From contig CABXYF010000003.1 in the NCBI GenBank assembly GCA_902516435.1, positions 1-64,000 of the forward strand: a stretch of 64,000 nucleotides of DNA, in the 5' to 3' direction. The notes under the pieces were generated by a model. That model saw nothing but the letters and a program-made list of their open reading frames with translations, ran no database searches and had not been told where the DNA came from. The first letter of the stretch is position 1, and every line of letters starts with the position of its first letter. Below are positions 1-64,000 of this stretch, piece by piece. The stretch is from an uncultured Pelagibacteraceae bacterium. GTDB taxonomy: Bacteria; Pseudomonadota; Alphaproteobacteria; Pelagibacterales; Pelagibacteraceae. Both the position numbers and the translations under genes were made by a program.

Positions 1-14
1 TTAATTGTTGGCAT
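1..14 (-). CDS. rpsL: 30S ribosomal protein S12, N-terminal fragment at window edge
   Basis: On the minus strand the last bases of the window read ATG CCA ACA ATT AA, giving M-P-T-I and the start of a fifth codon, which matches the conserved MPTI(N/K)QL start of ribosomal protein S12. rpsL directly following rpoC is the usual bacterial order. Only five codons are visible, so the call rests on the start peptide plus the position. Confidence 0.7.
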
Positions 15-50
15 AAATTTTTAAAAATTAATTAATTTATTTTTAGATGA

Positions 51-70
51 AAATAACTGACAGGTTATTT
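51..70 (-). other. Small hairpin in the rpoC-rpsL spacer
   Basis: A 7-bp perfect inverted repeat (AAATAAC / GTTATTT, 6-nt loop) lies in the 167-bp gap between rpoC and rpsL. No T-run follows on the minus strand, so it does not look like an intrinsic terminator. A TTGACA hexamer also occurs in this gap on the minus strand, without a convincing -10. It could be a processing or attenuation structure; otherwise nothing is seen in 15-181. Confidence 0.3.
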
Positions 71-181
71 TATGGCAGCGTTTAGCACTGTTAGAAGCAC
101 TACATTCCAACCAAAAACATCGCCAAATTACTTATTAATTGACTATTGTCAAACTAAAAGTTCAAGTATTAAGCGATTTTT

Positions 182-3100
182 TTACTGATTTGCCTGTGTT
201 TCAGAAGGTTCTGGGCTCTCAATTTTTTCTTGTTCAGATAAGAACTCATTATCATCCTTGAGAGCTTTTTTGTTCCATTTATTTTTAATATTTCCAGTTC
301 CAGCAGGGACTAATCTACCAACAATAACATTCTCTTTAAGACCGTTCAATGGATCAACTTTACCTTTAATAGCTGCATCTGTTAATACTCTTGTAGTTTC
401 TTGGAAAGATGCTGCTGAAATAAATGACTCTGTTTGCAAAGATGCTTTAGTAATACCCATTAAAACTCTTTCACCGACAGCTGGATCTTTTCCGTCTGCA
501 ACTAATTTTTCATTAGCATTATCAAATTTAATTCTATCCACAATCTCACCAGGTAAATAAGAGGAATCTCCAGAAACCTTAACCTCAACTTTTTTCAGCA
601 TTTGTCTTAAAATAGTTTCAATGTGTTTGTCGTTAATGATTACACCTTGTAATCTGTAAACTTCTTGAACTTGGTTGACGAAATATTCAGTTAATTCTTT
701 AATACCAAGAATTCTTAAAATATCGTGTGGTAATGGCTGACCATCGAGAAGGTATTCACCTTTTTGAATTCTTTCACCAGGATTAAAATTAATATGTTTT
801 CCTTTTGGAATTAAGTAGTTAGAAGGTTCTGCTCCATCTTCTGGTACAATTGAAACTCTTTGTTTTCCTCTCACTTCTTTGCCAAAAACTACTTGACCGT
901 CATTTTCAGCAATAATTGCGCTGTCTTTTGCTTTTCTTGCTTCAAATAGTTCCGCAACTCTTGGAAGACCTCCAGTGATATCTTTTGTTTTAGTAGTCTC
1001 TTTGGGTAATCTTGCAATAACATCTCCAGCAAAAACTTTTTGGCCATCTTTAATAGATAAAATTGAATCTGGAACTAGATAGTATCTCGCTTCATTATCA
1101 TCTGCTTTTTTAATTACGTTCCCTTTTTCATCTCTTAAAGTAATTCTAGGTTTTAAATCAGTGCTTTTCGATTGACCTCTCCAGTCAATTACAGATTTAG
1201 AAGATATACCAGTTGCATCATCAGTAGTTTCTTGAATAGAAACACCATCAATCAAATCAACAAAACTAGCTTCACCACTTTTCTCAGCGATAACTGGTGT
1301 CGTGTATGGATCCCATTCACAAATTTTTGTATTAGCTTTAACTTTATCTCCATTATTAAAAAATAATCTTGACCCATAAGCAACTTTATAAACTGCTATT
1401 TGAACTCCTTTATCATCCTCTATGGAAAGTTGAGTATTTCTTCCCATAACAATTAAGTTCTTCTTAGAGTCTTCTAAAATATTTGAGTTTAAAATCTTTA
1501 AGGTTCCTTCACTCTTAGATACAATCTGAGAATCTTGTTTTACTGATGCTGTACCACCAACGTGGAAAGTTCTCATTGTTAACTGAGTTCCTGGCTCACC
1601 AATAGATTGGGCAGATATCATACCAATAGCTTCACCAACATGAACCATCTTACCTCTAGATAAATCTCTACCATAACATGTTGCGCAAACACCTTCTTTT
1701 GAACTACATGTCATTACTGAATAAACTTTAATTGATTTTACACCAGCAGCATCAATTTTATCGCAGCCAGCCTCATCAATCATTTCTTCCTTTTTAATTA
1801 TTACTTCACCGCTTAATGGGTTTTTAACATCTGCAGCTGTTACTCTTCCCAACGCTCTTTCTGACAAACTAACAACAACGTTTCCACCTTCTAAAATCTC
1901 TGAAAGTTCAATAAATCCAGGATTATCACATTTAACTTTTGTAATAGTTAAGTCCTGTGCAACATCGCAAAGTCTTCTAGTTAAATAACCAGAACTAGCA
2001 GTCTTTAGTGCGGTATCAGCAAGACCTTTTCTTGCTCCGTGAGTTGAATTAAAATATTCTAGAGCTGTTAAACCTTCTTTAAAGTTAGAAATAATAGGAC
2101 TTTCAATAATTTCTCCAGATGGTTTTGCAATTAGACCACGCATTCCAGCTAATTGTTTCATTTGAGCAGCAGAACCTCTTGCGCCACTATCAGCCATCAT
2201 AAATACAGAATTAATTTTTAATCCTTCTGATGTTTTTTCAGTTGCAGATATACCTTTCATCATTTCGCCAGCTACTTTATCTGTACACTTAGACCAAGCA
2301 TCAACAACTTTGTTGTACTTTTCACCTCTTGTAATTAATCCTTCTGCATACTGTGTTTCATAGTCAGCAATTAATTTTTTAGTATCGTCAATTAATTGAG
2401 TTTTACTTTCAGGAATTACCAGATCATCTTTACCAAACGATATCCCAGCTTTAAATGCATGCTTAAATCCTAAATCTTTTAACTTATCACAAAATATAAC
2501 TGTAGTTTTTTGACCACAAAATCTAAAGACAATATCAATAATTTCTGAAACTACTTTTTTAGGTAATAACCTATCTATTAAAGAGAACTTAATATTACTA
2601 TTTTTCGGTAATAAATTTGCTAGTAAAAATCTTCCAGCAGTTGAAGTATATTTTTCAAATTTTTTATTTCCTTTATCATCTACAGTTTCAAATCTAGATA
2701 TAATTGTGCTGTGCACTTTTATCTGTCCTGAAGATAATGCAAATTCTATTTGATCAGAATCAACAAAGTAACCAGCTGGCTTATCAATAACAGGCTCCTG
2801 CGATAAGTAATAAATTCCCAAAATCATATCCTGACTTGGAACGATAATAGGTTTACCATTTGAAGGTGAAAGAATATTATTTGTAGATAACATTAAAATT
2901 CTTGCTTCTAACTGTGCTTCTAAACTTAACGGAACGTGTACCGCCATCTGATCTCCATCAAAATCAGCATTGAAGGCTGCACATGTTAAAGGATGAAGTT
3001 CAATTGCATCTCCCTCAATTAATTTTGGTTCAAATGCTTGTACACCAAGTCTATGAAGTGTTGGTGCTCTATTTAGTAATACCGGGTGCTCTCTTACAAT

Positions 3101-4354
3101 TAACTCAAGTGCATCCCAAACTGCATTAGTTTCTTTTTCAACTAGTTTTTTAGCTTGTTTAATTGTTGAAGCTAAACCTAATTTATTTAATCTAGCATAC
3201 AAAAATGGTTTAAATAATTCTAAAGCCATTTTTTTCGGTAATCCACATTCATGAAGTTTTAAATCTGGGCCAACAACAATTACTGATCTACCAGAATAAT
3301 CTACACGTTTTCCTAATAAGTTTTGTCTAAATCTACCCTGCTTACCTTTAAGCATTTCAGCTAGTGATTTAAGAGGTCTTTTTCCTGTTCCAGTAATTAC
3401 TCTTCCTCTTCTTCCGTTATCAAATAATGCATCAACTGACTCTTGAAGCATTCTTTTTTCGTTACGAACAATGATATCCGGAGCTTTAAGATCCATTAAT
3501 CTTTTTAATCTATTATTTCTGTTGATGACTCTTCTATAAAGGTCATTTAAATCTGATGTAGCAAATCTACCACCATCTAATGGAACAAGTGGTCTCAATT
3601 CAGGTGGAATTACAGGAACAACTGTCAATATCATCCACTCCGGTTTTTGACCAGTTTCAATAAATGACTCTAAAAGTTTTAATCTTTTAATTGCTCTTTC
3701 TTCATTAACTTTTGATTTTGTTTCTTTAATAAAACTAACTAAATTCTTTCTTTCAAGTTCTAAATCTAAATTCTTAAGCATTTCTAGTACCGCTTCTGCA
3801 CCAATTCCTGCGGTAAATGACTCTTCACCAAATTCGTCTTGATATTTTGCTAATTCTTCTTCATTTAATAATTGATTTTTTTGTAAACCAGTTAAGCCAG
3901 GTTCAATTACAATAAAATTCTCAAAATAAAGAACTCTTTCTATTTCTTTGAGCTTCATATCAACAGCTAATGCAATTCTGCTAGGTAGAGATTTTAAAAA
4001 CCATATATGTGCAACAGGTGTAGCAAGATTAATATGACCCATTCTTTCTCTTCTGACATTTGACTTAGTAACTTCAACACCACATTTCTCACAGATTATT
4101 CCTCTAAATTTCATTCGTTTGTATTTTCCACACAAACATTCGTAGTCTTTGATTGGACCAAAAATTCTAGCACAAAACAGTCCATCTTTTTCTGGTCTAA
4201 AAGTTCTATAATTTATTGTTTCAGGTTTTTTAATTTCACCGTATGTCCATGATTTAATTTTCTCAGGGCTAGCAAGTGAAATTTTAATGCTATTAAAATT
4301 TTGAGCTTCCGAAATTTCGGTATTCTTAAATAGATCTGTTAATTCTTTTTTCAT
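182..4354 (-). CDS. rpoC: RNA polymerase beta' subunit
   Basis: Largest subunit of the core RNA polymerase, 1390 aa, the usual length for an alphaproteobacterial beta'. The N-terminal zinc site ([13 protein letters not shown]...CEKCG, about residues 72-90), the catalytic magnesium loop [12 protein letters not shown] (about residue 465) and the second zinc cluster ([13 protein letters not shown]) are all visible. It starts with ATG directly beside the rpoB stop codon with no gap, so the two subunits are translationally coupled. It is the last gene before rpsL in the minus-strand block. Confidence 0.99.
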
Positions 4355-7300
4355 TTAATTTAGCTCCACATTTAATGCTAACGATTTAATTTCTTTAACC
4401 AATACATTGAAAGATTCTGGAATACCTGATTCAAAGTTTTCTTCACCCTTAACGATTGTCTCGTAAACTTTAACCCTACCTGCAACATCATCAGATTTTA
4501 CAGTTAAAATTTCTTGAAGTGTATAAGAAGCACCATATGCTTCTAAAGCCCAAACTTCCATTTCACCAAATCTTTGACCACCAAGCTGAGCCTTACCTCC
4601 AAGCGGCTGTTGTGTAACTAAACTATAGGGTCCAGTTGATCTTGCATGAATTTTATCTTCAACTAAATGATGAAGTTTTAACATGTAGATAATTCCTACT
4701 GTTACTGGTCTATCAAATTGCTCACCTGTTCTTCCATCCCATAAATAAGTTTGACCAGAACCTGGTAATTTAGCTAATTCAAGCATTTCAGTTACATTTT
4801 TTTCTTTTGCTCCGTCAAATACTGGTGTTGAAATTGCTATTCCATTTTGTAAATTTTCACATAAGTCTTTAAATTCATTTTTACTTAATTTGTCTACTTT
4901 ATCGTTAAAAATTTCTTCCCCATAAACAGATTTTAAAAAATTTCCTATTTTTTCAGTTTTTTCAATTTTTTTACTATTTTCGTTAACTAATTTTTTAACT
5001 TCTTCTCCAAACTCTTTGCAAGCCCAACCTAAGTGAGTTTCCAATATTTGACCAACATTCATCCTACTAGGTACACCGAGTGGATTAAGCACTATATCGA
5101 CGGGTCTACCATCCTCACGGTAAGGCATATCTTCGACTGGTACAATTTTACTAACCACTCCTTTGTTTCCATGTCTTCCTGACATTTTATCACCTGGTCT
5201 TAATCTTCTTTTGATCGCAACGAAAACTTTTACCATTTTCATTACACTTGGAAGTAAATCGTCACCACTTCTAATTTTAAGAACTTTATCTTCAAATCTT
5301 TCAGTAATATCTTGTTTTGCCTTGTTGTATTGTTCTTTTAATTGGGAGAGGGTTGCTTCATTTGCGGTATTTCCGTTTGAAATTTTAAAAACATCATTAA
5401 TCGTAAGATTATTAATTATATCAAAATCAAGTTTTGTACCTTCAGTTAAGTCCTTAATTTTTTTATTTAACGACGTTTCAGATAAAATTTGAGCAGCTCT
5501 TTGTTTTATACTTCTCTCTAAAATTTCTTCTTCAACTATTTTGTCTTGTTGAACTTCCTCAATTTCAGCTCTTTCAATAGTTATTGATCTTTCGTCTTTT
5601 TCAATACCATGTCTGTTAAAAACTCTCACATCTACAATCGTTCCACTGCTTCCTCTAGACATTCTTAAAGATGTGTCAGTGACATCTATAGCTTTTTCAC
5701 CAAATATTGATCTTAATAATTTCTCTTCAGGACCTGATGCTGAGTCACCTTTTGGAGTTACTTTTCCAACTAGAATATCTCCTGCATTTACTTCAGCTCC
5801 AATGTAAACAACACCTGATTCATCAAGATTTTTTAACGCTTCCTCATTAACATTTGGAATGTCTCTTGTAATTTCTTCCTCACCTAGTTTAGTATCTCTA
5901 GCCATAATTTCATACTCTTCTATGTGAACAGAAGTAAATACATCATCAGTAACACACCTTTCTGAAATTAAAATGGAGTCTTCAAAATTGTAACCTTGCC
6001 AAGGCATAAAGGCCACAGTTACATTCTTTCCTAAAGCTAATTCACCTAACTTCGTTGAAGGCCCATCTGCGATTATATCTCCTGATTTAACTTTGTCTCC
6101 AACTCTAACTAATGGTCTTTGATTAATGCATGTGTTTTGATTTGATCTTTTAAATTTTTGTAAGTTATAGATATCAACACCAGACTCGCTAAAATCTGTT
6201 TCCTCTGTTACTTTTATAACAATTCTTTTTCCATCAATTTTATCAACTATACCATCTCTTTTTGCAACAATTGTTACACCTGAATCTAAGGCAACATCAC
6301 TTTCTATGCCTGTTCCAACCAGAGGAGACTCTGGTTTTAATAATGGAACTGCTTGTCTCATCATATTTGAACCCATAAGAGCTCTGTTAGCATCGTCGTT
6401 TTCCAAAAAAGGAATCAGTGATGCTGCAACTGAAACAAGTTGTTTGGGTGAAACATCGATATAATCAATTGTGTCTGGCTTTGATAAAAGAAAGTTCAAA
6501 TTTTGTCTACAAGAAACTAAGTCTTCAACAATTTTTCCATTTCTATCCAGTTTGGTGTTTGCTTGTGCAATAGTATATTTGGTTTCTTCCATAGCGGAAA
6601 GATATTCCACTTTATCTTGAACAACACCGTCTTTAACTTTTTTATATGGACTTTCAATAAAGCCATATTTATTAATTTTTGCATAAGTAGACAAACTATT
6701 TATTAGGCCTATGTTTGGTCCTTCTGGAGTTTCGATTGGACAAATTCTACCATAATGAGTTGGGTGAACATCTCGAACTTCAAATCCTGCCCTTTCTCTT
6801 GTTAAGCCACCAGGTCCTAAAGCCGATACTCTTCTTTTGTGAGTGATTTCAGAAAGTGGGTTTGTTTGGTCCATAAATTGTGACAGTTGTGAACTAGCAA
6901 AAAAATCTTTCAAAGAAACAGTTAAAGGTTTTGCATTAATTAAATCCTGTGGCATTGCTGACTCCACATCCAAAGTAGTCATCTTTTCTTTTATTGCTCT
7001 TTCCATTCTATAAACACCAATACGTGCTTGGTTTTCAACCAACTCACCAACAGAACGAACTCGTCTATTTCCTAGATGATCAATATCATCAACTTCATCC
7101 TTGCCGTCTCTTAGGTCTAACATTTTGTGAACAATCGCTATAATGTCATCATTTCTTAGTATTGTAATTTTATCTGAACATTCCTGATTTAATCTAGAAT
7201 TCATTTTAACTCTTCCAACATCAGAAAGATCGTATCTGTCTGAGCTAAAAAATAGATTGTTAAATATCTGAGTGGCAATTTCTATTGTTGGTGGCTCTCC

Positions 7301-8443
7301 AGGTCTTAACATCTTATAAACTTCAGTTATTGCTTCGTCTTTTGAGTTATTTTTATCATTCAAAATAGTAGATAGCAGATAAGGACCTTTGTTAATTGAG
7401 TTTGTTACTGAGATTTGAAGTGAGTGAATGTTTGCATCTAAAATTTGTTGGATAATCGTATCATTTAATTCAGTACCAATTTTGAATGTTCCCTCCTCGT
7501 CTTCATTAACTTTAATATCTCTATGTAAAATTTTACCAAATAAAGATTCTCTTGAAACTAAAATATCCTTAAGTCCTTCATTTGCTAGTTTCTTTGCATT
7601 TAAAAAATTAATTTTATCTCCTAATTTTATTACAACTTTGCCAGTCTTTGCATCAATTACTTCTTCTGAAAAATTTTTAGCTTTATAATTTTCAGGATTA
7701 AATTTTGTTTTCCACTTTTCTGTTTTAGTATCATAGGTATATTGTTCATTTTCATAAAACTCATTGGCTATTTCAGCTTTAGTATATCCAAGGGCTAAAA
7801 GTAAAGTAGATGCAAAAATTTTTTTTTTTCTATCTATTTTAAAATATAAAAAATCTTTAACATCAAATTCAAAGTCTAACCACGATCCTCTATTTGGTAT
7901 AACTCTACAGTTAAATAATAGTTTACCACTAGCATGTGTTTTACCTTTATCGTGATCAAAGAAAACACCTGGGCTTCTGTGCATTTGATTAACTACAACA
8001 CGTTGAACACCATTAGTAATAAATGTTCCACTGTTTGTCATCATTGGGACTTCACCCATATAAACCTCTTGTTCTTTGGCAGACAAAATATCTTTTGTAT
8101 TATTATCTTGATCTATTTCATATACAACTAGTCTTAAAGTACATTTCAATGCAGATGAATATGTTAGACCCCTTGTAATACACTCCTCAACATCAAATTT
8201 TGGTTTTTCTAGTCTATAAGAAATATATTCTAAAGTTGCCTTATCATTTAAATCTTCTATAGGAAATATGCTTTTAAAAACTCTATCAAAACCTTTAGTC
8301 AGTTCAGCTGCTTCAGTATTAAATTCTGTTAATTCTTTATAAGAATTTTTTTGAACCTCTATTAGGTTTGGTATTGACAAACTTTCTTTTAGTTTTCCAA
8401 AACTCTTTCTTATATTTTTCTTCTCAGTAAAAGATAATTGCAT
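4355..8443 (-). CDS. rpoB: RNA polymerase beta subunit
   Basis: Second-largest RNA polymerase subunit, 1362 aa. The rifampicin-pocket stretch ([20 protein letters not shown] followed by [10 protein letters not shown]) is intact with the wild-type residues. The C-terminal clamp region with [18 protein letters not shown] is also present. It lies 56 bp after rplL, a gap that holds a stable hairpin, and abuts rpoC. The ATG at 8443 gives the standard N-terminus ending in ...[11 protein letters not shown]. Confidence 0.99.
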
Positions 8444-8454
8444 TTATGTTTATT

Positions 8455-8480
8455 AATACTGATTAAAAATAATCAGTATT
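8455..8480 (-). promoter_or_regulatory. Hairpin in the rplL-rpoB spacer, candidate attenuator or processing site
   Basis: A perfect 10-bp inverted repeat (AATACTGATT / AATCAGTATT) with a 6-nt loop fills the gap between the rplL stop and the rpoB start. In E. coli the rplL-rpoB gap holds a partial terminator and an RNase III site that lower rpoBC expression relative to the ribosomal proteins. A similar role here is inferred from position. There is no clear T-run after the stem, which favours processing or weak attenuation over full termination. Confidence 0.55.
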
Positions 8481-8499
8481 TGAATTCTTTCTTGTTAAT

Positions 8500-8865
8500 T
8501 TATTTAAGTTCTACTTTAGCGCCTGCAGCTTCTAACTTAGCTTTAATCTCTTCAGCATCTTTTTTGTTAACACCAGATTTGACTTCTTTTGGTGCGCCCT
8601 CAACTAGATCTTTAGCTTCTTTTAATCCTAATGAAGTTGCTGCTCTTACTTCTTTAATGACATTAATTTTTTTATCACCTGCGGACACAAGCATAATAGT
8701 AAAGTCATCTTTTTCCTCTGCTGGTGCTGCACCGCCTGCTGCTGCTGGAGCTGCTGCGGCCATTGGAGTTACACCCCATTTTTCTTCTAGTTGTTTCGAA
8801 AGTTCAGCTGCCTCTGCAACAGTTAAACTTGAAAGGTCTTCAATAATTTTGTTAAGGTCAGGCAT
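8500..8865 (-). CDS. rplL: 50S ribosomal protein L7/L12
   Basis: Stalk protein of the large subunit, which recruits translation factors, 121 aa. The N-terminal dimerisation domain ([22 protein letters not shown]) is followed by an Ala/Gly/Pro-rich hinge at about residues 34-50. The conserved C-terminal domain contains [20 protein letters not shown]. It sits 5 bp after rplJ. Its expression probably splits from rpoB at the hairpin that follows. Confidence 0.99.
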
Positions 8866-8870
8866 ATATA

Positions 8871-9392
8871 TTACTCTTTGGGTTGTGTTTCAGAATTTTC
8901 AGCGCTCAAACTACTCATTTTTTCTGAATGTGCAAGTAAAATGCTAATTAGTTTAGATGCTGGAGCATTCAAAATACCCACAATATTAGCTCTTGCTTCG
9001 TCTAAGGTTGGTAAACTTGCTACATTTTGGACACCAGCCTGATCTAAGACTTCATTATCCATTATGCCGCCAATTAATTTTAAATTTTCGTTATCTTTTG
9101 CAAATTTTGAGAGAATCCTTGCTGACATGATTGCATCTTCACTAAAAGCAACAGCTGTAGGGCCAGTAAACAAATTAGTCAAATCCTTGCATTTAGTTTT
9201 TTCTAAAGCAAGTTTAGTAATCCTATTTTTTGTTATTTTAAAAACAATTCCATGCTCTCTCATTTTTGCTCTTAAATCATCTAATTGAGACATGGTTAAA
9301 CCTTGATAATGAGTAACCATAATAGCTTTACTGTTTTCAAATTTTGAAGTCATTTCTTCAATATAATTTTTCTTTTGATCTTTATTCATCAT
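8871..9392 (-). CDS. rplJ: 50S ribosomal protein L10
   Basis: L10 anchors the L7/L12 dimers to 23S rRNA. The protein is 173 aa with the typical N-terminal part ([21 protein letters not shown]) and the conserved [10 protein letters not shown] segment. Two ATG codons in tandem (9392, 9389) could start it. It follows rplA with a gap of only 2 bp, so there is no room for the long L10(L12)4-binding leader known upstream of rplJ in E. coli. Confidence 0.98.
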
Positions 9393-9394
9393 AA

Positions 9395-10084
9395 CTATAT
9401 CGATTTACCTAATTTAACTTTATAAGAAACACCCATTGTTGATGTTGCAAAAACGTTTTTTATTAAATCCCCTTTTAAAGTATTATTTGATTTTTCTTTT
9501 TCCAAGGTTTCTAAGATAGCATTATAATTTTTAATTAATTGCTCATCACTGAAAGATTTCTTACCAATGCTTACACCAATATTTCCATCTTTGTCGTTTC
9601 TTATTTCAACTTGACCTGATTTTGCATTTATTACAGCCTCTTTAATGTTTTCAGACACAGAACCAAGTTTTGGATTTGGCATTAATCCTTTTGGTCCTAA
9701 AACTTTTCCTAACTTTGAAAGCTTAACCATCATTCCAGGTGTACAAATTAATTTTTCAAAATTTAACTCACCACCTTTTATTTTCTCAACAAATTCTTCA
9801 CTACCAACAATATCTGCCCCTGCATCTTTAGCTTCTTGAGCTTTATTATCTTCACAAACAACAGCTACTTTGACTTTTTTACCAGTACCACCTGGTAAAT
9901 TAACTACTGTTCTTATATTAACTTCACTTTTCTTTTGTTTGTTGTTTATTTGAAAACTTAAATCTAAAGACTCATCGAATTTTGTAGTACAATTTTTTTT
10001 AAGTTCAGGTATCAATTTTTCAAATACCTCTGCGCTGAGATCTTTTGATTTCTCTGGTAATTTTTTAAACCTTTTTGAAGACAT
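9395..10084 (-). CDS. rplA: 50S ribosomal protein L1
   Basis: L1 stalk protein, 229 aa, normal length. It contains the family signature region (KLICTPGMMVKLSKLGKVLGPKGLMPNPK, shown here only as the known L1 block at about residues 112-140). Its start codon overlaps the rplK stop by one base. L1 is classically a translational repressor of the rplK-rplA message; no L1-binding structure was identified here. Confidence 0.99.
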   Translation of the reverse strand: MSSKRFKKLPEKSKDLSAEVFEKLIPELKKNCTTKFDESLDLSFQINNKQKKSEVNIRTVVNLPGGTGKKVKVAVVCEDNKAQEAKDAGADIVGSEEFVEKIKGGELNFEKLICTPGMMVKLSKLGKVLGPKGLMPNPKLGSVSENIKEAVINAKSGQVEIRNDKDGNIGVSIGKKSFSDEQLIKNYNAILETLEKEKSNNTLKGDLIKNVFATSTMGVSYKVKLGKSI

Positions 10085-10509
10085 TATTCTTTTACCTCTA
10101 TACCCATTGATCTTGCTGATCCTGCAATAATTTTTACCGCTTCATTGATATCATGAGCGTTAAGATCATTCATTTTTTCTTTAGCAATATCCTCTAACTG
10201 TTTTTTAGAAATTGAGGCTACAATATTTCTTCCTGGTTCTTTTGACCCACCCTTAAGTTTAACTGCTTCTTTGATATAGTAAGATGCAGGGGGTGATTTA
10301 ATCTTAAAGTCAAATTTTTTGTCTTTATATACTGTAATTTCAACAGGCACAGGTTTACCTGCCATTGATTTTGTTTTGTCATTGAAAGCTTTACAAAATT
10401 CCATGATGTTAACACCTCGTTGACCCAAAGCAGGTCCTACAGGAGGTGCAGGGTTAGCTTGACCGCCTTTAATTTGTAATTTTATAAATCCACTAATTTC
10501 TTTTGCCAT
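10084..10509 (-). CDS. rplK: 50S ribosomal protein L11
   Basis: Part of the GTPase-associated centre, 141 aa. The N-terminus carries the proline-rich motif [20 protein letters not shown], and the C-terminal rRNA-binding part contains the family hallmark [10 protein letters not shown]. It overlaps nusG and rplA by one base on each side, forming a tightly coupled nusG-rplK-rplA unit. Confidence 0.99.
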
Positions 10510-11039
10510 TAACTTGCTTTCTCTACTTGGTTATATTCTAAATCCACAGGTGTTGGACGTCCAAATATAGAAACTGACACTTTAAGTCTAGACTTTTCTT
10601 CATCGATTTCTTCAATCATTCCATTAAATGACGCAAAAGGGCCATCAACAACCTGAACTTTTTCTCCAACGCTGTACTCTATACCAGATTTTGGCTGAGC
10701 CACACCATCTTTTATTTGACCTAAAATCTTTTCTACTTCTTTGTCCGAAACTGGAACTGGAATACCTTTTGTGCCAAGAAAACCACTCACTCTTTTTATG
10801 TTTTTTATCATGTGATAGATATTATTATCCATTTCACTCTTAATTAGTACATATCCAGGAAAATATTTCTTTTTTCTTTGTATTCTTTTTCCCCTTTTAA
10901 CCTCAGTAACATCATGAGTTGGGACAACTATTTCTTCAAATTTTTCACTAATTTTTGCCTTATCTGCCTCTTCTTTGATTAATGAAGCCACTTTGTTTTC
11001 AAAGCTAGAGTGAGACTGAACAATGTACCAATTTTTCAT
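10509..11039 (-). CDS. nusG: Transcription termination/antitermination factor NusG
   Basis: Elongation factor that links RNA polymerase to Rho or to the ribosome, 176 aa. The N-terminal NGN domain ([18 protein letters not shown]) contains the YFPGYVLIK strand. The C-terminal KOW domain has [19 protein letters not shown]. It overlaps the secE stop by one base, the conserved secE-nusG pair. Confidence 0.99.
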
Positions 11040-11230
11040 TAAATACTAACCTTAAGTAAGATTTCTAGCAAAAATTTTAAAACTTGATCTAAAAGTAAAA
11101 AAAACAAAGACATCACTACAGCCATAGCAAACACCATTAAAGCGCCCTGCAAAGTCTCTTTCCAAGTTGGCCAAGTAACCTTAAATACCTCTTGTTTTAC
11201 TTCTTGAATAAATTTAATTGGGTTTCTCAT
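11039..11230 (-). CDS. secE: Preprotein translocase subunit SecE
   Basis: Small single-span subunit of the SecYEG channel, 63 aa from ATG at 11230. The conserved amphipathic helix EVFKVTWPTWKET precedes one membrane helix (about residues 29-60). An upstream in-frame reading with a TTG start runs through tRNA-Trp and is rejected; the ATG start gives the normal short bacterial SecE. It is followed with a one-base overlap by nusG. Confidence 0.97.
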   Translation of the reverse strand: MRNPIKFIQEVKQEVFKVTWPTWKETLQGALMVFAMAVVMSLFFLLLDQVLKFLLEILLKVSI

Positions 11231-11247
11231 ATATTTTAAAGCTCTAT

Positions 11248-11323
11248 TGGCAGGAGCGGAGGGACTCGAACCCTCAGCCTCCGGTTTTGGAGACCGGCGC
11301 TCTACCAATTGAGCTACACTCCT
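11248..11323 (-). tRNA. trnW: tRNA-Trp (anticodon CCA)
   Basis: A 76-nt cloverleaf on the minus strand. The acceptor stem is AGGAGTG / CGCTCCT, the anticodon loop is CTCCAAA with CCA in the middle, the T-arm is GGTTCGAGTCC, and the CCA end is encoded. It lies between tuf and secE, the usual place in this block. Confidence 0.97.
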
Positions 11324-11333
11324 ATTTATAGAG

Positions 11334-12524
11334 TTACTCTATAATTTTAGTTACTACTCCTGCTCCTACAGTTCTTCCACCCTCACGAATAGCAAAATTT
11401 AATTTTTCAGCCATTGCAATAGGTGTAATTAATTTTACTGTAAATTTAGCATCATCACCTGGCATTACCATTTCAGTTCCAGCTGGTAATTCTACTTCAC
11501 CAGTTACATCTGTTGTTCTAAAATAAAACTGTGGTCTGTACTTAGTAAAGAAAGGAGTATGTCTTCCACCTTCGTCTTTTTTAAGTACATACGCTTGAGC
11601 TTCAAATTTAGTGTGTGGAGTAATTGATCCAGGTTTACAAAGAACCTGACCTCTTTCGATGTCATCTCTTTCTATTCCTCTCAATAAAATTCCAACATTA
11701 TCACCAGCTTCACCTGTATCTAAAAGCTTTCTAAACATTTCAACACCAGTGCAGACTGATTTTTTTGTCTCTTTTATTCCGACGATTTCAACATCTTCAC
11801 CCGTTTTAATTACACCAGACTCAACCCTACCAGTTGCAACTGTCCCTCTACCAGAAATTGAAAATACATCCTCTACAGGCATCAAGAAAGGCTTATCTAC
11901 TTCTCTAGTTGGTTGTGGGATATGTTCGTCAACAGCTTTCATTAATTCTAAAATTGAATTTTTTCCAATTTCATCATCCCTACCTTCAACAGCTGCTAAA
12001 GCAGAACCTTTAACGATAGGTGTTTTATCACCAGGATATTTATAAGAAGTTAAAAGTTCTTTGATTTCTTCTTCTACAAGCTCGATCATTTCTTTATCAT
12101 CTACTTGATCAACCTTATTTAGATAAACAACAATTGCTGGAATACCAACTTGTCTACCTAAAAGAATATGTTCTCTAGTTTGCGGCATTGGACCGTCAGC
12201 AGCATTTACAACTAAAATCGCACCATCCATTTGTGCTGCACCGGTAATCATATTTTTTACATAGTCAGCGTGACCTGGACAATCTACGTGAGCATAGTGT
12301 CTCTTTTCAGTTTCGTACTCAACGTGAGCAGTTGAAATTGTTATTCCTCTTTCTTTTTCCTCTGGTGCTTTATCAATTTGATCGTAAGCAACAGCAGTTC
12401 CACCACCTGCTTGTGCTAATACATTAGTAATCGCAGCAGTTAGAGTTGTTTTACCATGATCGACATGACCAATAGTCCCAATGTTACAGTGGGGTTTATT
12501 TCTTACAAATTTTTCTTTAGACAT
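11334..12524 (-). CDS. tuf: Elongation factor Tu
   Basis: GTPase that brings aminoacyl-tRNA to the ribosome, 396 aa. All GTP-binding motifs are visible: [10 protein letters not shown] (P-loop, residues 19-28), DCPGHADY (G3), NKVDQVDD (G4) and GSAL (G5). Domains 2 and 3 are complete, ending [14 protein letters not shown]. It is flanked by tRNA-Gly upstream and tRNA-Trp downstream and is probably on the same transcript as these tRNAs. Confidence 0.99.
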
Positions 12525-12570
12525 TACTATTTTACCTCAGTTATATTTGTTTCATTACTAATTTTTTTCT

Positions 12571-12644
12571 TGGAGCGGGTAAAGGGAATCGAACCCTTAC
12601 ATCCAGCTTGGAAGGCTAGCGTTCTACCATTGAACTACACCCGC
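12571..12644 (-). tRNA. trnG: tRNA-Gly (anticodon UCC)
   Basis: A 74-nt minus-strand cloverleaf with acceptor stem GCGGGTG / TACCCGC, anticodon loop CTTCCAA (TCC), T-arm GGTTCGATTCC and encoded CCA. It lies between tRNA-Tyr and tuf, the same arrangement as the tyrU-glyT-tufB cluster of other Proteobacteria. Confidence 0.97.
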
Positions 12645-12690
12645 ACAACCCCAAGAGTAACACTCCATCGTTACTTAAAATTCTACTGAA

Positions 12691-12776
12691 TGGTGGAGGG
12701 GGAAAGATTCGAACTTTCGAAGACCGAAGTCAACGGGTTTACAGCCCGCCCCATTTGACCGCTCTGGAACCCCTCC
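12691..12776 (-). tRNA. trnY: tRNA-Tyr (anticodon GUA)
   Basis: An 86-nt class II tRNA on the minus strand with acceptor GGAGGGG / CCCCTCC, anticodon loop CTGTAAA (GTA), a long variable arm and encoded CCA. It is the first recognisable gene of the minus-strand block. The 129 bp between it and rlmB must hold the divergent promoters, but none could be assigned with confidence. Confidence 0.97.
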
Positions 12777-12905
12777 TTTTGGGGAAGTGTACCCTGTTCA
12801 ATAAAGCTTTAAACAACATGGGTTTTATATATTTTATTTATGCAAATGCAACACGTGATTTAATAGCCAAATATTTAAAAAAACGTGTAAAACTGATGAT
12901 AATTT

Positions 12906-13649
12906 ATGAACAAATCCTCATTTTTTATTGTCGGTCAACATGCTGTTATCGAGGCTCTTCGAAACCCACAAAGAAAGGTTTTAAGAGTTTTTTTAACTGA
13001 AGAAGCAAAAAAAAATATTCACAGAAAAAACCAAAACAAAAACCTTCTAGAAGACGTTAAGGTTTATTTTAAATCAAAAAAAGAATTGGATAAATATTCA
13101 TCTAAAGATCAGTTGATGCATAATGGTTATGTCGCTGAATTAGAGCATTTAGATCAACCTGATCTTAAACAGTTTGTAAAAGACAAAAATAATCTCACAC
13201 TTGTTTGTTTGGATGAAGTGACAGACCCAAGAAATATCGGTTCTTTAATTAGGAGTGCAGCTTCATTTAAAATTGATGGTTTAATAATAAAAGAAAGACA
13301 TTTTCCAAGTGATAGTAAGCTAATGTACAAATCTGCTAGTGGATGTATGGAACATTTAAATATTTTTGAAGTATCTAATATAAATTCAACACTAAAAAAT
13401 TTAAGGGAAAAAAATTTTTGGGTTTATGGTTTTGATGCGAAAGGTGAAAAGGATTTTACAGACATTAAGTGGGAAGGTAATAATATTTTGTTATTTGGTT
13501 CTGAGGGTTTTGGTATGAGACAACATACTGGTAAATATGCTGATTTCTTTATTAAAATTAATATAAATGATAAAATTGAAAGTTTAAATATCTCCAATAG
13601 CGCTGCTATTGTCTTTCATCACTTAAGTTATATTAAAAAAAAGAGTTGA
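12906..13649 (+). CDS. rlmB: 23S rRNA (guanosine-2'-O-)-methyltransferase, SpoU/TrmH family
   Basis: SPOUT-class methyltransferase, 247 aa, probably modifying G2251 of 23S rRNA. The N-terminal substrate-binding part starts FFIVGQHAVIEAL. The knot motifs are clear: LDEVTDPRNIGSLIRSA (motif 1), LLFGSEGFGMRQ (motif 2) and ESLNISNSAAI (motif 3). It is divergent from the tRNA/tuf block and lies 33 bp upstream of tRNA-Thr. TrmH of tRNA is the alternative; the N-terminal domain favours RlmB. Confidence 0.9.
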   Translation: MNKSSFFIVGQHAVIEALRNPQRKVLRVFLTEEAKKNIHRKNQNKNLLEDVKVYFKSKKELDKYSSKDQLMHNGYVAELEHLDQPDLKQFVKDKNNLTLVCLDEVTDPRNIGSLIRSAASFKIDGLIIKERHFPSDSKLMYKSASGCMEHLNIFEVSNINSTLKNLREKNFWVYGFDAKGEKDFTDIKWEGNNILLFGSEGFGMRQHTGKYADFFIKININDKIESLNISNSAAIVFHHLSYIKKKS

Positions 13650-13682
13650 TTATTTAATAAATAGTTAATAATTATTGCGCAT

Positions 13683-13758
13683 GCCCTTGTAGCTCAGTTG
13701 GTAGAGCAATTGATTTGTAATCAATAGGTCCGCGGTTCGAATCCGTGCGGGGGCACCA
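13683..13758 (+). tRNA. trnT: tRNA-Thr (anticodon UGU), integration target
   Basis: An intact 76-nt cloverleaf with acceptor GCCCTTG / CGGGGGC (G-T pairs tolerated), anticodon TGT at 13716-13718, T-arm GGTTCGAATCC and encoded CCA. The anticodon arm is a perfect 7-3-7 palindrome (ATTGATT TGT AATCAAT, 13709-13725). The segment from the 5' side of the anticodon arm to two bases past CCA is repeated at 15250-15304, and a slightly shorter part at 18518-18565. This gene is therefore the attachment site of the following island. Confidence 0.98.
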
Positions 13759-13760
13759 TC
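13706..13760 (+). repeat. att-like repeat 1 (3' part of intact tRNA-Thr)
   Basis: This 55-bp segment, from just before the anticodon stem to two bases past the CCA end, is identical to 15250-15304. Its inner 48 bp (13712-13759) are identical to 18518-18565. The identity ends sharply on both sides, as expected for att sites made by a tyrosine recombinase acting in a tRNA anticodon arm. Confidence 0.9.
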
Positions 13761-13799
13761 TCACTTACTTTTTTATCAAAATAATTTATGCAAAAGCTA

Positions 13800-13837
13800 T
13801 TCTGACGACAATAAGTGTTGTCAGATTGTTGTCAAAT
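13800..13837 (+). repeat. Element A left 11-mer repeats
   Basis: Two tandem 11-mers, TGTTGTCAGAT (13816-13826) and TGTTGTCAAAT (13827-13837), differ by one base. A related 11-mer lies in inverted orientation at 13800-13810 (TTCTGACGACA), separated by a 5-bp spacer. They lie 40-80 bp after the att copy. The layout resembles arm-type binding sites of tyrosine integrases; that role is inferred. Confidence 0.7.
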
Positions 13838-13856
13838 CAAGTGGTCGTATATAAGA

Positions 13857-14981
13857 TTAATATGTGCAAGAAATATATAGGGTACTTTCCTCTAATATTT
13901 TTAATAACTTGTCACTTTTTAATTTACTTCGATTAGATCTTGACGGATCAATATCATTTGCACCTAGAAAATTTAATGCTGCAGATGATTTAATTCCAAA
14001 ATTAATACCTTCAGACATTTCTTTACCAAGACCTGAAACAGCAATTGCAATTAACTCTCCGCCCTCACCTACTATTGGACCGCCACTGTTACCGTGATTT
14101 ATTGCTGCATCTATTTGAAGTTCATTTGAATTATCCTGAACACCTTTAAGTGAACTAATTATTCCAGAGGATATTTTCAAATCATCACTTAAACCTTTTC
14201 CAAAAGGGTAACCCGCAACATAAATCTTTTGCAGTTTTTTGGGGTTGTAGTTTGAAAAATTAATAAATGACTTTGATCTGACATTTGCTTTTAAAAGAGC
14301 TAGATCTAATGTTTTATCTGTTGCAATTAATTGTGTGTCGTATTCTTTATTGTTGTAATTAATACTTAAACTTTTACATCCATCTACTTCGTGATTATTT
14401 GTTAATAAATTTCCACGATTATTTATAAAAAAAGCTGTACCACTTGACCCTTCAGAAGTTTCTGCTGTATCACTTAAAACTCCTTCGCATTTAAAAGGTA
14501 TTTCACTTTGCATAGCCAATTCACCTGCTTTACCATATGCTGTTGTTGTCGTTCTGAACATTTTAACCTGAATATCAAATGTCCCCTCTGCTAAGTTTAC
14601 AAAAATCTTATATTCTTCTAAAACTCCTGGAGTCTCTTTTCCAATTCTTTCTCCAGATATATACCCTGCTGAGTAAGTGGTTATTCCATAAATTTGTTGA
14701 GTAATTTTATTAGTTTTTATTTCTTTACCGGCAATCTCTGAAAGAATTTCTGTAGTTTTTTTTGCATTGTTTGAGTCTCTTAATAAAGTTTTAGTAATCG
14801 TACCTGCGTTCGTATCTATTGTTAAAACGTGATCAAGATATTTACCTGTGTGTCTCTTATTGTTGTTATCGTCAAAACTTGAATACTTAGGATCATAACA
14901 TCTATTAAATTCTATAAATTCAGCAAAACTTATGTTGCAACACAACAAAACAAAAATCACAATGCCTAAAAATTTTTTCAT
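13857..14981 (-). CDS. Secreted trypsin-like serine protease
   Basis: This 374-aa protein begins with a signal peptide (MKKFLGIVIFVLLCCNISFA, cleavage predicted before E), so it is exported. The chymotrypsin-fold triad can be read: His in LLTNNHEVDGC, Asp in DKTLDLALLK and Ser in the strongly conserved GNSGGPIVG. About 150 N-terminal residues before the protease domain have no recognised fold and may be a recognition or inhibitory part. There is no PDZ domain, unlike DegP. Its ATG overlaps the stop of the upstream small membrane gene (ATGA). It is cargo of element A; the substrate is unknown. Confidence 0.85.
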   Translation of the reverse strand: MKKFLGIVIFVLLCCNISFAEFIEFNRCYDPKYSSFDDNNNKRHTGKYLDHVLTIDTNAGTITKTLLRDSNNAKKTTEILSEIAGKEIKTNKITQQIYGITTYSAGYISGERIGKETPGVLEEYKIFVNLAEGTFDIQVKMFRTTTTAYGKAGELAMQSEIPFKCEGVLSDTAETSEGSSGTAFFINNRGNLLTNNHEVDGCKSLSINYNNKEYDTQLIATDKTLDLALLKANVRSKSFINFSNYNPKKLQKIYVAGYPFGKGLSDDLKISSGIISSLKGVQDNSNELQIDAAINHGNSGGPIVGEGGELIAIAVSGLGKEMSEGINFGIKSSAALNFLGANDIDPSRSNRSKLKSDKLLKILEESTLYISCTY

Positions 14982-15160
14982 TTTTTAAATAAAGCTCTTA
15001 CTGCAAATATGAATGCTAAAATTGTTGCTCCTGGCAAAACAAAACCCTGTCTTTGCAAACCCGTTATTGATCCTGAATTAAAATACATATCTAAATTTAT
15101 AAGCATTAAAATTGCGAATAGTATTAATGGAATAAATTTTGAATCTAAAAGTTTAATCAT
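14978..15160 (-). CDS. Small two-span membrane protein, element A
   Basis: Taking the ATG at 15160 gives 60 aa (MIKLLDSKFIPLILFAILML...). Two hydrophobic helices (about residues 8-26 and 38-56) are followed by a basic end (RALFKK). A longer version from a TTG at 15202 would code its first residues from the element's terminal 11-mer repeats, so the ATG is preferred. The stop overlaps the protease start by four bases, suggesting coupled translation and a joint role. No family was recognised. Confidence 0.6.
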   Translation of the reverse strand: MIKLLDSKFIPLILFAILMLINLDMYFNSGSITGLQRQGFVLPGATILAFIFAVRALFKK

Positions 15161-15177
15161 TTGTGAAATAATATCAT

Positions 15178-15230
15178 TGTTGTCAGATTGTTGCCAACTC
15201 AAAACTATTTTATGATTATTGTTGCAAACA
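15178..15230 (+). repeat. Element A right 11-mer repeats
   Basis: TGTTGTCAGAT (15178-15188) is identical to the first left-end 11-mer and is followed in tandem by TGTTGCCAACT (15189-15199). A degenerate copy, TGTTGCAAACA, lies at 15220-15230. They are in the same orientation as the left-end pair, about 50 bp before the second tRNA-Thr fragment. Matching repeats at both ends support element A as a real unit. Confidence 0.7.
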
Positions 15231-15249
15231 AATGTTTATTTAAACTTTT

Positions 15250-15304
15250 GCAATTGATTTGTAATCAATAGGTCCGCGGTTCGAATCCGTGCGGGGGCAC
15301 CATC
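15250..15304 (+). repeat. att-like repeat 2 (tRNA-Thr 3' fragment)
   Basis: This is a 55-bp exact copy of 13706-13760, covering the anticodon arm, variable loop, T-arm, acceptor 3' strand and CCA of tRNA-Thr. The D-arm and 5' acceptor strand are missing, so it cannot be a functional tRNA. It marks the junction between element A and element B. Confidence 0.92.
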
Positions 15305-15354
15305 ACTCAACTAAATCAACACTATTTTTTTTTTGCAAAAGTTTAATCTTATCC

Positions 15355-15416
15355 GTTAAAACACATTGACTGTGTTAGGAGTGTGTTAAGAGTGTGTTTC
15401 AGTCAAGTAGTCTTAT
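15355..15416 (+). repeat. Element B left 11-mer repeats and conserved trailer
   Basis: Three tandem 11-mers are TGTGTTAGGAG (15371-15381), TGTGTTAAGAG (15382-15392) and TGTGTTTCAGT (15393-15403). An inverted relative, GTTAAAACACA, lies at 15355-15365 after a 5-bp spacer, the same geometry as element A. Directly after the repeats comes TCAAGTAGTCTTAT (15403-15416), which matches TCAAGTGGTCGTAT at 13837-13850 in element A at 12 of 14 positions. Confidence 0.7.
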
Positions 15417-15419
15417 CAA

Positions 15420-15761
15420 CTAAATAACGTCTTTATCTATCCAATAATCTAGTTCAGACTTGAAAGTGATATCTCTTTTTTTCAAAAAATTTATAAACTT
15501 TTCTTTTCTTTCCTTTTTTATATTTTTAAGAAAGAGAAGTATTTGTTCATAAGTTAATGATTTAAGATTTTGATTTTCAATTTCTACTTCATCATTAAAA
15601 TCAATACCATATTGAGGCATCCCCTTTTTGGGACAGATACTCTCAATATATACAATACTATCAGGGTATTGTTGCAAGGTATAATAATAAGTAGCTATTT
15701 GATTTTCAAATCTATCAATCGCATCTTCTCTAAACTCTTTTTTAAGAATTGTATCATTCAT
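15420..15761 (-). CDS. Hypothetical protein, element B
   Basis: A 113-aa soluble protein with many charged and aromatic residues, rich in Lys, Asp and Ile and with no signal peptide or membrane helix. It has an ATG start at 15761 and is the last gene of the element B minus-strand set, ending just inside the 11-mer repeats. No motif or family was recognised. Confidence 0.5.
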   Translation of the reverse strand: MNDTILKKEFREDAIDRFENQIATYYYTLQQYPDSIVYIESICPKKGMPQYGIDFNDEVEIENQNLKSLTYEQILLFLKNIKKERKEKFINFLKKRDITFKSELDYWIDKDVI

Positions 15762-15853
15762 AGTTTGAGTGTTGCTGAAGTTATACGTTAAAGAACTTTA
15801 ACAATTATAAATATAAATATTAAAAGTGGCAAAAGTTAGATCAAAATCTATTT

Positions 15854-16483
15854 TTAATCGACCTTGATTTCTTTCATAATGATCATAAAATTTCTTAAAA
15901 AATTAGCAAAAGCTTGATTAAAATTTTTAAATTTTTTTGAAAATCCTTTTGGCATTTGACCTCTATTTTCTACATACATTGTAACAATACTTTGCATTCC
16001 TTCAGTGAAAGTATTGAATACCTTTGTGTCAGAAGTTATGACTTTTTTTGAGATTTGAAATGAAGCAAGAATAAGTTGTTCAATAATTTTGTTATCTTCT
16101 TCTTTATTTAGAGCAATATGAGCTACTAATACATTTTGAATAGCCTCGCCTGATTCTTTCCAAAACTTATCTAAATCTATTTTTTTTGAAACTAATCCAA
16201 GCATAAAAGATCTAACTGTTATTATGAAAACCATCAATGAAAGCATTTCAGTTTTGTTTAAGCCTTGTTTTTTTAATTGAGTATTCAACAGAGGGAGCTT
16301 GTCCATTTCCTTAAGAGTCTTTAAAGCAATATCAACTACAATAAGGTCTAAATCTATTTTTAAACCTAAAGATTTTCCGTTATTTTTTTCAGCTATATTT
16401 TTAATGTGAAGAGCATAAATTTGAATTAATTCATCATCTGTATATTCTTTTTTTTTCTTTTTAAATATATCAAATAAACCCAT
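15854..16483 (-). CDS. Hypothetical helical protein, element B
   Basis: The ATG at 16483 gives 209 aa beginning MGLFDIFKKKKKEYTDDEL. This start is preferred to one 36 codons upstream because the longer version overlaps the neighbouring small gene and has an uncharacteristic N-terminus. The MGLFD(I/L)F-K-rich start is common in proteins that touch the membrane surface. The rest is predicted helical, with hydrophobic stretches (about 100-120) that are weak for a membrane span. Function unknown. Confidence 0.55.
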   Translation of the reverse strand: MGLFDIFKKKKKEYTDDELIQIYALHIKNIAEKNNGKSLGLKIDLDLIVVDIALKTLKEMDKLPLLNTQLKKQGLNKTEMLSLMVFIITVRSFMLGLVSKKIDLDKFWKESGEAIQNVLVAHIALNKEEDNKIIEQLILASFQISKKVITSDTKVFNTFTEGMQSIVTMYVENRGQMPKGFSKKFKNFNQAFANFLRNFMIIMKEIKVD

Positions 16484-16523
16484 AATAAATTCTAACCCAG
16501 AACCACGATCCCTAAAAGTTTTT

Positions 16524-16703
16524 TCATTTATGTTTATTTCTAGTTTCGTCGTTAATTTTTCTTCCGTATTCTCTGATTTGCATACGTTCAATTGCTTCTT
16601 CTTCTTGTTTAGCCTTTTTTTTTCTTTGGTTAGAATAATAAATTGGCATTATGATTGATAAACCAACGATGATAATTGCTAATATAATTTGCCAAGTTTC
16701 CAT
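16524..16703 (-). CDS. Small single-span membrane protein, element B
   Basis: A 59-aa reading frame starts METWQIILAIIIVGLSIIMP. One N-terminal membrane helix (residues 4-24) is followed by a charged, coiled-coil-like tail (NQRKKKAKQEEEAIERMQIR). It fits exactly in the gap between the 209-aa and 119-aa genes, 3 bp from the latter's stop. Its position in an otherwise packed gene set and sensible composition support it as real; no homologue was recognised. Confidence 0.55.
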   Translation of the reverse strand: METWQIILAIIIVGLSIIMPIYYSNQRKKKAKQEEEAIERMQIREYGRKINDETRNKHK

Positions 16704-16706
16704 TTT

Positions 16707-17066
16707 TTAAAATACGTTAGTTTCATTTTTCTCAATAGCTAGTTCCTCAGAAGAAAATTCTTTGTCAAAATTCATAGCACTTTGTTTGAAATAACCTGTC
16801 CATACATCTCTACAATATTTATTCATCTTTAATAATGCATCATTTTCTTTTGGTGTAAAATCTTCACCCGCTTTTTTTGATTTATCTATTTGTTCTGTTG
16901 AATAAAGTACTTTTGATAAACTATCAAAAATTTCATCATCAATATCTTCATGAAGTGCAAATCTTTTGGCTTGTACCATGTGAATAAAATTATAATTTTG
17001 GATTATGCATCCATCCATCTCAGAATTAATTTTGCGATTAATTTTTTTTTTAATCCACTCAAACAT
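16707..17066 (-). CDS. Hypothetical protein, element B
   Basis: A 119-aa protein starting MFEWIKKKINRKINSEMDG. It is soluble and helical with many acidic and basic residues, and has no recognised motif. It is transcribed with the other element B genes. The 63 bp upstream hold an in-frame membrane-like peptide without a usual start codon, so no gene is called there. Confidence 0.5.
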   Translation of the reverse strand: MFEWIKKKINRKINSEMDGCIIQNYNFIHMVQAKRFALHEDIDDEIFDSLSKVLYSTEQIDKSKKAGEDFTPKENDALLKMNKYCRDVWTGYFKQSAMNFDKEFSSEELAIEKNETNVF

Positions 17067-17129
17067 TATTTATTTGAAATGTACCATATAAAAGAAGCCA
17101 ATTCGATTGCTATGATTAGTTCAATCAGA

Positions 17130-17432
17130 TTAAACTCCGTGTTTTTTAGCAGCTTGCATAAATTTTTTAACTTTATCAAATAAATTATTTGCTTCCTGGG
17201 GCATAAATTCAGGGCTAACACCACCCCTTCCTGATAATTTAAGAGCTTCTAATGCGTAGTGATTATATTTTGTTGAGCTAGTTTTATCTTTAAATTTTAG
17301 AGACAATTCTTCAAATTTTTCAATACCTCTTCTTTTTTTTTTAAAATATCTTCTTAGAATTCTTAGTATTCCTTCTTTATTTTTTCTTTCATTTATAATT
17401 TTTTTATTTATAAAATTCTCTTGCTCTTTCAC
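17130..17432 (-). CDS. Small basic protein, element B
   Basis: A 100-aa protein with a GTG start at 17432, overlapping the end of the nuclease-like gene by 29 bp. The N-terminal half is very rich in Lys and Arg (RILRRYFKKKRRGIEKFEEL), which suits nucleic-acid or acidic-partner binding. The overlap implies translational coupling with the larger protein. No family was recognised. Confidence 0.5.
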   Translation of the reverse strand: MKEQENFINKKIINERKNKEGILRILRRYFKKKRRGIEKFEELSLKFKDKTSSTKYNHYALEALKLSGRGGVSPEFMPQEANNLFDKVKKFMQAAKKHGV

Positions 17433-18423
17433 CTTTTTTTTCTTTAAGAGATTTATTTAAATATTTAACCTTATTCTCAAATACTTTTTGATTATCAGTT
17501 AAAATTTTTTCACCTTTTTTTAAATAATCATCTATTGCTTTGTCTAAATCTTCCATTTCTGATTTGCAGTAATTCTCTATCTTATATTCATTAGCTAAAT
17601 TTCCACCAAACACAAAACCTAGAGTTCCTCCAACAATAGTTCCAAATGGTGGAAGTATGAAAGATCCTAATTTAGCGCCTACGCCTGCTCCTGCAAATTT
17701 TCCGACACTATCGATTGCTACATTTTTCAATGCTGTCTCCATATCAGTTTTTCCTCCTGCCCAATTCATAAAGTTTTTTCCAATAGAAATGATTGAGACT
17801 ATCCCAAGTATTTCTGGAATTGCTGTTCCAAATAAATTATTGTCTTCAAAAACTTCAACGGCAGCGTCTGTGCTTTCTTTAACAAGGTTTTGAGTCTGAT
17901 CGTGACTAAATCCACTGTTTATTATCAAATTAGCTTTATCAGGGTATTTCTCAATAAATTTTTCATAAGCATCACTATTTGATATAACTTTTATATTTGG
18001 ATACTTTTCGAAATGTTTCTCAATAATTTCTATTCCATCTCCCTGAGTTTTAACTTGAAACTTTTCGTTATTAATAACCAAATCGTGACCAGATTGATTA
18101 GCTGAAGTTGGAAATTCTACCTCAGCACCTCTTTTTTGAAAATCTAAAGCTACAACTCTCTCAAATGTATAACCAGTATATGTGCTATGAAGTCCAGCTA
18201 ATGACTCAGAGGATTTTTCTGCCCTATCTGCAATTTCTTGTTTTCCAAATTTTAGTATATTTGATAAATCTCCTTTTCTAACAAAATCAACACCATCAAC
18301 AACTCTGGGATCTACTCTTAAAATATCATACACAAGATCTCCTGCATAAATAGATGCAAAAGTTCCGGTTTCTTTTAATTTAACTCGAGCAATTTTTTTT
18401 TTTAATTGTTCAGTTAAATTCAT
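17404..18423 (-). CDS. Putative PD-(D/E)xK-like nuclease fused to a glycine-zipper segment
   Basis: A 339-aa protein. Residues 82-130 look like a restriction-endonuclease-fold core: a helix with E88 (FERVVALDFQKRGAEVEFP), then D114 in SGHDLVINNEKFQVKT with Q123-x-K125, a QxK variant known from Mrr-like enzymes. Residues 241-278 form a Gly-rich hydrophobic hairpin (GAGVGAKLGSFILPPFGTIV and onward), a glycine-zipper type membrane segment. A charged coiled-coil tail follows. Nuclease plus membrane segment would suit a defence effector or secreted toxin. It is the first gene of element B; the fold assignment is by motif reading only. Confidence 0.5.
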   Translation of the reverse strand: MNLTEQLKKKIARVKLKETGTFASIYAGDLVYDILRVDPRVVDGVDFVRKGDLSNILKFGKQEIADRAEKSSESLAGLHSTYTGYTFERVVALDFQKRGAEVEFPTSANQSGHDLVINNEKFQVKTQGDGIEIIEKHFEKYPNIKVISNSDAYEKFIEKYPDKANLIINSGFSHDQTQNLVKESTDAAVEVFEDNNLFGTAIPEILGIVSIISIGKNFMNWAGGKTDMETALKNVAIDSVGKFAGAGVGAKLGSFILPPFGTIVGGTLGFVFGGNLANEYKIENYCKSEMEDLDKAIDDYLKKGEKILTDNQKVFENKVKYLNKSLKEKKGERAREFYK

Positions 18424-18439
18424 AAAAAAAGTTTATCAC

Positions 18440-18461
18440 CGTGTTCATAGTGTGTATAGAT
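18440..18461 (+). repeat. Element B right 11-mer repeats
   Basis: Two 11-mers in tandem, CGTGTTCATAG and TGTGTATAGAT, each match the left-end consensus TGTGTTAAGAG at 8 of 11 positions and have the same direct orientation. They end 56 bp before the third tRNA-Thr fragment, close to the spacing seen at the right end of element A. Confidence 0.5.
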
Positions 18462-18517
18462 TTGAAATAACTTTCAATTAACGTTGATAGTATTTATCTT
18501 TTTTAATTTAGACTCTC

Positions 18518-18565
18518 GATTTGTAATCAATAGGTCCGCGGTTCGAATCCGTGCGGGGGCACCAT
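18518..18565 (+). repeat. att-like repeat 3 (tRNA-Thr 3' fragment)
   Basis: A 48-bp exact copy of 13712-13759. The left half of the anticodon-arm palindrome has changed (CTCGATT instead of ATTGATT). This is what a crossover inside the anticodon loop would leave if the left half-site came from the incoming element. It lies in a 284-bp stretch without genes (18424-18707) that otherwise holds only the 11-mer repeats on either side. Confidence 0.9.
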
Positions 18566-18664
18566 TAAAATCTCATTTTTTTAATAAATATAATAATTAC
18601 TTTAATTTTTTAAAAAATTAAAATCGTTGAATAAGACTATAGAATGGAAGAAAGAGGAACTGAC

Positions 18665-18686
18665 TGTAGTGAATATGTAGTGAATT
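18665..18686 (+). repeat. Third pair of tandem 11-mers after tRNA-Thr fragment 3
   Basis: TGTAGTGAATA (18665-18675) and TGTAGTGAATT (18676-18686) are tandem with one mismatch and begin 99 bp after the third tRNA-Thr fragment. Period, copy number and position match the left ends of elements A and B, but the sequence is different. No inverted copy or matching right-end pair was found. They are probably the left arm of an older third element that carried the restriction-modification genes. Confidence 0.6.
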
Positions 18687-18707
18687 GTAATTAATTAATT
18701 TTGAAGT

Positions 18708-21182
18708 TTAGCTATTTTTAAATTCATCAATTGTAATTTTTGTATCATACAAGCCTACTTCTTTTGGGCTATATTTTGTATAACCGCCCGCATAATATAA
18801 GGATGCGTTTTCATATCTTTTAAATGCAAATACAGCTGAGTTCATTAAAGATGAATTAAATACTCCTAAGGTTAGTAGTAATTCAAAATCTTTGATTGAA
18901 AGGCCAGTAACCTTTTTAAACAAACCAGGCTCTAACTGTGTAATAACATCTTTTAGAGTTTGTTCTCTATAATCAGTTAAATACATAAACACAGGAATTC
19001 TTGTTGATAATTTTTGTAGTTTTTCTTGTATTTTTTTTCTTAGACTTTTTTGTTCTTTTTCTGCTTCAGATAGCTCCTTTTTTGTTTTACTATCAATTTT
19101 GTCATCTCTACTATCATTTTTAATTTTTTTTATTTTTTCTGATCGATTAATTATTTTTTCAATATCTGAGTTTAAAGATCTAAAACCTTCTACATTCATT
19201 AGTGCATCAATAGCTTTCTGATTATCCATTAATTTTTTAAGAGTTATATCATCTACATTTACTAGTTTAGCACTCTCAAATTTTTTAGCTAACTGTGACC
19301 CTGACGTACCAACCATACTAAAATCTAGAACTTCTTGAGCGTTTATTTTTTTCATTGAAGTTCCATCAAAACAAAGTATCGGTAAGAATTTAATAAATTC
19401 CTCTATTTTTTCCTCTGGATTGTTTTCATTAATATTAAGTCTACAGCTATAATCTGTTACAAGTTTTAAAGCTCTGTTTGGGGCAAAGTCAAAAAGATAA
19501 CACTCTTGTTTAAGAATTGTTTCTTCATTAATATCATCTTTTAAAGTCCACGGTGACTGAACTCTAAAAGCAGATTGGAAATAAGTTTCAGGAGATTTTG
19601 TATTTCTCAACATGAAAATTCCACTCCAAGGTTTTATAGTGACACCAGTAGTAAGTTTTCCACAAGATAAAGTAATTGTTTTTGTTTCAAGAGGATCGGA
19701 CATCCTATCTCTTACTGGTTTTAAAGCCTTCACACCTATGCCTGCTTTTTTTCCAGCACAAACTATAATTTCAAAACTTTGATAAAATGAATTTTGTTTT
19801 TTTTTTAATAAATTGTGCATAGCCCAACATGATGAAACGGATGGTAAAAACCAAAAAGTGTGAGTTAAAATATTTAACAGGTTAGAGTCTAAAAATGGAA
19901 GTGCTGGTTTTGCTATGCCAAGTTTTAAATTATCATAAATATTTTCAAATCCAGTTCCTCTAATTAAATCTAACCATTTTTGAACCTCATTTTCATATTT
20001 GAATTTAGCATCATTTTCCTCACCCTCAGATTTAAAGAAAATATTTAGATCAAATTCATCATATTCTCCTTTTTCAGTTATTTTTATAATTGCATCTGGT
20101 AATTGGTAAGTCATCATAACTAGTCTTGGTAAAGATTTGTATGGGTTGTTTTTCCCAGTCCAATTTTCTTTTGCATCTTGTTCATCGGTATAAGTCCAAT
20201 TATAAATTTGTTCTTCAATAAATTCACCTGATTCAATAGCTTTAAATGGAGTTCCACTTAAATATAAATAATGGTTTGTTTTTAAGGGTGAGATGTCCTC
20301 ACTCCAATCATCAATACCTGTTCCGATTGAGTCGTTCATTTCAGTTTTACTCTCATTTTCATATAGCTCTTTAGCGGTGTCCCTCCATGAGCCATAATGG
20401 TATTCATCTAAAACAATACAATCCCAATTAATCTTATGAGCCCATCTATTTTTAATCTTGATCCCTCCAGAAGAAGTTTTGCCAAGAAAATCTTGAAACG
20501 ATGCAAAACAAACAAAGGGTTTTGATTTATTTATTTCAGAATATTTTACACCATCTTTTGAAATAAATTGCCAATCATTAAAATCTTTATGAGTCATTAA
20601 ATCTTCATTCCATGAATTTTCAACAGCTGGCTTAAAAGTAAGAATTAAAATTTTTTTCCAATTCATCTTTTGAGAAAGTTTATAGGTCGTAAAAGTTTTT
20701 CCAAATCTCATTTTACAATTCCATAAAAAATGAGGAACTTTTTTTTCAATATTTCTGTAATTTCTAAAATATGTCGAAGTTTTTTTTATTGCTTCTTTTT
20801 GTTCAGGTCGCAAACCAAAACTCACTGTTCTATTAAAATCTATTGTTGAGTTGTTTTTAATAGATATTATTGCTGATTTAAGTTGATTAATTGTACATTT
20901 AAACCACTCACCACCAACATTTTCTATGCCATTTAATTTGAGAATTCTATGTACGTCATTATCTTTGAAAAAAGTTCCATCACTCTTAACAGCACTTTCT
21001 ATATATAAAATCTCATACTTTAAAATACCCGAGGGTCCTTTCGTTGGGAAATGTTCTTTCATTCTTTCTTCAACAGATCGTGTAGTATAACCAATTTTTA
21101 TTAAACTTTTGTATTCGGGTTTTTTTTCTGTATATGCATAGATTTTAGGAGATATATCTGGCCTTGTTGGAAAATTATCCAT
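18708..21182 (-). CDS. GIY-YIG-like nuclease fused to DEAD/DEAH helicase, restriction-type protein
   Basis: Taking the ATG at 21182 gives 824 aa. The N-terminus has a T5orf172/MUG113-type GIY-YIG domain (KIYAYTEKK, then LIKIGYTTRSVEERM, then GGEWFKC). A superfamily 2 helicase follows, with motif I NCKMRFGKT (about residues 155-163) and motif II DEYH (259-262); later SF2 motifs (YLSGTPFKA, FRVQSP) are visible. A coiled-coil-like region lies near residue 690. Its start overlaps the methylase stop (TGATG). With two methylase-like genes upstream it is probably the ATP-dependent cleavage component of a restriction system. Confidence 0.8.
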   Translation of the reverse strand: MDNFPTRPDISPKIYAYTEKKPEYKSLIKIGYTTRSVEERMKEHFPTKGPSGILKYEILYIESAVKSDGTFFKDNDVHRILKLNGIENVGGEWFKCTINQLKSAIISIKNNSTIDFNRTVSFGLRPEQKEAIKKTSTYFRNYRNIEKKVPHFLWNCKMRFGKTFTTYKLSQKMNWKKILILTFKPAVENSWNEDLMTHKDFNDWQFISKDGVKYSEINKSKPFVCFASFQDFLGKTSSGGIKIKNRWAHKINWDCIVLDEYHYGSWRDTAKELYENESKTEMNDSIGTGIDDWSEDISPLKTNHYLYLSGTPFKAIESGEFIEEQIYNWTYTDEQDAKENWTGKNNPYKSLPRLVMMTYQLPDAIIKITEKGEYDEFDLNIFFKSEGEENDAKFKYENEVQKWLDLIRGTGFENIYDNLKLGIAKPALPFLDSNLLNILTHTFWFLPSVSSCWAMHNLLKKKQNSFYQSFEIIVCAGKKAGIGVKALKPVRDRMSDPLETKTITLSCGKLTTGVTIKPWSGIFMLRNTKSPETYFQSAFRVQSPWTLKDDINEETILKQECYLFDFAPNRALKLVTDYSCRLNINENNPEEKIEEFIKFLPILCFDGTSMKKINAQEVLDFSMVGTSGSQLAKKFESAKLVNVDDITLKKLMDNQKAIDALMNVEGFRSLNSDIEKIINRSEKIKKIKNDSRDDKIDSKTKKELSEAEKEQKSLRKKIQEKLQKLSTRIPVFMYLTDYREQTLKDVITQLEPGLFKKVTGLSIKDFELLLTLGVFNSSLMNSAVFAFKRYENASLYYAGGYTKYSPKEVGLYDTKITIDEFKNS

Positions 21183-22684
21183 CACATTTCTTTAATAAGA
21201 TTTTCTATATGCTCTATTTCTTTTTCAGATAACTTGTATTTTTTGTATAATTTTTTGTCGTTCCAATCTTGATCAAAATTTTCTTGAGGTACAAATTGGA
21301 AGCAACTTTTTGTAATGTTCATTGATGAAAGTGTTAAAAGGACAAGAAATCTTACAAACTTAGTTTTAAAGAAATTTACACAATTCTCAGCTTGAATTTT
21401 TTTTTCAAATGAATTTAAAACTAAATAAGTTTCTGATGTTACTTGATTAATTCCACTTATTTTTACTTTTGTTATTACATTGGATTTTCCATCTTTAGAA
21501 TTATTTACACCTCCCCTATCTGGGTTAACTTTTCCAATATAAACATTATACTTATTTATTAAATTTGCATTATTAGTTACTAAATCTTTTTTAATATACC
21601 CAATACCTCCACTTGATATAAGTTGAGCTGAGTCATTAAAAAAAGAATTTTTTCCTCTTACAGAAGTGTCAATGCCATAGGGTTTTCTTGATAGAACAAT
21701 TTCGTTAAAAAACTTTTGATTTTCATTAAATTTTCTAACAATACCCAATCCAATATTATCTCTTATGAATATTTCATTTTCATTAAGTTTTCTGTTTAGT
21801 GAATCTTTATTGTTACTATTTATAGAAGTAAACTTACAAGTACCTTTATAATTTTTATCCCACAAAAAATAGCAAACACCTCCTGCAATATCAACACCTG
21901 GAAAACAATCGCGACTTTTTGGATAATCAATTAATTCTTTCAACCTTTGATCGTTTAGCATGTTTTTTCTAAAATCATCCAACCCCTTACCGCCTGCAAA
22001 CCATCTTGAGGGTATTATCATAGACAAATAATTTGGATTAAGACGCTTTGCCTGTTCTACAAACAATTGAAATATTGGTTTTGCACTTATGCCGTGACCT
22101 CCATCAGTCATCTGATAAGGAGGGTTTCCAATAATAACATCAAATTTCATTTTAAATAATTTTTCTAAATTATTTTCATGTATAAATGAATATGCATAAT
22201 TTTCCAATTGCTCATCTCTCTCAAATATTTCTTTATTAACACCACAAAAATTACATAAATTTTTTGAATTCCATGAATGATTGTATTTATAAAATTTTAT
22301 ATTTCCCTCAATTGAATTAAAATTAGAAATTGAATATTTTCCATTAGCATATTTTGAGCAATAAACAGTTCTTCTACTTAACAATGCGGTTAATTCTGTA
22401 ATAGCCAATCCAAAGACTTGATTTTTTAAGATATGATCTATTCTTCTATCAAGTTTTGGTATTTTTTTTGAGAGTCCTTTAATCAGTCTTTTTGTTATTT
22501 CTCTTAAAAATACTCCTGATTTTGAAAAAGGATCCAAAAATTTAATATTTTCATTTTGCCAAATTTCTTCAGGAAGTTTATCCAGCATATCTGAGACTAT
22601 TTTAGGTGGGGTAAAAACCTCATCACTACTAAGGTTTGCTATACACGTTAAAATATCGGGATTATGTATCTTCTCTAGTTTCAT
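21182..22684 (-). CDS. Eco57I-like N6-adenine DNA methyltransferase
   Basis: A 500-aa protein with a SAM-binding motif I variant (FLDPFSKSGVFL, about residues 49-60) and the catalytic motif IV IIGNPPYQ (NPPY at 187-190), typical of N6-adenine methylases of the Eco57I/type I M group. A CxxC pair (CNFC, residues 144-147) may bind zinc. The C-terminal half should hold target recognition. It overlaps the upstream 222-aa gene by 23 bp and the helicase gene by 1 bp, so the three form one operon. Confidence 0.85.
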   Translation of the reverse strand: MKLEKIHNPDILTCIANLSSDEVFTPPKIVSDMLDKLPEEIWQNENIKFLDPFSKSGVFLREITKRLIKGLSKKIPKLDRRIDHILKNQVFGLAITELTALLSRRTVYCSKYANGKYSISNFNSIEGNIKFYKYNHSWNSKNLCNFCGVNKEIFERDEQLENYAYSFIHENNLEKLFKMKFDVIIGNPPYQMTDGGHGISAKPIFQLFVEQAKRLNPNYLSMIIPSRWFAGGKGLDDFRKNMLNDQRLKELIDYPKSRDCFPGVDIAGGVCYFLWDKNYKGTCKFTSINSNNKDSLNRKLNENEIFIRDNIGLGIVRKFNENQKFFNEIVLSRKPYGIDTSVRGKNSFFNDSAQLISSGGIGYIKKDLVTNNANLINKYNVYIGKVNPDRGGVNNSKDGKSNVITKVKISGINQVTSETYLVLNSFEKKIQAENCVNFFKTKFVRFLVLLTLSSMNITKSCFQFVPQENFDQDWNDKKLYKKYKLSEKEIEHIENLIKEM

Positions 22685-23330
22685 ATAGTTTTAGAAAATT
22701 AATTAATGGATATTCTTTTATAGGATTTGGTATTATCGCTTCCTCTCCTAAGTCTGAGAATAACGTTCCTTCCTCAAATGGAGAATAATCGACTAAATTT
22801 TTATACTCAAAATCTCTTCTTTTAATTTTATCATCAATTAAAGACCATTCAGATAAAATTAAAGGCTTTTTTTTATTTGGAGAAATGAATGTCAAAGCAT
22901 CTGCGCAAACTATGTTTTTTTCTAAAATAAATTTTATATTTTTAAGAAGTTCTATATTTTCACTTTTAAAAAGATTTTTATAATTATTTTTAAAAATATT
23001 AAGAAGTCTTTTTTGAGTTATGTTTACATTGTCTTGAATTATATCAACTCCATACAATGATCCGATCAGTAATACTGAAAATTTATCATATGAGTATTGA
23101 TTTTTTTTATATAAATTATTTAGAATTGCTAATTTTCTTATTAATATTTCAGACAAAAAGTTTCCATTTCCACAAGCAGGTTCTAAAAATCTAGAATCTA
23201 TTCTATCTGTTTGGTCTTTTACCAAATTTAACATATCATTAACTTCTTTTTCTGAAGTGTAAACTTCACCAAAACTACTTACTCTCTCTTTAGAGATTAT
23301 TTGTTTTGATTTAGTAATTTTTTCTTCCAT
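22662..23330 (-). CDS. DNA methyltransferase-like subunit lacking the catalytic NPPY motif
   Basis: A 222-aa protein. SAM-binding motif I is clear (FLEPACGNGNFLSEIL, about residues 48-63), preceded by the family start SKERVSSFGEVYTS. There is no (D/N)PP(Y/F) motif and the protein ends near FSDLGEEAIIPNPIKEYPLI. I recognise this as a recurring short partner protein of Eco57I-type methylases with helicase-nucleases. It probably acts with the 500-aa protein as a two-part modification enzyme. First gene of the operon. Confidence 0.75.
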   Translation of the reverse strand: MEEKITKSKQIISKERVSSFGEVYTSEKEVNDMLNLVKDQTDRIDSRFLEPACGNGNFLSEILIRKLAILNNLYKKNQYSYDKFSVLLIGSLYGVDIIQDNVNITQKRLLNIFKNNYKNLFKSENIELLKNIKFILEKNIVCADALTFISPNKKKPLILSEWSLIDDKIKRRDFEYKNLVDYSPFEEGTLFSDLGEEAIIPNPIKEYPLINFLKLYETREDT

Positions 23331-23359
23331 AATTTAGATTTTAAGTGTGTCGAAATTAA

Positions 23360-23488
23360 TTATAATTTTTTATCATTAAGCTTAGTCATAGCTTTTCCTG
23401 GGGAAAAAGTATAATCATTGTCATCCATTAATTTTCCACTTCCATCATAAAGCTTCCAATTAAATTTTACTTTATCTTTTTGCTTCAT
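23360..23488 (-). CDS. Small hypothetical protein (42 aa)
   Basis: ATG at 23488 to TAA at 23360 encodes MKQKDKVKFNWKLYDGSGKL and 22 further residues (ending TKLNDKKL). It is soluble, basic and of sensible composition. It lies alone between the restriction-type operon and the SGNH gene. Only an open frame and amino-acid composition support it. Confidence 0.4.
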   Translation of the reverse strand: MKQKDKVKFNWKLYDGSGKLMDDNDYTFSPGKAMTKLNDKKL

Positions 23489-23518
23489 TATTATGACCCT
23501 ATCGCAGGCATTAGACTA

Positions 23519-23656
23519 TTACCAAGCAGTCAGTTTCCAACACTTATCTGCATCTTCTAGACGAACGTAACAACCCAGAAAAGACATTAGTTTAAATGCA
23601 AAAAATCCTCCAATTAAGACTATTGCTATTAATATAATTGGATTAATTTTTTTCAT
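23519..23656 (-). CDS. Small membrane-anchored protein (45 aa)
   Basis: ATG at 23656, MKKINPIILIAIVLIGGFFA followed by FKLMSFLGCYVRLEDADKCW and a short end. One N-terminal membrane helix (residues 5-22) precedes a short outside part with two cysteines. It sits 30 bp upstream of the previous small frame on the same strand. No family recognised. Confidence 0.45.
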   Translation of the reverse strand: MKKINPIILIAIVLIGGFFAFKLMSFLGCYVRLEDADKCWKLTAW

Positions 23657-23685
23657 CTTCAAAATTTTATCACTATTAAAAATTA

Positions 23686-24738
23686 TTAGTTTAATTTTTT
23701 TGATAATTCTTCAGCTAGTATATCATATCCTTTGTTATTAAAATGAGTTGGTAATCGATAATGAAAAACACTCAGGGAGTCCTCTAAATTATGATATATT
23801 TCAGATCCATCAATGAAATCAAAATTATATTTTTTAGCAGTTTTTTCAACTAATTTTTTTAAATTATTTAATTGAGTTAATTGTGGATGATTTATTTTAT
23901 TATAAGCAAGCCTTGTATATTTGGGTATGTAAAATATTATTTTTTTTTCAACATTTTTTGAAATCAAATAGTTATTTAAATCAGCAAAAGTAGTATCATA
24001 ATTATTATCATTCAAAAGAAGCTTTGGATAGGTTTTGAAATACTTTATCAATGTACCAAATCCTCTAGAATAATTTGATAAATATAATTTAAATTTTAAA
24101 AGAAAAAAATTTTCACTCGGTCTGTGATCTACCTCAATTTTACCATTGTTAGTACCTTTAGCGTATCCACTTTTACATGCAACCTCACGACCAAAATATT
24201 TATTTAAATCCTCATGATCATTTCCTTCATAAAAAAGCCAAATAAATGTATTAAATTTTGTATTATTTTTTTCAACTAAGCACTTTAACAATTCTTTTTG
24301 AAAATATGGCCCAGTACCAGGCACTGAAATATTCAATATTTTTTCATTATTAATTTTTTTTTTTAACCTTGTTGTGATGTCAAAAGGATAATTTACACAA
24401 CTTGATATGCCAAATGAATCACCTACGATAATTACATCGGTATTATAAAATAATTCGTTTGGATTGCTTCTAAAACCAAAATCATCTGGCTCATAGGCTG
24501 TATTATAAAAGCCATTTTCACTAGCACCACATTTATGGGCAAAATATTTAGTATTTTCTTTGAAAGATATTTCGTAATCTTTTTTTAAATTCTCATCTTT
24601 AGATACGTATACCGCTTGTGTAATATTAATATTAAATATATTGAAAAGAGGTACGCCTCCTAGAAAATAATTTAATGAACTAAAAAATATTAATATAAAT
24701 ATAAATAAAGTTAAAATTGTGAAAAGAAAATTTTTCAT
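23686..24738 (-). CDS. Membrane-anchored SGNH/GDSL-type hydrolase
   Basis: A 350-aa protein with an N-terminal membrane helix (residues 4-26). The SGNH blocks can be read: VIIVGDSFGISSCV (nucleophile Ser in GDSF), NISVPGTGPY (block II Gly), LFYEGNDHEDL (block III Asn) and LPTHFNNKGY with the catalytic His near the C-terminus. Such proteins add or remove acetyl groups on cell-surface polysaccharides. It lies 29 bp after nadK on the same strand and near other envelope genes (GDPD-like, phospho-transferase-like). Confidence 0.7.
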   Translation of the reverse strand: MKNFLFTILTLFIFILIFFSSLNYFLGGVPLFNIFNINITQAVYVSKDENLKKDYEISFKENTKYFAHKCGASENGFYNTAYEPDDFGFRSNPNELFYNTDVIIVGDSFGISSCVNYPFDITTRLKKKINNEKILNISVPGTGPYFQKELLKCLVEKNNTKFNTFIWLFYEGNDHEDLNKYFGREVACKSGYAKGTNNGKIEVDHRPSENFFLLKFKLYLSNYSRGFGTLIKYFKTYPKLLLNDNNYDTTFADLNNYLISKNVEKKIIFYIPKYTRLAYNKINHPQLTQLNNLKKLVEKTAKKYNFDFIDGSEIYHNLEDSLSVFHYRLPTHFNNKGYDILAEELSKKLN

Positions 24739-24767
24739 AAAGATAATCTCAATTAATAAAGATAAAT

Positions 24768-25538
24768 TTAAGACGTTTCTTTCCTTATTTGTTCAATTTT
24801 AATTTTTTTTTGTAAACTTCTGTTTTTATCATATAGAAGATTAAACTTAATTTTGTTATTGGTTTTAATTGTAATTAATTTAGCGTTTCTTACTTCTGAG
24901 TTGTCTGCAACAGCACTTATTGGTCTTTTTGATGGATTTAAATTATTTATAATAATTTTAGTTTGATCGTTAACAACTTTTCCCTTCCATCTTCTGGGTC
25001 TAAAAGCACTTATTGGAGAAATAGATAGTTTTTTTGAATGCAAACTTAAAATAGGTCCATGTACAGATAAATTATAAGCAGTGCTTCCGGCAGGCGTTGA
25101 AACCAGCACACCATCTGAAACTAATTCTTTTATTATTTGTCTTGAACCCTGCTTTATAGAAAGTGATGCCGCTTGTCTACTTTGTCTTAGAATTGAAACT
25201 TCATTAATTGCAATAAATCTTTTAGTTTGATTATTTCTGTTTTTAACAATCATTTCTAAAGGAGAAATAGAAACCAAATTTGTTTTAGACAGATTTTTAA
25301 TAATATTTTTAGAAGAAAATTTATTCATCAAGAAACCATAGTTACCTGAATTAATTCCATAAAATAGTTTTTTAGAATTCTTATTTTTTTTTAGTGTTTG
25401 TAGCATAAATCCATCTCCTCCAATCACAATAACAAGATTTTCTTTTTTAAATTGTTCTTGATAAAGTTTTTTAGTTAATAAATGTTTAATCTTTAAAGAT
25501 CTTTTATTTTTATCAGAAATAATCTGAAGTCTAATCAT
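24768..25538 (-). CDS. nadK: NAD kinase
   Basis: Makes NADP from NAD and ATP, 256 aa. The signature VIVGGDGFMLQTL carries the catalytic GGDG. The NSGNYGFLMN loop (usually N-x-G-x-x-G-F-L) and the SDGVLVSTPAGSTAYNLS NAD-binding segment are present. It starts 4 bp after the 3' end of tRNA-Leu on the same strand, so it is probably expressed from the tRNA promoter. Confidence 0.95.
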   Translation of the reverse strand: MIRLQIISDKNKRSLKIKHLLTKKLYQEQFKKENLVIVIGGDGFMLQTLKKNKNSKKLFYGINSGNYGFLMNKFSSKNIIKNLSKTNLVSISPLEMIVKNRNNQTKRFIAINEVSILRQSRQAASLSIKQGSRQIIKELVSDGVLVSTPAGSTAYNLSVHGPILSLHSKKLSISPISAFRPRRWKGKVVNDQTKIIINNLNPSKRPISAVADNSEVRNAKLITIKTNNKIKFNLLYDKNRSLQKKIKIEQIRKETS

Positions 25539-25542
25539 TTAG

Positions 25543-25628
25543 TGGTGCCCTCGGCCAGACTCGAACTGGCACTCCGCAAGCGGCAAGGATTTTAAGTCCT
25601 TTGTGTCTACCAATTTCACCACGAGGGC
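25543..25628 (-). tRNA. trnL: tRNA-Leu (anticodon UAA)
   Basis: An 86-nt class II tRNA on the minus strand: acceptor GCCCTCG / CGAGGGC, anticodon loop CTTAAAA (TAA), long variable arm, T-arm GTTCGAGTC and encoded CCA. nadK follows after 4 bp. A 48-bp sequence 14 bp upstream of its 5' end is repeated 2.3 kb away. Confidence 0.97.
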
Positions 25629-25641
25629 ATTTGTGAATTTC

Positions 25642-25689
25642 ATGAGTGTTTATGCCAATATTTATAATTGAACAAGAGGAATAAGTAAA
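25642..25689 (+). repeat. 48-bp direct repeat, copy 1, beside tRNA-Leu
   Basis: A gapless 48-bp segment matches 27987-28034 at 41 positions by eye, including a 13-base identical core AATATTTATAATT. This copy lies in the 5' flank of minus-strand tRNA-Leu. The second copy lies after a two-gene cassette in the same orientation. Because neighbouring genes are oriented differently at the two copies, a shared promoter does not explain it well. Confidence 0.65.
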
Positions 25690-25711
25690 TTTTTTTTATT
25701 TTATCTCTCTG

Positions 25712-25733
25712 CTTACTAGTTTCTTACTAGTTG
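25712..25733 (+). repeat. Tandem 11-mers beside the 48-bp repeat
   Basis: CTTACTAGTTT and CTTACTAGTTG lie in tandem with one mismatch, 22 bp inside the first 48-bp repeat. The 11-bp period and two-copy layout match the repeats near the tRNA-Thr fragments. No partner pair is seen at the other end of the cassette. Confidence 0.5.
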
Positions 25734-25761
25734 TCCTCTATTATCTAGTCTTAACTTAAAA

Positions 25762-26535
25762 TTAAAATAAATTATCTGTATAGATTTCATCTGCACCAAA
25801 AAATATTTTATATTGTAAAAACCTTAAATAGGAGTTCACTGTATACACATATATAAAAAAATCTTTATTTTTAATTTTGTCTACAATCCCACTTCTAAGT
25901 CTCGGAGGATCCATAGTTAAACCAAATAAATCTAAATTTTCAATAATTTTAATAATTTTTTCATTTGAATAAGATCCTACTCTATATAATGTAAATATAA
26001 TTTCTTCGTAACCTAATTTCTTTACAGCAAAATATTCATCTTCGTTATAAATTTGTGGGATAAATCTTGTAGAAAATTGTTCGAAATAACTTTTAATAAA
26101 CTTAAGTCCTGTAAGATTATCAGTTTTAAAATCAGTTATAACAATGATTTCTTGATTTTCCTCTAAAAACTTTTTTAAAGTATCATCATAACAAAAATCA
26201 TTTTCAGGAAATTGTTTGTCAAGAGGATTTAATCTTGCCCTTAATGTAGGATCTTGTTTAACTTCATTGAAATATTTATCATGCATTAAAGGATCGTGTA
26301 CGCAAACTAACCTATTGTCTTTAGTAAGCTGCAAATCTAGTTCAATATATTTTGTGTATTTAGAATTAAAATTCATTGCCGCTATTGAATTTGTATATTT
26401 AATGCCATTATACTCTCCGCCAGCATGTGCGACCCTAAACGTTTTTAAAGAATTAAAATATAAAAATAAAATAACACCTAAAAATATAGAAAATAATAAT
26501 GATATATAAAAGTAGTATTTATATTTTGTTTTCAT
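25762..26535 (-). CDS. Glycerophosphodiester phosphodiesterase-like membrane-anchored protein
   Basis: ATG at 26535 gives 257 aa; a TTG 12 bp upstream is less likely. After an N-terminal membrane helix (about residues 7-26) the GDPD fold starts with VAHAGGEYNG (usually HRG), then IELDLQLTKDNRLVCVHDPL with the metal-binding Glu/Asp and catalytic His-Asp. The C-terminal strand YVYTVNS is also typical. Probably cleaves glycerophosphodiesters or surface phosphodiesters outside the membrane. Divergent from the next gene with an 18-bp gap. Confidence 0.75.
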   Translation of the reverse strand: MKTKYKYYFYISLLFSIFLGVILFLYFNSLKTFRVAHAGGEYNGIKYTNSIAAMNFNSKYTKYIELDLQLTKDNRLVCVHDPLMHDKYFNEVKQDPTLRARLNPLDKQFPENDFCYDDTLKKFLEENQEIIVITDFKTDNLTGLKFIKSYFEQFSTRFIPQIYNEDEYFAVKKLGYEEIIFTLYRVGSYSNEKIIKIIENLDLFGLTMDPPRLRSGIVDKIKNKDFFIYVYTVNSYLRFLQYKIFFGADEIYTDNLF

Positions 26536-26553
26536 ATATAAAATCAATCCAAT

Positions 26554-27957
26554 ATGATAAAATTAAAAAAAATTACAAGTTTAGATTTTTTTAAATACTT
26601 TTATTTAGTTTTTTTTTCTAATTTTTTAGCATTATTTCTTTTAAATGATACAACAAGTTTTAATCTAGGATTATTATCTATTCAAAGTTTATTTTATAGC
26701 ATTAACAATTTACTTTTTATTTTTTTTATTTTATTTGAGACGGTATCAGCTTATCTTGATTATTATGGTTTAACTCTACATTTTATTGAATTAATTTTAA
26801 CTGATATTAAAAATCTCAATTCAGAATTTAGTATTTATATTGTATTTAAAAATTTTAAATATTTAATTTTTTTTATTTTAAATATTGTTTTACTGTTTTG
26901 CAGAGAAAATTTAATTAAATTATTGCAGTTAATAATTTATAACAGAAAATTATTATTCTATTTAATTTCTATTATTATAATTTTGATACCTTTAACTATC
27001 TACAAAGTTAAAGATAATAAGTACTTTGAAATTATCTATCAAAGATCAGTTGACAAAATTTATTTTATAATTAGCGGGAATTTTTTTCGAAATGATAATT
27101 GGTATGTTGTTTCTAAAAATACCATCAAATATAATAGAAAAGATAACATATTAACACAATTTTCATTTGAAAAACTTTTTGAAAATCAAAATGATGTCCA
27201 AAATATTTTTGTAATAATTAATGAAAGCTATCCAAATTTTAAAGATAAAAATATAAAAAAAAAGCTTAACTATGCATTAGAGTCAAATTTACAAAATGTA
27301 AAGATTTCAAAATATAAAAAAGATTGGAATAGTAAATATAGCACACAAGGTGCTGAAATGGATTTCTTTTGCGATAAAAAAGGTAGCTGGGATTCATTTA
27401 AACATCATTTTAGTAAATTTCTCTCAAAAAATGATTGTTGGATAAACAAATTTAAAAATAGACACAATATTTTTATTCATTCTTTTGACAAATATTCCTT
27501 TGGTAGAGATCGATACTATTTAGAAGAAAATCCTTTTTTTGATGAGGTTTATTTTAAAAAAGATTTATCAGAATTAGGATATAGTACTTGCGATACTAAT
27601 TGGTATTACCCTGGAATATGTGAAAAAGAAATAGTAAATAAGCTATTACATAAACTTCAAAAAAATCAAAAAAAACAATTCATTTTATATTTAACTGTAG
27701 AAAATCACATACCTGTTCATGTTAAAAATTATAAAGAAAGTATCTGTAAAAATTATCCTTTAAATTTACATCCTCAATTTTGTACATTGTTCCATTATCA
27801 ATTAAATTTTAATAATGAAATTAATAAATTTATAAATAATTTAAATTCAGATGATTTACTTGTACTATTTTCAGATACACCTCCATTATTATCAAAAAAA
27901 GATAGAGTTCATTTTGAGGATTATATTGATGTATTTTTTTTTAAAAAAGAATTCTAA
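26554..27957 (+). CDS. Sulfatase/alkaline-phosphatase-superfamily membrane protein (phospho-group transferase type)
   Basis: A 467-aa protein with four to five N-terminal membrane helices (to about residue 150), then an extracytoplasmic domain. Motifs of the EptA/OpgE/LtaS group are visible: FVIINESYPNF (metal Glu), YSTQGAEMDFFC (Thr nucleophile), LYLTVENHIPVH and LVLFSDTPPLL with the metal Asp. Such enzymes move phosphoethanolamine or phosphoglycerol onto surface glycans. The coding sequence is extremely rich in Phe, Ile, Lys and Asn, even for this genome. Paired with the GDPD-like gene inside the repeat-bounded cassette. Confidence 0.7.
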   Translation: MIKLKKITSLDFFKYFYLVFFSNFLALFLLNDTTSFNLGLLSIQSLFYSINNLLFIFFILFETVSAYLDYYGLTLHFIELILTDIKNLNSEFSIYIVFKNFKYLIFFILNIVLLFCRENLIKLLQLIIYNRKLLFYLISIIIILIPLTIYKVKDNKYFEIIYQRSVDKIYFIISGNFFRNDNWYVVSKNTIKYNRKDNILTQFSFEKLFENQNDVQNIFVIINESYPNFKDKNIKKKLNYALESNLQNVKISKYKKDWNSKYSTQGAEMDFFCDKKGSWDSFKHHFSKFLSKNDCWINKFKNRHNIFIHSFDKYSFGRDRYYLEENPFFDEVYFKKDLSELGYSTCDTNWYYPGICEKEIVNKLLHKLQKNQKKQFILYLTVENHIPVHVKNYKESICKNYPLNLHPQFCTLFHYQLNFNNEINKFINNLNSDDLLVLFSDTPPLLSKKDRVHFEDYIDVFFFKKEF

Positions 27958-27986
27958 TTATATTTAAATATAGATATGGGTATTTA

Positions 27987-28034
27987 ATGAGTGATTATGC
28001 TAATATTTATAATTAAACAAGGTTAACAAGTAAA
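27987..28034 (+). repeat. 48-bp direct repeat, copy 2
   Basis: Second copy of the sequence at 25642-25689, with seven substitutions and no gap. It lies in the 184-bp gap before a small membrane gene. The bases just to its left (TGGGTATTT) resemble the tRNA-Leu 5' edge (GAGGGCATTT) at the first copy, but this is too weak to call a tRNA remnant. Confidence 0.6.
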
Positions 28035-28141
28035 ATTGTTATTTATTTGAATATTTTATAACCATTAATAAGCAGTTGGAATGTCTAAGTAGGACAAAAT
28101 TAATGATGAATAAATATCTTTAATAATTATCATTATGACTT

Positions 28142-28345
28142 ATGAAAAAAAATATTTTTAAATCTCACTTAAAAAAAAAAGCACAATCAAAGCTCGCATT
28201 ATCAATTAGCCTATTTATTGCACTTTTAACCTCTACTGGATACATCTTTAATTCAAAAGAAATAGTTTTTCTATTCTATATTTCTTGTTTTGTATTTCTC
28301 TACAATTTAGTAATCCACTTATTACTAGAAAAGTTTGATATTTAA
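28142..28345 (+). CDS. Small two-span membrane protein
   Basis: A 67-aa protein with a basic N-terminus (MKKNIFKSHLKKKAQSK) and two hydrophobic helices (about 18-36 and 41-61). It is followed after 2 bp by another small membrane gene, suggesting a pair. No family recognised. Confidence 0.55.
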   Translation: MKKNIFKSHLKKKAQSKLALSISLFIALLTSTGYIFNSKEIVFLFYISCFVFLYNLVIHLLLEKFDI

Positions 28346-28347
28346 TC

Positions 28348-28494
28348 ATGATTAAAAGACTCATTAAATTAAAGATATTAAAAATTATACTAATTGGTGG
28401 TGTATCAGCTGCTTATGTTTTTAAGAGATATTGTGATCAAAAAAAAAAATTAAAAAGTAAAAAAGATAAAAAAGCTTTGCTTATCACTCGTTAA
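28348..28494 (+). CDS. Small membrane protein (48 aa)
   Basis: ATG two bases after the previous stop. It encodes MIKRLIKLKILKIILIGGVS and then AAYVFKRYCD followed by a Lys-rich tail. One possible membrane helix (residues 8-25) lies between two basic flanks. The tight spacing to the upstream small membrane gene and to the following phosphatase gene supports it. Confidence 0.45.
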   Translation: MIKRLIKLKILKIILIGGVSAAYVFKRYCDQKKKLKSKKDKKALLITR

Positions 28495-28536
28495 AAATCT
28501 TTGTGTACTTTCTTATTCACATTAATTGATTGAAAA

Positions 28537-29340
28537 ATGGAAAAAATTTATAAGATATTAATATTTACTGATCTTGATGGCTCTCTCCTTCATAGAGACA
28601 CATTTAAATTTGATCATATAAAAGATTATCTCAAACAATTGCTGTCTAAAGGTATTTTTATAATACCTAACACAAGTAAAACAGAAAAAGAGATTTTAGA
28701 ATTTAATAATGAGCTAGGATCGAGTTTGCCACATATTGCTGAAAATGGTGCTGTTATAAAAGGTTTAGATTTACTAAACTCTAATTTACCTAAAGAATTA
28801 ATCCTGAGTAAAGAAAAAGATAATCTAGCAAAAATTTTTGAAAAATCAGTTCCAGATAATTTGCAAAATAAATGTAAATGGTTATCTAAGATGGATAAGA
28901 ACAAACAAAGTTTAATTTTTGGTTTAAAAGATGAAAAACTTAAAATGGCTTTAGATCGAAAATACACTATTCCTTTTATATTTGAGGGAAATAAAAATGA
29001 AAAAAAAGAACTGTCTAAAATTGTAAAAAAAAAGGGGTTAGCTTTACAGGAAGGCGGTAGAGTTATTAATTTAACTGATAAAGTCAATAAAGCTAAAGCG
29101 CTTCAAGTATTTGTCAGATTTTTTAAGAAAAAAAATCAAAATGTAAAAACAATAGCAGTGGGTGATAATTACAATGATTTAGATATGCTTAAAATAAGTG
29201 ATTTCCCTTGCTTGGTTTTTAATGACAAATTTACATTAGATCAGATTCCAATAAATGATTTAATAACAACAAATAAGCCATCTCCTGACGGCTGGGCTGA
29301 TGTGATCAAAATGGCTCTAGTTAAAATAAATAAAAATTAA
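28537..29340 (+). CDS. Glucosyl/mannosyl-3-phosphoglycerate phosphatase, HAD IIB family
   Basis: A 267-aa HAD phosphatase: motif I IFTDLDGSLL (nucleophile Asp), motif II NTSKT, and motif IV VGDNYNDLDML. The IIB cap region is present. The nearest known relatives by layout are MpgP/GpgP, which dephosphorylate mannosyl- or glucosyl-3-phosphoglycerate to the compatible solute. The matching synthase follows 12 bp downstream, which strongly supports this substrate. Confidence 0.8.
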   Translation: MEKIYKILIFTDLDGSLLHRDTFKFDHIKDYLKQLLSKGIFIIPNTSKTEKEILEFNNELGSSLPHIAENGAVIKGLDLLNSNLPKELILSKEKDNLAKIFEKSVPDNLQNKCKWLSKMDKNKQSLIFGLKDEKLKMALDRKYTIPFIFEGNKNEKKELSKIVKKKGLALQEGGRVINLTDKVNKAKALQVFVRFFKKKNQNVKTIAVGDNYNDLDMLKISDFPCLVFNDKFTLDQIPINDLITTNKPSPDGWADVIKMALVKINKN

Positions 29341-29352
29341 TAAGATATTTTT

Positions 29353-30573
29353 ATGAGTGATTTCTTTCAAAATGGAATAATTTCAACACTTCATGATTTT
29401 GGAACAAAATCAATTGAGCAAATAGAAAAAGAACTTTTAAATTTCTCTAAAGAGAGAAAGATGGAACTTATCTTGCCTTGTCTTTACTCTGAATTAAAAG
29501 GTGACGCTCTTCCAAAGATAGTTTCTGAGATTAGTAAGACTAATTATATTGATCATATAATAATAGGATTAGATAAAGCCAGTGAAGCAGAGGCGAGAAA
29601 AGCTTGGACTTTTTTTGAAAAATTAGAAACCCCATTCACTATTCTATGGAATGATGGTCCAAATTTAAAAAAATTAGATAAAGAATTACAAAAAAAAGAG
29701 CTCGCACCTAGTGAACATGGTAAAGGTAGAAATGTTTGGTACTGCATTGGAATGTCTATAGCAAGAAACAGCGCTAGATCTGTAGCACTACATGACTGCG
29801 ATATAAAAACTTATGACCGAAGAATGTTGGCTAAATTATTTTATCCTGTTGTAAATCCCCTATTTAACTTTGAGTTTTGTAAAGGTTATTATCCAAGAGT
29901 AGCTGATAACAAAATGAATGGAAGAGTAGCAAGACTGTTAGTTTTTCCCTTATTAAATGCTTTAGAAAAAACTATTGGAAAAAGCGACTATTTAGATTTT
30001 ATGAAATCTTTTAAATATCCTTTGGCAGGTGAATTTTCATTTAGAAGAAACATTTTACCTGAGTTAAGAATTTCATCTGACTGGGGAATTGAAATTGGAA
30101 TTTTATCGGAAATGCAAAGAAACTTTTCTCCACAAAATATATGTCAGGTAGACTTGGCTGATACTTATGATCACAAACATCAAGAATTATCTCTAAATGA
30201 TGAAAAAAAAGGTCTTTCTAGAATGTCTATAGATATCATTAAAACTTTTATTAAAAAGTTGGCTACACAGGGTCACTCTTTTAGCAGAGAACAATTAAGA
30301 TCACTCAAAGCAACATATTATAGGGCTGCGTTAGATTTAATTGATGCATATAGAAGTGATGCTGAAATGAATGGTTTAAAATTTGACTCTCATACGGAAG
30401 AAAAAGCAGTTGAACTTTTTTCAATGAATATAATTAAAGCTGGAGAAGACTTTTACTTAAATCCTATGGACGCACCTTTTATACCAACTTGGAGCAGAGT
30501 AAAAAGTGCGATACCTGATTTTTTAGTAAGGCTTGAAAAAGCAGTAAATGAAGATAATAGTCATTATCTTTAA
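29353..30573 (+). CDS. Glucosyl-3-phosphoglycerate synthase-like glycosyltransferase
   Basis: A 406-aa GT-A glycosyltransferase. The N-terminal part has ELILPCLYSEL and a nucleotide-sugar fold with SVALHDCDIKTYD as the metal-binding DxD-type motif. GKGRNVWYCIGMSIA and FPLAGEFSF-type blocks (here YPLAGEFSFRR) match GpgS/GT81-like enzymes. It should join a nucleotide sugar and 3-phosphoglycerate. Glucose is preferred over mannose as the donor by family resemblance, but this cannot be settled by eye. Forms a two-gene unit with the phosphatase; its end overlaps the convergent methyltransferase by 4 bp. Confidence 0.78.
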   Translation: MSDFFQNGIISTLHDFGTKSIEQIEKELLNFSKERKMELILPCLYSELKGDALPKIVSEISKTNYIDHIIIGLDKASEAEARKAWTFFEKLETPFTILWNDGPNLKKLDKELQKKELAPSEHGKGRNVWYCIGMSIARNSARSVALHDCDIKTYDRRMLAKLFYPVVNPLFNFEFCKGYYPRVADNKMNGRVARLLVFPLLNALEKTIGKSDYLDFMKSFKYPLAGEFSFRRNILPELRISSDWGIEIGILSEMQRNFSPQNICQVDLADTYDHKHQELSLNDEKKGLSRMSIDIIKTFIKKLATQGHSFSREQLRSLKATYYRAALDLIDAYRSDAEMNGLKFDSHTEEKAVELFSMNIIKAGEDFYLNPMDAPFIPTWSRVKSAIPDFLVRLEKAVNEDNSHYL

Positions 30574-31226
30574 TTAATTTTTTTATTACAAACAAAAAAT
30601 AGTTTTCTAGGAAATGAACCTTCCTCAAAATATTCAATTAATAAACTTTTGTATCCATTCATTAAATTTTGAATAGTTTTTTTTGAAAAAAAGTGAATTA
30701 TAAAGCCATCTATCTCATAAAGATCCTCACCTCTATGTATTCCTTTTTTATAATCTCCATCGTCAGTATTTCTTGCTGTGTAAATATTAAGTCCACCAGG
30801 TTTTAAAACTCTTTTGATTTCATCATTGAGTTTAATCAGTTCATCAAATGTAAATGCCATACAATAAAGCATGTGAGAATAACATGCATCAATGGAATTA
30901 TTTTCAAAAGGTAAATTATCTCTTATATCAAATTTTAGTGTTGAAATTGATGAGGATAAATTTTCATTTTTTATTTTCTGATCAAGAACTTTTAGGCCAT
31001 TTTCACTATAGTCTAAGGCAGTTAGGTTTATTAAATTTTTTCCAAGATAAATGCTATCTCTTCCAAGACCTGCACCTAACTCGATAACATTTGATAATTT
31101 ATTTTCTTTAAAAATATCTAGTGCTTTTTTTGCTGAGTAGCTTGGTTCTAAACCAAACATCTCAGGCTTATTTGAGAAATTTGTTTCCCAATGCTGAGAT
31201 TGTTGGTTTAAAATATCTTTATCCAA
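30570..31226 (-). CDS. Class I SAM-dependent methyltransferase
   Basis: A 218-aa Rossmann methyltransferase with motif I NVIELGAGLGRDSIYL (about residues 40-55), LTALDYSENGL and KRVLKPGGLNIYT. It resembles TehB/UbiE-type small-molecule methylases, but the substrate is unknown. The start is a TTG at 31226, one base after the peroxiredoxin stop; MFGLEPSYSAKK (residue 23) is an alternative but would lose the conserved HWETNF start. Transcribed with the peroxiredoxin. Confidence 0.7.
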   Translation of the reverse strand: MDKDILNQQSQHWETNFSNKPEMFGLEPSYSAKKALDIFKENKLSNVIELGAGLGRDSIYLGKNLINLTALDYSENGLKVLDQKIKNENLSSSISTLKFDIRDNLPFENNSIDACYSHMLYCMAFTFDELIKLNDEIKRVLKPGGLNIYTARNTDDGDYKKGIHRGEDLYEIDGFIIHFFSKKTIQNLMNGYKSLLIEYFEEGSFPRKLFFVCNKKIN

Positions 31227-31227
31227 T

Positions 31228-31887
31228 TTATTTAGAAGGATCTGGAACCTTTCTTAGATAAGGTTTTACAGTTTCCCATCCATCAGGATATATTTTTTTT
31301 GCTTCTTCATCTTTAACAGCTGGTAAAATAACAACATCTTCACCTTTTTTCCAATTGGCAGGAGTTGCAACTCTGTGTTTCGCAGTAAGCTGCATAGAGT
31401 CTATTGCTCTTAAGATTTCTGAGAAATTTCTTCCTGTTGCCATTGGATAAGTCAGGTAAAGACCAATTCTTTTGTCAGGTCTTATAACAAAAATAGTTCT
31501 AACTGTTTCATTATCAACTGCGGTTCTTCCCATTGATGTTGTTCCTGCGTCGCCTTCTAACATATTAAATAATTTTGCAACTTTTAAATCTTCGTCAGCA
31601 ATAATTGGATAATCAGGTTTACTCCCAGATACATCTTTAATATCCTCAAGCCACTTTTTGTGATCCTCAACTCCATCAACACTTAAACCTATAACTTTGA
31701 CGTTTCTTTTATCAAAATCAGCTTTCATCAAACCTAAAGCTCCAAGTTCTGTTGTACAAACTGGTGTAAAATCTTTTGGATGTGAAAATATAACTCCCCA
31801 ACTGTCACCTAACCATTCGTGAAAAGAAATATCACCTTCAGTTGTTTTGCATTGAAAATCAGGGCACATACTATTTATTTTTAACAT
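31228..31887 (-). CDS. 1-Cys peroxiredoxin (Prx6 type)
   Basis: Thiol peroxidase of 219 aa. The peroxidatic Cys is in FTPVCTTELGALG (about residue 43), and the protein continues with the longer C-terminal domain of the Prx6 group (TYPMATGRNFSEILRAID, RVATPANWKKGEDVVILP). A strong ribosome site AGGAG lies just before the ATG. It is divergent from a sulfide:quinone oxidoreductase gene, so both may serve sulfur or peroxide stress. Confidence 0.93.
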   Translation of the reverse strand: MLKINSMCPDFQCKTTEGDISFHEWLGDSWGVIFSHPKDFTPVCTTELGALGLMKADFDKRNVKVIGLSVDGVEDHKKWLEDIKDVSGSKPDYPIIADEDLKVAKLFNMLEGDAGTTSMGRTAVDNETVRTIFVIRPDKRIGLYLTYPMATGRNFSEILRAIDSMQLTAKHRVATPANWKKGEDVVILPAVKDEEAKKIYPDGWETVKPYLRKVPDPSK

Positions 31888-31970
31888 GCTTAACTCTCCT
31901 TTAATTGTTTAGAACCATTATAAGTTATTGATGAGGTTTATCAACGATATTTAAAATTAAGAAAACAACT

Positions 31971-31990
31971 TATAAGACGTGTATCTTATA
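31971..31990. promoter_or_regulatory. Palindrome between peroxiredoxin and SQR genes, candidate operator
   Basis: TATAAGA-N6-TCTTATA is a perfect 7-bp inverted repeat 27 bp before the SQR start in the divergent intergenic region. A second weaker palindrome, TTGAT-N7-ATCAA, lies at 31928-31944. Both could be regulator sites or simply AT-rich promoter sequence. No regulator gene is adjacent. Confidence 0.3.
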
Positions 31991-32016
31991 TGGTTTATTA
32001 GTGTTAGTTTTTTTAT

Positions 32017-33258
32017 ATGAATAACTCAAATCACTCAAATATTTTAATAATCGGTGGCGGCTGCGCTGGTATATCGGTTGCCACAAGACTAAAAAGTTTA
32101 AAATCTGACTTAACAATATCTATTATTGAACCTTCAGAAAAATCTTTATATCAAGCTGCTTGGACTTTAGTTGGTGCTGGTGCCTACGATGTTGATAGTA
32201 CAATTAAACCAATGTCTTCGGTAATGCCAAGTTTTGTAAATTGGATTAAAGAATATGCTGAAAGTTTTGCACCTGAATCAAATTCAGTCAAAACATCAAG
32301 TGGTGAATATTCATATGATTACTTAGTAGTTTGTCCTGGTCTTAAACTCAACTTTGATGGTGTTGCAGGATTAAAAGAGTCATTAGGAAAAAATAATGTT
32401 TGCACAAACTATAGTGCAGATATGGCTGTATATACTTGGGAGTGTTTAAAGAATTTAAATAGTGGTAATTTATTATTTACTGAACCACCTATGCCGATTA
32501 AATGTGCGGGGGCTCCACAAAAAATAGCATATTTAGCTGCTGATCATTTGAAAAAAAAAGGAGCACTAAAAGATAGTAATTTAGAATTTTTATGTGCAAA
32601 ACCTGTAATTTTTGGAGTACCTCATTTTCAAGGTCCGCTTAATGAAATTTGTGACTCATATGGAATTAAAAGAAGCTTTCAACACAATTTAATTTCCATA
32701 AGTGGAGAAGCTAAAGAAGCTGTTTTTAAACAATCAGATAAAGATGGAAATACAAAAGAAGTTACCAAGAAATTTGATTTTATTCATGTAACACCTCCAC
32801 AAACATCTCCAGACTTTATTAAAAATAGTCCGTTAGCTGATGCTGGAGGATGGGTGGATGTTGACCATAAAGGTGGAACTTTAAGACATACAAAATACGA
32901 AAATATTTACAGCTTAGGCGATGTAATGAATGCACCTAATGCAAAAACAGGGGCGGCAGTTAGAAAGCAAGCTCCAATAGTTGCACATAATATTGTAAAG
33001 GATATTAATAAGTCATCTCAAGAATATAGACTTTATGACGGATATGGTGCTTGTCCACTAACAGTTGCTTACGGTAAAGTAATGTTAGCAGAGTTTTGTT
33101 ATGGTGGAAAAGTTACCCCAAGTTTACCCTTTGATCCAACTAAGCCTAGTTCGATATATTGGCAAATGAAATCAAAACTTTTTCCTTGGTTGCAATGGAA
33201 CGTAATGTTTAAAGGAAAAGAGTGGAGCAAACCAAACCATAAAGCTATTGAAAATTAG
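32017..33258 (+). CDS. sqr: Sulfide:quinone oxidoreductase, type II (SQOR-like)
   Basis: A 413-aa FAD flavoprotein. The dinucleotide motif IIGGGCAGISVA is at the N-terminus and a second nucleotide-fold segment at YDYLVVCPGL. The two redox cysteines of type II enzymes are present: Cys163 in PIKCAGAPQKI and Cys346 in YDGYGACPLTVAYGK. The C-terminal membrane-contacting part (SIYWQMKSKLFPWLQWN) fits too. It oxidises sulfide and passes electrons to ubiquinone, probably for detoxification or energy. No persulfide dioxygenase gene is adjacent. Confidence 0.88.
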   Translation: MNNSNHSNILIIGGGCAGISVATRLKSLKSDLTISIIEPSEKSLYQAAWTLVGAGAYDVDSTIKPMSSVMPSFVNWIKEYAESFAPESNSVKTSSGEYSYDYLVVCPGLKLNFDGVAGLKESLGKNNVCTNYSADMAVYTWECLKNLNSGNLLFTEPPMPIKCAGAPQKIAYLAADHLKKKGALKDSNLEFLCAKPVIFGVPHFQGPLNEICDSYGIKRSFQHNLISISGEAKEAVFKQSDKDGNTKEVTKKFDFIHVTPPQTSPDFIKNSPLADAGGWVDVDHKGGTLRHTKYENIYSLGDVMNAPNAKTGAAVRKQAPIVAHNIVKDINKSSQEYRLYDGYGACPLTVAYGKVMLAEFCYGGKVTPSLPFDPTKPSSIYWQMKSKLFPWLQWNVMFKGKEWSKPNHKAIEN

Positions 33259-33376
33259 TTTTAATTTAATAAAATTTTAATTATTTAATAATTATGATTT
33301 TTGTACAGCTATCTAAAAAATTTTTATCTAATACTAATAAAGTTAATTTATACTCACTAATTATTAGATATTAGAC

Positions 33377-34432
33377 GTGGCTAACATACAATTTAAAGGA
33401 ATTCATAAATCATTTGGTTCAAATAAAATAATTACAGATTTTAATTTAAAAGGTAACGAAGATGAATTTCTTGTTTTAGTCGGACCATCAGGGTGTGGGA
33501 AATCAACTTTATTAAGAATGATTGCAGGACTTGAAAAGATTGATGATGGAGAAATATTTATTAACGATATAAAAATAAACGAACTTCACCCTTCAAAACG
33601 TCAAACCGCAATGGTATTTCAATCTTATGCTCTATATCCCCATATGAATGTTTTTGAAAACATGTCTTTTGGGCTAAAAATAGAAAAGAGACCAAAAGAT
33701 GAAATTCAGTCGAAAGTAGCAGAGGCTGCAAAAATTTTGAAAATAGAGGAACTTTTAGATAGGCGACCAAAAGAATTATCTGGTGGGCAAAGGCAAAGAG
33801 TTGCTATTGGAAGAGCTATAACCAGAAATCCAAAAATATTTCTTTTCGATGAGCCTTTGTCTAATTTAGATGCTGCATTAAGAGCAGAAATGAGGGTAGA
33901 AATATCAAAGTTACATAATCAAATTAAGACTAATATGATTTACGTTACTCACGATCAAGTTGAGGCAATGACCTTAGCTGATAGAATAGTTATACTTAAT
34001 AAAGGAAAAATTGAGCAGGTTGGAACTCCAGAAGAAATTTATAATGATCCTGCAAATATTTTTGTGGCTCAATTTATTGGAACACCAAAAATGAATATAT
34101 TAGAAATTAGTGAGGAAAATATAATATCTGAAACTACAATAAAATTTTTAGGTTTAGAAATTGAATTTAATAATATTAAATTTAAAAAAACTAAACATTA
34201 TATTGGCATTAGGCCTGAACATTTGAAAGTAAATCATAAAAGTGCTTTTACTTTTATTCCTGAAGTTGAGTTGATTGAAAATCTTGGAAATGAAAAAATT
34301 GTATACATTAAAAATGAGGCCGACCAGCTAAGTGCAAAAATTTCAAGTAATGAAAAAGTTACAAATAAAGTTGGTTTTGATTTAAAGGATATTTTTATTT
34401 TCAATAAAAATGGAGAAAGAATAAAATTATAA
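33377..34432 (+). CDS. ABC transporter ATP-binding protein, sugar/polyol type (MalK/UgpC-like)
   Basis: A 351-aa ATPase with GTG start. Walker A GPSGCGKST (about residues 36-44), ABC signature LSGGQRQRV, Walker B IFLFDEPLSNLDA and the His switch THDQVEAM are intact. The C-terminal OB/TOBE regulatory domain is present (IGIRPEHLKVN). First gene of a transporter set followed by binding protein, two permeases and a glycosidase, so it powers uptake of a glycoside or polyol. Confidence 0.93.
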   Translation: MANIQFKGIHKSFGSNKIITDFNLKGNEDEFLVLVGPSGCGKSTLLRMIAGLEKIDDGEIFINDIKINELHPSKRQTAMVFQSYALYPHMNVFENMSFGLKIEKRPKDEIQSKVAEAAKILKIEELLDRRPKELSGGQRQRVAIGRAITRNPKIFLFDEPLSNLDAALRAEMRVEISKLHNQIKTNMIYVTHDQVEAMTLADRIVILNKGKIEQVGTPEEIYNDPANIFVAQFIGTPKMNILEISEENIISETTIKFLGLEIEFNNIKFKKTKHYIGIRPEHLKVNHKSAFTFIPEVELIENLGNEKIVYIKNEADQLSAKISSNEKVTNKVGFDLKDIFIFNKNGERIKL

Positions 34433-34511
34433 TACAACTGTAAATTGATATAATTCGTTTTTTTCATGTAAAATAAAATTAAATAATATTTTTTATTAAT
34501 TATTTACTCAA

Positions 34512-34536
34512 ATATTTGCGACATCCTGTCAAATAT
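34512..34536 (+). promoter_or_regulatory. Inverted repeat upstream of the solute-binding protein gene
   Basis: ATATTTG (34512-34518) and CAAATAT (34530-34536) are perfect 7-bp arms. The inner ACA/TGT can also pair if a CG bulge is allowed, and a run of T residues follows. It could be a repressor operator or a leader hairpin before a strong ribosome site (AGGAGGAG, 34561-34568). The 138-bp gap has no other clear signal. Confidence 0.4.
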
Positions 34537-34570
34537 AGTATTTTTTTTTAAAAAAATCCTAGGAGGAGAA

Positions 34571-35899
34571 ATGAAAAATATAGTTAAAATATTTTGCATA
34601 GTTTCATTATTCATTACAAATGTAGTTTATGCAGATATTAAATTCTGGACCACAGAAGTCCAACCTGCTCGAATGGCTAAACAAGAAGAAATGGCTAAAG
34701 CTTTTGAGGCTAAAACAGGAATAAAAGTAGATGTAATTCCAATTGAAGAAAAAGAGTTGGGAACTAGAGCAACAGCTGCAGCAGCAGCAGGAGATTTACC
34801 AGATGTAATCTACCATACTTTACAATATGTATTACCGTGGGCAGAGGCAGGTATATTAGATGTTGATGCTAATAACGCAGTAGTTAAAGCACTTGGTAAA
34901 AGTACTTTTGCTCCAGGTGCTCTTAATATGGCTAAGTCAGGATCAAAAATTGCTGCTGTCCCAGTTGATGGTTGGACACAGATGGTTGTTTACAGAAAAG
35001 ATCTTTTTGAGAACGCTGATTTAGAACCACCTACAAGTTATGCTAACATTGTAAAAGCTGTTGAGAAATTATCAAAAGTAAATGGCGTGTTTGGTTTCGT
35101 AGCTGCTACTAAAACTGATGAAAATTTTATGAGTCAGGTTTTAGAACATGTTCTTTTAGCAAATGGAGTAAACATTGTTAAAAAAGGTGGTGTTAAGAAG
35201 CAAGGTAAAAAATTAAAAGAAGCATTAGAGTTTTATAAGGTCATCGCGAAGGCAAGTCCTCCAGGTGAACTTTATTGGAAACAATCAAGAGCACTTTATT
35301 TTGCTGGAAAGACGCCAATGATTATTTGGTCTCCCTTTATTATGGATGAGCTTGCAGGTTTAAGAGACTCTGCTCCTCCAACAATAAATAGCGATCCAAC
35401 ATCACCTGAATTAGCCTCTAAAACTGGTTTTATAACTAATTTTAGTGGTCCGAGTAATAAGAAAGGTGCTGCTTGGGCAGATATTAGATACTTCGGTATA
35501 ACAGCTGACGCTGATACTGATGAAGCAAAGCAATTTATCATGTACTCAATGGATGAAGGCTATACAAGTACCTTATCTATCGCTCCAGAGGGTAAATTTC
35601 CAGTAAGAAGAGGAAATTCGAGCGATCCTGAAGCATTTACAAAAGCTTGGAGTAAACTGCCAGTTGGAGTTGATAGAAAAGCACCTTTGTCAGATCTTTA
35701 TGACCCAGATGTTATAAATAACATTGTTGCAGGTTTAGATACTGCAAATAGATGGGGAGTTAAAGAAGGTGAACTATCTAGAGCATCTAAAATTATTAAT
35801 TCACAATTCATAAACAGAATCACAAGAGAATATATAGATGATGAAATTTCTGTTGATGAAGCGGTTGATAAAATAAATGCTGGATTAGCTAGCTTCTAA
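34571..35899 (+). CDS. Extracellular solute-binding protein of sugar/polyol ABC transporter
   Basis: A 442-aa periplasmic protein with a signal peptide (MKNIVKIFCIVSLFITNVVYA). The family 1 binding-protein fold is recognisable (DIKFWTTEVQPARMAKQEEM, ATAAAAAGDLPDVIYH, KFPVRRGNSSDPEAF). It has the strongest ribosome site in this region and its own terminator, so it is probably made in excess over the permeases. Family 1 proteins bind oligosaccharides, glycosides or polyols; the neighbouring GH63-like gene suggests a glucosyl compound. Confidence 0.9.
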   Translation: MKNIVKIFCIVSLFITNVVYADIKFWTTEVQPARMAKQEEMAKAFEAKTGIKVDVIPIEEKELGTRATAAAAAGDLPDVIYHTLQYVLPWAEAGILDVDANNAVVKALGKSTFAPGALNMAKSGSKIAAVPVDGWTQMVVYRKDLFENADLEPPTSYANIVKAVEKLSKVNGVFGFVAATKTDENFMSQVLEHVLLANGVNIVKKGGVKKQGKKLKEALEFYKVIAKASPPGELYWKQSRALYFAGKTPMIIWSPFIMDELAGLRDSAPPTINSDPTSPELASKTGFITNFSGPSNKKGAAWADIRYFGITADADTDEAKQFIMYSMDEGYTSTLSIAPEGKFPVRRGNSSDPEAFTKAWSKLPVGVDRKAPLSDLYDPDVINNIVAGLDTANRWGVKEGELSRASKIINSQFINRITREYIDDEISVDEAVDKINAGLASF

Positions 35900-35914
35900 T
35901 AATTTAAATTAATT

Positions 35915-35948
35915 AAAAAAGCGGATAAGATTACTTATCCGCTTTTTT
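35915..35948 (+). terminator. Intrinsic terminator directly before the permease start codon
   Basis: The stem AAAAAAGCGGATAAG pairs with CTTATCCGCTTTTTT over 15 bp with a 4-nt loop (35930-35933), followed by a T-run. It is by far the strongest terminator in the window. The T-run ends at 35949 and the permease ATG is at 35950, so the stem covers the place where a ribosome site would be. Confidence 0.92.
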
Positions 35949-35949
35949 T

Positions 35950-37209
35950 ATGAAAGATACTTTAGCAAATACTGAAAAGAAGACTGCATATATTTTAACT
36001 TTACCTGCAGTTACTTTAGTTTTTGCAATAATTTTATTTCCTATTTTTGCGAATGTTTGGATAAGTTTTAAAGAAGTTGAGCTTAAAGATATAAGAATAC
36101 CAGAGCCAAGAGCTAAAAAAATTGTCAAATCTATATCTAAAGATCCTTCAAAAATAAAAATTTTATATAAATTAAGAAATAGCTCCTTACTTCAAGAAAT
36201 TAGGGATGTTTCATTTCAAGATAAATTTCCAAAAAATTTTGAAATTGAAAAATTAGACCCACGTTGTGATTACCAAAAATATACTTTAAAATGTAAATTT
36301 GGTAATTGGCCAGCAAAATATAGAGAAAATTTTCAAATAGTATTTGGAACAAATGATGGTTCAAATATTGATAAAAAAGTTCTCAAATCAACAAAACCTA
36401 AATTAAATGGTTCATCAGATAATATATTACTAAATACTAATTTTACTTTAAAAAATTTCAAGAAAGTTTTATTTGATAATGAATTTGTAGACCTGTTACT
36501 CACAACTTTTTACTACACATTTTTTGGTACACTTGGCTCAATCATATTTGGTATTTTAACAGCCCAAATGGTCAATCAAAAATTTTATGGTCGAACATTT
36601 ATGCGAAGTGTTTTACTTTTCCCCTATGTTGCACCAGTTGTCGCTTTAGCTTATACATGGGAACTTCTGTTGGATCCAAATAGTGGGACTTTAAATAGTT
36701 TGCTAATCAACTACCAAGTTATTGAAACACCCATAAATTTACTCGGACAAAAATACATCAACATTAATATATTAGGGTTTGATTTTAAATTAAGATTAGC
36801 TCTAACAACAGTAATTATGTTTGAAATTTGGAGATATTTTCCTTTAGCTTTTTTATTTATCCTTGCAAGACTTCAAGCTATTCCAAAAGAATTATATGAG
36901 GCAGCTGATGTTGATGGGGCAAGCCCGTTTCAGAAGTTTTTCAATATAACCCTCCCTCAAATTACTGCAGTTATATCGATTTTATTTATGATTAGATTTA
37001 TTTGGAATTTTAATAAGTTTGAAGATGTTTTCTTACTTACAGGTGGCGCCTCAGGTACGAGAACGTTACCCATAAATGTTTATCAACAAGGTTTTGCAAT
37101 ATCTGACATTGGAATGGGATCGGCTGTTTCAATGGTGATAGTCGTTTTACTTTTATTATTTATGTTTTTTTACTTTAAGCTTTTAGGAAAAAGAGTGGAT
37201 GAGAACTAA
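35950..37209 (+). CDS. ABC transporter permease (MalF/UgpA-like) with a large periplasmic insertion
   Basis: A 419-aa inner-membrane protein. The first helix (about residues 14-36, ILTLPAVTLVFAIILFPIFA) is followed by about 130 residues outside the membrane containing a Cys pair (CDYQKYTLKC). The remaining five helices then follow. The EAA loop that contacts the ATPase is clear (ELYEAADVDGASPFQKFFNI). Typical relatives have about 290 aa. The ATG lies right after the terminator, without a visible ribosome site. Confidence 0.9.
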   Translation: MKDTLANTEKKTAYILTLPAVTLVFAIILFPIFANVWISFKEVELKDIRIPEPRAKKIVKSISKDPSKIKILYKLRNSSLLQEIRDVSFQDKFPKNFEIEKLDPRCDYQKYTLKCKFGNWPAKYRENFQIVFGTNDGSNIDKKVLKSTKPKLNGSSDNILLNTNFTLKNFKKVLFDNEFVDLLLTTFYYTFFGTLGSIIFGILTAQMVNQKFYGRTFMRSVLLFPYVAPVVALAYTWELLLDPNSGTLNSLLINYQVIETPINLLGQKYININILGFDFKLRLALTTVIMFEIWRYFPLAFLFILARLQAIPKELYEAADVDGASPFQKFFNITLPQITAVISILFMIRFIWNFNKFEDVFLLTGGASGTRTLPINVYQQGFAISDIGMGSAVSMVIVVLLLLFMFFYFKLLGKRVDEN

Positions 37210-38392
37210 AAATTCAATTTTATTTACATTGATAACATCATTTTTTTTGATTTTCATAGTTTCTATATGGAAAATATTAGCAACGTTACAGGGATTAAAT
37301 ATTCAAAGCTTTAATTTACAAATAATTTTTATTTTTGGTCTCCTAATATCATTTGCTAATTTAAGAATAGGCAGCAAAATCAAAATTTTTTATAAATCAA
37401 TTATTTTTTCTCTAATTTTTGTAATCTGTGATGGTTATATTATTCAAAAATTACCATTATGGTATAACATTGGTATTTTCATAATTTTGTATTTTTTTGT
37501 TAATAAAATAAATAAATATAGTTTTAAAGATTTAAAGGAACAACACTCAACTCAAGTAATCTTTTTTGATTTTTTAACATTATTTGGTATTTTATTTTTT
37601 TCATTCGTAATACTTTTTCCTTTTTATATGATGTTAATTACAAGTTTTAAAACTCAAATAGCTTTATTAGTTAACCCTTTAGATTTCAGTATTAATTTTA
37701 GTCAAGATTTTAAAGATCTATTTAAATCTTATTTTGTAATTTTTAAATCTTATAAATTTGGTCAATATATTTTAACTAGTACTATTGTGTCTGTAGGCAC
37801 AGTGATAATAACTCTTATTTTTGCTATCCCAGCAGCATATGCAATTGCTCGATTAAATTTTTTTGGAAAAACATTTATGTCAACATCAATATTAATAATT
37901 TATATGTTTCCGGCAATTGTCTTAGTAATTCCTCTGTACACAATCTTTAGTCAATTAGGTCTAAGAAATTCTATAGAAGGTTTGTTAATTGTTTATACAG
38001 CCACAACTCTACCGGTAGCAATTTATATGCTACAAGGATATTTTAAGAGCATCCCTAAAGAATTAGAGGAAGCAGCAATATTGGATAAACTTAGTTGGTT
38101 TGGAATAATTACTAAAATAATAATTCCATTAAGTATTCCTGCAATATCTTCTGTGGCTTTATATGTTTTTATGATAGCTTGGAATGAATTCTTATTTTCT
38201 TTAATGTTTCTAGATAACCCAAATTCTTTTACTCTTTCAAGAGCCATACAATATTTAAGTGGTGATGCAGAAACACCTAGACAATATTTAATGGCTGGTT
38301 CTGTTATTGTGACTTTACCTGTTCTGTTTATTTTTGTTTATTTTGAGAAATATTTAGTCAGTGGTCTTACTGCAGGGAGTGTAAAAGGTTGA
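37199..38392 (+). CDS. ABC transporter permease (MalG/UgpE-like) with extra N-terminal membrane helices
   Basis: A 397-aa inner-membrane protein. The C-terminal 275 residues are a normal MalG-type permease with EAA loop ELEEAAILDKLSWFGII and the usual C-terminal end (YLVSGLTAGSVKG). The first 120 residues add three to four hydrophobic helices not found in common family members. It overlaps the upstream permease by 11 bp and the hydrolase by 4 bp, so the three are coupled. Confidence 0.9.
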   Translation: MRTKNSILFTLITSFFLIFIVSIWKILATLQGLNIQSFNLQIIFIFGLLISFANLRIGSKIKIFYKSIIFSLIFVICDGYIIQKLPLWYNIGIFIILYFFVNKINKYSFKDLKEQHSTQVIFFDFLTLFGILFFSFVILFPFYMMLITSFKTQIALLVNPLDFSINFSQDFKDLFKSYFVIFKSYKFGQYILTSTIVSVGTVIITLIFAIPAAYAIARLNFFGKTFMSTSILIIYMFPAIVLVIPLYTIFSQLGLRNSIEGLLIVYTATTLPVAIYMLQGYFKSIPKELEEAAILDKLSWFGIITKIIIPLSIPAISSVALYVFMIAWNEFLFSLMFLDNPNSFTLSRAIQYLSGDAETPRQYLMAGSVIVTLPVLFIFVYFEKYLVSGLTAGSVKG

Positions 38393-39660
38393 GAGATAAT
38401 TTAATAGAAAAAGCAAAAAAGGTTTTATTAGGTAATAAAAAAAAAGGTTTCACATTACCTACAAATAATAAATTATATCCCGCTCAATGGAAATGGGATT
38501 CTGGATTTATTGCTCTAGGGTACTCGCATTTTAAACTCAAGTATGCACTTGATGAAATAACAACTCTTTTAAGGGGTCAATGGAAAGATGGCATGATACC
38601 TCATATTTTATTCCATGATTTAAAGACAGATTATTATCCAAACCACTCCGTATGGAATTGCGGGAACAAGATTCATTCGTCAGGAATAACTCAACCACCT
38701 GTTCTTGCAATTATGTTAAAGAAAATTTTAGATAAAAATAAAATTAAAATTTCAGACAAATTAAAAATTAAGTCAATAGTTCAAAAATTAAAAAAATATC
38801 ACGATTGGTTAATTAAATATAGAGACCCAAAAAATACAGGTCTGGTTTCGATATTGCATCCTTGGGAAAGTGGATATGATAATTCTCCACTTTGGGATTA
38901 TTCTATGAACGAGGTAAAAGTTGAAAAAAATTTAAAATATAAACGAGGAGATAATAAAGTTATAAATCCAGAATACAGACCCTTAGATACAGATTACGAT
39001 AGATATGTAACAATTAAAAATCATTTAAGAAAAAATAAATACAATCCCAAGAATCTTTATAAAACGTCTATGTTTAATGTTGTTGATGTCGGCTTTAATT
39101 CAATATTTTTAAGAGCAAATAAAGATTTACTAGAATTGCTTAAAATTTTTAATCTTGAACATAAAAGTTTACAAAAATTTATTTTAAAATCAGAAAATCA
39201 GATTGAAAAACTATATAATGAAAAAAAAGGAGTTTTTACTAATTATGATATTAAAAATAAAAAAAAAATCATAGTTCCCTCAATTACAAATTATTTTATT
39301 TTATTTGCTGATTTAAAAAATCAATCAATTAATAAAAAAATAATAAAGGATCTAAAAAATCATAACCAAAATGAAAAATATCTATTTTCTAGTATTAAAC
39401 CAAATTATGGGAAATTTGAGGAAAAACGCTATTGGAGAGGTCCAGTTTGGATAAATTGTAATTGGATTATCTATCAAGGGTTAAAGAATAAAGATAAGAA
39501 ATTTGCTAATAAAATTAAAGAAAAAACAATAAATCTAATTAAAAAAAAGGGTTTCTATGAATACTACAGTTTTAAAACAGGAGAAGCATTTGGGGCAAGT
39601 AACTTTTCTTGGACCGCTTCTTTATTTTTAGATTTGGTAATGGAAAAGAAATATAACTAA
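38389..39660 (+). CDS. GH63-like glycoside hydrolase, probable glucosylglycerate/glycoside hydrolase
   Basis: A 423-aa protein with a TTG start overlapping the permease stop (TTGA). The (alpha/alpha)6-barrel signature YPAQWKWDSGF, then RGQWKDGMIPHILFHD, SILHPWESGYDNSPLWD and KRYWRGPVWINCNW match the GH63 mannosylglycerate/glucosylglycerate hydrolase group and trehalase-like relatives. No signal peptide, so it acts in the cytoplasm on the imported substrate. Its end overlaps the convergent oxidoreductase by 4 bp. Confidence 0.75.
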   Translation: MRDNLIEKAKKVLLGNKKKGFTLPTNNKLYPAQWKWDSGFIALGYSHFKLKYALDEITTLLRGQWKDGMIPHILFHDLKTDYYPNHSVWNCGNKIHSSGITQPPVLAIMLKKILDKNKIKISDKLKIKSIVQKLKKYHDWLIKYRDPKNTGLVSILHPWESGYDNSPLWDYSMNEVKVEKNLKYKRGDNKVINPEYRPLDTDYDRYVTIKNHLRKNKYNPKNLYKTSMFNVVDVGFNSIFLRANKDLLELLKIFNLEHKSLQKFILKSENQIEKLYNEKKGVFTNYDIKNKKKIIVPSITNYFILFADLKNQSINKKIIKDLKNHNQNEKYLFSSIKPNYGKFEEKRYWRGPVWINCNWIIYQGLKNKDKKFANKIKEKTINLIKKKGFYEYYSFKTGEAFGASNFSWTASLFLDLVMEKKYN

Positions 39661-40952
39661 TTTAGTAAATTATATTGGTAGTTTCTTGCTTCGACCACTT
39701 CGGAGGGAAGATTTAACACGACATCATCAAGTCTAATAACTTCATCCTTACTTATATCTCTTGTTAATATAGCATTATCAGTAAGGCCTAGAGGTAAAAT
39801 CATTTCATTTTTTGATTCTTGAGATGTTATTAATCGTCCTCTTGCACAAAACCCTCCTTCTCCATCTAGTTTTTCACCTACTTTTAAATCTTTCTTAGCT
39901 AAACTTGCAACATCAGCATTGTAATTTTTTGTATAGCCTGTTGCTTTATTGTCTAGTGCTATTGAATAAATAGATTGTGCAAGCTCTAGTCCTATATAAT
40001 GATAAGGCCTCCAAATTGCAGAATAATTTCCAGATGTGTCTGTAACCATGCCGTAATCCTTAAAACAATTTTTTACATATTCGTTCTGTGCTTTAATAAC
40101 AACATAAACGCCCCACCTTAAATCATTTGGAATATCTTTTTTTTCTAAATCTATACTTGAGATAACTTCTACTTGACCATCAAATTCAATTAGACCACCA
40201 TCATTTTTTGGGATCATTTTTTTTGCAATATCATAAACACCAACAGGAGGAAAAGTTAATCCGTTACTAGGGCATTTTAAGTTAGCTGCATTACTTACTG
40301 CACACATTTCAATTGCAGACTTATCTCCACATAAAAAACTATTAAACATTTTTGGGTTCATTCCAGACTCTAATTCAGCTCGCTCTTTAGTTAGACCATA
40401 GTGACCCCAAACAGTATCAGGTGTAGAATATTCAAAAGTTGGATGATATTTTGTTCCTTTGCCAGCACAAACTATTGAAAATCCATTTAATCTTGCCCAC
40501 TCTATTTGCTCAAGAATTAATGATGGTTGATCTCCATAAGCCATCGAACAGATAACACCTTTTTCTTTTGCAAGATCAGATAAAAATTTACCACAAGTTA
40601 TATCAGCTTCAACATTGACTAATATTACATGTTTATTATTTTTTATTATCTTTGTTGCATGGACAGTTCCGACTATTGGGTTGCCTGTTGCCTCAATAAA
40701 AATTTCAATATCTCTTTCCAAAACTTTCTCTAACGAATTTGAAAAATTTATTTGTTTAACCACTTGCTCATTTAATCCACTTTTCAAACAATTTTTCTTT
40801 GCTTGATCAACATTAATATCAACTATGGTATCTATTTGAATTTTTTCTAAATGATTGTATTGAGCCAAAAACATACTTACAAATTTACCGCATCCAATAA
40901 AACAAATTTTTATAGGATCTTTTCGATTTTCTAATTTTGTATGTAAAAACAT
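39657..40952 (-). CDS. Homoserine dehydrogenase-like oxidoreductase with SAF domain
   Basis: A 431-aa protein with an N-terminal Rossmann fold (IKICFIGCGKFVSMFLAQY), a central catalytic domain with GKGTKYHPTFEYSTPDTVW, and a C-terminal SAF domain (LKVGEKLDGEGGFCARGRL ... ILTRDISKDEVIRLDDV). This matches the COG4091 group, which is linked to sugar-acid and tetrose metabolism in other bacteria. The exact substrate is unknown. It is convergent with the transport/hydrolase operon, so a metabolic link is possible but unproven. Confidence 0.75.
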   Translation of the reverse strand: MFLHTKLENRKDPIKICFIGCGKFVSMFLAQYNHLEKIQIDTIVDINVDQAKKNCLKSGLNEQVVKQINFSNSLEKVLERDIEIFIEATGNPIVGTVHATKIIKNNKHVILVNVEADITCGKFLSDLAKEKGVICSMAYGDQPSLILEQIEWARLNGFSIVCAGKGTKYHPTFEYSTPDTVWGHYGLTKERAELESGMNPKMFNSFLCGDKSAIEMCAVSNAANLKCPSNGLTFPPVGVYDIAKKMIPKNDGGLIEFDGQVEVISSIDLEKKDIPNDLRWGVYVVIKAQNEYVKNCFKDYGMVTDTSGNYSAIWRPYHYIGLELAQSIYSIALDNKATGYTKNYNADVASLAKKDLKVGEKLDGEGGFCARGRLITSQESKNEMILPLGLTDNAILTRDISKDEVIRLDDVVLNLPSEVVEARNYQYNLLN

Positions 40953-40960
40953 TATGAATT

Positions 40961-41362
40961 TTAAGGTTTCAAGGCGCTATTAAGATAATTTTTATCAAGT
41001 TTGCAATCTTTATATCCTCTTTTAACAACATTTAGATATCTTTCGGTTGGAAACTTGAATGGAGTTTTTTTAACCATGGTATAAGTCATTACTTTTTTTC
41101 CATAATAATAAAAATAATATTTCTTATAAAGTATTGGATAATCCTCATATATATCTAATTTTTTTTCATCACTTTTTGAAATATCAAATAAACCTCCTGG
41201 AACAATTGAATTCTTCTTAATTTCAATATCTGCAGCTCTATATTTACTTCTAAAAGTAAGCCTAAAATCTTTTAAATTAATTTTTTTTAAGAAAATACTA
41301 TCTTTACACCTTCGTTTCATCTGAAAATGATGAAGGTTACTACCGTAAGCAAAGTAAAGCAT
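40961..41362 (-). CDS. Gamma-glutamylcyclotransferase-fold protein
   Basis: A 133-aa protein with the GGCT/AIG2 motif YFAYGSNLHHFQMKRRC at the N-terminus, and GGLFDISKSDEKKLDIYEDY with the catalytic-type Glu. Family members release 5-oxoproline from gamma-glutamyl amines or glutathione. Its start overlaps the cinA-like stop by one base; it lies 8 bp upstream of the SAF-domain gene. Confidence 0.75.
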   Translation of the reverse strand: MLYFAYGSNLHHFQMKRRCKDSIFLKKINLKDFRLTFRSKYRAADIEIKKNSIVPGGLFDISKSDEKKLDIYEDYPILYKKYYFYYYGKKVMTYTMVKKTPFKFPTERYLNVVKRGYKDCKLDKNYLNSALKP

Positions 41363-42111
41363 TATCTTTCAACTACTTCAATTTTTTTTGCATCAACAAA
41401 TTCTAAGATTTGAGAATTACACACATCTATTTTTGATTGATCTTCAGATCTTATTACAATTGAAACACCTAATTTTCCAGCATGGAAAAAAGGATAGCTT
41501 CCTATCTCTACATCTTGATTATCATTTTGTACTTTAGTCAAAGAGTTTGCAATTTCACTCTCAACTGTTCTTAAGCTGATTGTATGACTTTTAATCGGTT
41601 CTCCACCAACTATTGTATTCGTTAGGCCTCCTAGCATTGATTTAAGAATAGATGGCACACCTGGTAAACAAAAAACATTTTCAACATTAAATCCAGGAGC
41701 GCCACTTGTTGGGTTTAAAATTAAATTTGCATTTTCGGGCATCCAACACATTTTCTGTCGCCCATCATTAAATTCACCTGGTTTGTAGTATGCTTCTAAA
41801 ATTTTAAAAGCTTGTTTGTGGATTTCGTATTTTATTCCAAAGGTTTTTGAAACAGATTGAGCAGTGATATCATCATGTGTTGGACCTATACCTCCAGTTG
41901 TAAAAACATAATCATAAGTTATTTTCAAGTAAGATAATGTATCTACAATTGTTTTTTCTATATCTGGTATTACTCTTACCTCCTCTACTTTTACACCAAT
42001 TGAATTGAGCCAAACTGCAATTGTTGACGTATTAGTATCTTGTGTTCTGCCTGACAATATTTCGTTACCAATTATTAGTATAGCGGCATTAACTTTTGTT
42101 TTTTTGCTCAT
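41362..42111 (-). CDS. CinA N-terminal domain/molybdopterin-binding-type protein
   Basis: A 249-aa protein of the MoCF (MoaB/Mog) fold: AAILIIGNEILSGRTQDTNT, then FTTGGIGPTHDDITAQSVSK and SGAPGFNVENVFCLPGVPSI. It corresponds to the N-terminal half of CinA, without the C-terminal nicotinamide-nucleotide amidase half. Stand-alone versions are common in Alphaproteobacteria. Divergent from sfsA with a 20-bp gap. Confidence 0.85.
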   Translation of the reverse strand: MSKKTKVNAAILIIGNEILSGRTQDTNTSTIAVWLNSIGVKVEEVRVIPDIEKTIVDTLSYLKITYDYVFTTGGIGPTHDDITAQSVSKTFGIKYEIHKQAFKILEAYYKPGEFNDGRQKMCWMPENANLILNPTSGAPGFNVENVFCLPGVPSILKSMLGGLTNTIVGGEPIKSHTISLRTVESEIANSLTKVQNDNQDVEIGSYPFFHAGKLGVSIVIRSEDQSKIDVCNSQILEFVDAKKIEVVER

Positions 42112-42131
42112 ATTATATGTATAATTTAGAG

Positions 42132-42830
42132 ATGGAATTTACCAAGTCTTTAGTAAAAGGCAAATTAATCAGACGATATAAAAGATTTTTTACTGATGTA
42201 AAGTTGCAAAAAGAAACAGTGACAGCACATTGTCCAAATACAGGATCTATGAAAGGATTATTAGAAGAGGGTAATGATGTTTATTTACTTCCAAATAATG
42301 ATCCTAAAAGGAAGCTTAAGTATGGACTTGAAATTATAAAGTCGCGGAAAAATTTAGTTGGTGTAAATACCCACATGGCAAACAAAATTGCTAAACATGG
42401 TCTAGAAAATAACCTGATAAATGAACTTAAAAATATAGATTTAATAAAATCAGAGGTATTTTTTAATAAGGAAACGCGTTTTGACTTTTTACTTGAGAAA
42501 GGTGACCAAAAAAGCTTTGTTGAAGTTAAAAATGTGACTTTATTCAGGAATATGGACACATCAGAATTTCCAGATGCTGTCACATCACGTGGATCAAAAC
42601 ATTTATTAACCCTTATTGATGCCATAAAAAAAGGCTATAAAACATATCTATTATTTTTAGTTCAAATTCAAAATATGAAATATTTTAAAATAGCTAAAGA
42701 TATAGATGAACAGTATTACAAAAACTACATTTTAGCTAAAAAAGCTGGAGTAAATTTTTTAGCTTACAGCTGTGATATTAGTTCAAAAAAAATTTTTATA
42801 GATAAAAAACTTAAAATAATTGATGAATAA
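42132..42830 (+). CDS. sfsA: Sugar fermentation stimulation protein homologue
   Basis: ATG at 42132 gives 232 aa; a longer frame from 42096 would overlap the divergent cinA-like gene and is rejected. SfsA hallmarks are visible: TAHCPNTGSMKGLLEEG, the nuclease-like core ETRFDFLLEKG ... SFVEVKNVTLF and FPDAVTSRGSKHLLTL. SfsA has a DNA-binding and nuclease-like fold; its cellular role is unclear. Its stop overlaps the map start. Confidence 0.9.
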   Translation: MEFTKSLVKGKLIRRYKRFFTDVKLQKETVTAHCPNTGSMKGLLEEGNDVYLLPNNDPKRKLKYGLEIIKSRKNLVGVNTHMANKIAKHGLENNLINELKNIDLIKSEVFFNKETRFDFLLEKGDQKSFVEVKNVTLFRNMDTSEFPDAVTSRGSKHLLTLIDAIKKGYKTYLLFLVQIQNMKYFKIAKDIDEQYYKNYILAKKAGVNFLAYSCDISSKKIFIDKKLKIIDE

Positions 42831-43593
42831 TTATAAAGAAAAATTTGAAAAAATGAGAATTGCTGGAAACCTTGCAGCGAGAACTTTGGATATGTTAACT
42901 GAAAATATAAAAGAAGGAATTTCTACAGACTACATTGACAAATTAGGTTATGAATACATAAAAGATAATGGTGGTCATTCTGCTCCACTTTACTATCGAG
43001 GGTTTACAAAATCTTTATGTACCTCTTTAAATCATGTTGTTTGTCATGGAATACCTTCAGATAGAATTTTACAAGAAGGCGATGCAGTAAATGTAGATGT
43101 AACTGCAATAGTCGATGAACATTACGGTGATACGAGTAGAATGTTTTGCATTGGTAAAACACCAGTTAAGTTAAATAATCTTATAGATACTACCTATGAG
43201 TCAATGATGAGAGCTATTAAAATACTAAAACCAGGAATTAAGTTAGGAGATATTGGATATACAATTCAATCATTTGTTGAGGAAAAAGGTTTTTCTGTAG
43301 TGAGAGATTTTTGTGGTCATGGAATTAGTACAACATTTCATGAATCTCCTAATATATTACATTACGGAAGTAAAAATACAGGTATGGAACTTAGACCTGG
43401 AATGACATTTACTATTGAGCCTATGATTAACTCAGGAAAATATGATGTAAAAATGTTAAATGATGGTTGGACAGCTGTTACAAAAGATAAATCTTTATCT
43501 GTACAATTTGAACATACGTTAGGAATTACTGAAAATGGTTATGAAATCTTTACAGAATCTGCTAAAGGTTATTCAAAGCCTCCATACTTATAA
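42823..43593 (+). CDS. map: Methionine aminopeptidase, type I
   Basis: Removes the N-terminal Met from new proteins, 256 aa from ATG at 42823 (a TTG one codon earlier is less likely). Metal ligands are readable: VNVDVTAIVDEHYGDTSRMF (two Asp), DFCGHGISTTFHESPN (His), FTIEPMIN (Glu) and VQFEHTLGIT (Glu). It overlaps sfsA by 8 bp and is followed by purB after 3 bp. Confidence 0.96.
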   Translation: MNNYKEKFEKMRIAGNLAARTLDMLTENIKEGISTDYIDKLGYEYIKDNGGHSAPLYYRGFTKSLCTSLNHVVCHGIPSDRILQEGDAVNVDVTAIVDEHYGDTSRMFCIGKTPVKLNNLIDTTYESMMRAIKILKPGIKLGDIGYTIQSFVEEKGFSVVRDFCGHGISTTFHESPNILHYGSKNTGMELRPGMTFTIEPMINSGKYDVKMLNDGWTAVTKDKSLSVQFEHTLGITENGYEIFTESAKGYSKPPYL

Positions 43594-43596
43594 TTA

Positions 43597-44889
43597 ATGA
43601 TTAAAAGATATTCGCGTAAACAATTAAATGACATTTGGTCAGAGAAAAATAAATATAAAATTTGGCTAGATGTTGAAATTGCTGCAGCAGAAGCGATGGA
43701 AAAACTTGATCAAATTCCAAGAGGAGTTTCTTCAACTGTAAGAAAAAAAGCAAAAATTAATGTATCAAGAATTCATAAAATAGAGTCTGAAGTTAAACAT
43801 GATGTAATAGCATTTTTAACCTCTGTTACAGAAAAAGCTGGAATTAAAGCTAGATATCTTCACTTAGGAATGACATCTTCTGATGTGTTGGATACATCTT
43901 TCAATGTTCAACTAGTCCAATCGGGAAAAATTATTTTAAATGATATTGATCAAATTTTAAAAGTTTTAAAAAGACAGGCTAAAAAATATAAACTAACTCC
44001 TTGTATAGGTAGAAGCCATGGAATTCACGCTGAGCCTGTAACCTTTGGGTTAAAATTAGCCTCTTTTTATGAGGAGTTTAAAAGAAATAGAAAAAGATTA
44101 AAGGATGCAATTGATGAAGTATCAACTTGTGCAATTTCTGGAGCTGTTGGTACATTTGCAAATGTTGATCCAAAAGTTGAAAAGCATGTAGCAAAAAAAC
44201 TAGGTTTAAAAGTAGAGCCAATTTCATCTCAAGTAATACCACGAGATAGACATGCATTCTATTTTTCAGTACTAGGAATTATTGCTGGTTCAATAGAAAG
44301 AGTTGCAATTGAAATTAGACACCTGCAACGAACAGAAGTTTATGAATTGCAGGAATATTTTTCTAAAAATCAAAAAGGCTCATCCGCTATGCCTCACAAA
44401 AAAAATCCTATTTTAAGTGAAAACTTAACTGGACTTGCAAGGATGGTAAGAAGTGCAGTGATGCCAGCTTTAGAAAATATTGCTCTTTGGCATGAAAGAG
44501 ACATTTCTCATTCAAGCGTAGAGAGAAATATTGGTCCAGATGCTAATATCACAACAGATTTTGCTTTAGCAAGACTTACAAACATTTTAGATAATATGAT
44601 TGTATATCCAAAAAGAATGCTAGAAAATTTAAACATAACTAGAGGATTAATTTTTTCACAAGAAGTCATGTTAGAACTAACAAAATCTGGGCTGAGTAGA
44701 GAGAAATCCTATAAAATGGTACAAAACTATGCGAAAAGATGTTTTGCTGAAAATTTAAATTTATATGATGTTCTTTTAGAGGATAAATTGATTATGAATA
44801 AAATTTCACAAAGAAAACTAAAATCTATTTTTAGTTATTCTAAACATTATAAAAACGTAAATTTAATCTTTAGAAGAGTTTTTAAATAA
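43597..44889 (+). CDS. purB: Adenylosuccinate lyase
   Basis: Acts twice in purine synthesis (SAICAR to AICAR, adenylosuccinate to AMP), 430 aa. The fumarase/lyase signature [16 protein letters not shown], the catalytic [10 protein letters not shown] and [11 protein letters not shown] are present. Starts the purB-purC-purS-purQ-purL run; its stop overlaps the purC start by one base. Confidence 0.97.
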
Positions 44890-45674
44890 TGAAAAAAGGA
44901 AAAAAAATATACGAAGGAAAGGCTAAAATTATTTATTCAACAAGTGATAAAGATTTAGTAATTCAATATTTTAAAGACGATGCAACAGCTTTTAATAATC
45001 AAAAAAAATCTACTATTGAGGGAAAAGGAGTTTTAAATAATAGAATTTCTGAACACATACTTTCAAAGCTCTCACAAATTGGTATCAAAAATCACTTAGT
45101 TAAGAGACTAAATATGCGGGAACAAGTAGTTAAACTTGTTGAGATTATACCAATCGAATTTATTGTGAGAAATGTTGCAACGGGATCATTAACAAAAAGA
45201 CTTGGTATTGAAGATGGTACTATATTAAAGGAGCCATTAATTGAATATTGTTTAAAAGATGACAAGCTTGGTGATCCATTAATTGCTGAAGAACATATTC
45301 TTGCGTTTGATTGGGCATCTAAAACAGAAATAGAAAAAGTAAAAAAAATGATTTTAAGAATTAATGATTTTATGATCGGTATGTTTGGTGGTGTTGGAAT
45401 TAAACTAATAGACTTCAAGTTAGAATTTGGAAGACTAACTTCGAACGGAAAGAAAGAGGTAATTTTAGCTGATGAAATTAGTCCAGATACTTGTAGATTA
45501 TGGGATAGTGTCACAGATAAAAAATTAGACAAAGACAGGTTCAGAAAGGATCTGGGAGACTTAATCCCAGCTTATACAGAAGTTGCTAAAAGACTTGGTA
45601 TCCTTCACGAACAATCCAACTTAAGTGTAGTTAACGTAACAAAACTATCCTCAATTAAAAGAAAACGTAAATGA
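44889..45674 (+). CDS. purC: SAICAR synthase
   Basis: Joins aspartate to CAIR, 261 aa. Typical blocks are [46 protein letters not shown], and the late [14 protein letters not shown]. Overlaps purB by 1 bp and purS by 4 bp (ATGA). Confidence 0.97.
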
Positions 45675-45913
45675 AAATATCGGTAATTATTACATTAAAA
45701 AAAGATGTATTGGATCCTCAGGGTAAAGTTATTCATCAAGCTCTTGATGGAATGGGCTTTAATGATGTTAATGAAGTAAGACAAGGTAAATATTTTGAAA
45801 TCGATACTAAAGAAACCAATCCTAAAAAAGCGAAAGATAAAGTTGAAGAAATGTGCAAAAAACTTTTAGCTAATCTTGTAATTGAAAATTACAAAATTAT
45901 CGATGTACAGTAA
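45671..45913 (+). CDS. purS: FGAM synthase subunit PurS
   Basis: The 80-aa small subunit that bridges PurL and PurQ in the three-part FGAM synthase. The pattern [29 protein letters not shown] is the family core at about residues 14-42. Its presence together with separate purQ and short purL shows the three-subunit form of the enzyme rather than the single large PurL of gammaproteobacteria. Confidence 0.95.
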
Positions 45914-45916
45914 TTG

Positions 45917-46600
45917 ATGAAATCAGCAGTTATTACATTCCCAGGTTCTAATTGTGATAGAGATATGGATGTTGCTTTAAAAAAATTTGGCTTCAATAAC
46001 AAAATGGTTTGGCATCAAGATATCGAGTTACCTAAAAGTGATTTAGTAGTTTTGCCAGGTGGATTCTCTTATGGAGATTATCTTAGATGTGGAAGTATGG
46101 CCTCTAAATCAAAAATTATGCAATCAGTTATCAATTTTGCAAATTCTGGAGGAATGGTAATGGGTATTTGTAATGGTTTTCAAATTTTAGTTGAAACAGG
46201 TTTGGTGCCTGGAGTTTTGTTGAGAAATAAATACTTAGAGTTTATTTGTAAAAATGTCTTCGTTAAAATTAGTAACAAAGATAATTTTTATTTTAAAAAT
46301 ATTAATAACAATATACTAGAACTTCATATTGCTCATAATGAGGGAAATTACTTTTGTACAAAAGATCAATTAAAGGAAATTGAGGATAACGCTCAAATTG
46401 CAATCAATTACTGCGATGCAGAAGGTAAAATTGAAGAAATATTCAATCCAAATGGATCGATAAAAAATATTGCTGGAATTTTTAATAAAGAGAAAAATGT
46501 TTTGGGTATGATGCCTCATCCTGAAAGAATGATTGACCCTTCTCTATCAGGTGATGATGGATCTATTTTTTTTAAAAACCTAATTAATAATTTAAAATGA
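45917..46600 (+). CDS. purQ: FGAM synthase glutaminase subunit PurQ
   Basis: Class I glutamine amidotransferase, 227 aa from ATG at 45917 (a TTG one codon earlier is possible). [11 protein letters not shown] at the start, the nucleophile elbow GICNGFQIL (Cys), and MMPHPERM with the catalytic His and Glu are intact. Supplies ammonia to PurL. Confidence 0.97.
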
Positions 46601-48789
46601 TTGTAAACGAAAAAATAGCTATCGATCATGGATTGAAAAAAGAAGAATATCAAAAAATCTGTGAACTTTTAAAAAGAACTCCCAATATTACTGAACTTGG
46701 AATTTTTTCAGCGATGTGGAATGAACATTGTTCCTATAAATCTTCAAGACTTCATCTAAAAAAATTACCAACCAAAGGTAAACAAGTAATTCAAGGGCCT
46801 GGTGAAAATGCTGGAGTAGTAGATATTGGGGATAATGATGCAATAGTATTTAAAATTGAAAGTCATAACCACCCTTCTTTTATTGAACCTTATCAAGGTG
46901 CTGCTACTGGTGTTGGTGGAATAATGCGAGATGTATTTACAATGGGTGCAAGACCAATAGCTAATTTAAATTCAATACACTTTGGTTCAACGCAACACAA
47001 AAAAACAAAAAATCTATTAAGAGGTGTGGTCAATGGAATAGGAGGTTATGGAAACTGTATGGGCGTTCCAACCATTGCAGGACAAACCAGTTTTGACAGC
47101 TCATATAACGGAAATATTCTAGTTAACGCAATGACTTTAGGATTGGTCAAGAAAGATAAGATTTTTTACTCAAAAGCAGCAGGTTTAAACAAACCAGTAA
47201 TATATGTGGGATCTAAAACAGGTCGTGATGGTATCCACGGAGCAAGCATGGCTTCAGCTAGTTTTGATGACAAAATTGAAGAAAAAAAACCAACAGTACA
47301 AGTCGGTGATCCATTTACAGAAAAACTTTTACTTGAAGCATGTTTAGAACTAATGGAAGGAGATTCAATCATTGCCATCCAAGATATGGGGGCAGCGGGT
47401 CTTACTTCATCAAGTATTGAAATGGCTTCAAAAGGAAATCTCGGAATAGAAATTAATTTAAACAAAGTTCCATGTAGAGAGTCAAAAATGACTCCTTACG
47501 AAATTATGCTTTCAGAAAGTCAAGAAAGAATGTTGATTGTTTTAGAAAATGGAAAAGAAGAAATGGCCAAAAAGATATTTGATAAGTGGAACTTAGATTT
47601 TGCTATCATTGGAAAAACAACAAAATCTAAAAAAATTGAACTGTATTTTGATAATAAGAGAGTTGCGGACGTACCTGTAAATATTCTTGTTGAAAATTCA
47701 CCTATGTATGATCGTAAATGGAAAAAAGCAAAACTCCCAAAAAAAAATAAAATTGAAAAAGAAGATATAAATAATTTAAAAATAATAGATATTCTAAAAA
47801 AAATTTTAGCTAATCCCAATATTTGTAGTAAAGAGTGGATTTGGAGTCAGTATGATCATACAGTGATGGGAGATACTATACAAAAACCTGGAGGAGACTC
47901 TGGTGTAGTCAGAGTTCATGGCACCAACAAAGCAGTTGCCGCATCGGTAGACTCGTCAGCAGTTTATTGTTGGGCTCATCCTCTAACTGGAGGAAAACAA
48001 GTGGTTTGTGAAAGTTTTAGAAATTTAATTTCTGTTGGAGCAAAACCAATTGCTATTACTAATTGTCTAAATTTTGGTAGTCCTGAAAATGAAGAGAACA
48101 TGGGAGAGTTTGTTGAATGTGTTCAAGGAATTGGGGAAGCAAGTTCTTATTTAAAATTCCCTGTCGTATCTGGAAATGTTTCTTTTTACAATCAAACAAA
48201 AGATCAAGGTATTAAACCAACTCCATCTATAGGCGGAGTTGGGCTTATAAAAGATTATTCAAAAATGATCACTATGGATTTTAAAGAGGTTAATAATATT
48301 GTTCTAGTTATAGGTAAAACAGAAGGACACATTGATCAAAGTTTATTTGCAAGGGTTATATTAGATGAAAAAAATGGTCCCCCTCCAGAAATAAATTTAT
48401 TTAACGAAAAAAATAATGGCGAAACATTATTGAAGTTAATTGATGGTAATTTAATTAAAAGCGCACATGATGTTTCTTTAGGTGGAATAATGACCGCAGT
48501 ATCAAAAATGTGTATTAAGGGTAATAAAGGTATAAATCTTAAAAAACCAAAATATTTAATTAACGAAATAGAGTACTTTTTTGCAGAGGATCAGGGTAGA
48601 TACATCATTGAAATTTCTAAAAAAGACCAAAAAAAGGTCTTGGATATATTAGATAAAAACGCTGTTCATTATGATGAACTAGGAACAATTAATGAAAATA
48701 TGCTATTTTTAAGTCAAAAGTCAAAAGTTACAATTGACGAATTAAAAAGTTCAAATAAAAATTGGTTAATTAAATATATGAGCAAATAA
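46597..48789 (+). CDS. purL: FGAM synthase subunit PurL (short form)
   Basis: A 730-aa ATP-using synthase, the normal size of the short Pur[49 protein letters not shown] and the second-half SAHDVSLGG are family blocks. Overlaps purQ by 4 bp and bolA by 1 bp, so purine genes and the following iron-sulfur genes share a transcript. Confidence 0.98.
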
Positions 48790-49019
48790 TGGCAATGGAT
48801 TTAAAAGAAATTGAAGTAATGATAAAAGAAAGTTTACCAGATGCAGTAGTTGAGATTCAAGATTTAGCAGGTGATGGAAATCACTATTCTGCTACCGTTA
48901 CTTCTTCAAAATTTTCTGGAAAAAGCAAGATCGAACAACATAAAATGGTTTATAATTCATTAAAAGGAAGAATGGGAAATGAATTACATGCTTTAGCAAT
49001 CAAAACAAAGGAAAATTAA
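48789..49019 (+). CDS. bolA: BolA family protein
   Basis: A 76-aa protein with the BolA fold: [22 protein letters not shown], the conserved [17 protein letters not shown] and a terminal helix ending ELHALAIKT. BolA proteins pair with CGFS glutaredoxins to handle Fe-S clusters, and such a gene follows 1 bp downstream. A second ATG lies two codons in. The purL-bolA-grxD order is common in Alphaproteobacteria. Confidence 0.93.
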
Positions 49020-49020
49020 A

Positions 49021-49359
49021 ATGGACCAACAAATAAATGATTTAATTAAAAACGAAATCGAAAATAACGAAGTTTGCTTATTTATGAAAGGTACACCAGA
49101 TGCTCCTCAATGTGGTTTCTCAATGGCTACATCTAACATTTTAAAAGTGTTAGAAGTTAATTTTAAAGGTATAAATGTTTTAGAAGATCAAAAACTTAGA
49201 GAAGGTATCAAAGTTTTTAGTGATTGGCCTACAATACCTCAACTATATGTTAAAAATGAATTTATTGGTGGTTGTGACATCATTAAAGAGATGTTTGAGA
49301 GTGGTGAACTTGCTAAACTTCTTGAAAGTAAAAATATTAATTTTAAATCTAAAAACTAA
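49021..49359 (+). CDS. grxD: Monothiol glutaredoxin (CGFS type)
   Basis: A 112-aa Grx4-type protein that carries and delivers Fe-S clusters. [18 protein letters not shown] contains the CGFS active site, and [20 protein letters not shown] is the glutathione-binding part. Ends directly beside the convergent rpsD stop with no gap, so the two transcripts may interfere or share a terminator. Confidence 0.96.
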
Positions 49360-49977
49360 TTATCTTGAATAATATTCAATAACTAGATTAGGTTCCATTA
49401 CGATTGGATAAGGAACTTCTTCAAATTTTGGGGTTCTTACAAATTTAAATTTTTTGTTTTTTTCATCCATCTGAATGTATTCTGGAGTTTCTCTCTCCTT
49501 ATTTGCTAGGGCAATATCAATAATTGCTAATTGTTTAGACTTGTCTCTAATCTCTATAGAATCTTCTTCTTTAACTAAATAACTTCCAATGTTAACTTTT
49601 TTACCGTTTACTTTAACATGTCCATGGTTAATTAATTGTCTAGCTGAAAATATTGTTGTCGAAAATTTTGCTCTATAAATTACTGCATCCAATCTTCTTT
49701 CAAGTAAACCTATTAAATTTTCACCTGTATCACCTTTAAGCATTACAGCTTTTTTATAAATATTTCTAAATTGTCTTTCATTGATGTTGCCATAGTAAGC
49801 TTTTAGTTTTTGCTTAGCCTGTAACTGAATTCCATAGTCTGAAGGTTTAGAGGATCTGGTTTGGCCGTGCTGTCCTGGTCCGTAAGCTCTAGTATTAAAT
49901 GGACTTTTTGGTCTTCCCCAAAGGTTAACTTTTAATCTTCGATCTACTTTATGTTTAGAGTTTAATCTTTTTGTCAT
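49360..49977 (-). CDS. rpsD: 30S ribosomal protein S4
   Basis: A 205-aa small-subunit assembly protein. N-terminal [39 protein letters not shown] and the S4 RNA-binding domain ([12 protein letters not shown] ... [19 protein letters not shown]) are clear. It lies alone, away from the main ribosomal operon, as in many Alphaproteobacteria. Confidence 0.98.
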
Positions 49978-50017
49978 TTAATTAAGGGGGTTATAAACCT
50001 ACTCATTGTTTTGTCAA

Positions 50018-50731
50018 TCAACGTTTTTTTGCTAAACTTACAAATACACTTGATAAAATACGTGTTTCCTTTGAAGATAATTCCATCCTATAAAAAATAT
50101 TTCTCAAGTTCTCGAGCATTATGGGTCTCTTTTCTTTAGGTTTGAAGAACCCTATGTCCTCTAAATTTTTAATACATAAGTTAGTCATTGATAATATGTC
50201 TTTTTTAGAGGCTGCCTTAATTTTTTTAGATTTTTTAAAACTAGAATTTTTTGAATTAATAAGGTTGTGCACAACTTGAGCAATTATAATTAAACTGTGA
50301 GACAAGTTCAGAGATTTAAAATCTGGGTTAGTTGGGATCTGAAGAGTATAATTTGCATAACTAACCTCGTTATTTGAAAGTCCTGAAGATTCAGATCCAA
50401 ATAAAAAAGCTACTTTTTTTTTATAATCAATTTTTTTTAAATCTTCTAATTGAATATGTTTAATATTTTTATTTCTAAATCTAGCAGAGGTAGCGATTAC
50501 AATATCTATATTTTTTAAAGCAGGTTCTAGATTATCAAAATTTTTACTTTTATTAACAATATTTTTTGCTCCAACTGATGTTGCTAAAATTTTATCATTT
50601 GGATAAATTGGTTTAGGATCTATTACAATCATTTTTTGAAAATTAAAATTTTTCATTGCCCGTGCGCAAGCACCTATATTTTCTGACAGCTGGGGTTTAT
50701 GTAAAATAAATGAAATATTTTTATTTGACAT
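50018..50731 (-). CDS. trmJ: tRNA/rRNA 2'-O-methyltransferase, TrmJ type
   Basis: A 237-aa SPOUT enzyme. Motif 1 LHKPQLSENIGACARAMKNF, motif 2 AFLFGSESSGLSNNE and motif 3 IPTNPDFKSLNLSHS fit TrmJ, which methylates position 32 of tRNAs. It begins 2 bp after the DUF1989 gene stop and precedes rpsD. Confidence 0.87.
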   Translation of the reverse strand: MSNKNISFILHKPQLSENIGACARAMKNFNFQKMIVIDPKPIYPNDKILATSVGAKNIVNKSKNFDNLEPALKNIDIVIATSARFRNKNIKHIQLEDLKKIDYKKKVAFLFGSESSGLSNNEVSYANYTLQIPTNPDFKSLNLSHSLIIIAQVVHNLINSKNSSFKKSKKIKAASKKDILSMTNLCIKNLEDIGFFKPKEKRPIMLENLRNIFYRMELSSKETRILSSVFVSLAKKR

Positions 50732-50733
50732 AA

Positions 50734-51597
50734 TTATTCAATGCCGTGACTTCTATCATAATTTGAAATCTCAGATTTATCTAAATCTTTTAAATATTTT
50801 TTATCAGCTTGCCATAAACTTACTTTAAGTGGATAACATTGTGCAACATCAGAAGAATGCTCTGATCCACAATCTCCTCCTGGGCAAGCTGAAAGAGCTC
50901 CTAATAAATCTGTTTCTGCAAAAAATTCTAAATAATCACCTGGTCTTACTGGGCTTGCTTTCATAAAGTATTGTTTAGTATCATTGGTAAATCCAGTAAG
51001 CATAAAAACATTTAAAACGTCATGAACTATTTTTTCAGCCTCATCAATTTTAAGTTTTTTTTCATTTACTAAAGCTCTGGTTAAATTTGAATGACAACAA
51101 TAATGATAATCATCACCTGAAAGAAGCTTAGAAGTATATGGATCACACCGAGTTCCAATTACATCGTGTACTGATCCACCATCTTCATCATAATCATACC
51201 AATCTAGTGAGTCCCATGTAATAGTCGCTAAAGATCTTAGATAAGGAAAGCTACTAAACATTTTATCACCTACGGAAAGATGTGTTCCATAAAGAGCTCT
51301 TGTTTTTCCAGAATAAAATTTTTCATTTAAATTACTGAGATTGAAAAGATTTAAGTCACCAACTTGTGGACCTTCGATACTTTCAATTCTAAAAAATTCA
51401 CCTTTTTTTACTTCGAAAGTTTTGGCATCTCTAGGTGGAATTATAATTTCATTTTTTTTAGTCATATCTTTTCTTGCCAAATGCAAAATATTTAAATTTT
51501 TTTCATCAATATTATTGTTTGGGTAGCAGACAACTGGTTTTGCGCCAATTCTCTCATTAATATCTGTTGGTTTATTTGAAAACTTTTTGATCTTCAT
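50734..51597 (-). CDS. DUF1989 (urea carboxylase-associated type) protein
   Basis: A 287-aa protein of the DUF1989/UAAP family, with IIPPRDAKTFEVKKGEFFRI, VGDLNLFNLSNLNEKF, YGTHLSVGDKMFS and the Cys-rich SACPGGDCGSEHSSDVAQCYPL. Family members occur beside urea amidolyase genes, often linked to aminomethyl-type chemistry, but no urea gene is nearby. It directly follows cimA (2-bp gap). Function here is unknown. Confidence 0.75.
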   Translation of the reverse strand: MKIKKFSNKPTDINERIGAKPVVCYPNNNIDEKNLNILHLARKDMTKKNEIIIPPRDAKTFEVKKGEFFRIESIEGPQVGDLNLFNLSNLNEKFYSGKTRALYGTHLSVGDKMFSSFPYLRSLATITWDSLDWYDYDEDGGSVHDVIGTRCDPYTSKLLSGDDYHYCCHSNLTRALVNEKKLKIDEAEKIVHDVLNVFMLTGFTNDTKQYFMKASPVRPGDYLEFFAETDLLGALSACPGGDCGSEHSSDVAQCYPLKVSLWQADKKYLKDLDKSEISNYDRSHGIE

Positions 51598-51599
51598 GC

Positions 51600-53201
51600 C
51601 TAAAGACTAGCAGGAGCGTTATCTTTAAAAAGCTTGTAATCTAAGCTATCTATAAGAGCTTTAAAGGAAGCATCAATAATATTTGGAGAAACACCTATAG
51701 TAAACCAATTTAACCCTTTAGAGTCTGTACTTTCAATACTAACTCTAGTTACGGCTTCTGTTCCTGTGTTTAAAATTCTTACTTTATAGTCTAACAACTT
51801 TAGATCTTTTAAATATTCTGAATATTTCGCAAGTTTATTAACATTTTTTCTGATTGCATTATCTAATGCATTGACTGGACCATTACCCTCTCCCTCACAT
51901 AAAATTTTTTGACCATCAACTTCTAACTGAGCTTTTGCAACAGAAATTATCTTTCCAGTAGAACCTTTTTTGACAGAAACATCATACTCATTGATTGAAA
52001 TATATCTTGGTATTTCACCCATAAGTCTTCTTGCTAATAACTCAAATGATGCATCGGCTCCATCATAACTAAAGCCAGTAAACTCCCTGTCTTTTACTTC
52101 TTCTAAAAGTTTTTTAATTTTAGGATCATGTTTTTCTATTTTAATTCCAATAGAATTAAGTCTAGACATAATATTTGATTGACCTGATTGATCTGAAACA
52201 ACTATATTTCTAGTATTACCTACTTCTTCAGGATTTATATGCTCATAGGTTTTTGGATCTTTTTGAACCGCAGAAACATGCATTCCACCTTTGTGTGAAA
52301 ATGCAGATGCTCCAACATATGGTAAGTGCTTATTCGGTTTTCGATTAAGTAATTCATCTAGTAATCTAGAACATTGCGTTAAATTTTTTAAGTTTTCAGG
52401 TTTGATATTTATCTGGTATTTTTCATAAAAATCTTTTTTTAAAAAAAAGGTAGGAATTAGTGATGTTAAGTTTGCATTACCACATCTTTCTCCTAGTCCA
52501 TTTATAGTTCCTTGAACCTGTCTTACGCCTGCTTGAACTGCCATTAAACTATTCGCAACAGCATTTTCTGTGTCGTTGTGAGCATGAATTCCTAAGTTTT
52601 TTCCAGGTATATGTTTTATGACATCAGAGACAATTTTTTCTACTTCGTGAGGAAGTGTGCCTCCATTTGTATCACATAAAATAATCCATCTTGCCCCATT
52701 ATCATAAGCAGATTTTAAACACTCCAGAGCATAGTCTGCATTAGCTTTATATCCATCAAAAAAATGTTCCGCATCAAACATAAATTCTTTACCTGATTTA
52801 ACAACATGCTTTGTACTTTCACTAATATTGCTGAGATTTTCTTTATTAGAAATTCCGAGTGCTACATCAACTTGAAAATCCCATGTTTTACCAAATAGAC
52901 AAACAGATGTACTTTTTGAATTGATTAATGAGGATAACATAGGGTCGTTTTCAGCACTATGTTCAGATTTTTTAGTCATACCAAATGCAGTTAGTTTAGA
53001 TGATTTGAAATTATGATCTTTATTAAAAAATTCTGTATCGGTTGGATTTGCTCCAGGCCAACCTCCCTCTATGTAATCAATACCTAATTGATCTAACGTA
53101 GTAGATATTTTTTCTTTGTCATCTAATGAAAAATCAACCCCTTGAGTTTGTGCCCCATCTCGAAGTGTTGTATCAAATATATATAATTGTTCTTTACTCA
53201 T
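51600..53201 (-). CDS. cimA: (R)-citramalate synthase
   Basis: A 533-aa DRE-TIM enzyme. FDTTLRDGAQTQGVDFSLDDK carries the DRDG-type start, metal ligands lie in GIHAHNDTENAVANSL, and a C-terminal LeuA dimer/regulatory domain is present (VDGQKILCEGEGNGPVNALDNA). CimA joins pyruvate and acetyl-CoA in a threonine-independent isoleucine route. The sequence pattern fits the CimA group better than LeuA or homocitrate synthase. Overlaps the cysS stop by 4 bp. Confidence 0.82.
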   Translation of the reverse strand: MSKEQLYIFDTTLRDGAQTQGVDFSLDDKEKISTTLDQLGIDYIEGGWPGANPTDTEFFNKDHNFKSSKLTAFGMTKKSEHSAENDPMLSSLINSKSTSVCLFGKTWDFQVDVALGISNKENLSNISESTKHVVKSGKEFMFDAEHFFDGYKANADYALECLKSAYDNGARWIILCDTNGGTLPHEVEKIVSDVIKHIPGKNLGIHAHNDTENAVANSLMAVQAGVRQVQGTINGLGERCGNANLTSLIPTFFLKKDFYEKYQINIKPENLKNLTQCSRLLDELLNRKPNKHLPYVGASAFSHKGGMHVSAVQKDPKTYEHINPEEVGNTRNIVVSDQSGQSNIMSRLNSIGIKIEKHDPKIKKLLEEVKDREFTGFSYDGADASFELLARRLMGEIPRYISINEYDVSVKKGSTGKIISVAKAQLEVDGQKILCEGEGNGPVNALDNAIRKNVNKLAKYSEYLKDLKLLDYKVRILNTGTEAVTRVSIESTDSKGLNWFTIGVSPNIIDASFKALIDSLDYKLFKDNAPASL

Positions 53202-54553
53202 TTAAATTTCCACGTCGTTTTACCATCTTTATCTTCTATTAAAACACCTTTGTCTAAAAGGTTATCTCTTATTTTATCAGCTTCTTCATAGTTTTTATCT
53301 TCTCTAGCTTTATCTCTAAGTTTAATTTTATTTAAAATTTCAGCTTCGGTTATTAAAATTTTATTTTTCTTAAATGCAAGCCATTGATTTTCTGTTTCAT
53401 TTAATAATCCAATGAAATTACATGCAGAATTAAATAATATTTTATCAGATGAATTACCTTTCTGAGCTTTTTCATACAATTCATGAAGATTGGCAATATA
53501 TCCTGGAGTATTTATGTCGTCATAGAGTGGTTTTAAAATTTCTTCATCAATTTCTACTCCTTGATAATCAGATAAATAGACATTATACCATTTGTTAATT
53601 GTATTTTGACAATCACTTAAAAGTTTGTCATTCCAGTCTAATGGCTGTTTATAATGGGCACTCATTAAAGCTAATCTTAATACTTGACCACTTACTTTAT
53701 TTCTAAAATTCTTAATTTTTAAAATATTACCTTGCGATTTAGCCATTTTTTCATTCGACATTGTTATAAACGCATTATGTAACCAGTAGTTTGCAAAAAC
53801 TTTTGTATCATTTGCACATCTTGATTGAGCAATTTCGTTTTCATGATGTGGAAATAATAAGTCTATACCACCACCATGAATATCAAATTCATTTCCTAGA
53901 AATTTTTTTGACATTGCTGAACACTCTAAATGCCAACCAGGTCTACCCTTACCCCAAGGAGAGTCCCAAGAGGGTTCGTCATTTTCCGACGGCTTCCACA
54001 ATACAAAATCCTCTGAATTTTTTTTATTTTCACTTATTTCAACTCTTGATCCAGCAATTAATTCTTTTAAATTTTTGTTAGAAAGTTTTCCATAATCTTT
54101 GAATTTATTTACTTCAAAATAAATATGTTTATTAACTTCATAAGCAAAGCCTTTTTTTATTAAATCAGAAACCATTTCAACCATTAAATTAATATGTTCG
54201 GTAGCTTTTGGTTGGTGTGTAGGGTTATCGCAATTTAAATATTCACAATCAATCTCGAAACTCTTAATAACAGTGTTGGTTAATTCAGATATTGAAATGT
54301 TATTTTCTTTTGAAAAATTTATTATTTTGTCATCAACATCAGTTATATTTCTTACATAGGTAACTTTAGTATATTTTTTTTTAAAAATTTTATAAAGGAT
54401 ATCAAAAACTACAATAGGTCTCGCATTACCAATATGAGGATCATCGTAGACTGTTGGACCACAAACGTACATTCTGATATTTTTTTCATCAATAGGGACA
54501 AACTTTTCTTTTTTGTTATTAAGATTATTAGTTAAAAAAATATCATTACTCAT
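53198..54553 (-). CDS. cysS: Cysteinyl-tRNA synthetase
   Basis: A 451-aa class I synthetase. The zinc/HIGH region MYVCGPTVYDDPHIGNARP, the mid-protein zinc ligands (GWHLECSAM; DLLFPHHENEIAQS) and the KMSKS-like loop NEKMAKSQGN are complete. Lies between nadE and cimA; a hairpin terminator separates it from nadE. Confidence 0.97.
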   Translation of the reverse strand: MSNDIFLTNNLNNKKEKFVPIDEKNIRMYVCGPTVYDDPHIGNARPIVVFDILYKIFKKKYTKVTYVRNITDVDDKIINFSKENNISISELTNTVIKSFEIDCEYLNCDNPTHQPKATEHINLMVEMVSDLIKKGFAYEVNKHIYFEVNKFKDYGKLSNKNLKELIAGSRVEISENKKNSEDFVLWKPSENDEPSWDSPWGKGRPGWHLECSAMSKKFLGNEFDIHGGGIDLLFPHHENEIAQSRCANDTKVFANYWLHNAFITMSNEKMAKSQGNILKIKNFRNKVSGQVLRLALMSAHYKQPLDWNDKLLSDCQNTINKWYNVYLSDYQGVEIDEEILKPLYDDINTPGYIANLHELYEKAQKGNSSDKILFNSACNFIGLLNETENQWLAFKKNKILITEAEILNKIKLRDKAREDKNYEEADKIRDNLLDKGVLIEDKDGKTTWKFK

Positions 54554-54571
54554 GATTTTAGGAATATACTT

Positions 54572-54596
54572 AAAAAATAGATTTGTGAATCTATTT
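54572..54596 (-). terminator. Intrinsic terminator after nadE
   Basis: Right after the nadE stop the minus strand folds into a 9-bp perfect stem (AAATAGATT / AATCTATTT, 4-nt loop), followed by a T-run that continues from the stem end. The stem is AT-rich, so efficiency may be modest. It would separate nadE from cysS. Confidence 0.55.
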
Positions 54597-54598
54597 GA

Positions 54599-55336
54599 TT
54601 AATTTGGAATTATGCATACAGGAATTGGCTCCATTTTATGCATATTTTGTTTTCTAATTGTTTCGTATTTAGATCGATTCGAGGAATTTGGATTGGTCAT
54701 CGCTTCCTCTAATTCCTCATATTTTAAACCTAACTGACCTTCGTCTGTTCTTCCATCGTCCCACAATCCATCAGTAGGAGCTGCATCAATTATTTCTTTT
54801 AAAATTCCAAGTTCTTTTCCAATTTCCCAAATTTGCGTCTTATTACAATCTGCTATTGGCGAAATATCAACTCCACCATCACCATATTTTGTATAAAAAC
54901 CTACTCCAAAATCTTCTACTTTGTTACCTGTTCCAACAACAATTCCTTTATTTGCTGCAGCAACTTGATAAAGAGTTGTCATTCTTAATCTTGCTCTGGA
55001 ATTTGCCATTCCATGCTCATCACCAAATTTTGATAAGCTTGCATTAAAAGCTAAAAATAATTCATCTAAATTAATTGTGTGCGCCTCTACATTTTTGAAG
55101 TTCTTTACAAGCCATTCCTGATGTTTAAGGCTTAAATCGTGTTGATGCGATTTTTGTCTAATGGGCATTGATAAAACAATTGTTTTAAGTCCTGTCATTG
55201 CACTTAAAGTACTAGAAACAGATGAGTCAATTCCTCCTGAAATTCCAATAACTAAAGCCTCTGCTCTTTTGGGCATGTTGTTTGCATAGTCTTTTATCCA
55301 ATTTGAGATAAATTTTACTTTTTCTGAAGTATTCAT
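54599..55336 (-). CDS. nadE: NAD synthetase, ammonia type
   Basis: A 245-aa enzyme of the last step of NAD synthesis. The P-loop VIGISGGIDSSVSSTL (SGGxDSS), the GTGNKVEDFGVGFYTKYGDG metal region and DISPIADCNKTQIWEIG are present. It lacks a glutaminase domain, so it uses ammonia. A perfect 24-bp AT palindrome (55344-55367) lies just upstream. Confidence 0.95.
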   Translation of the reverse strand: MNTSEKVKFISNWIKDYANNMPKRAEALVIGISGGIDSSVSSTLSAMTGLKTIVLSMPIRQKSHQHDLSLKHQEWLVKNFKNVEAHTINLDELFLAFNASLSKFGDEHGMANSRARLRMTTLYQVAAANKGIVVGTGNKVEDFGVGFYTKYGDGGVDISPIADCNKTQIWEIGKELGILKEIIDAAPTDGLWDDGRTDEGQLGLKYEELEEAMTNPNSSNRSKYETIRKQNMHKMEPIPVCIIPN

Positions 55337-55343
55337 AATTTTC

Positions 55344-55367
55344 TTTTAATAAAAATTTTTATTAAAA
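55344..55367. other. Perfect 24-bp AT palindrome between DAHP synthase and nadE genes
   Basis: The sequence reads TTTTAATAAAAA followed directly by its exact reverse complement. It fills most of the 37-bp gap between the aroG-type stop and the nadE start. It could act as a weak terminator/processing hairpin or regulator site; with only A and T it may also be chance in this AT-rich DNA. Confidence 0.35.
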
Positions 55368-55373
55368 CAAGTT

Positions 55374-56753
55374 TTAAGATGCCGCTTGAATTGTATTTTT
55401 GGAATAAGTGCTATTCTTTTTAATCTCATCTGAAATTAAAAAAGCTAATTCCAAAGCTTGATCCGAGTTCAATCTTGGATCGCAATGAGTATGATATCTG
55501 CTCGATAAATCTGCATCTGAAATTTTTCTTGCCCCACCTGTACATTCTGTCACATCTTGTCCAGTCATTTCAACATGTAGACCGCCTGCATACGTTCCCT
55601 CTGATTGATGGATGCCAAAAACATTTTTAACTTCATTGACTACATTGTTGAAGGGTCTAGTTTTAAAACCAGTAGTTGATACGATGGTGTTTCCATGCAT
55701 TGGATCACATGACCAAATAACATTTAGTCCTTCTTTTTTTATTCCTCTAATCAACTTCGGTAAAAATTTTTCAACATTTTGATGCCCAAATCTTGATATT
55801 AAAGTTATTTTACCTTTTTCATTTTTTGGATTTAACACCTGACAGATTTTAGCAATTTCATCAGGTTTTGAAGTTGGTCCACATTTAATTCCTATTGGAT
55901 TTTCAATTCCTTTACAAAATTCAATATGACCACCATCTAATTGTCTTGTTCTATCTCCAATCCAAACAAAATGAGCTGATGTATCATGATACTCACCAGT
56001 TGTTGAGTCAACTCTCGTCATGCTTTCTTCAAATGGTAAATGCAAAGCTTCGTGAGATGTCCAAAAATTTACTGTATATAATCTATTATTGAAATCTGAG
56101 GTAATCCCACATGCTTCCATAAATGCTAAGGCATCTGCTATTTTATCTTCTAAATCTTTAAATTTTTTAGCTTGTGGACTTTTTTTGATATAATCTAAAT
56201 TCCATAAATGCACCTTATTTAAATCAGCAAAACCACCTTTAGAGAATGCTCTTAATAAATTTAATGTAGATGCCGACTGTGAGTAAGCTTTAAACATTCT
56301 TTTTGGATCTGGTCTTCTTGCTTTTTCTGTAAATTCAATAGCATTAATATTGTCTCCCAAATAACTTGGTAATTCAATTTCACCTTGTTTTTCTGTGGGT
56401 GCACTTCTGGGTTTTGAGAACTGACCTGCAATTCTTCCAAGCTTTACAACAGGTAGTGACGCAGAGTAAGTAAGAATTAAAGACATTTGAAGTATTACTT
56501 TAAATGTGTCTCTGATGTTGTCCGGGTGAAATTCTGCAAAACTCTCAGCACAATCTCCTCCTTGAAGAAGAAAAGCTTTACCTTCTGAGACTTTAGCGAG
56601 TTGCTCTTTAAGGTGTCTAGTCTCACCAGCAAATACTAATGGTGGAAATGTTTTTAATTTATTTAATACAGAACTTAGCTCCTGTTCATCATCATAAGTA
56701 GGTATGTGCTTAACAGGATATTTCCGCCAACTATTAATTTTCCAATTTTTCAT
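55374..56753 (-). CDS. aroG: 3-deoxy-7-phosphoheptulonate (DAHP) synthase, class II
   Basis: First enzyme of the aromatic pathway. ATG at 56753 gives 459 aa (a TTG two codons upstream is less likely). Class II features: WRKYPVKHIPTYDD, FLLQGGDCAESFAEF, SHEALHLPFEESMTR, VIWSCDPMHGNT and GGLHVEMTGQDVTECTGGA. This plant/actinobacterial-type enzyme is the common form in Alphaproteobacteria. Confidence 0.95.
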   Translation of the reverse strand: MKNWKINSWRKYPVKHIPTYDDEQELSSVLNKLKTFPPLVFAGETRHLKEQLAKVSEGKAFLLQGGDCAESFAEFHPDNIRDTFKVILQMSLILTYSASLPVVKLGRIAGQFSKPRSAPTEKQGEIELPSYLGDNINAIEFTEKARRPDPKRMFKAYSQSASTLNLLRAFSKGGFADLNKVHLWNLDYIKKSPQAKKFKDLEDKIADALAFMEACGITSDFNNRLYTVNFWTSHEALHLPFEESMTRVDSTTGEYHDTSAHFVWIGDRTRQLDGGHIEFCKGIENPIGIKCGPTSKPDEIAKICQVLNPKNEKGKITLISRFGHQNVEKFLPKLIRGIKKEGLNVIWSCDPMHGNTIVSTTGFKTRPFNNVVNEVKNVFGIHQSEGTYAGGLHVEMTGQDVTECTGGARKISDADLSSRYHTHCDPRLNSDQALELAFLISDEIKKNSTYSKNTIQAAS

Positions 56754-56788
56754 ATTCAACCTAAAAGTGTTTTAACAGAGTTTTTATA

Positions 56789-58609
56789 TTATTCAACAGT
56801 GACAGATTTAGCCAAATTTCTAGGCTTATCTATATCATATCCTTTTTTAAGAGCAGAATAGTATGCTAATTTTTGAAGAGGTATCGTCAAAAGAAAAGGG
56901 AGTAGATCTTCATTAGTATTTTCAACCTCTATAGTTTCCCAAATATTTTCAGAGACAATTTCATCTTTGCTCTTGTTGGTAATAAGTAAAACTTTTGCAC
57001 CTCTTGCTATCACTTCCTGCATATTTGAAATAGTTTTTTTATAGTAATTATCTCTCGGCGCCAAAACTACTACAGGCATTCCATCTTCTATTAATGCGAG
57101 AGGACCATGCTTCATTTCACCAGCTGGGTAACCTTCAGCGTGAACATATGATAATTCTTTTAATTTTAAGGCACCCTCAAGTGCTATTGGGAATGAAAAA
57201 CCTCGCCCTAAAAACATTGAACCTTTTGCTTCATTAAATGTTGACGATATTACTTGAATTTCATTATCTATTAATAACGATTTTTCAATCAAAGTTGGTA
57301 AATTCTGTAACTCTTTAATCTTTTGTTTATAAATTTCTTCATTAATTTCATTTCTTAAATATCCAAGTTTTAATGTTAAGATATAAAGAATAAGAATTTG
57401 TCCTAAAAAAGCTTTGGTAGAAGCTACACCAATTTCAGGACCACAGTGAATTGGTAAAACAAAATTAGAGTCTCTAGCAATTGAGCTTTCAATAACATTA
57501 ACTACGGCACATGTTTTCATTTTATTTTTATTACATAAATCTAATGCCGCATAAGTATCAGCAGTTTCTCCAGATTGAGAAACGAACACGTATAAACTAT
57601 CTTTTTTAAATCTATTTTTTCGGTATCTAAATTCAGATGCTATATCAACATTAACATCAATCATTGTTAGCTCTTCAAACCAATATTTAGCCATAAGACA
57701 AGAATGGTATGCAGTACCACAACCTATTAGAGTTATTGAATTAATTTCTTTTATTTCCCAAGGAAAATTCATGATATTGATATCCAAATTTGTTTTATCT
57801 GTATATTCTTTTATTCCTGTCTTTATTGAAGTTGGCTGTTCTTCTATTTCCTTAACCATAAAATGTTTAAAGTCTCCTTTATCATAACTAGCCTCATCCG
57901 ATGATAGTTCTAAGATTTTTTTATTTATTTTTTTTCCCTCTACATTAAAAAAATTGACTTGATCATTTTTGATAATGCAAAATTCGCCGTCATCAAGATA
58001 AGTAATTTTATTTGTCATTGATTTTAATGCGTAGGAGTCTGATCCAAGATAATTTTCGTTTGGTCCATAACCAACAGCTAAAGGAGATCCTCTACGAGCG
58101 CCAACTATTAAATCAGGAACATCTTTAAAAATAATTCCAAGAGCAAAGCTACCGTGTAGCTGTTTTAAAGTATTTGTAATCGCTTCTTCTAGATCATAAG
58201 TTTTTAAATTTTCAGTAATAAGATGAACAATTACCTCTGTGTCTGTTTGTGATTTAAACTTATGACCTTTATTAATTAAATACTTTTTTAGTATAGTTGA
58301 GTTTTCAATTATTCCGTTATGAACAACTGAAACGTTATGAGATGAGTGAGGATGAGCGTTAACACTATTTGGAACACCATGAGTTGCCCATCTCACATGT
58401 CCTATACCTATATTTCCTTTTAAATTTTTTAAATCAAAATTTTCTTCTAAACTATTTACTCGACCCTCAGATTTAACCTCATTAATTTGACCCTCAAAAA
58501 GAGTGGCGATACCTGCTGAATCATATCCTCTATACTCAAGTTTCTTTAGAGAATTTATAATACTGACAGATACAGGTTTGTTACTTGAAATTCCAACAAT
58601 ACCACACAT
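56789..58609 (-). CDS. glmS: Glutamine-fructose-6-phosphate aminotransferase
   Basis: A 606-aa enzyme that makes glucosamine-6-phosphate. The nucleophile Cys2 in MCGIVGISSNKP, glutaminase motifs (GIGHVRWATHGVPN), two SIS sugar-isomerase domains (LIGCGTAYHSCLMAKYW; FLGRGFSFPIALEGALKLKE) and the C-terminal DKPRNLAKSVTVE are all intact. Start is 3 bp from the downstream end of the acyltransferase gene, so both cell-wall precursor genes are coupled. Confidence 0.98.
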   Translation of the reverse strand: MCGIVGISSNKPVSVSIINSLKKLEYRGYDSAGIATLFEGQINEVKSEGRVNSLEENFDLKNLKGNIGIGHVRWATHGVPNSVNAHPHSSHNVSVVHNGIIENSTILKKYLINKGHKFKSQTDTEVIVHLITENLKTYDLEEAITNTLKQLHGSFALGIIFKDVPDLIVGARRGSPLAVGYGPNENYLGSDSYALKSMTNKITYLDDGEFCIIKNDQVNFFNVEGKKINKKILELSSDEASYDKGDFKHFMVKEIEEQPTSIKTGIKEYTDKTNLDINIMNFPWEIKEINSITLIGCGTAYHSCLMAKYWFEELTMIDVNVDIASEFRYRKNRFKKDSLYVFVSQSGETADTYAALDLCNKNKMKTCAVVNVIESSIARDSNFVLPIHCGPEIGVASTKAFLGQILILYILTLKLGYLRNEINEEIYKQKIKELQNLPTLIEKSLLIDNEIQVISSTFNEAKGSMFLGRGFSFPIALEGALKLKELSYVHAEGYPAGEMKHGPLALIEDGMPVVVLAPRDNYYKKTISNMQEVIARGAKVLLITNKSKDEIVSENIWETIEVENTNEDLLPFLLTIPLQKLAYYSALKKGYDIDKPRNLAKSVTVE

Positions 58610-58612
58610 AAT

Positions 58613-59233
58613 TTATTTCTTTCTTTTGTAATTTTTAATTTCAGTTTGTAATGATCTGGTAAGTGCTAAGGATTTTTTTGATACATTTTTTGTGATTACT
58701 GAACCTGCTCCAACTACACTTTCACTATTTATTGTTAAAGGTGCAACTAATGCAGAATTTGATCCTATAAATACTTTATCTTTAATTAATGTTTTGCTTT
58801 TTTTTATACCATCATAGTTACAGGTTATTGTGCCTGCACCAATATTTACAGATTTTCCAAGTTTACTATCTCCAATATAAGATAAGTGATTGATCTTAGA
58901 TTTTTTACCTACAATACTTTTTTTAACTTCAACAAAATTTCCTATTTTAGATCCTTCTTTTAAAACTGTTTCAGGTCTTATTCTTGCATATGGACCAATC
59001 TCAACTTTGTTTTCAATTTTACATTCCTCAAGGTGTGAAAATGATTTAATTATTACATTATTTCCAATTTTGACCTTTGGTCCAAAAACAACATAAGGTT
59101 CGATAAATACATTTTTTCCAATCTTGGTGTCTTTTGAAAAAAAAATTGTCTCAGGTCCTGACATTTTGACACCCAATTTCAAGAACATGTTTCTCAATTT
59201 AGTTTGAAATTTTTGTGTATTTAATTGTTTCAT
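58613..59233 (-). CDS. GlmU-type acyltransferase domain protein (left-handed beta-helix)
   Basis: A 206-aa protein of hexapeptide repeats that matches the C-terminal half of GlmU: VEIGPYARIRPETVLKEG, GNFVEVKKSIVGKKSKINHL, SYIGDSKLGKSVNIGAGTITCNYDG and a late GSNSALVAPLTI. This domain acetylates glucosamine-1-phosphate. The N-terminal uridylyltransferase half of normal GlmU (about 230 aa) is missing, and the upstream 69 bp cannot hold it. It sits in front of glmS, which supports a role in the UDP-GlcNAc pathway. Confidence 0.8.
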   Translation of the reverse strand: MKQLNTQKFQTKLRNMFLKLGVKMSGPETIFFSKDTKIGKNVFIEPYVVFGPKVKIGNNVIIKSFSHLEECKIENKVEIGPYARIRPETVLKEGSKIGNFVEVKKSIVGKKSKINHLSYIGDSKLGKSVNIGAGTITCNYDGIKKSKTLIKDKVFIGSNSALVAPLTINSESVVGAGSVITKNVSKKSLALTRSLQTEIKNYKRKK

Positions 59234-59302
59234 TTAAATTTTGTTTACATTAAGTATATAATTTAATTAATTCACAAAATATTTCTTTAAAATACTTTTA
59301 TA

Positions 59303-59986
59303 ATGAAACAAAAATTTACCGTTTTATTTGATTTAGATGGAACTTTAGTAGACACGGCGCCTGACCTTATGAGAGCTCATAATCATGTAATGCAAAAATT
59401 TGGGTATCCAACTAAATCAACAGAAGAAATTAGAAATTTAGTTGGCAAAGGTGCTGGTGCGATGATCGGAAGATCTATTTGGGGTCAAGCCAAAAAGGAA
59501 TTTGGAAAGGTAAATGACGAAAATACCAAAAAAGAAATGGTTAAAGAATTTGTAAAGTTCTATGGCAAAAATATTATCAACGAGAGTACTTTGATAAATG
59601 GGGTAAAAGAATTTCTTAAATGGTGCAAAGACAATAATATTTCAATGGCTGTATGTACTAATAAACAAGAGTACTTATCCAATGATCTTTTGAGAAAAAT
59701 AGGAATTTATGATTATTTTGAGTATGTAGCAGGTTCAGATACATTTGATTATTGTAAGCCTGACCCTAGGCACCTTACTTCTGTTGTAGAAATTTTAAAT
59801 GGAGATATTAAAAAAACAATTATGATTGGAGATAGTGAGACAGATGCAAATGCTGCAAAAGCTGCAGAAATTCCAATTATTTTATTAAAAGACGGATATA
59901 CGGAAAAAAATATTGACGAAATTTATCATAATCACTTGATAAATGACTTCATTGGTATTGAAAAAATAATATCCAAATATCTTTAA
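59303..59986 (+). CDS. gph: Phosphoglycolate phosphatase-type HAD hydrolase
   Basis: A 227-aa HAD protein: motif I VLFDLDGTLVDTAPDL, motif II AVCTNKQ, motif III lysine near YCKPDPRHL and motif IV IGDSETDANAAKAA. The small helical cap matches Gph. Removes 2-phosphoglycolate formed by DNA repair or oxygenase side reactions; other small phosphates are possible. Confidence 0.85.
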   Translation: MKQKFTVLFDLDGTLVDTAPDLMRAHNHVMQKFGYPTKSTEEIRNLVGKGAGAMIGRSIWGQAKKEFGKVNDENTKKEMVKEFVKFYGKNIINESTLINGVKEFLKWCKDNNISMAVCTNKQEYLSNDLLRKIGIYDYFEYVAGSDTFDYCKPDPRHLTSVVEILNGDIKKTIMIGDSETDANAAKAAEIPIILLKDGYTEKNIDEIYHNHLINDFIGIEKIISKYL

Positions 59987-60040
59987 GATTGATTAATTTT
60001 ATTTAACTATTAAAACAAAAATCACTATTAAGGAGTTATT

Positions 60041-61543
60041 TTGTTATTACATACAGTTAAGGTTTATCCATCAAAAATTAATTTACCTAAAAAAAAACAA
60101 CTCGCATGGAAAATTGCGGAGATTGCAAGTGATAATTCAAAATTAAACAATGAAGCAATAGAAATGGTTATTAATCGGATAATAGACAATGCTTCAGTTG
60201 CCATTGCATCATTAAATAGAAGACCGGTAATCTCTTCAAGAGAAATGGCCTTAAAACACTCTAGAAAAAACGGTGCTACACTTTTTGGAATTAATTCAAA
60301 ATTTAAATTTGATTGTGAATGGGCAGCATGGTCTAACGGAACAGCAGTAAGAGAATTGGATTTCCATGATACTTTTTTAGCAGCAGATTACAGTCATCCA
60401 GGTGACAACATCCCTCCTCTACTAGCTGTAGCTCAACAAAATAAAAAAAGTGGAATGGATCTTTTGAGAGGCATCATTACAGCTTACGAAGTGCAAGTAA
60501 ATTTAGTAAAAGGAATTTGTTTACACAAACATAAAGTTGATCATATCGCACACCTTGGACCAAGTGTTGCCGCAGGTCTTGGTTCAATGCTAAAACTTAA
60601 TACAGAAACAATTTATCAAGCAGTGCAACAAGCCCTACACACTACAATATCCACAAGACAATCTAGAAAAGGTGAAATATCAAGCTGGAAAGCATATGCT
60701 CCAGCACATGCTGGTAAACTTGCTATTGAAGCAGTTGATAGAGTGATGAGAGGTGAAGGGGCACCAAGCCCTATTTATGAAGGAGAGGATAGTGTAATTG
60801 CAAGAATATTAGATGGTAAAAAAGCAAATTATAAAGTTCCTCTTCCTAAAAAAGGAGAAAGTAAAAAAGCTATTCTTGAAACCTACACAAAAGAATACTC
60901 AGCAGAGTATCAATCTCAAGCACTAATTGATTTAGCAAAAAAATTAAAAAATAAAATACCAAATCTAAATCAAATTAAAAAAATAGATATATACACCAGC
61001 CATCATACTCATTATGTGATTGGAACTGGTGCAAATGATCCACAAAAAATGGATCCAAATGCAAGCAGAGAAACACTTGACCATTCAATCATGTATATAT
61101 TTGCAGTTGCTTTGGAAGATGGTAATTGGCATCATGTAAAATCTTATACTAAATCGCGAGCAAATAGAAAAAGTACTATTAAAATATGGAGATCAATTAA
61201 AACCTATGAAGATAAAAAATGGACTAAGAAATATCACGATCCAAATCCAAAGAAAAAATCATTTGGAGCCAAAGTTATTGTTACACTAATCAATGGTAAA
61301 AAGATTAAAGAAGAACTCGATAAAGCCGATGCCCACCCGTACGGTAAAAGGCCTTTCAAAAGACAAAATTATATAAAAAAATTTATTACTCTAACTGAGA
61401 ATATTCTTGATAAAAAGGAATGTGATAGATTCTTGAAAACTGTACAAAAATTAAGAAATTTAAAATCAGGTCAGTTAGAGAAATTAAATATTGAGGTCAA
61501 AAAGAGCAATTTGAAAAGAAATCTCAAAAAAGGAATTTTTTAA
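60041..61543 (+). CDS. prpD: 2-methylcitrate dehydratase
   Basis: A 500-aa MmgE/PrpD protein. Start is a TTG at 60041, with AAGGAG six bases upstream; no better start lies near. Typical segments are [27 protein letters not shown] at about residues 97-123, [15 protein letters not shown] and [18 protein letters not shown]. Catalyses 2-methylcitrate to 2-methyl-cis-aconitate. Overlaps prpB by one base. Confidence 0.93.
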
Positions 61544-62439
61544 TGCATTTTGTTGAAAAAGAACCTAGCCAAAAAAGAATAGATTTTGATACTAAATTAA
61601 AATCAAATAAAATTTTAAGAATACCTGGTGCTTATAATCCCTTAACTGCGAAATTAATTGAAGAAATTGGATACGATGCTGTATATGTCTCTGGAGGTGT
61701 AATGGCTAACGATCTAGGTTTTCCTGATATTGGGCTAACAACTTTACAAGATGTCAGTACAAGATCGTATTTAATTTCAAGAGTAACAAATCTTCCAACT
61801 ATTGTTGATATTGATACAGGATTTAAATCTTGCAAAGAAACCATTGAAACATTCGAGGAATTTGGAATTACAGGAGTTCATATAGAAGATCAAATTGAAA
61901 GAAAAAGATGCGGTCACCTTGATAATAAAGAATTAATATCAACTGAGGAAATGGTTAAAAAAATAAAAGAGTGTGTAGCCTCTAAAAAAGATCAAAATTT
62001 CAAAATTATAGCTAGATCTGATGCAAAAGGTGTTGAAGGAATTGATAAGATGATTGAAAGATGTAAAGCATATATTGATGCTGGTGCAGAAATTATTTTT
62101 CCAGAAGCTTTGCATGATGAGAAAGATTTTGAAAAAACTAGGAAAGAATTATCATGTTATCTGCTAGCCAATATGACTGAATTTGGAAAATCTAAGCTTT
62201 TTAATTATAAAGAATTGGAAAATTTTGGATATAATATTGTAATTTATCCAGTAACCACACAAAGATTAGCAATGAAAAATGTAGAAGATGGTTTAAGAGA
62301 CATTTATGCAAGTGGACACCAAAATAACATTATAGATAAAATGCAAACAAGAAAAAGATTGTATGAGCTTGTTGATTACGAAAAATATAATAGTTTAGAC
62401 GAAAAAATTTATAATTTTAGTTCAGAGGGGCATGAATAA
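61543..62439 (+). CDS. prpB: 2-methylisocitrate lyase
   Basis: A 298-aa ICL/PEPM-superfamily lyase. Catalytic region ERKRCGHLDNKEL (usually KKCGH) and Mg-site segments VDIDTGFKSC and ARSDAKGVEG are present. Splits methylisocitrate to pyruvate and succinate. Start overlaps prpD and stop overlaps prpC by one base each. Confidence 0.93.
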   Translation: MHFVEKEPSQKRIDFDTKLKSNKILRIPGAYNPLTAKLIEEIGYDAVYVSGGVMANDLGFPDIGLTTLQDVSTRSYLISRVTNLPTIVDIDTGFKSCKETIETFEEFGITGVHIEDQIERKRCGHLDNKELISTEEMVKKIKECVASKKDQNFKIIARSDAKGVEGIDKMIERCKAYIDAGAEIIFPEALHDEKDFEKTRKELSCYLLANMTEFGKSKLFNYKELENFGYNIVIYPVTTQRLAMKNVEDGLRDIYASGHQNNIIDKMQTRKRLYELVDYEKYNSLDEKIYNFSSEGHE

Positions 62440-63563
62440 TGAGTGAAGATATCAAAAAAGGTTTGATGGGTGTTACAGTTGATGAAACATCAATATCAAA
62501 AGTAATGCCAGAAATAAATTCTTTAACTTACAGAGGTTATGCTGCACAAGATTTATGTGCTAATTGTAAATTTGAAGAAGTTGCATACTTAATTTTAAAT
62601 GGCGAACTTCCAAATAAAAAACAATTAAAAGAATTTGAAAAACAAGAAAAAAAAGAAAGAACAATCTCTAAAGCTTTAGTTGAAGCTATAAAAAAAATTC
62701 CAAAAAAAGCTCATCCTATGGATGTTGCAAGGACAGCTGTTAGTATTATGGGTCTTGAAGATAAAGAGACAAGAGATAATTCTCCTAAAGCAAATATGAG
62801 AAAAGTGATGAGAATTTTTGCAAAAACACCTGTTGCTTTAGCTGCTTTTTATAGAACAAGAAAAGGTAAGAAAATAATTTTACCGAAAAAGAAACTTTCG
62901 TTTTCAGAAAATTTTTTTCATATGTGTTTTGGTAAAGTTCCAAACAAAGACATTGTAAAAGCATTCGATGTATCTCTAATTTTATATGCCGAACACAGTT
63001 TCAATGTTTCAACTTTTACGGCTAGGACAATTACAAGTAGTTTATCTGATATTCACGGTGCAATTACCGGAGCTATCGCAAGTTTGAAAGGTCCTTTACA
63101 TGGTGGGGCTAATGAAGAAGTTATGCACATGATGAATAAAATAAAAAAACCTGAAAACGCATTTAAATGGATCAACAAAGCTCTGGATAATAAAAATGTT
63201 GTGATGGGATTTGGTCATAGAGTTTACAAAAGTGGAGACTCAAGAGTACCTACTATGAGAGAATATTTTGGAAAAGTTGCTAAAATTAAAAAAGATAAAA
63301 AATTTGAAAAAATCTACGATATAGTTGAAAGAGTAATGATTGAGAGAAAGAATATTCATCCAAACGTTGATTACCCTACTGGCCCAACTTATCACTTAAT
63401 GGGTTTTGATACTGATTTTTTTACTCCTATATTTGTAATATCTAGAATCACTGGTTGGTCAGCACACATAATTGAACAACATGCGGCTAATAAATTAATT
63501 AGACCTTTAGCAAGCTATAACGGTAATAAATATAGAAAAGTTAATAAACTAAATAAAAGATAG
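62439..63563 (+). CDS. prpC: 2-methylcitrate synthase
   Basis: A 374-aa citrate-synthase-fold enzyme joining propionyl-CoA and oxaloacetate. LTYRGYAAQDL, the catalytic His in ILYAEHSFNVSTFTAR, LHGGANEEVMHMM and MGFGHRVYKSGDSR are typical. Citrate synthase itself is the alternative, but linkage to prpD and prpB settles the call. No prpE or PrpR-type regulator is adjacent. Confidence 0.93.
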   Translation: MSEDIKKGLMGVTVDETSISKVMPEINSLTYRGYAAQDLCANCKFEEVAYLILNGELPNKKQLKEFEKQEKKERTISKALVEAIKKIPKKAHPMDVARTAVSIMGLEDKETRDNSPKANMRKVMRIFAKTPVALAAFYRTRKGKKIILPKKKLSFSENFFHMCFGKVPNKDIVKAFDVSLILYAEHSFNVSTFTARTITSSLSDIHGAITGAIASLKGPLHGGANEEVMHMMNKIKKPENAFKWINKALDNKNVVMGFGHRVYKSGDSRVPTMREYFGKVAKIKKDKKFEKIYDIVERVMIERKNIHPNVDYPTGPTYHLMGFDTDFFTPIFVISRITGWSAHIIEQHAANKLIRPLASYNGNKYRKVNKLNKR

Positions 63564-63591
63564 TTTTTCTCTAACATTTTTTTATATTTAA

Positions 63592-63981
63592 TTAAATAAA
63601 TAATAAAACCAAGAAAATCATTTGCACAAAATTAATAACAACAGATATGAAATGTGAGTATTTAAATTTTTTATCCTGTTTCTCATCTCTATATTTATTA
63701 ATTAATGGCATTAACAAATAGTTTGATATAGCAAATAATACACTAATAATTAATATTGAATAGAAATCAATTCCCAACTTACCTAGATATAAAAATATAA
63801 ATAGAACAATTAAACTTAACCCTAAATTAACATTATAATAAAAAGGAAATATTCTTCTTATAAATTTTCGAGCATTATCTTCATCCAAAGTGGTAAAGAC
63901 GACCGGAGCTATTACAAAAGAGAAGAATAGCATAATTCCTAAAATCATCGCTGTTAAATAAATGCTAGCATGCTCAATCAT
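63592..63981 (-). CDS. DUF4149 membrane protein
   Basis: A 129-aa protein with four hydrophobic helices (about 9-28, 50-68, 74-92, 106-127). The conserved opening LTAMILGIMLFFSFVIAPVV and then FTTLDEDNARKFIRRIFPFYY matches the DUF4149/TMEM205-like family. Role unknown. Convergent with prpC, 28-bp gap. Confidence 0.75.
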   Translation of the reverse strand: MIEHASIYLTAMILGIMLFFSFVIAPVVFTTLDEDNARKFIRRIFPFYYNVNLGLSLIVLFIFLYLGKLGIDFYSILIISVLFAISNYLLMPLINKYRDEKQDKKFKYSHFISVVINFVQMIFLVLLFI

Positions 63982-64000
63982 AATTTAATCTTCTATTGAA

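Follow-up and report, generated by a model that had tools for sequence, protein, structure and literature searches.

Element A is a member of a large family of integrase-less cassettes of 0.6–3.3 kb that are integrated at tRNA-Thr(TGT) in Pelagibacteraceae (SAR11) and carry several different arm codes, a family that the sequence-only reading of this DNA had missed. The explanation that we favour, and hold to be probable, is that these attP-bearing cassettes are mobilised in trans by the integrases of satellites, the arm sites choosing the integrase; the mobilisation itself is inferred and was not shown. The window, i.e., the whole stretch of DNA analysed, comprises 64,000 nt of contig CABXYF010000003.1 (GCA_902516435.1), positions 1–64,000 of the forward strand, and its relevant features are listed in Table 1.

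Table 1. Attachment sites, arm sites and cargo of the elements at tRNA-Thr(TGT) in the window.
Feature	Position	Strand	Remarks
tRNA-Thr(TGT)	13683-13758	+	regenerated attachment site, whose 3' part forms the attL core of element A
Inverted 11-mer TGTCGTCAGAA	13800-13810	-	5-bp spacer (ATAAG) before the direct pair
Left arm site 1, TGTTGTCAGAT	13816-13826	+	
Left arm site 2, TGTTGTCAAAT	13827-13837	+	three copies here in many relatives
Cargo gene, trypsin-like protease, 374 aa	13857-14981	-	signal-like N-terminus; antisense to the tRNA
Right arm site 1, TGTTGTCAGAT	15178-15188	+	
Right arm site 2, TGTTGCCAACT	15189-15199	+	
Right copy of tRNA-Thr 3' end	15250-15304	+	attR of element A, also left end of element B
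Element B, 3.26 kb	15305-18565		same site, without integrase, arm code TGTGTTaaGAG
Element B left arms	15360-15403	+	inverted AACACA 15360-15365, 5-bp spacer, then TGTGTTAGGAG, TGTGTTAAGAG, TGTGTTTCAGT
Element B right arms CGTGTTCATAG TGTGTATAGAT	18440-18461	+	
Third copy of tRNA-Thr 3' end	18518-18565	+	closes element B
Element C left arms TGTAGTGAATA TGTAGTGAATT	18665-18686	+	

The left and right attachment sites of element A are identical over 55 bp (13706–13760 and 15250–15304), and the 1.54 kb between its ends hold a single gene, which encodes a trypsin-like protease (PF13365, E 5.2e-24), and no recombinase. Two features expected of a lambda-type att substrate are present, namely a tRNA 3'-end core at both ends that is identical to the host attB and arm-type repeats of the same sequence on both sides of the core. 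The element is not an autonomous integrative element, which would carry its own integrase, nor a tycheposon, defined by a size of 4–200 kb and a tyrosine recombinase; it does fulfil the definition of a CIME, which is att-flanked and without recombination genes.

The tandem 11-mers had been reported at 13816–13837 and 15178–15199, with an inverted relative 5 bp outside the left pair; these coordinates proved exact, and the 5-bp spacer between the inverted copy and the left pair reads ATAAG. A single 11-mer with up to two mismatches is not rare in this AT-rich window (69 matches, 76 expected), so the signal has to be sought in the tandem pairing and in the agreement between the two ends. A joint score of both properties reached 29 for element A, whereas 3000 Markov shuffles did not exceed 25 and 2397 real placements in the rest of the window did not exceed 26. 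With at most one mismatch allowed, the 22-mer pair was detected in 3 of 297 same-family genomes, in every case within a mini-element at tRNA-Thr, and the reversed pattern used as a control gave no match in the same genomes; a random occurrence across the genome, which would have refuted the earlier interpretation, can therefore be dismissed. The degenerate third copy that had been proposed on the right (TGTTGCAAACA, at about 15220) was discarded as an arm site of the same code, because it belongs to a conserved stretch that still reads TGTTGC in L172 and L173, whose arm code is a different one.

A scan of GTDB contigs revealed about 20 further Pelagibacteraceae loci, nearly all of them at tRNA-Thr(TGT). 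As the scan was baited with the 11-mer, its presence at one end of these loci is due to selection; not selected by the bait are the distances of +89 and −93 bp, the opposite end, the inverted site with its 5-bp spacer and the conservation of the flanking sequence. The left arm begins +89 bp from the core start in nearly all type-A1 elements, right arm site 1 of the relatives lies 93 bp before the right core, and the inverted site with the 5-bp spacer is found in most cassettes and also in the satellites L132 and L013 described below. The 11-mers are thus not absent from other copies of element A, the second observation that would have spoken against the earlier reading, since they occur at both ends and at fixed distances. 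When the left end was turned into a sequence model, 45 of 399 same-genus genomes gave a match (36 of these at E <1e-18), and several matches combine the same scaffold with other 11-mers, referred to here as A2 (TGTTGCAG) and A3 (TGTGGACA), while further codes, B–F, were found in elements neighbouring the cassettes. The left and right codes of an element agree, with a mean of 10.17 matches out of 11 as opposed to 9.34 (sd 0.12) after permutation, a value reached in 0 of 20000 permutations.

No integrase was found among the ORFs of the catalogued small elements. Of 104 cargo ORFs, 103 run antisense to the tRNA. The ORFs fall into 60 clusters, of which those of the pilin-like proteins and the trypsin-like proteases are the largest; other cargo matched MrcB_N+HNH, SAD_SRA+HNH, Mrr, NucS, T5orf172, DUF4268 and polysaccharide lyase, and some of the cargo also belongs to candidate defence families in PADLOC. 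Many cargo proteins that are otherwise unrelated and are associated with different arm codes begin with a nearly identical signal peptide, MKKLLGIVVLGLLLSGNAYA (cargo start regions of L015, L036, L058, L060, L068, L093, L121, L172, L176, L180 and L196), as if secreted cargo were exchanged behind a constant leader. The pilin-like proteins, the most common cargo with 25 ORFs in one cluster, combine a nearly constant N-terminus, FTLIELLVVVAIIGILAAVGVVAY, with variable bodies and occur with several codes (L006/L163, L095, L179, L184, L186, L198–L200). The protease cargo of L057 and L124 is 98.7% identical in the C-terminal part and differs in the N-terminal part, which suggests domain swapping inside cassettes.

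In about 31 of 201 genomes (hand count), tRNA-Thr is joined directly to nadK, and the site therefore occurs precisely empty as well as precisely filled. Nearly the same cargo is found between different ends and in different surroundings: L055 and L175 share cargo of 97.3% identity, with host flanks of 77.6% identity and different left-arm codes, and L006 and L179 share cargo of 98.8% identity with different left arms. Conversely, L124 and L068 have flanks that are 96.6% identical and contain different cassettes. Over 153 A1 pairs, the identity of the ends did not track the identity of the hosts (r = -0.004). L179 carries the A3 code on the left and a TGTTGCC code on the right and is possibly a code-switching intermediate or a dead chimera. 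At the level of sequence comparison, recent horizontal spread of the cassettes is established; homologous recombination between the flanks is not excluded.

An integrase with a predicted N-terminal domain of the arm-binding type and with the same core and arm sequence was found in another Pelagibacteraceae genome, AH-326-M17 (G297, locus L132). Here, a 6.9 kb element in tRNA-Thr(TGT) carries the A1 code of element A, with the arms TGTTGTCATAG TGTTGTCGGAT and TGTTGTCAGAT TGTTGTCAAAA and an inverted site at a spacing of 5 bp, and encodes a DUF5906 primase and, at the end far from tRNA-Thr, a 326-aa integrase. The search for integrase genes accompanied by the same 11-mer, which had been suggested as a check, was therefore successful at both ends and at the same tRNA gene. 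The earlier interpretation of the repeats as an integrase arm-type layout, and of element A as a recombinase substrate that lacks an integrase, gains support from the family and from this cognate satellite, although binding and recombination remain inferred. A second satellite, the IMG/VR contig L013, has the same tRNA core and an L132-like layout with TGCGGACA, an integrase that is 74% identical to that of L132, a terminase small subunit and an AAA protein; the right pair of cassette L201 is similar to this code.

The integrase of L135, which adjoins the tRNA-Thr core, is 96% identical to that of L132, and its arms TGTTGCAGTAG TGTTGCAGAGG show the code of the A2 cassettes. The two integrases differ in 11 of 287 residues, seven of which lie within the first 37 and none in residues 151–287; the enrichment in residues 1–30 is significant (Fisher p 2.5e-4). 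The first 37 residues constitute the predicted arm-binding domain. In a predicted structure of the L013 integrase, the strands 2–5, 11–17 and 20–27 are followed by a helix at 30–46, and this N-terminal beta-beta-beta-alpha topology is that of the lambda Int and Tn916 arm-binding domains. Lambda Int was both the nearest solved sequence and the top fold match; the N-terminal domain aligned on its own appears in no row of the VIA list.

The correspondence between cassettes and satellites is not complete. The satellite arms lie farther out than the cassette arms (left +124 compared with +89; right -104/-93 compared with -93/-82), so that no partner with identical geometry was found, and of the roughly eight codes, just two or three could be paired with a cognate satellite integrase. 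The satellite G093, at a tRNA-Asn-like site, has 11-mer pairs of its own, of which 300 genomes contain exactly two occurrences at a distance of 6.2 kb, one of them beside the integrase; these are the two ends of the satellite itself, and no cassette with its code was found in the 300 genomes. In IMG/VR, the search for an A1-code integrase with the pattern TGTTGTCARATTGTTGYCAA yielded only L010, a non-marine-looking phage contig whose integrase, at another tRNA, is flanked by TGTTGTCAAAT, and searches with integrase-proximal patterns gave chance matches or nothing. Most viral contigs with the tRNA-Thr core contain neither an integrase nor tandem 11-mers and perhaps represent phage tRNA genes; L013 alone has an integrase. 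Among named phages, only tRNA-Thr matches or integrases of about 36% identity were detected.

Similar repeats were also seen elsewhere. In gut Firmicutes and other bacteria, a TGTTGTCA-like pair is often located close to an integrase belonging to another branch, and L010 and the Firmicutes loci L018, L019, L025, L037 and L085 have a TGTTGTCAAAT-like pair with a period of 11 bp near such integrases. The arm motif may therefore recur independently. Distant integrases (about 28–33% identical) lie near SAR11 tmRNA or tRNA-Met genes (L137, L144–L146, L148–L150), some of them with 11-bp-period pairs beside the integrase.

The absence of an integrase could also mean that the cassettes arose from satellites by deletion and are now dead or nearly so, CIME-like relics with leftover ends, which spread only via homologous recombination (rlmB, tRNA, nadK) or by hitch-hiking with their neighbours. 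Such an origin would fit the tandem array that A, B and C form at a single site and the mismatched left and right codes of L179, and homologous exchange is possible through the tRNA repeats. However, the spacing is fixed within the family, albeit unlike that of the known satellites, and the agreement of codes together with conserved ends around unrelated cargo would require continued selection or a recent common origin, not to mention that end identity is independent of host identity. We therefore regard this explanation as unlikely, without discarding it.

An operator or iteron function of the 11-mers in cargo transcription, in place of a role in recombination, is suggested by the right pair, which is located just upstream of the cargo start codon, as the arm pair of the satellite is located just upstream of its integrase gene. 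This reading appears improbable, since the cargo has matching pairs at its far 3' end as well, next to the other att copy, the code follows the changes in the integrase N-terminus, and the same cargo is found with different codes; a dual role in recombination and transcription is possible. Finally, the host XerC/D or an unrelated phage integrase might use the tRNA core alone, with the 11-mers being incidental. The genome of the window (79% complete) indeed contains a single tyrosine recombinase of 325 aa, which looks like the host XerC/D, and five further genomes contain one of about 325 aa each. Incidental repeats, however, would neither agree between the ends nor keep fixed distances, and we give this possibility hardly any credence.

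According to the preferred reading, mobilisation in trans, the 11-mers would be arm-type binding sites of a lambda-type tyrosine integrase, and element A would be a non-autonomous cassette in which tRNA-Thr core sites and a full arm set, consisting of one inverted and two or three direct sites on the left and two direct sites on the right, surround one cargo transcript. The integrase would be supplied by a satellite of a different lineage, for which the 6.9 kb element of AH-326-M17 is an example; this integrase would recognise the same 11-mer with its N-terminal domain and use the same tRNA core, and in its presence the cassette may be excised and integrated in trans. The arm sequence would act as a code that assigns the cassette to an integrase lineage, and a cassette may change its code through end exchange. 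Binding by the integrase, excision and integration in trans and passage between cells are inferred, as no excision, circle or binding was observed; the route between cells is perhaps provided by phage or satellite particles or by transformation, which the data do not distinguish. As the cargo starts at the position where the integrase gene starts in the satellites, a cassette may also borrow the integrase promoter, which is untested. Whether the many one- or two-gene cassettes at one chromosomal site are divided by an 11-bp code into parallel mobility networks that are insulated from one another, with a satellite integrase of recoded N-terminal hairpin acting in trans for each network and cassettes switching between networks through end exchange, is in our estimation evenly balanced.

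CIMEs resemble the SAR11 cassettes in being att-flanked, integrase-less and arranged in tandem with other elements at one tRNA gene. Classical CIMEs are derived from ICEs and mobilised in cis after accretion. The SAR11 family, by contrast, is large, its members measure 0.6–3.3 kb and they bear the arm codes of satellite integrases; no conjugation genes were met among the family hits, although no systematic search was made, and tandem arrays are present. In a comparison with VEIMEs, phage satellites and tycheposons, the partner, with its integrase and DUF5906 primase and, in L013, a terminase small subunit and an AAA protein, resembles marine satellites, whereas the cassettes carry no gene for replication, packaging or an integrase and are mostly smaller than the 4–200 kb given for tycheposons in the available text (PMC10872708). 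Integron cassettes are likewise one- or two-gene units with an integrase encoded elsewhere, and integrase-less arrays (CALINs) are known (PMC11389934); the SAR11 cassettes differ in having a duplex tRNA core with arm sites instead of attC, for which no scan was made, an integrase of the lambda Int type and several parallel arm codes at one site. Marine Actinomarinales (PMC7771536) and Methylophilaceae (PMC10872708) are among the bacteria in which additive flexible genomic islands, of 330 bp–42 kb in one description, have been reported to contain tRNA-repeat cassettes. The passages of these papers available to us name no recombinase-recognition architecture, whereas the SAR11 cassettes have a full coded arm set and an identified integrase partner. 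In the open-access literature searched, which did not include the original VEIME and tycheposon papers, integrase-less cassettes with arm codes matching satellite integrases are undescribed.

SAR11 cells are extremely abundant and streamlined, yet the way in which their variable gene content moves is poorly understood. Gene turnover without prophages would be explained by a minimal cassette of less than 2 kb for which two ends and a borrowed integrase suffice. Restriction nucleases, candidate defence genes and variable pilin-like proteins are among the cargo. In addition, 96%-identical integrases with different arm codes offer a natural pair for the question of how N-terminal domains choose DNA, and a pair of the L132/L135 type could be useful for orthogonal integration tools.

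Elements B and C, which follow element A in the window, show its architecture with other 11-mers, and a relative of element B with conserved ends was found in L093. A right att of element C, or an att remnant before nadK (at about 24768), was sought by eye in the window without success. Past the third att copy, the region 18708–23330 resembles a split type IIG restriction-methyltransferase system (PADLOC), consisting of a T5orf172/helicase part and two methyltransferase parts.

Follow-up and report, generated by a model that had tools for sequence, protein, structure and literature searches.

What kind of element places a secreted protease gene and one small membrane protein gene immediately after a tRNA gene, and do the two genes work together? 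These questions are raised by element A, a 1,544-bp segment (13759-15302) of the window, which is the whole 64,000-nucleotide stretch analysed here from an uncultured Pelagibacteraceae (SAR11) bacterium (contig CABXYF010000003.1, positions 1 to 64,000). Element A is flanked by an intact tRNA-Thr gene on one side and, on the other, by 53 bp repeating the 3′ end of that gene; its cargo consists of the protease and a 60-aa two-span protein, with nothing else. The preliminary description had called it a minimal element with exactly two genes; this holds between these borders, where it is one of three elements in tandem (Table 1).

Table 1. Coordinates of element A, its target, its signals and its neighbours in the window
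Feature	Position	Strand	Remarks or basis
tRNA-Thr(TGT), intact, integration target	13683..13758	+	ARAGORN
Left core repeat, 3′ 53 bp of tRNA-Thr	13706-13758	+	53-bp identity with 15250-15302
Left arm-type iterons, two 11-bp units	13817..13838	+	GTTGTCAGATT GTTGTCAAATC
Motif after the left iterons	13836..13846	+	ATCAAGTGGTC in A, ATCAAGTAGTC in many other tRNA-Thr cassettes; ends compared by eye
Secreted trypsin-like protease (P0001), 374 aa, signal peptide	13857..14981	-	
Two-span membrane protein (P0002), 60 aa, first cassette gene	14978..15160	-	
Promoter-like site	15168..15197	-	-35 TTGGCA (15197-15192), 18-nt spacer, extended -10 TG-n-TATTAT (15173-15168)
Right arm-type iterons, overlapping the promoter	15179..15200	+	GTTGTCAGATT GTTGCCAACTC
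Right-end sequence common to other tRNA-Thr cassettes	15214..15242	+	GATTATTGTTGCAAACAAATGTTTATTTA
Core repeat shared by A (right) and B (left), second tRNA-Thr 3′-end copy	15250..15302	+	
Element B, 3,262 bp	15303..18564		five or six small genes on the - strand
Element C, remnant	18565 to about 23518		without a right core copy

Shuffled sequences indicated that no core-repeat matches are expected by chance. A third stretch of the tRNA-Thr 3′ end (47 bp, 18518-18564) closes element B. Two relatives, L106 and L111, have an empty site: the region before and through their tRNA gene is 94% identical to positions 13001-13758 of the window, and the sequence 7 bases past tRNA-Thr matches positions 23519-23656 at 90-91%. 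Positions 13759-23518 are therefore inserted DNA, made up of elements A, B and C in tandem. Neither A nor B has an integrase or recombinase detectable with Pfam or with a profile built from 13 SAR11 satellite integrases, and Pfam predicted no packaging gene such as TerS in A. Element B is likewise provided with iterons, at 15372-15404 and at about 18441-18462, and its ATG (18423) occupies the fixed position described below; a PDZ match in one of its genes is far under the Pfam cut-off. Another genome contains a 1,841-bp element (L095, 6249-8089) that shares with B the ends and a gene for a 113-aa protein, the other cargo being different, and by their sequences the two appear to be mosaic cassettes. 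Element C codes for a type IIG-like restriction-modification set (helicase/nuclease and methyltransferase), and its left iterons (TGTAGTGAATA TGTAGTGAATT, 18665-18686) resemble those of elements of 5.7-9.9 kb in other genomes (L081 and L088).

The protease had been described as trypsin-like, with a signal peptide and an intact triad, and our analyses agree. Pfam returned a Trypsin_2 match (E=5e-24), and the triad H197, D226 and S299 is identical in 41 of 41 aligned homologues (L054, which has no full ORF, was left out of this alignment and L082 included). C202 is conserved in 39 and C372 in all 41 of these sequences, and the two residues may form a bond; the invariant Cys is found in a separate C-terminal tail. 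In contrast with these conserved features, residues 23-170 form a variable N-terminal region, with a mean identity of 9% across the 41 homologues and no relatives among the 1,486 ORFs of the fetched loci. A single-sequence structure model was useless (mean pLDDT of 33.7). The protein is most likely exported, to act in the periplasm or at the surface. As a first guess, weakly held, it might trim envelope or phage-receptor proteins.

The closest solved chains are those of DegP/DegQ (E 5e-18). Together with the Trypsin_2 domain, the signal peptide and the His-Asp-Ser triad, all of which HtrA/Deg proteins share, this raises the possibility that the cargo is an HtrA/Deg-like envelope quality-control enzyme, i.e. 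an ordinary fitness gene. However, Pfam predicted no PDZ domain in the protease or in the seven relatives scanned, whereas HtrA/Deg proteins have a C-terminal one, and both the variable N-terminal region and the Cys-ended tail set it apart from them. In addition, the genome of the window already encodes another trypsin-like protein of 472 aa, which is 31% identical to the protease over residues 127-336. We regard this identity as possible but would sooner bet against it; it concerns the cargo, and it is compatible with a reading of element A as a cassette.

Relatives of the protease (E<=1e-30) occur in 50 of 397 genomes of the family, at many sites. They represent 53 places, and the surroundings of 42 of these were fetched, giving 41 loci including the window; those not fetched at first were in G159, G362, G056 (C16), G077, G264, G285, G174, G086, G081, G266 and G185 (C42). 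Seventeen of the 39 loci examined for proximity have the gene within 400 bp of a tRNA or tmRNA gene, against 70 of 560 other ORFs in the same loci (Fisher p=5e-6). At eight of the 41 loci the protease is bracketed by a tRNA gene and a copy of its 3′ end. Two more such cases, G264 (L082) and G362 (L179/L185), were recovered later through the search for tRNA-Thr repeats. The ten bracketed elements are found at tRNA-Thr (five), tRNA-Ser (three), tRNA-Glu (one) and tRNA-Met (one), and the proteases at tRNA-Thr do not form a single clade in the tree, which does not include G362 and has several weak forks.

Other relatives are found in different settings. Eight of them (L059, L060, L066-L071) belong to a shorter subfamily that forms one clade and is located in a pilin-gene region, next to genes for proteins with type IV pilin-like starts (GFTLIELLVVVA) and for large secreted proteins. 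In L034, L035 and L037 the gene is beside a tmRNA gene where no 3′ repeat was detected; these are possibly older insertions. Further relatives lie between ordinary genes. At L061 (5266-10970), two elements are in tandem at tRNA-Met, and one of them contains two different proteases of the family whose genes overlap by 4 bases. Outside the family, a search of genome contigs of other species gave one distant match (Microscilla, L032), 14 phage records have weak matches confined to the protease domain, and no relative was found in IMG/VR.

The tRNA-Thr 3′ end is present in 233 of the 397 genomes, 47 of which have two or more copies. Among the fetched loci, which were chosen largely for tRNA-Thr 3′-end repeats or for the protease, we found 51 tRNA-bracketed elements. 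Thirty-nine of them are at most 3.5 kb long, 32 of these being located at tRNA-Thr, and the smallest (584-683 bp) contain one gene each. The genes are antiparallel to the tRNA gene in almost every tRNA-Thr element of this size class. None of the 39 elements encodes a satellite-type integrase recognized by the 13-sequence profile, and Pfam analyses of 56 tRNA-Thr cargo proteins revealed neither other types of integrases nor a relaxase. These 56 proteins come from 60 listed ORFs; four of them (L092:3722, L095:3765, L095:4740 and L096:1865), apparently spurious or chromosomal, were left out of the Pfam and PADLOC scans. The cargo includes four trypsin-like and two pilin-like proteins, single Pfam matches to SAD_SRA, HNH, Mrr_cat, DUF4268, a polysaccharide lyase, an autotransporter domain and others, and an LmuA-like PADLOC match. 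Because envelope and defence-type cargo are mixed, the cassette platform is general and does not by itself inform on the role of the protease. A nearly identical signal peptide (MKKLLGIVVLGLLLSGNAYA-like), followed by unrelated proteins, is encoded at the start of 17 of the 78 cargo ORFs present in the elements up to 3.5 kb long (L049, L074, L077, L078, L080, L082, L099 and others).

The small elements share an organization of their ends, with 11-bp iterons at fixed distances inside both. An 11-bp periodicity was detected in the left region of 32 of the 39 elements, compared with 60 of 1000 random windows; in the right region only 19 of the 39 pass, against 39 of 1000. The iteron sequences vary between elements and agree between the left and right sides of one element. 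Thus, the two sides match at 16.05 of 20 positions within elements vs 14.56 between elements, a difference reached in 0 of 20,000 permutations, and the same result (0/20,000) was obtained with the tRNA-Thr elements alone. There are exceptions: L075, L084, L095 (2,556 bp) and L099 have no recognizable left iterons, and those of L096 and L101 differ between left and right. The iteron pattern of element A is found at 17 places in nine of the 397 genomes, all close to a tRNA-Thr 3′-end copy and in or near tRNA-Thr cassettes; the reversed pattern occurs in none of the 397 genomes. In unrelated phage contigs (L165, L168 and L169), A-like iterons are located near integrases or around an att-like site, and a role of the iterons as arm sites fits this location.

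A second regularity concerns the position at which the cargo begins. In element A the first cargo ATG (15160) is 142 nt from the right end. In 19 of 32 tRNA-Thr cassettes, the first ATG of an ORF with at least 45 codons is separated from the right end by 139-142 nt, vs 153 of 20,000 random anchors; the other 13 have no fixed ATG. The ends of these 19 cassettes share ancestry, so that they do not represent independent events; yet cargoes with no relation to one another start at the same base. TGnTA precedes the ATG in 18 of the 19, and the ATG follows the eight-base motif by 6-8 nt. Element A as a whole contains no more promoter-like sites than shuffled sequences do, and the support for the site in Table 1 is its repeated position. 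As the ATG closely follows the -10 element, the mRNA may be leaderless or nearly so. We infer that translation would start in this way and that integrase binding to the overlapping iterons could control expression. In the satellites L157, L160 and L151, the same slot holds the ATG of an integrase gene facing the same way, at 141, 150 and 151 nt from the right end, respectively.

We searched for an integrase that could serve such ends. Scanning IMG/VR for the tRNA-Thr core gave 24 stretches which, among the matches listed, are mostly phage tRNA genes. One viral contig, L135, has the core outside a tRNA gene with iterons on both sides. It codes for a 328-aa integrase whose ATG is 149 nt from the core end, for a TerS (terminase small subunit) protein and for an AAA protein. 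Relatives of this integrase are present in 12 of the 397 genomes, at tRNA-Asn, Met, Arg and Glu genes with a repeat and also beside tRNA-Ser and tmRNA genes, and three of the 12 loci have TerS relatives as well. The satellite integrases found here are of the PHROG 1/PF00589 + Int_N type. The nearest thing to a helper and cassette pair is found in G056 (L152), where a satellite with integrase and TerS genes and a 1,389-bp integrase-less cassette, with like TGACACA iterons, are in tandem at one tRNA-Met gene.

No integrase associated with the iterons of element A was found among the 397 SAR11-family genomes. In IMG/VR, this iteron pattern occurs in six contigs, none of them SAR11-like, the second common iteron type in none, and the L135 integrase has no match beyond L135 itself. 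The L135-type integrase is absent from the genome of the window, which is 79% complete. The only PF00589 match in that genome is a Xer-like tyrosine recombinase of 317 aa (L108, 345-1298, contig 32). We consider this resident enzyme an unlikely helper because no arm-binding region was detected in it. It is encoded near a tRNA-Glu gene both there and in L063 (11836-12789).

Judged by its sequence, element A thus combines core repeats on both sides, paired iterons, a promoter-like site, a fixed ATG and two cargo genes with the absence of a recombinase. Its ends are best read as the attP layout of SAR11 phage satellites in which the integrase gene has been exchanged for cargo. We propose, with a probability of roughly 70%, that element A is a non-autonomous cassette: with ends borrowed from satellites and cargo in place of the integrase, it would be moved in trans. 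A further point in favour of this reading is that relatives of the protease sit at tRNA-Thr, Ser, Glu and Met genes and those at tRNA-Thr are not monophyletic. In such a scenario, an arm-binding tyrosine integrase of a phage or satellite would act in trans on attL and attR, and element A would be excised as a 1,544-bp circle. Insertion of the circle at tRNA-Thr, whether in that cell or in a different one, would preserve an intact tRNA gene, and repeated insertions would account for the A-B-C array. The cassette promoter would drive a leaderless mRNA of both cargo genes, with translation of the membrane protein first and of the protease through ATGA coupling, and the variable N-terminal region of the protease would choose its targets.

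Alternatively, element A might be a product of decay: internal deletion would have reduced a larger prophage or satellite to a relic resembling a CIME, with fossil ends and surviving genes. Relics of this kind have precedents, since CIMEs, 1.2-13 kb long and equipped with att sites and cargo, are described as common in streptococci in the sections of that report used here (PMC7563491). The missing right core of element C, the elements devoid of arms and the lack of a matching integrase for the iterons of A are also what decay would leave. Yet decay does not readily account for intact ORFs and paired iterons in most elements, for an ATG at the same place behind a like promoter in 19 of 32 tRNA-Thr cassettes, or for homologous ends followed by unrelated cargo. 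The occurrence of the protease at four tRNA types and the one-gene elements of 584-683 bp also argue against it, and we consider this origin unlikely.

We then return to the second question, that of the pair. The 60-aa two-span protein was reported to overlap the protease by ATGA, and this proved correct: a Kyte-Doolittle count gives two hydrophobic spans, and the genes share the ATGA. With the TTG start chosen by the ORF lister the protein would be 74 aa long; the ATG at 15160 is a better start. Neither Pfam nor PHROG gave a match to P0002. A search of 201 genomes of the genus revealed no credible relative (the best other match, E 0.002, has an internal stop), and none is present among the 1,486 ORFs of the fetched loci. 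The preliminary description had suggested that the two genes may form a surface-defence, immunity or signalling module, to be checked by looking for conserved pairing in other genomes. A conserved module is not supported: in addition to the lack of P0002 relatives, most protease relatives have no membrane gene. Seven of the ten bracketed elements contain the protease alone, one has two proteases, one has the protease and a zinc-ribbon-like protein, and only that of the window has the membrane gene. That description had also named two observations that would speak against a module, proteases regularly occurring without the membrane gene and proteases in core genome positions. The former is what we found, and the latter applies in part, to the eight relatives of the pilin-gene region and those between ordinary genes.

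There is possibly a looser habit of pairing with small membrane proteins in the clade of the protease, because such neighbours accompany four of the five relatives closest to it in the tree. L037 and L034 have a gene for a small one-span protein upstream and L035 has one directly downstream, while a 156-aa, apparently multi-span protein is encoded downstream in L033; all are dissimilar in sequence to P0002. A dedicated anti-phage or immunity module merely residing in the island would be in keeping with these neighbours, with the restriction-modification set of element C and with the SAD_SRA, HNH, Mrr_cat and LmuA-like proteins of other tRNA-Thr cassettes, but we deem it very improbable given that the membrane gene has no credible relative in the 201 genomes of the genus, that seven elements hold the protease alone, that the pair does not form the conserved gene set of an anti-phage protease system and that PADLOC matches only the generic protease domain of an RT-protease fusion, not a known defence system.

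The cassette reading can be set against the nearest kinds of elements described in the parts of the literature used here, namely CIMEs, Methylopumilus tRNA-repeat arrays, CALINs and marine satellites (PMC10872708, PMC11389934, PMC7563491, PMC7318151, PMC12324425). CIMEs are the closest known kind. According to the same sections as above, they consist of att-flanked cargo without a recombinase, in tandem at one site and in the same 1.2-13 kb range (PMC7563491). Similarly, element A has att-type direct repeats at a shared target, as seen from the 53-bp and 47-bp copies and the empty site, and neither a recombinase nor transfer genes were found with Pfam in A, B and the 56 cargo proteins or with the integrase profile. 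In contrast, CIMEs derive from ICEs or IMEs, whereas the ends of the cassettes match those of TerS-bearing phage satellites; among the elements found here, those with the same ends carry integrase and TerS genes. A further feature of the cassettes is that the cargo starts where satellites have their integrase gene, downstream of a standard promoter.

Marine phage satellites include VEIMEs, tycheposons and PICMIs, as listed in the part of the source used here (PMC11389934). They have tRNA sites in common with the cassettes, and the satellites found here, such as L135 and L152, have both integrase and TerS genes; element A has neither, and the cassettes share only their ends and no genes with satellites. 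Tycheposons have their own deep-branching tyrosine recombinase and hallmark genes. By this description element A is set apart from them, as it has no recombinase. Integron cassettes and CALINs resemble the cassettes in having one or few genes per unit, arrays and, as proposed here for the cassettes, an integrase acting in trans, as far as the cited text goes (PMC11389934). Here, however, no integron integrase was detected, the site consists of a tRNA 3′ end and arm iterons, and each cassette has its own promoter-like site. The additive flexible island at tRNA-Lys in Methylopumilus contains arrays bounded by repeats of the last 20 nt of the tRNA, of 330 bp to 42 kb, with mostly genes of no known function; arm sites, helper and promoter are not described in the excerpts used (PMC10872708), while the cassettes have arm iterons and a promoter-like site. 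Within the open-access literature, a limited basis for a negative, we found no description of integrase-less SAR11 cassettes with satellite-type arm sites.

The genomes of SAR11 bacteria are small and streamlined, and little is known about the routes by which single genes enter them. We tentatively suggest, at a little less than even odds, that they acquire single genes in an integron-like manner without an integron. In such a system, tRNA genes would be the landing sites, att-ended cassettes with a leaderless promoter and a start-codon slot the mobile units, satellite integrases the machinery acting in trans and the 11-bp iteron the address of the helper, with exported proteases with exchangeable N-terminal regions being among the commoner cargoes. 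This offers a testable code, in which the iteron sequence predicts the helper integrase. Differences of one gene next to tRNA genes would be explained by cassettes of 0.6-3.3 kb with satellite ends, which would also form a further level of parasitism beneath the phage satellites.
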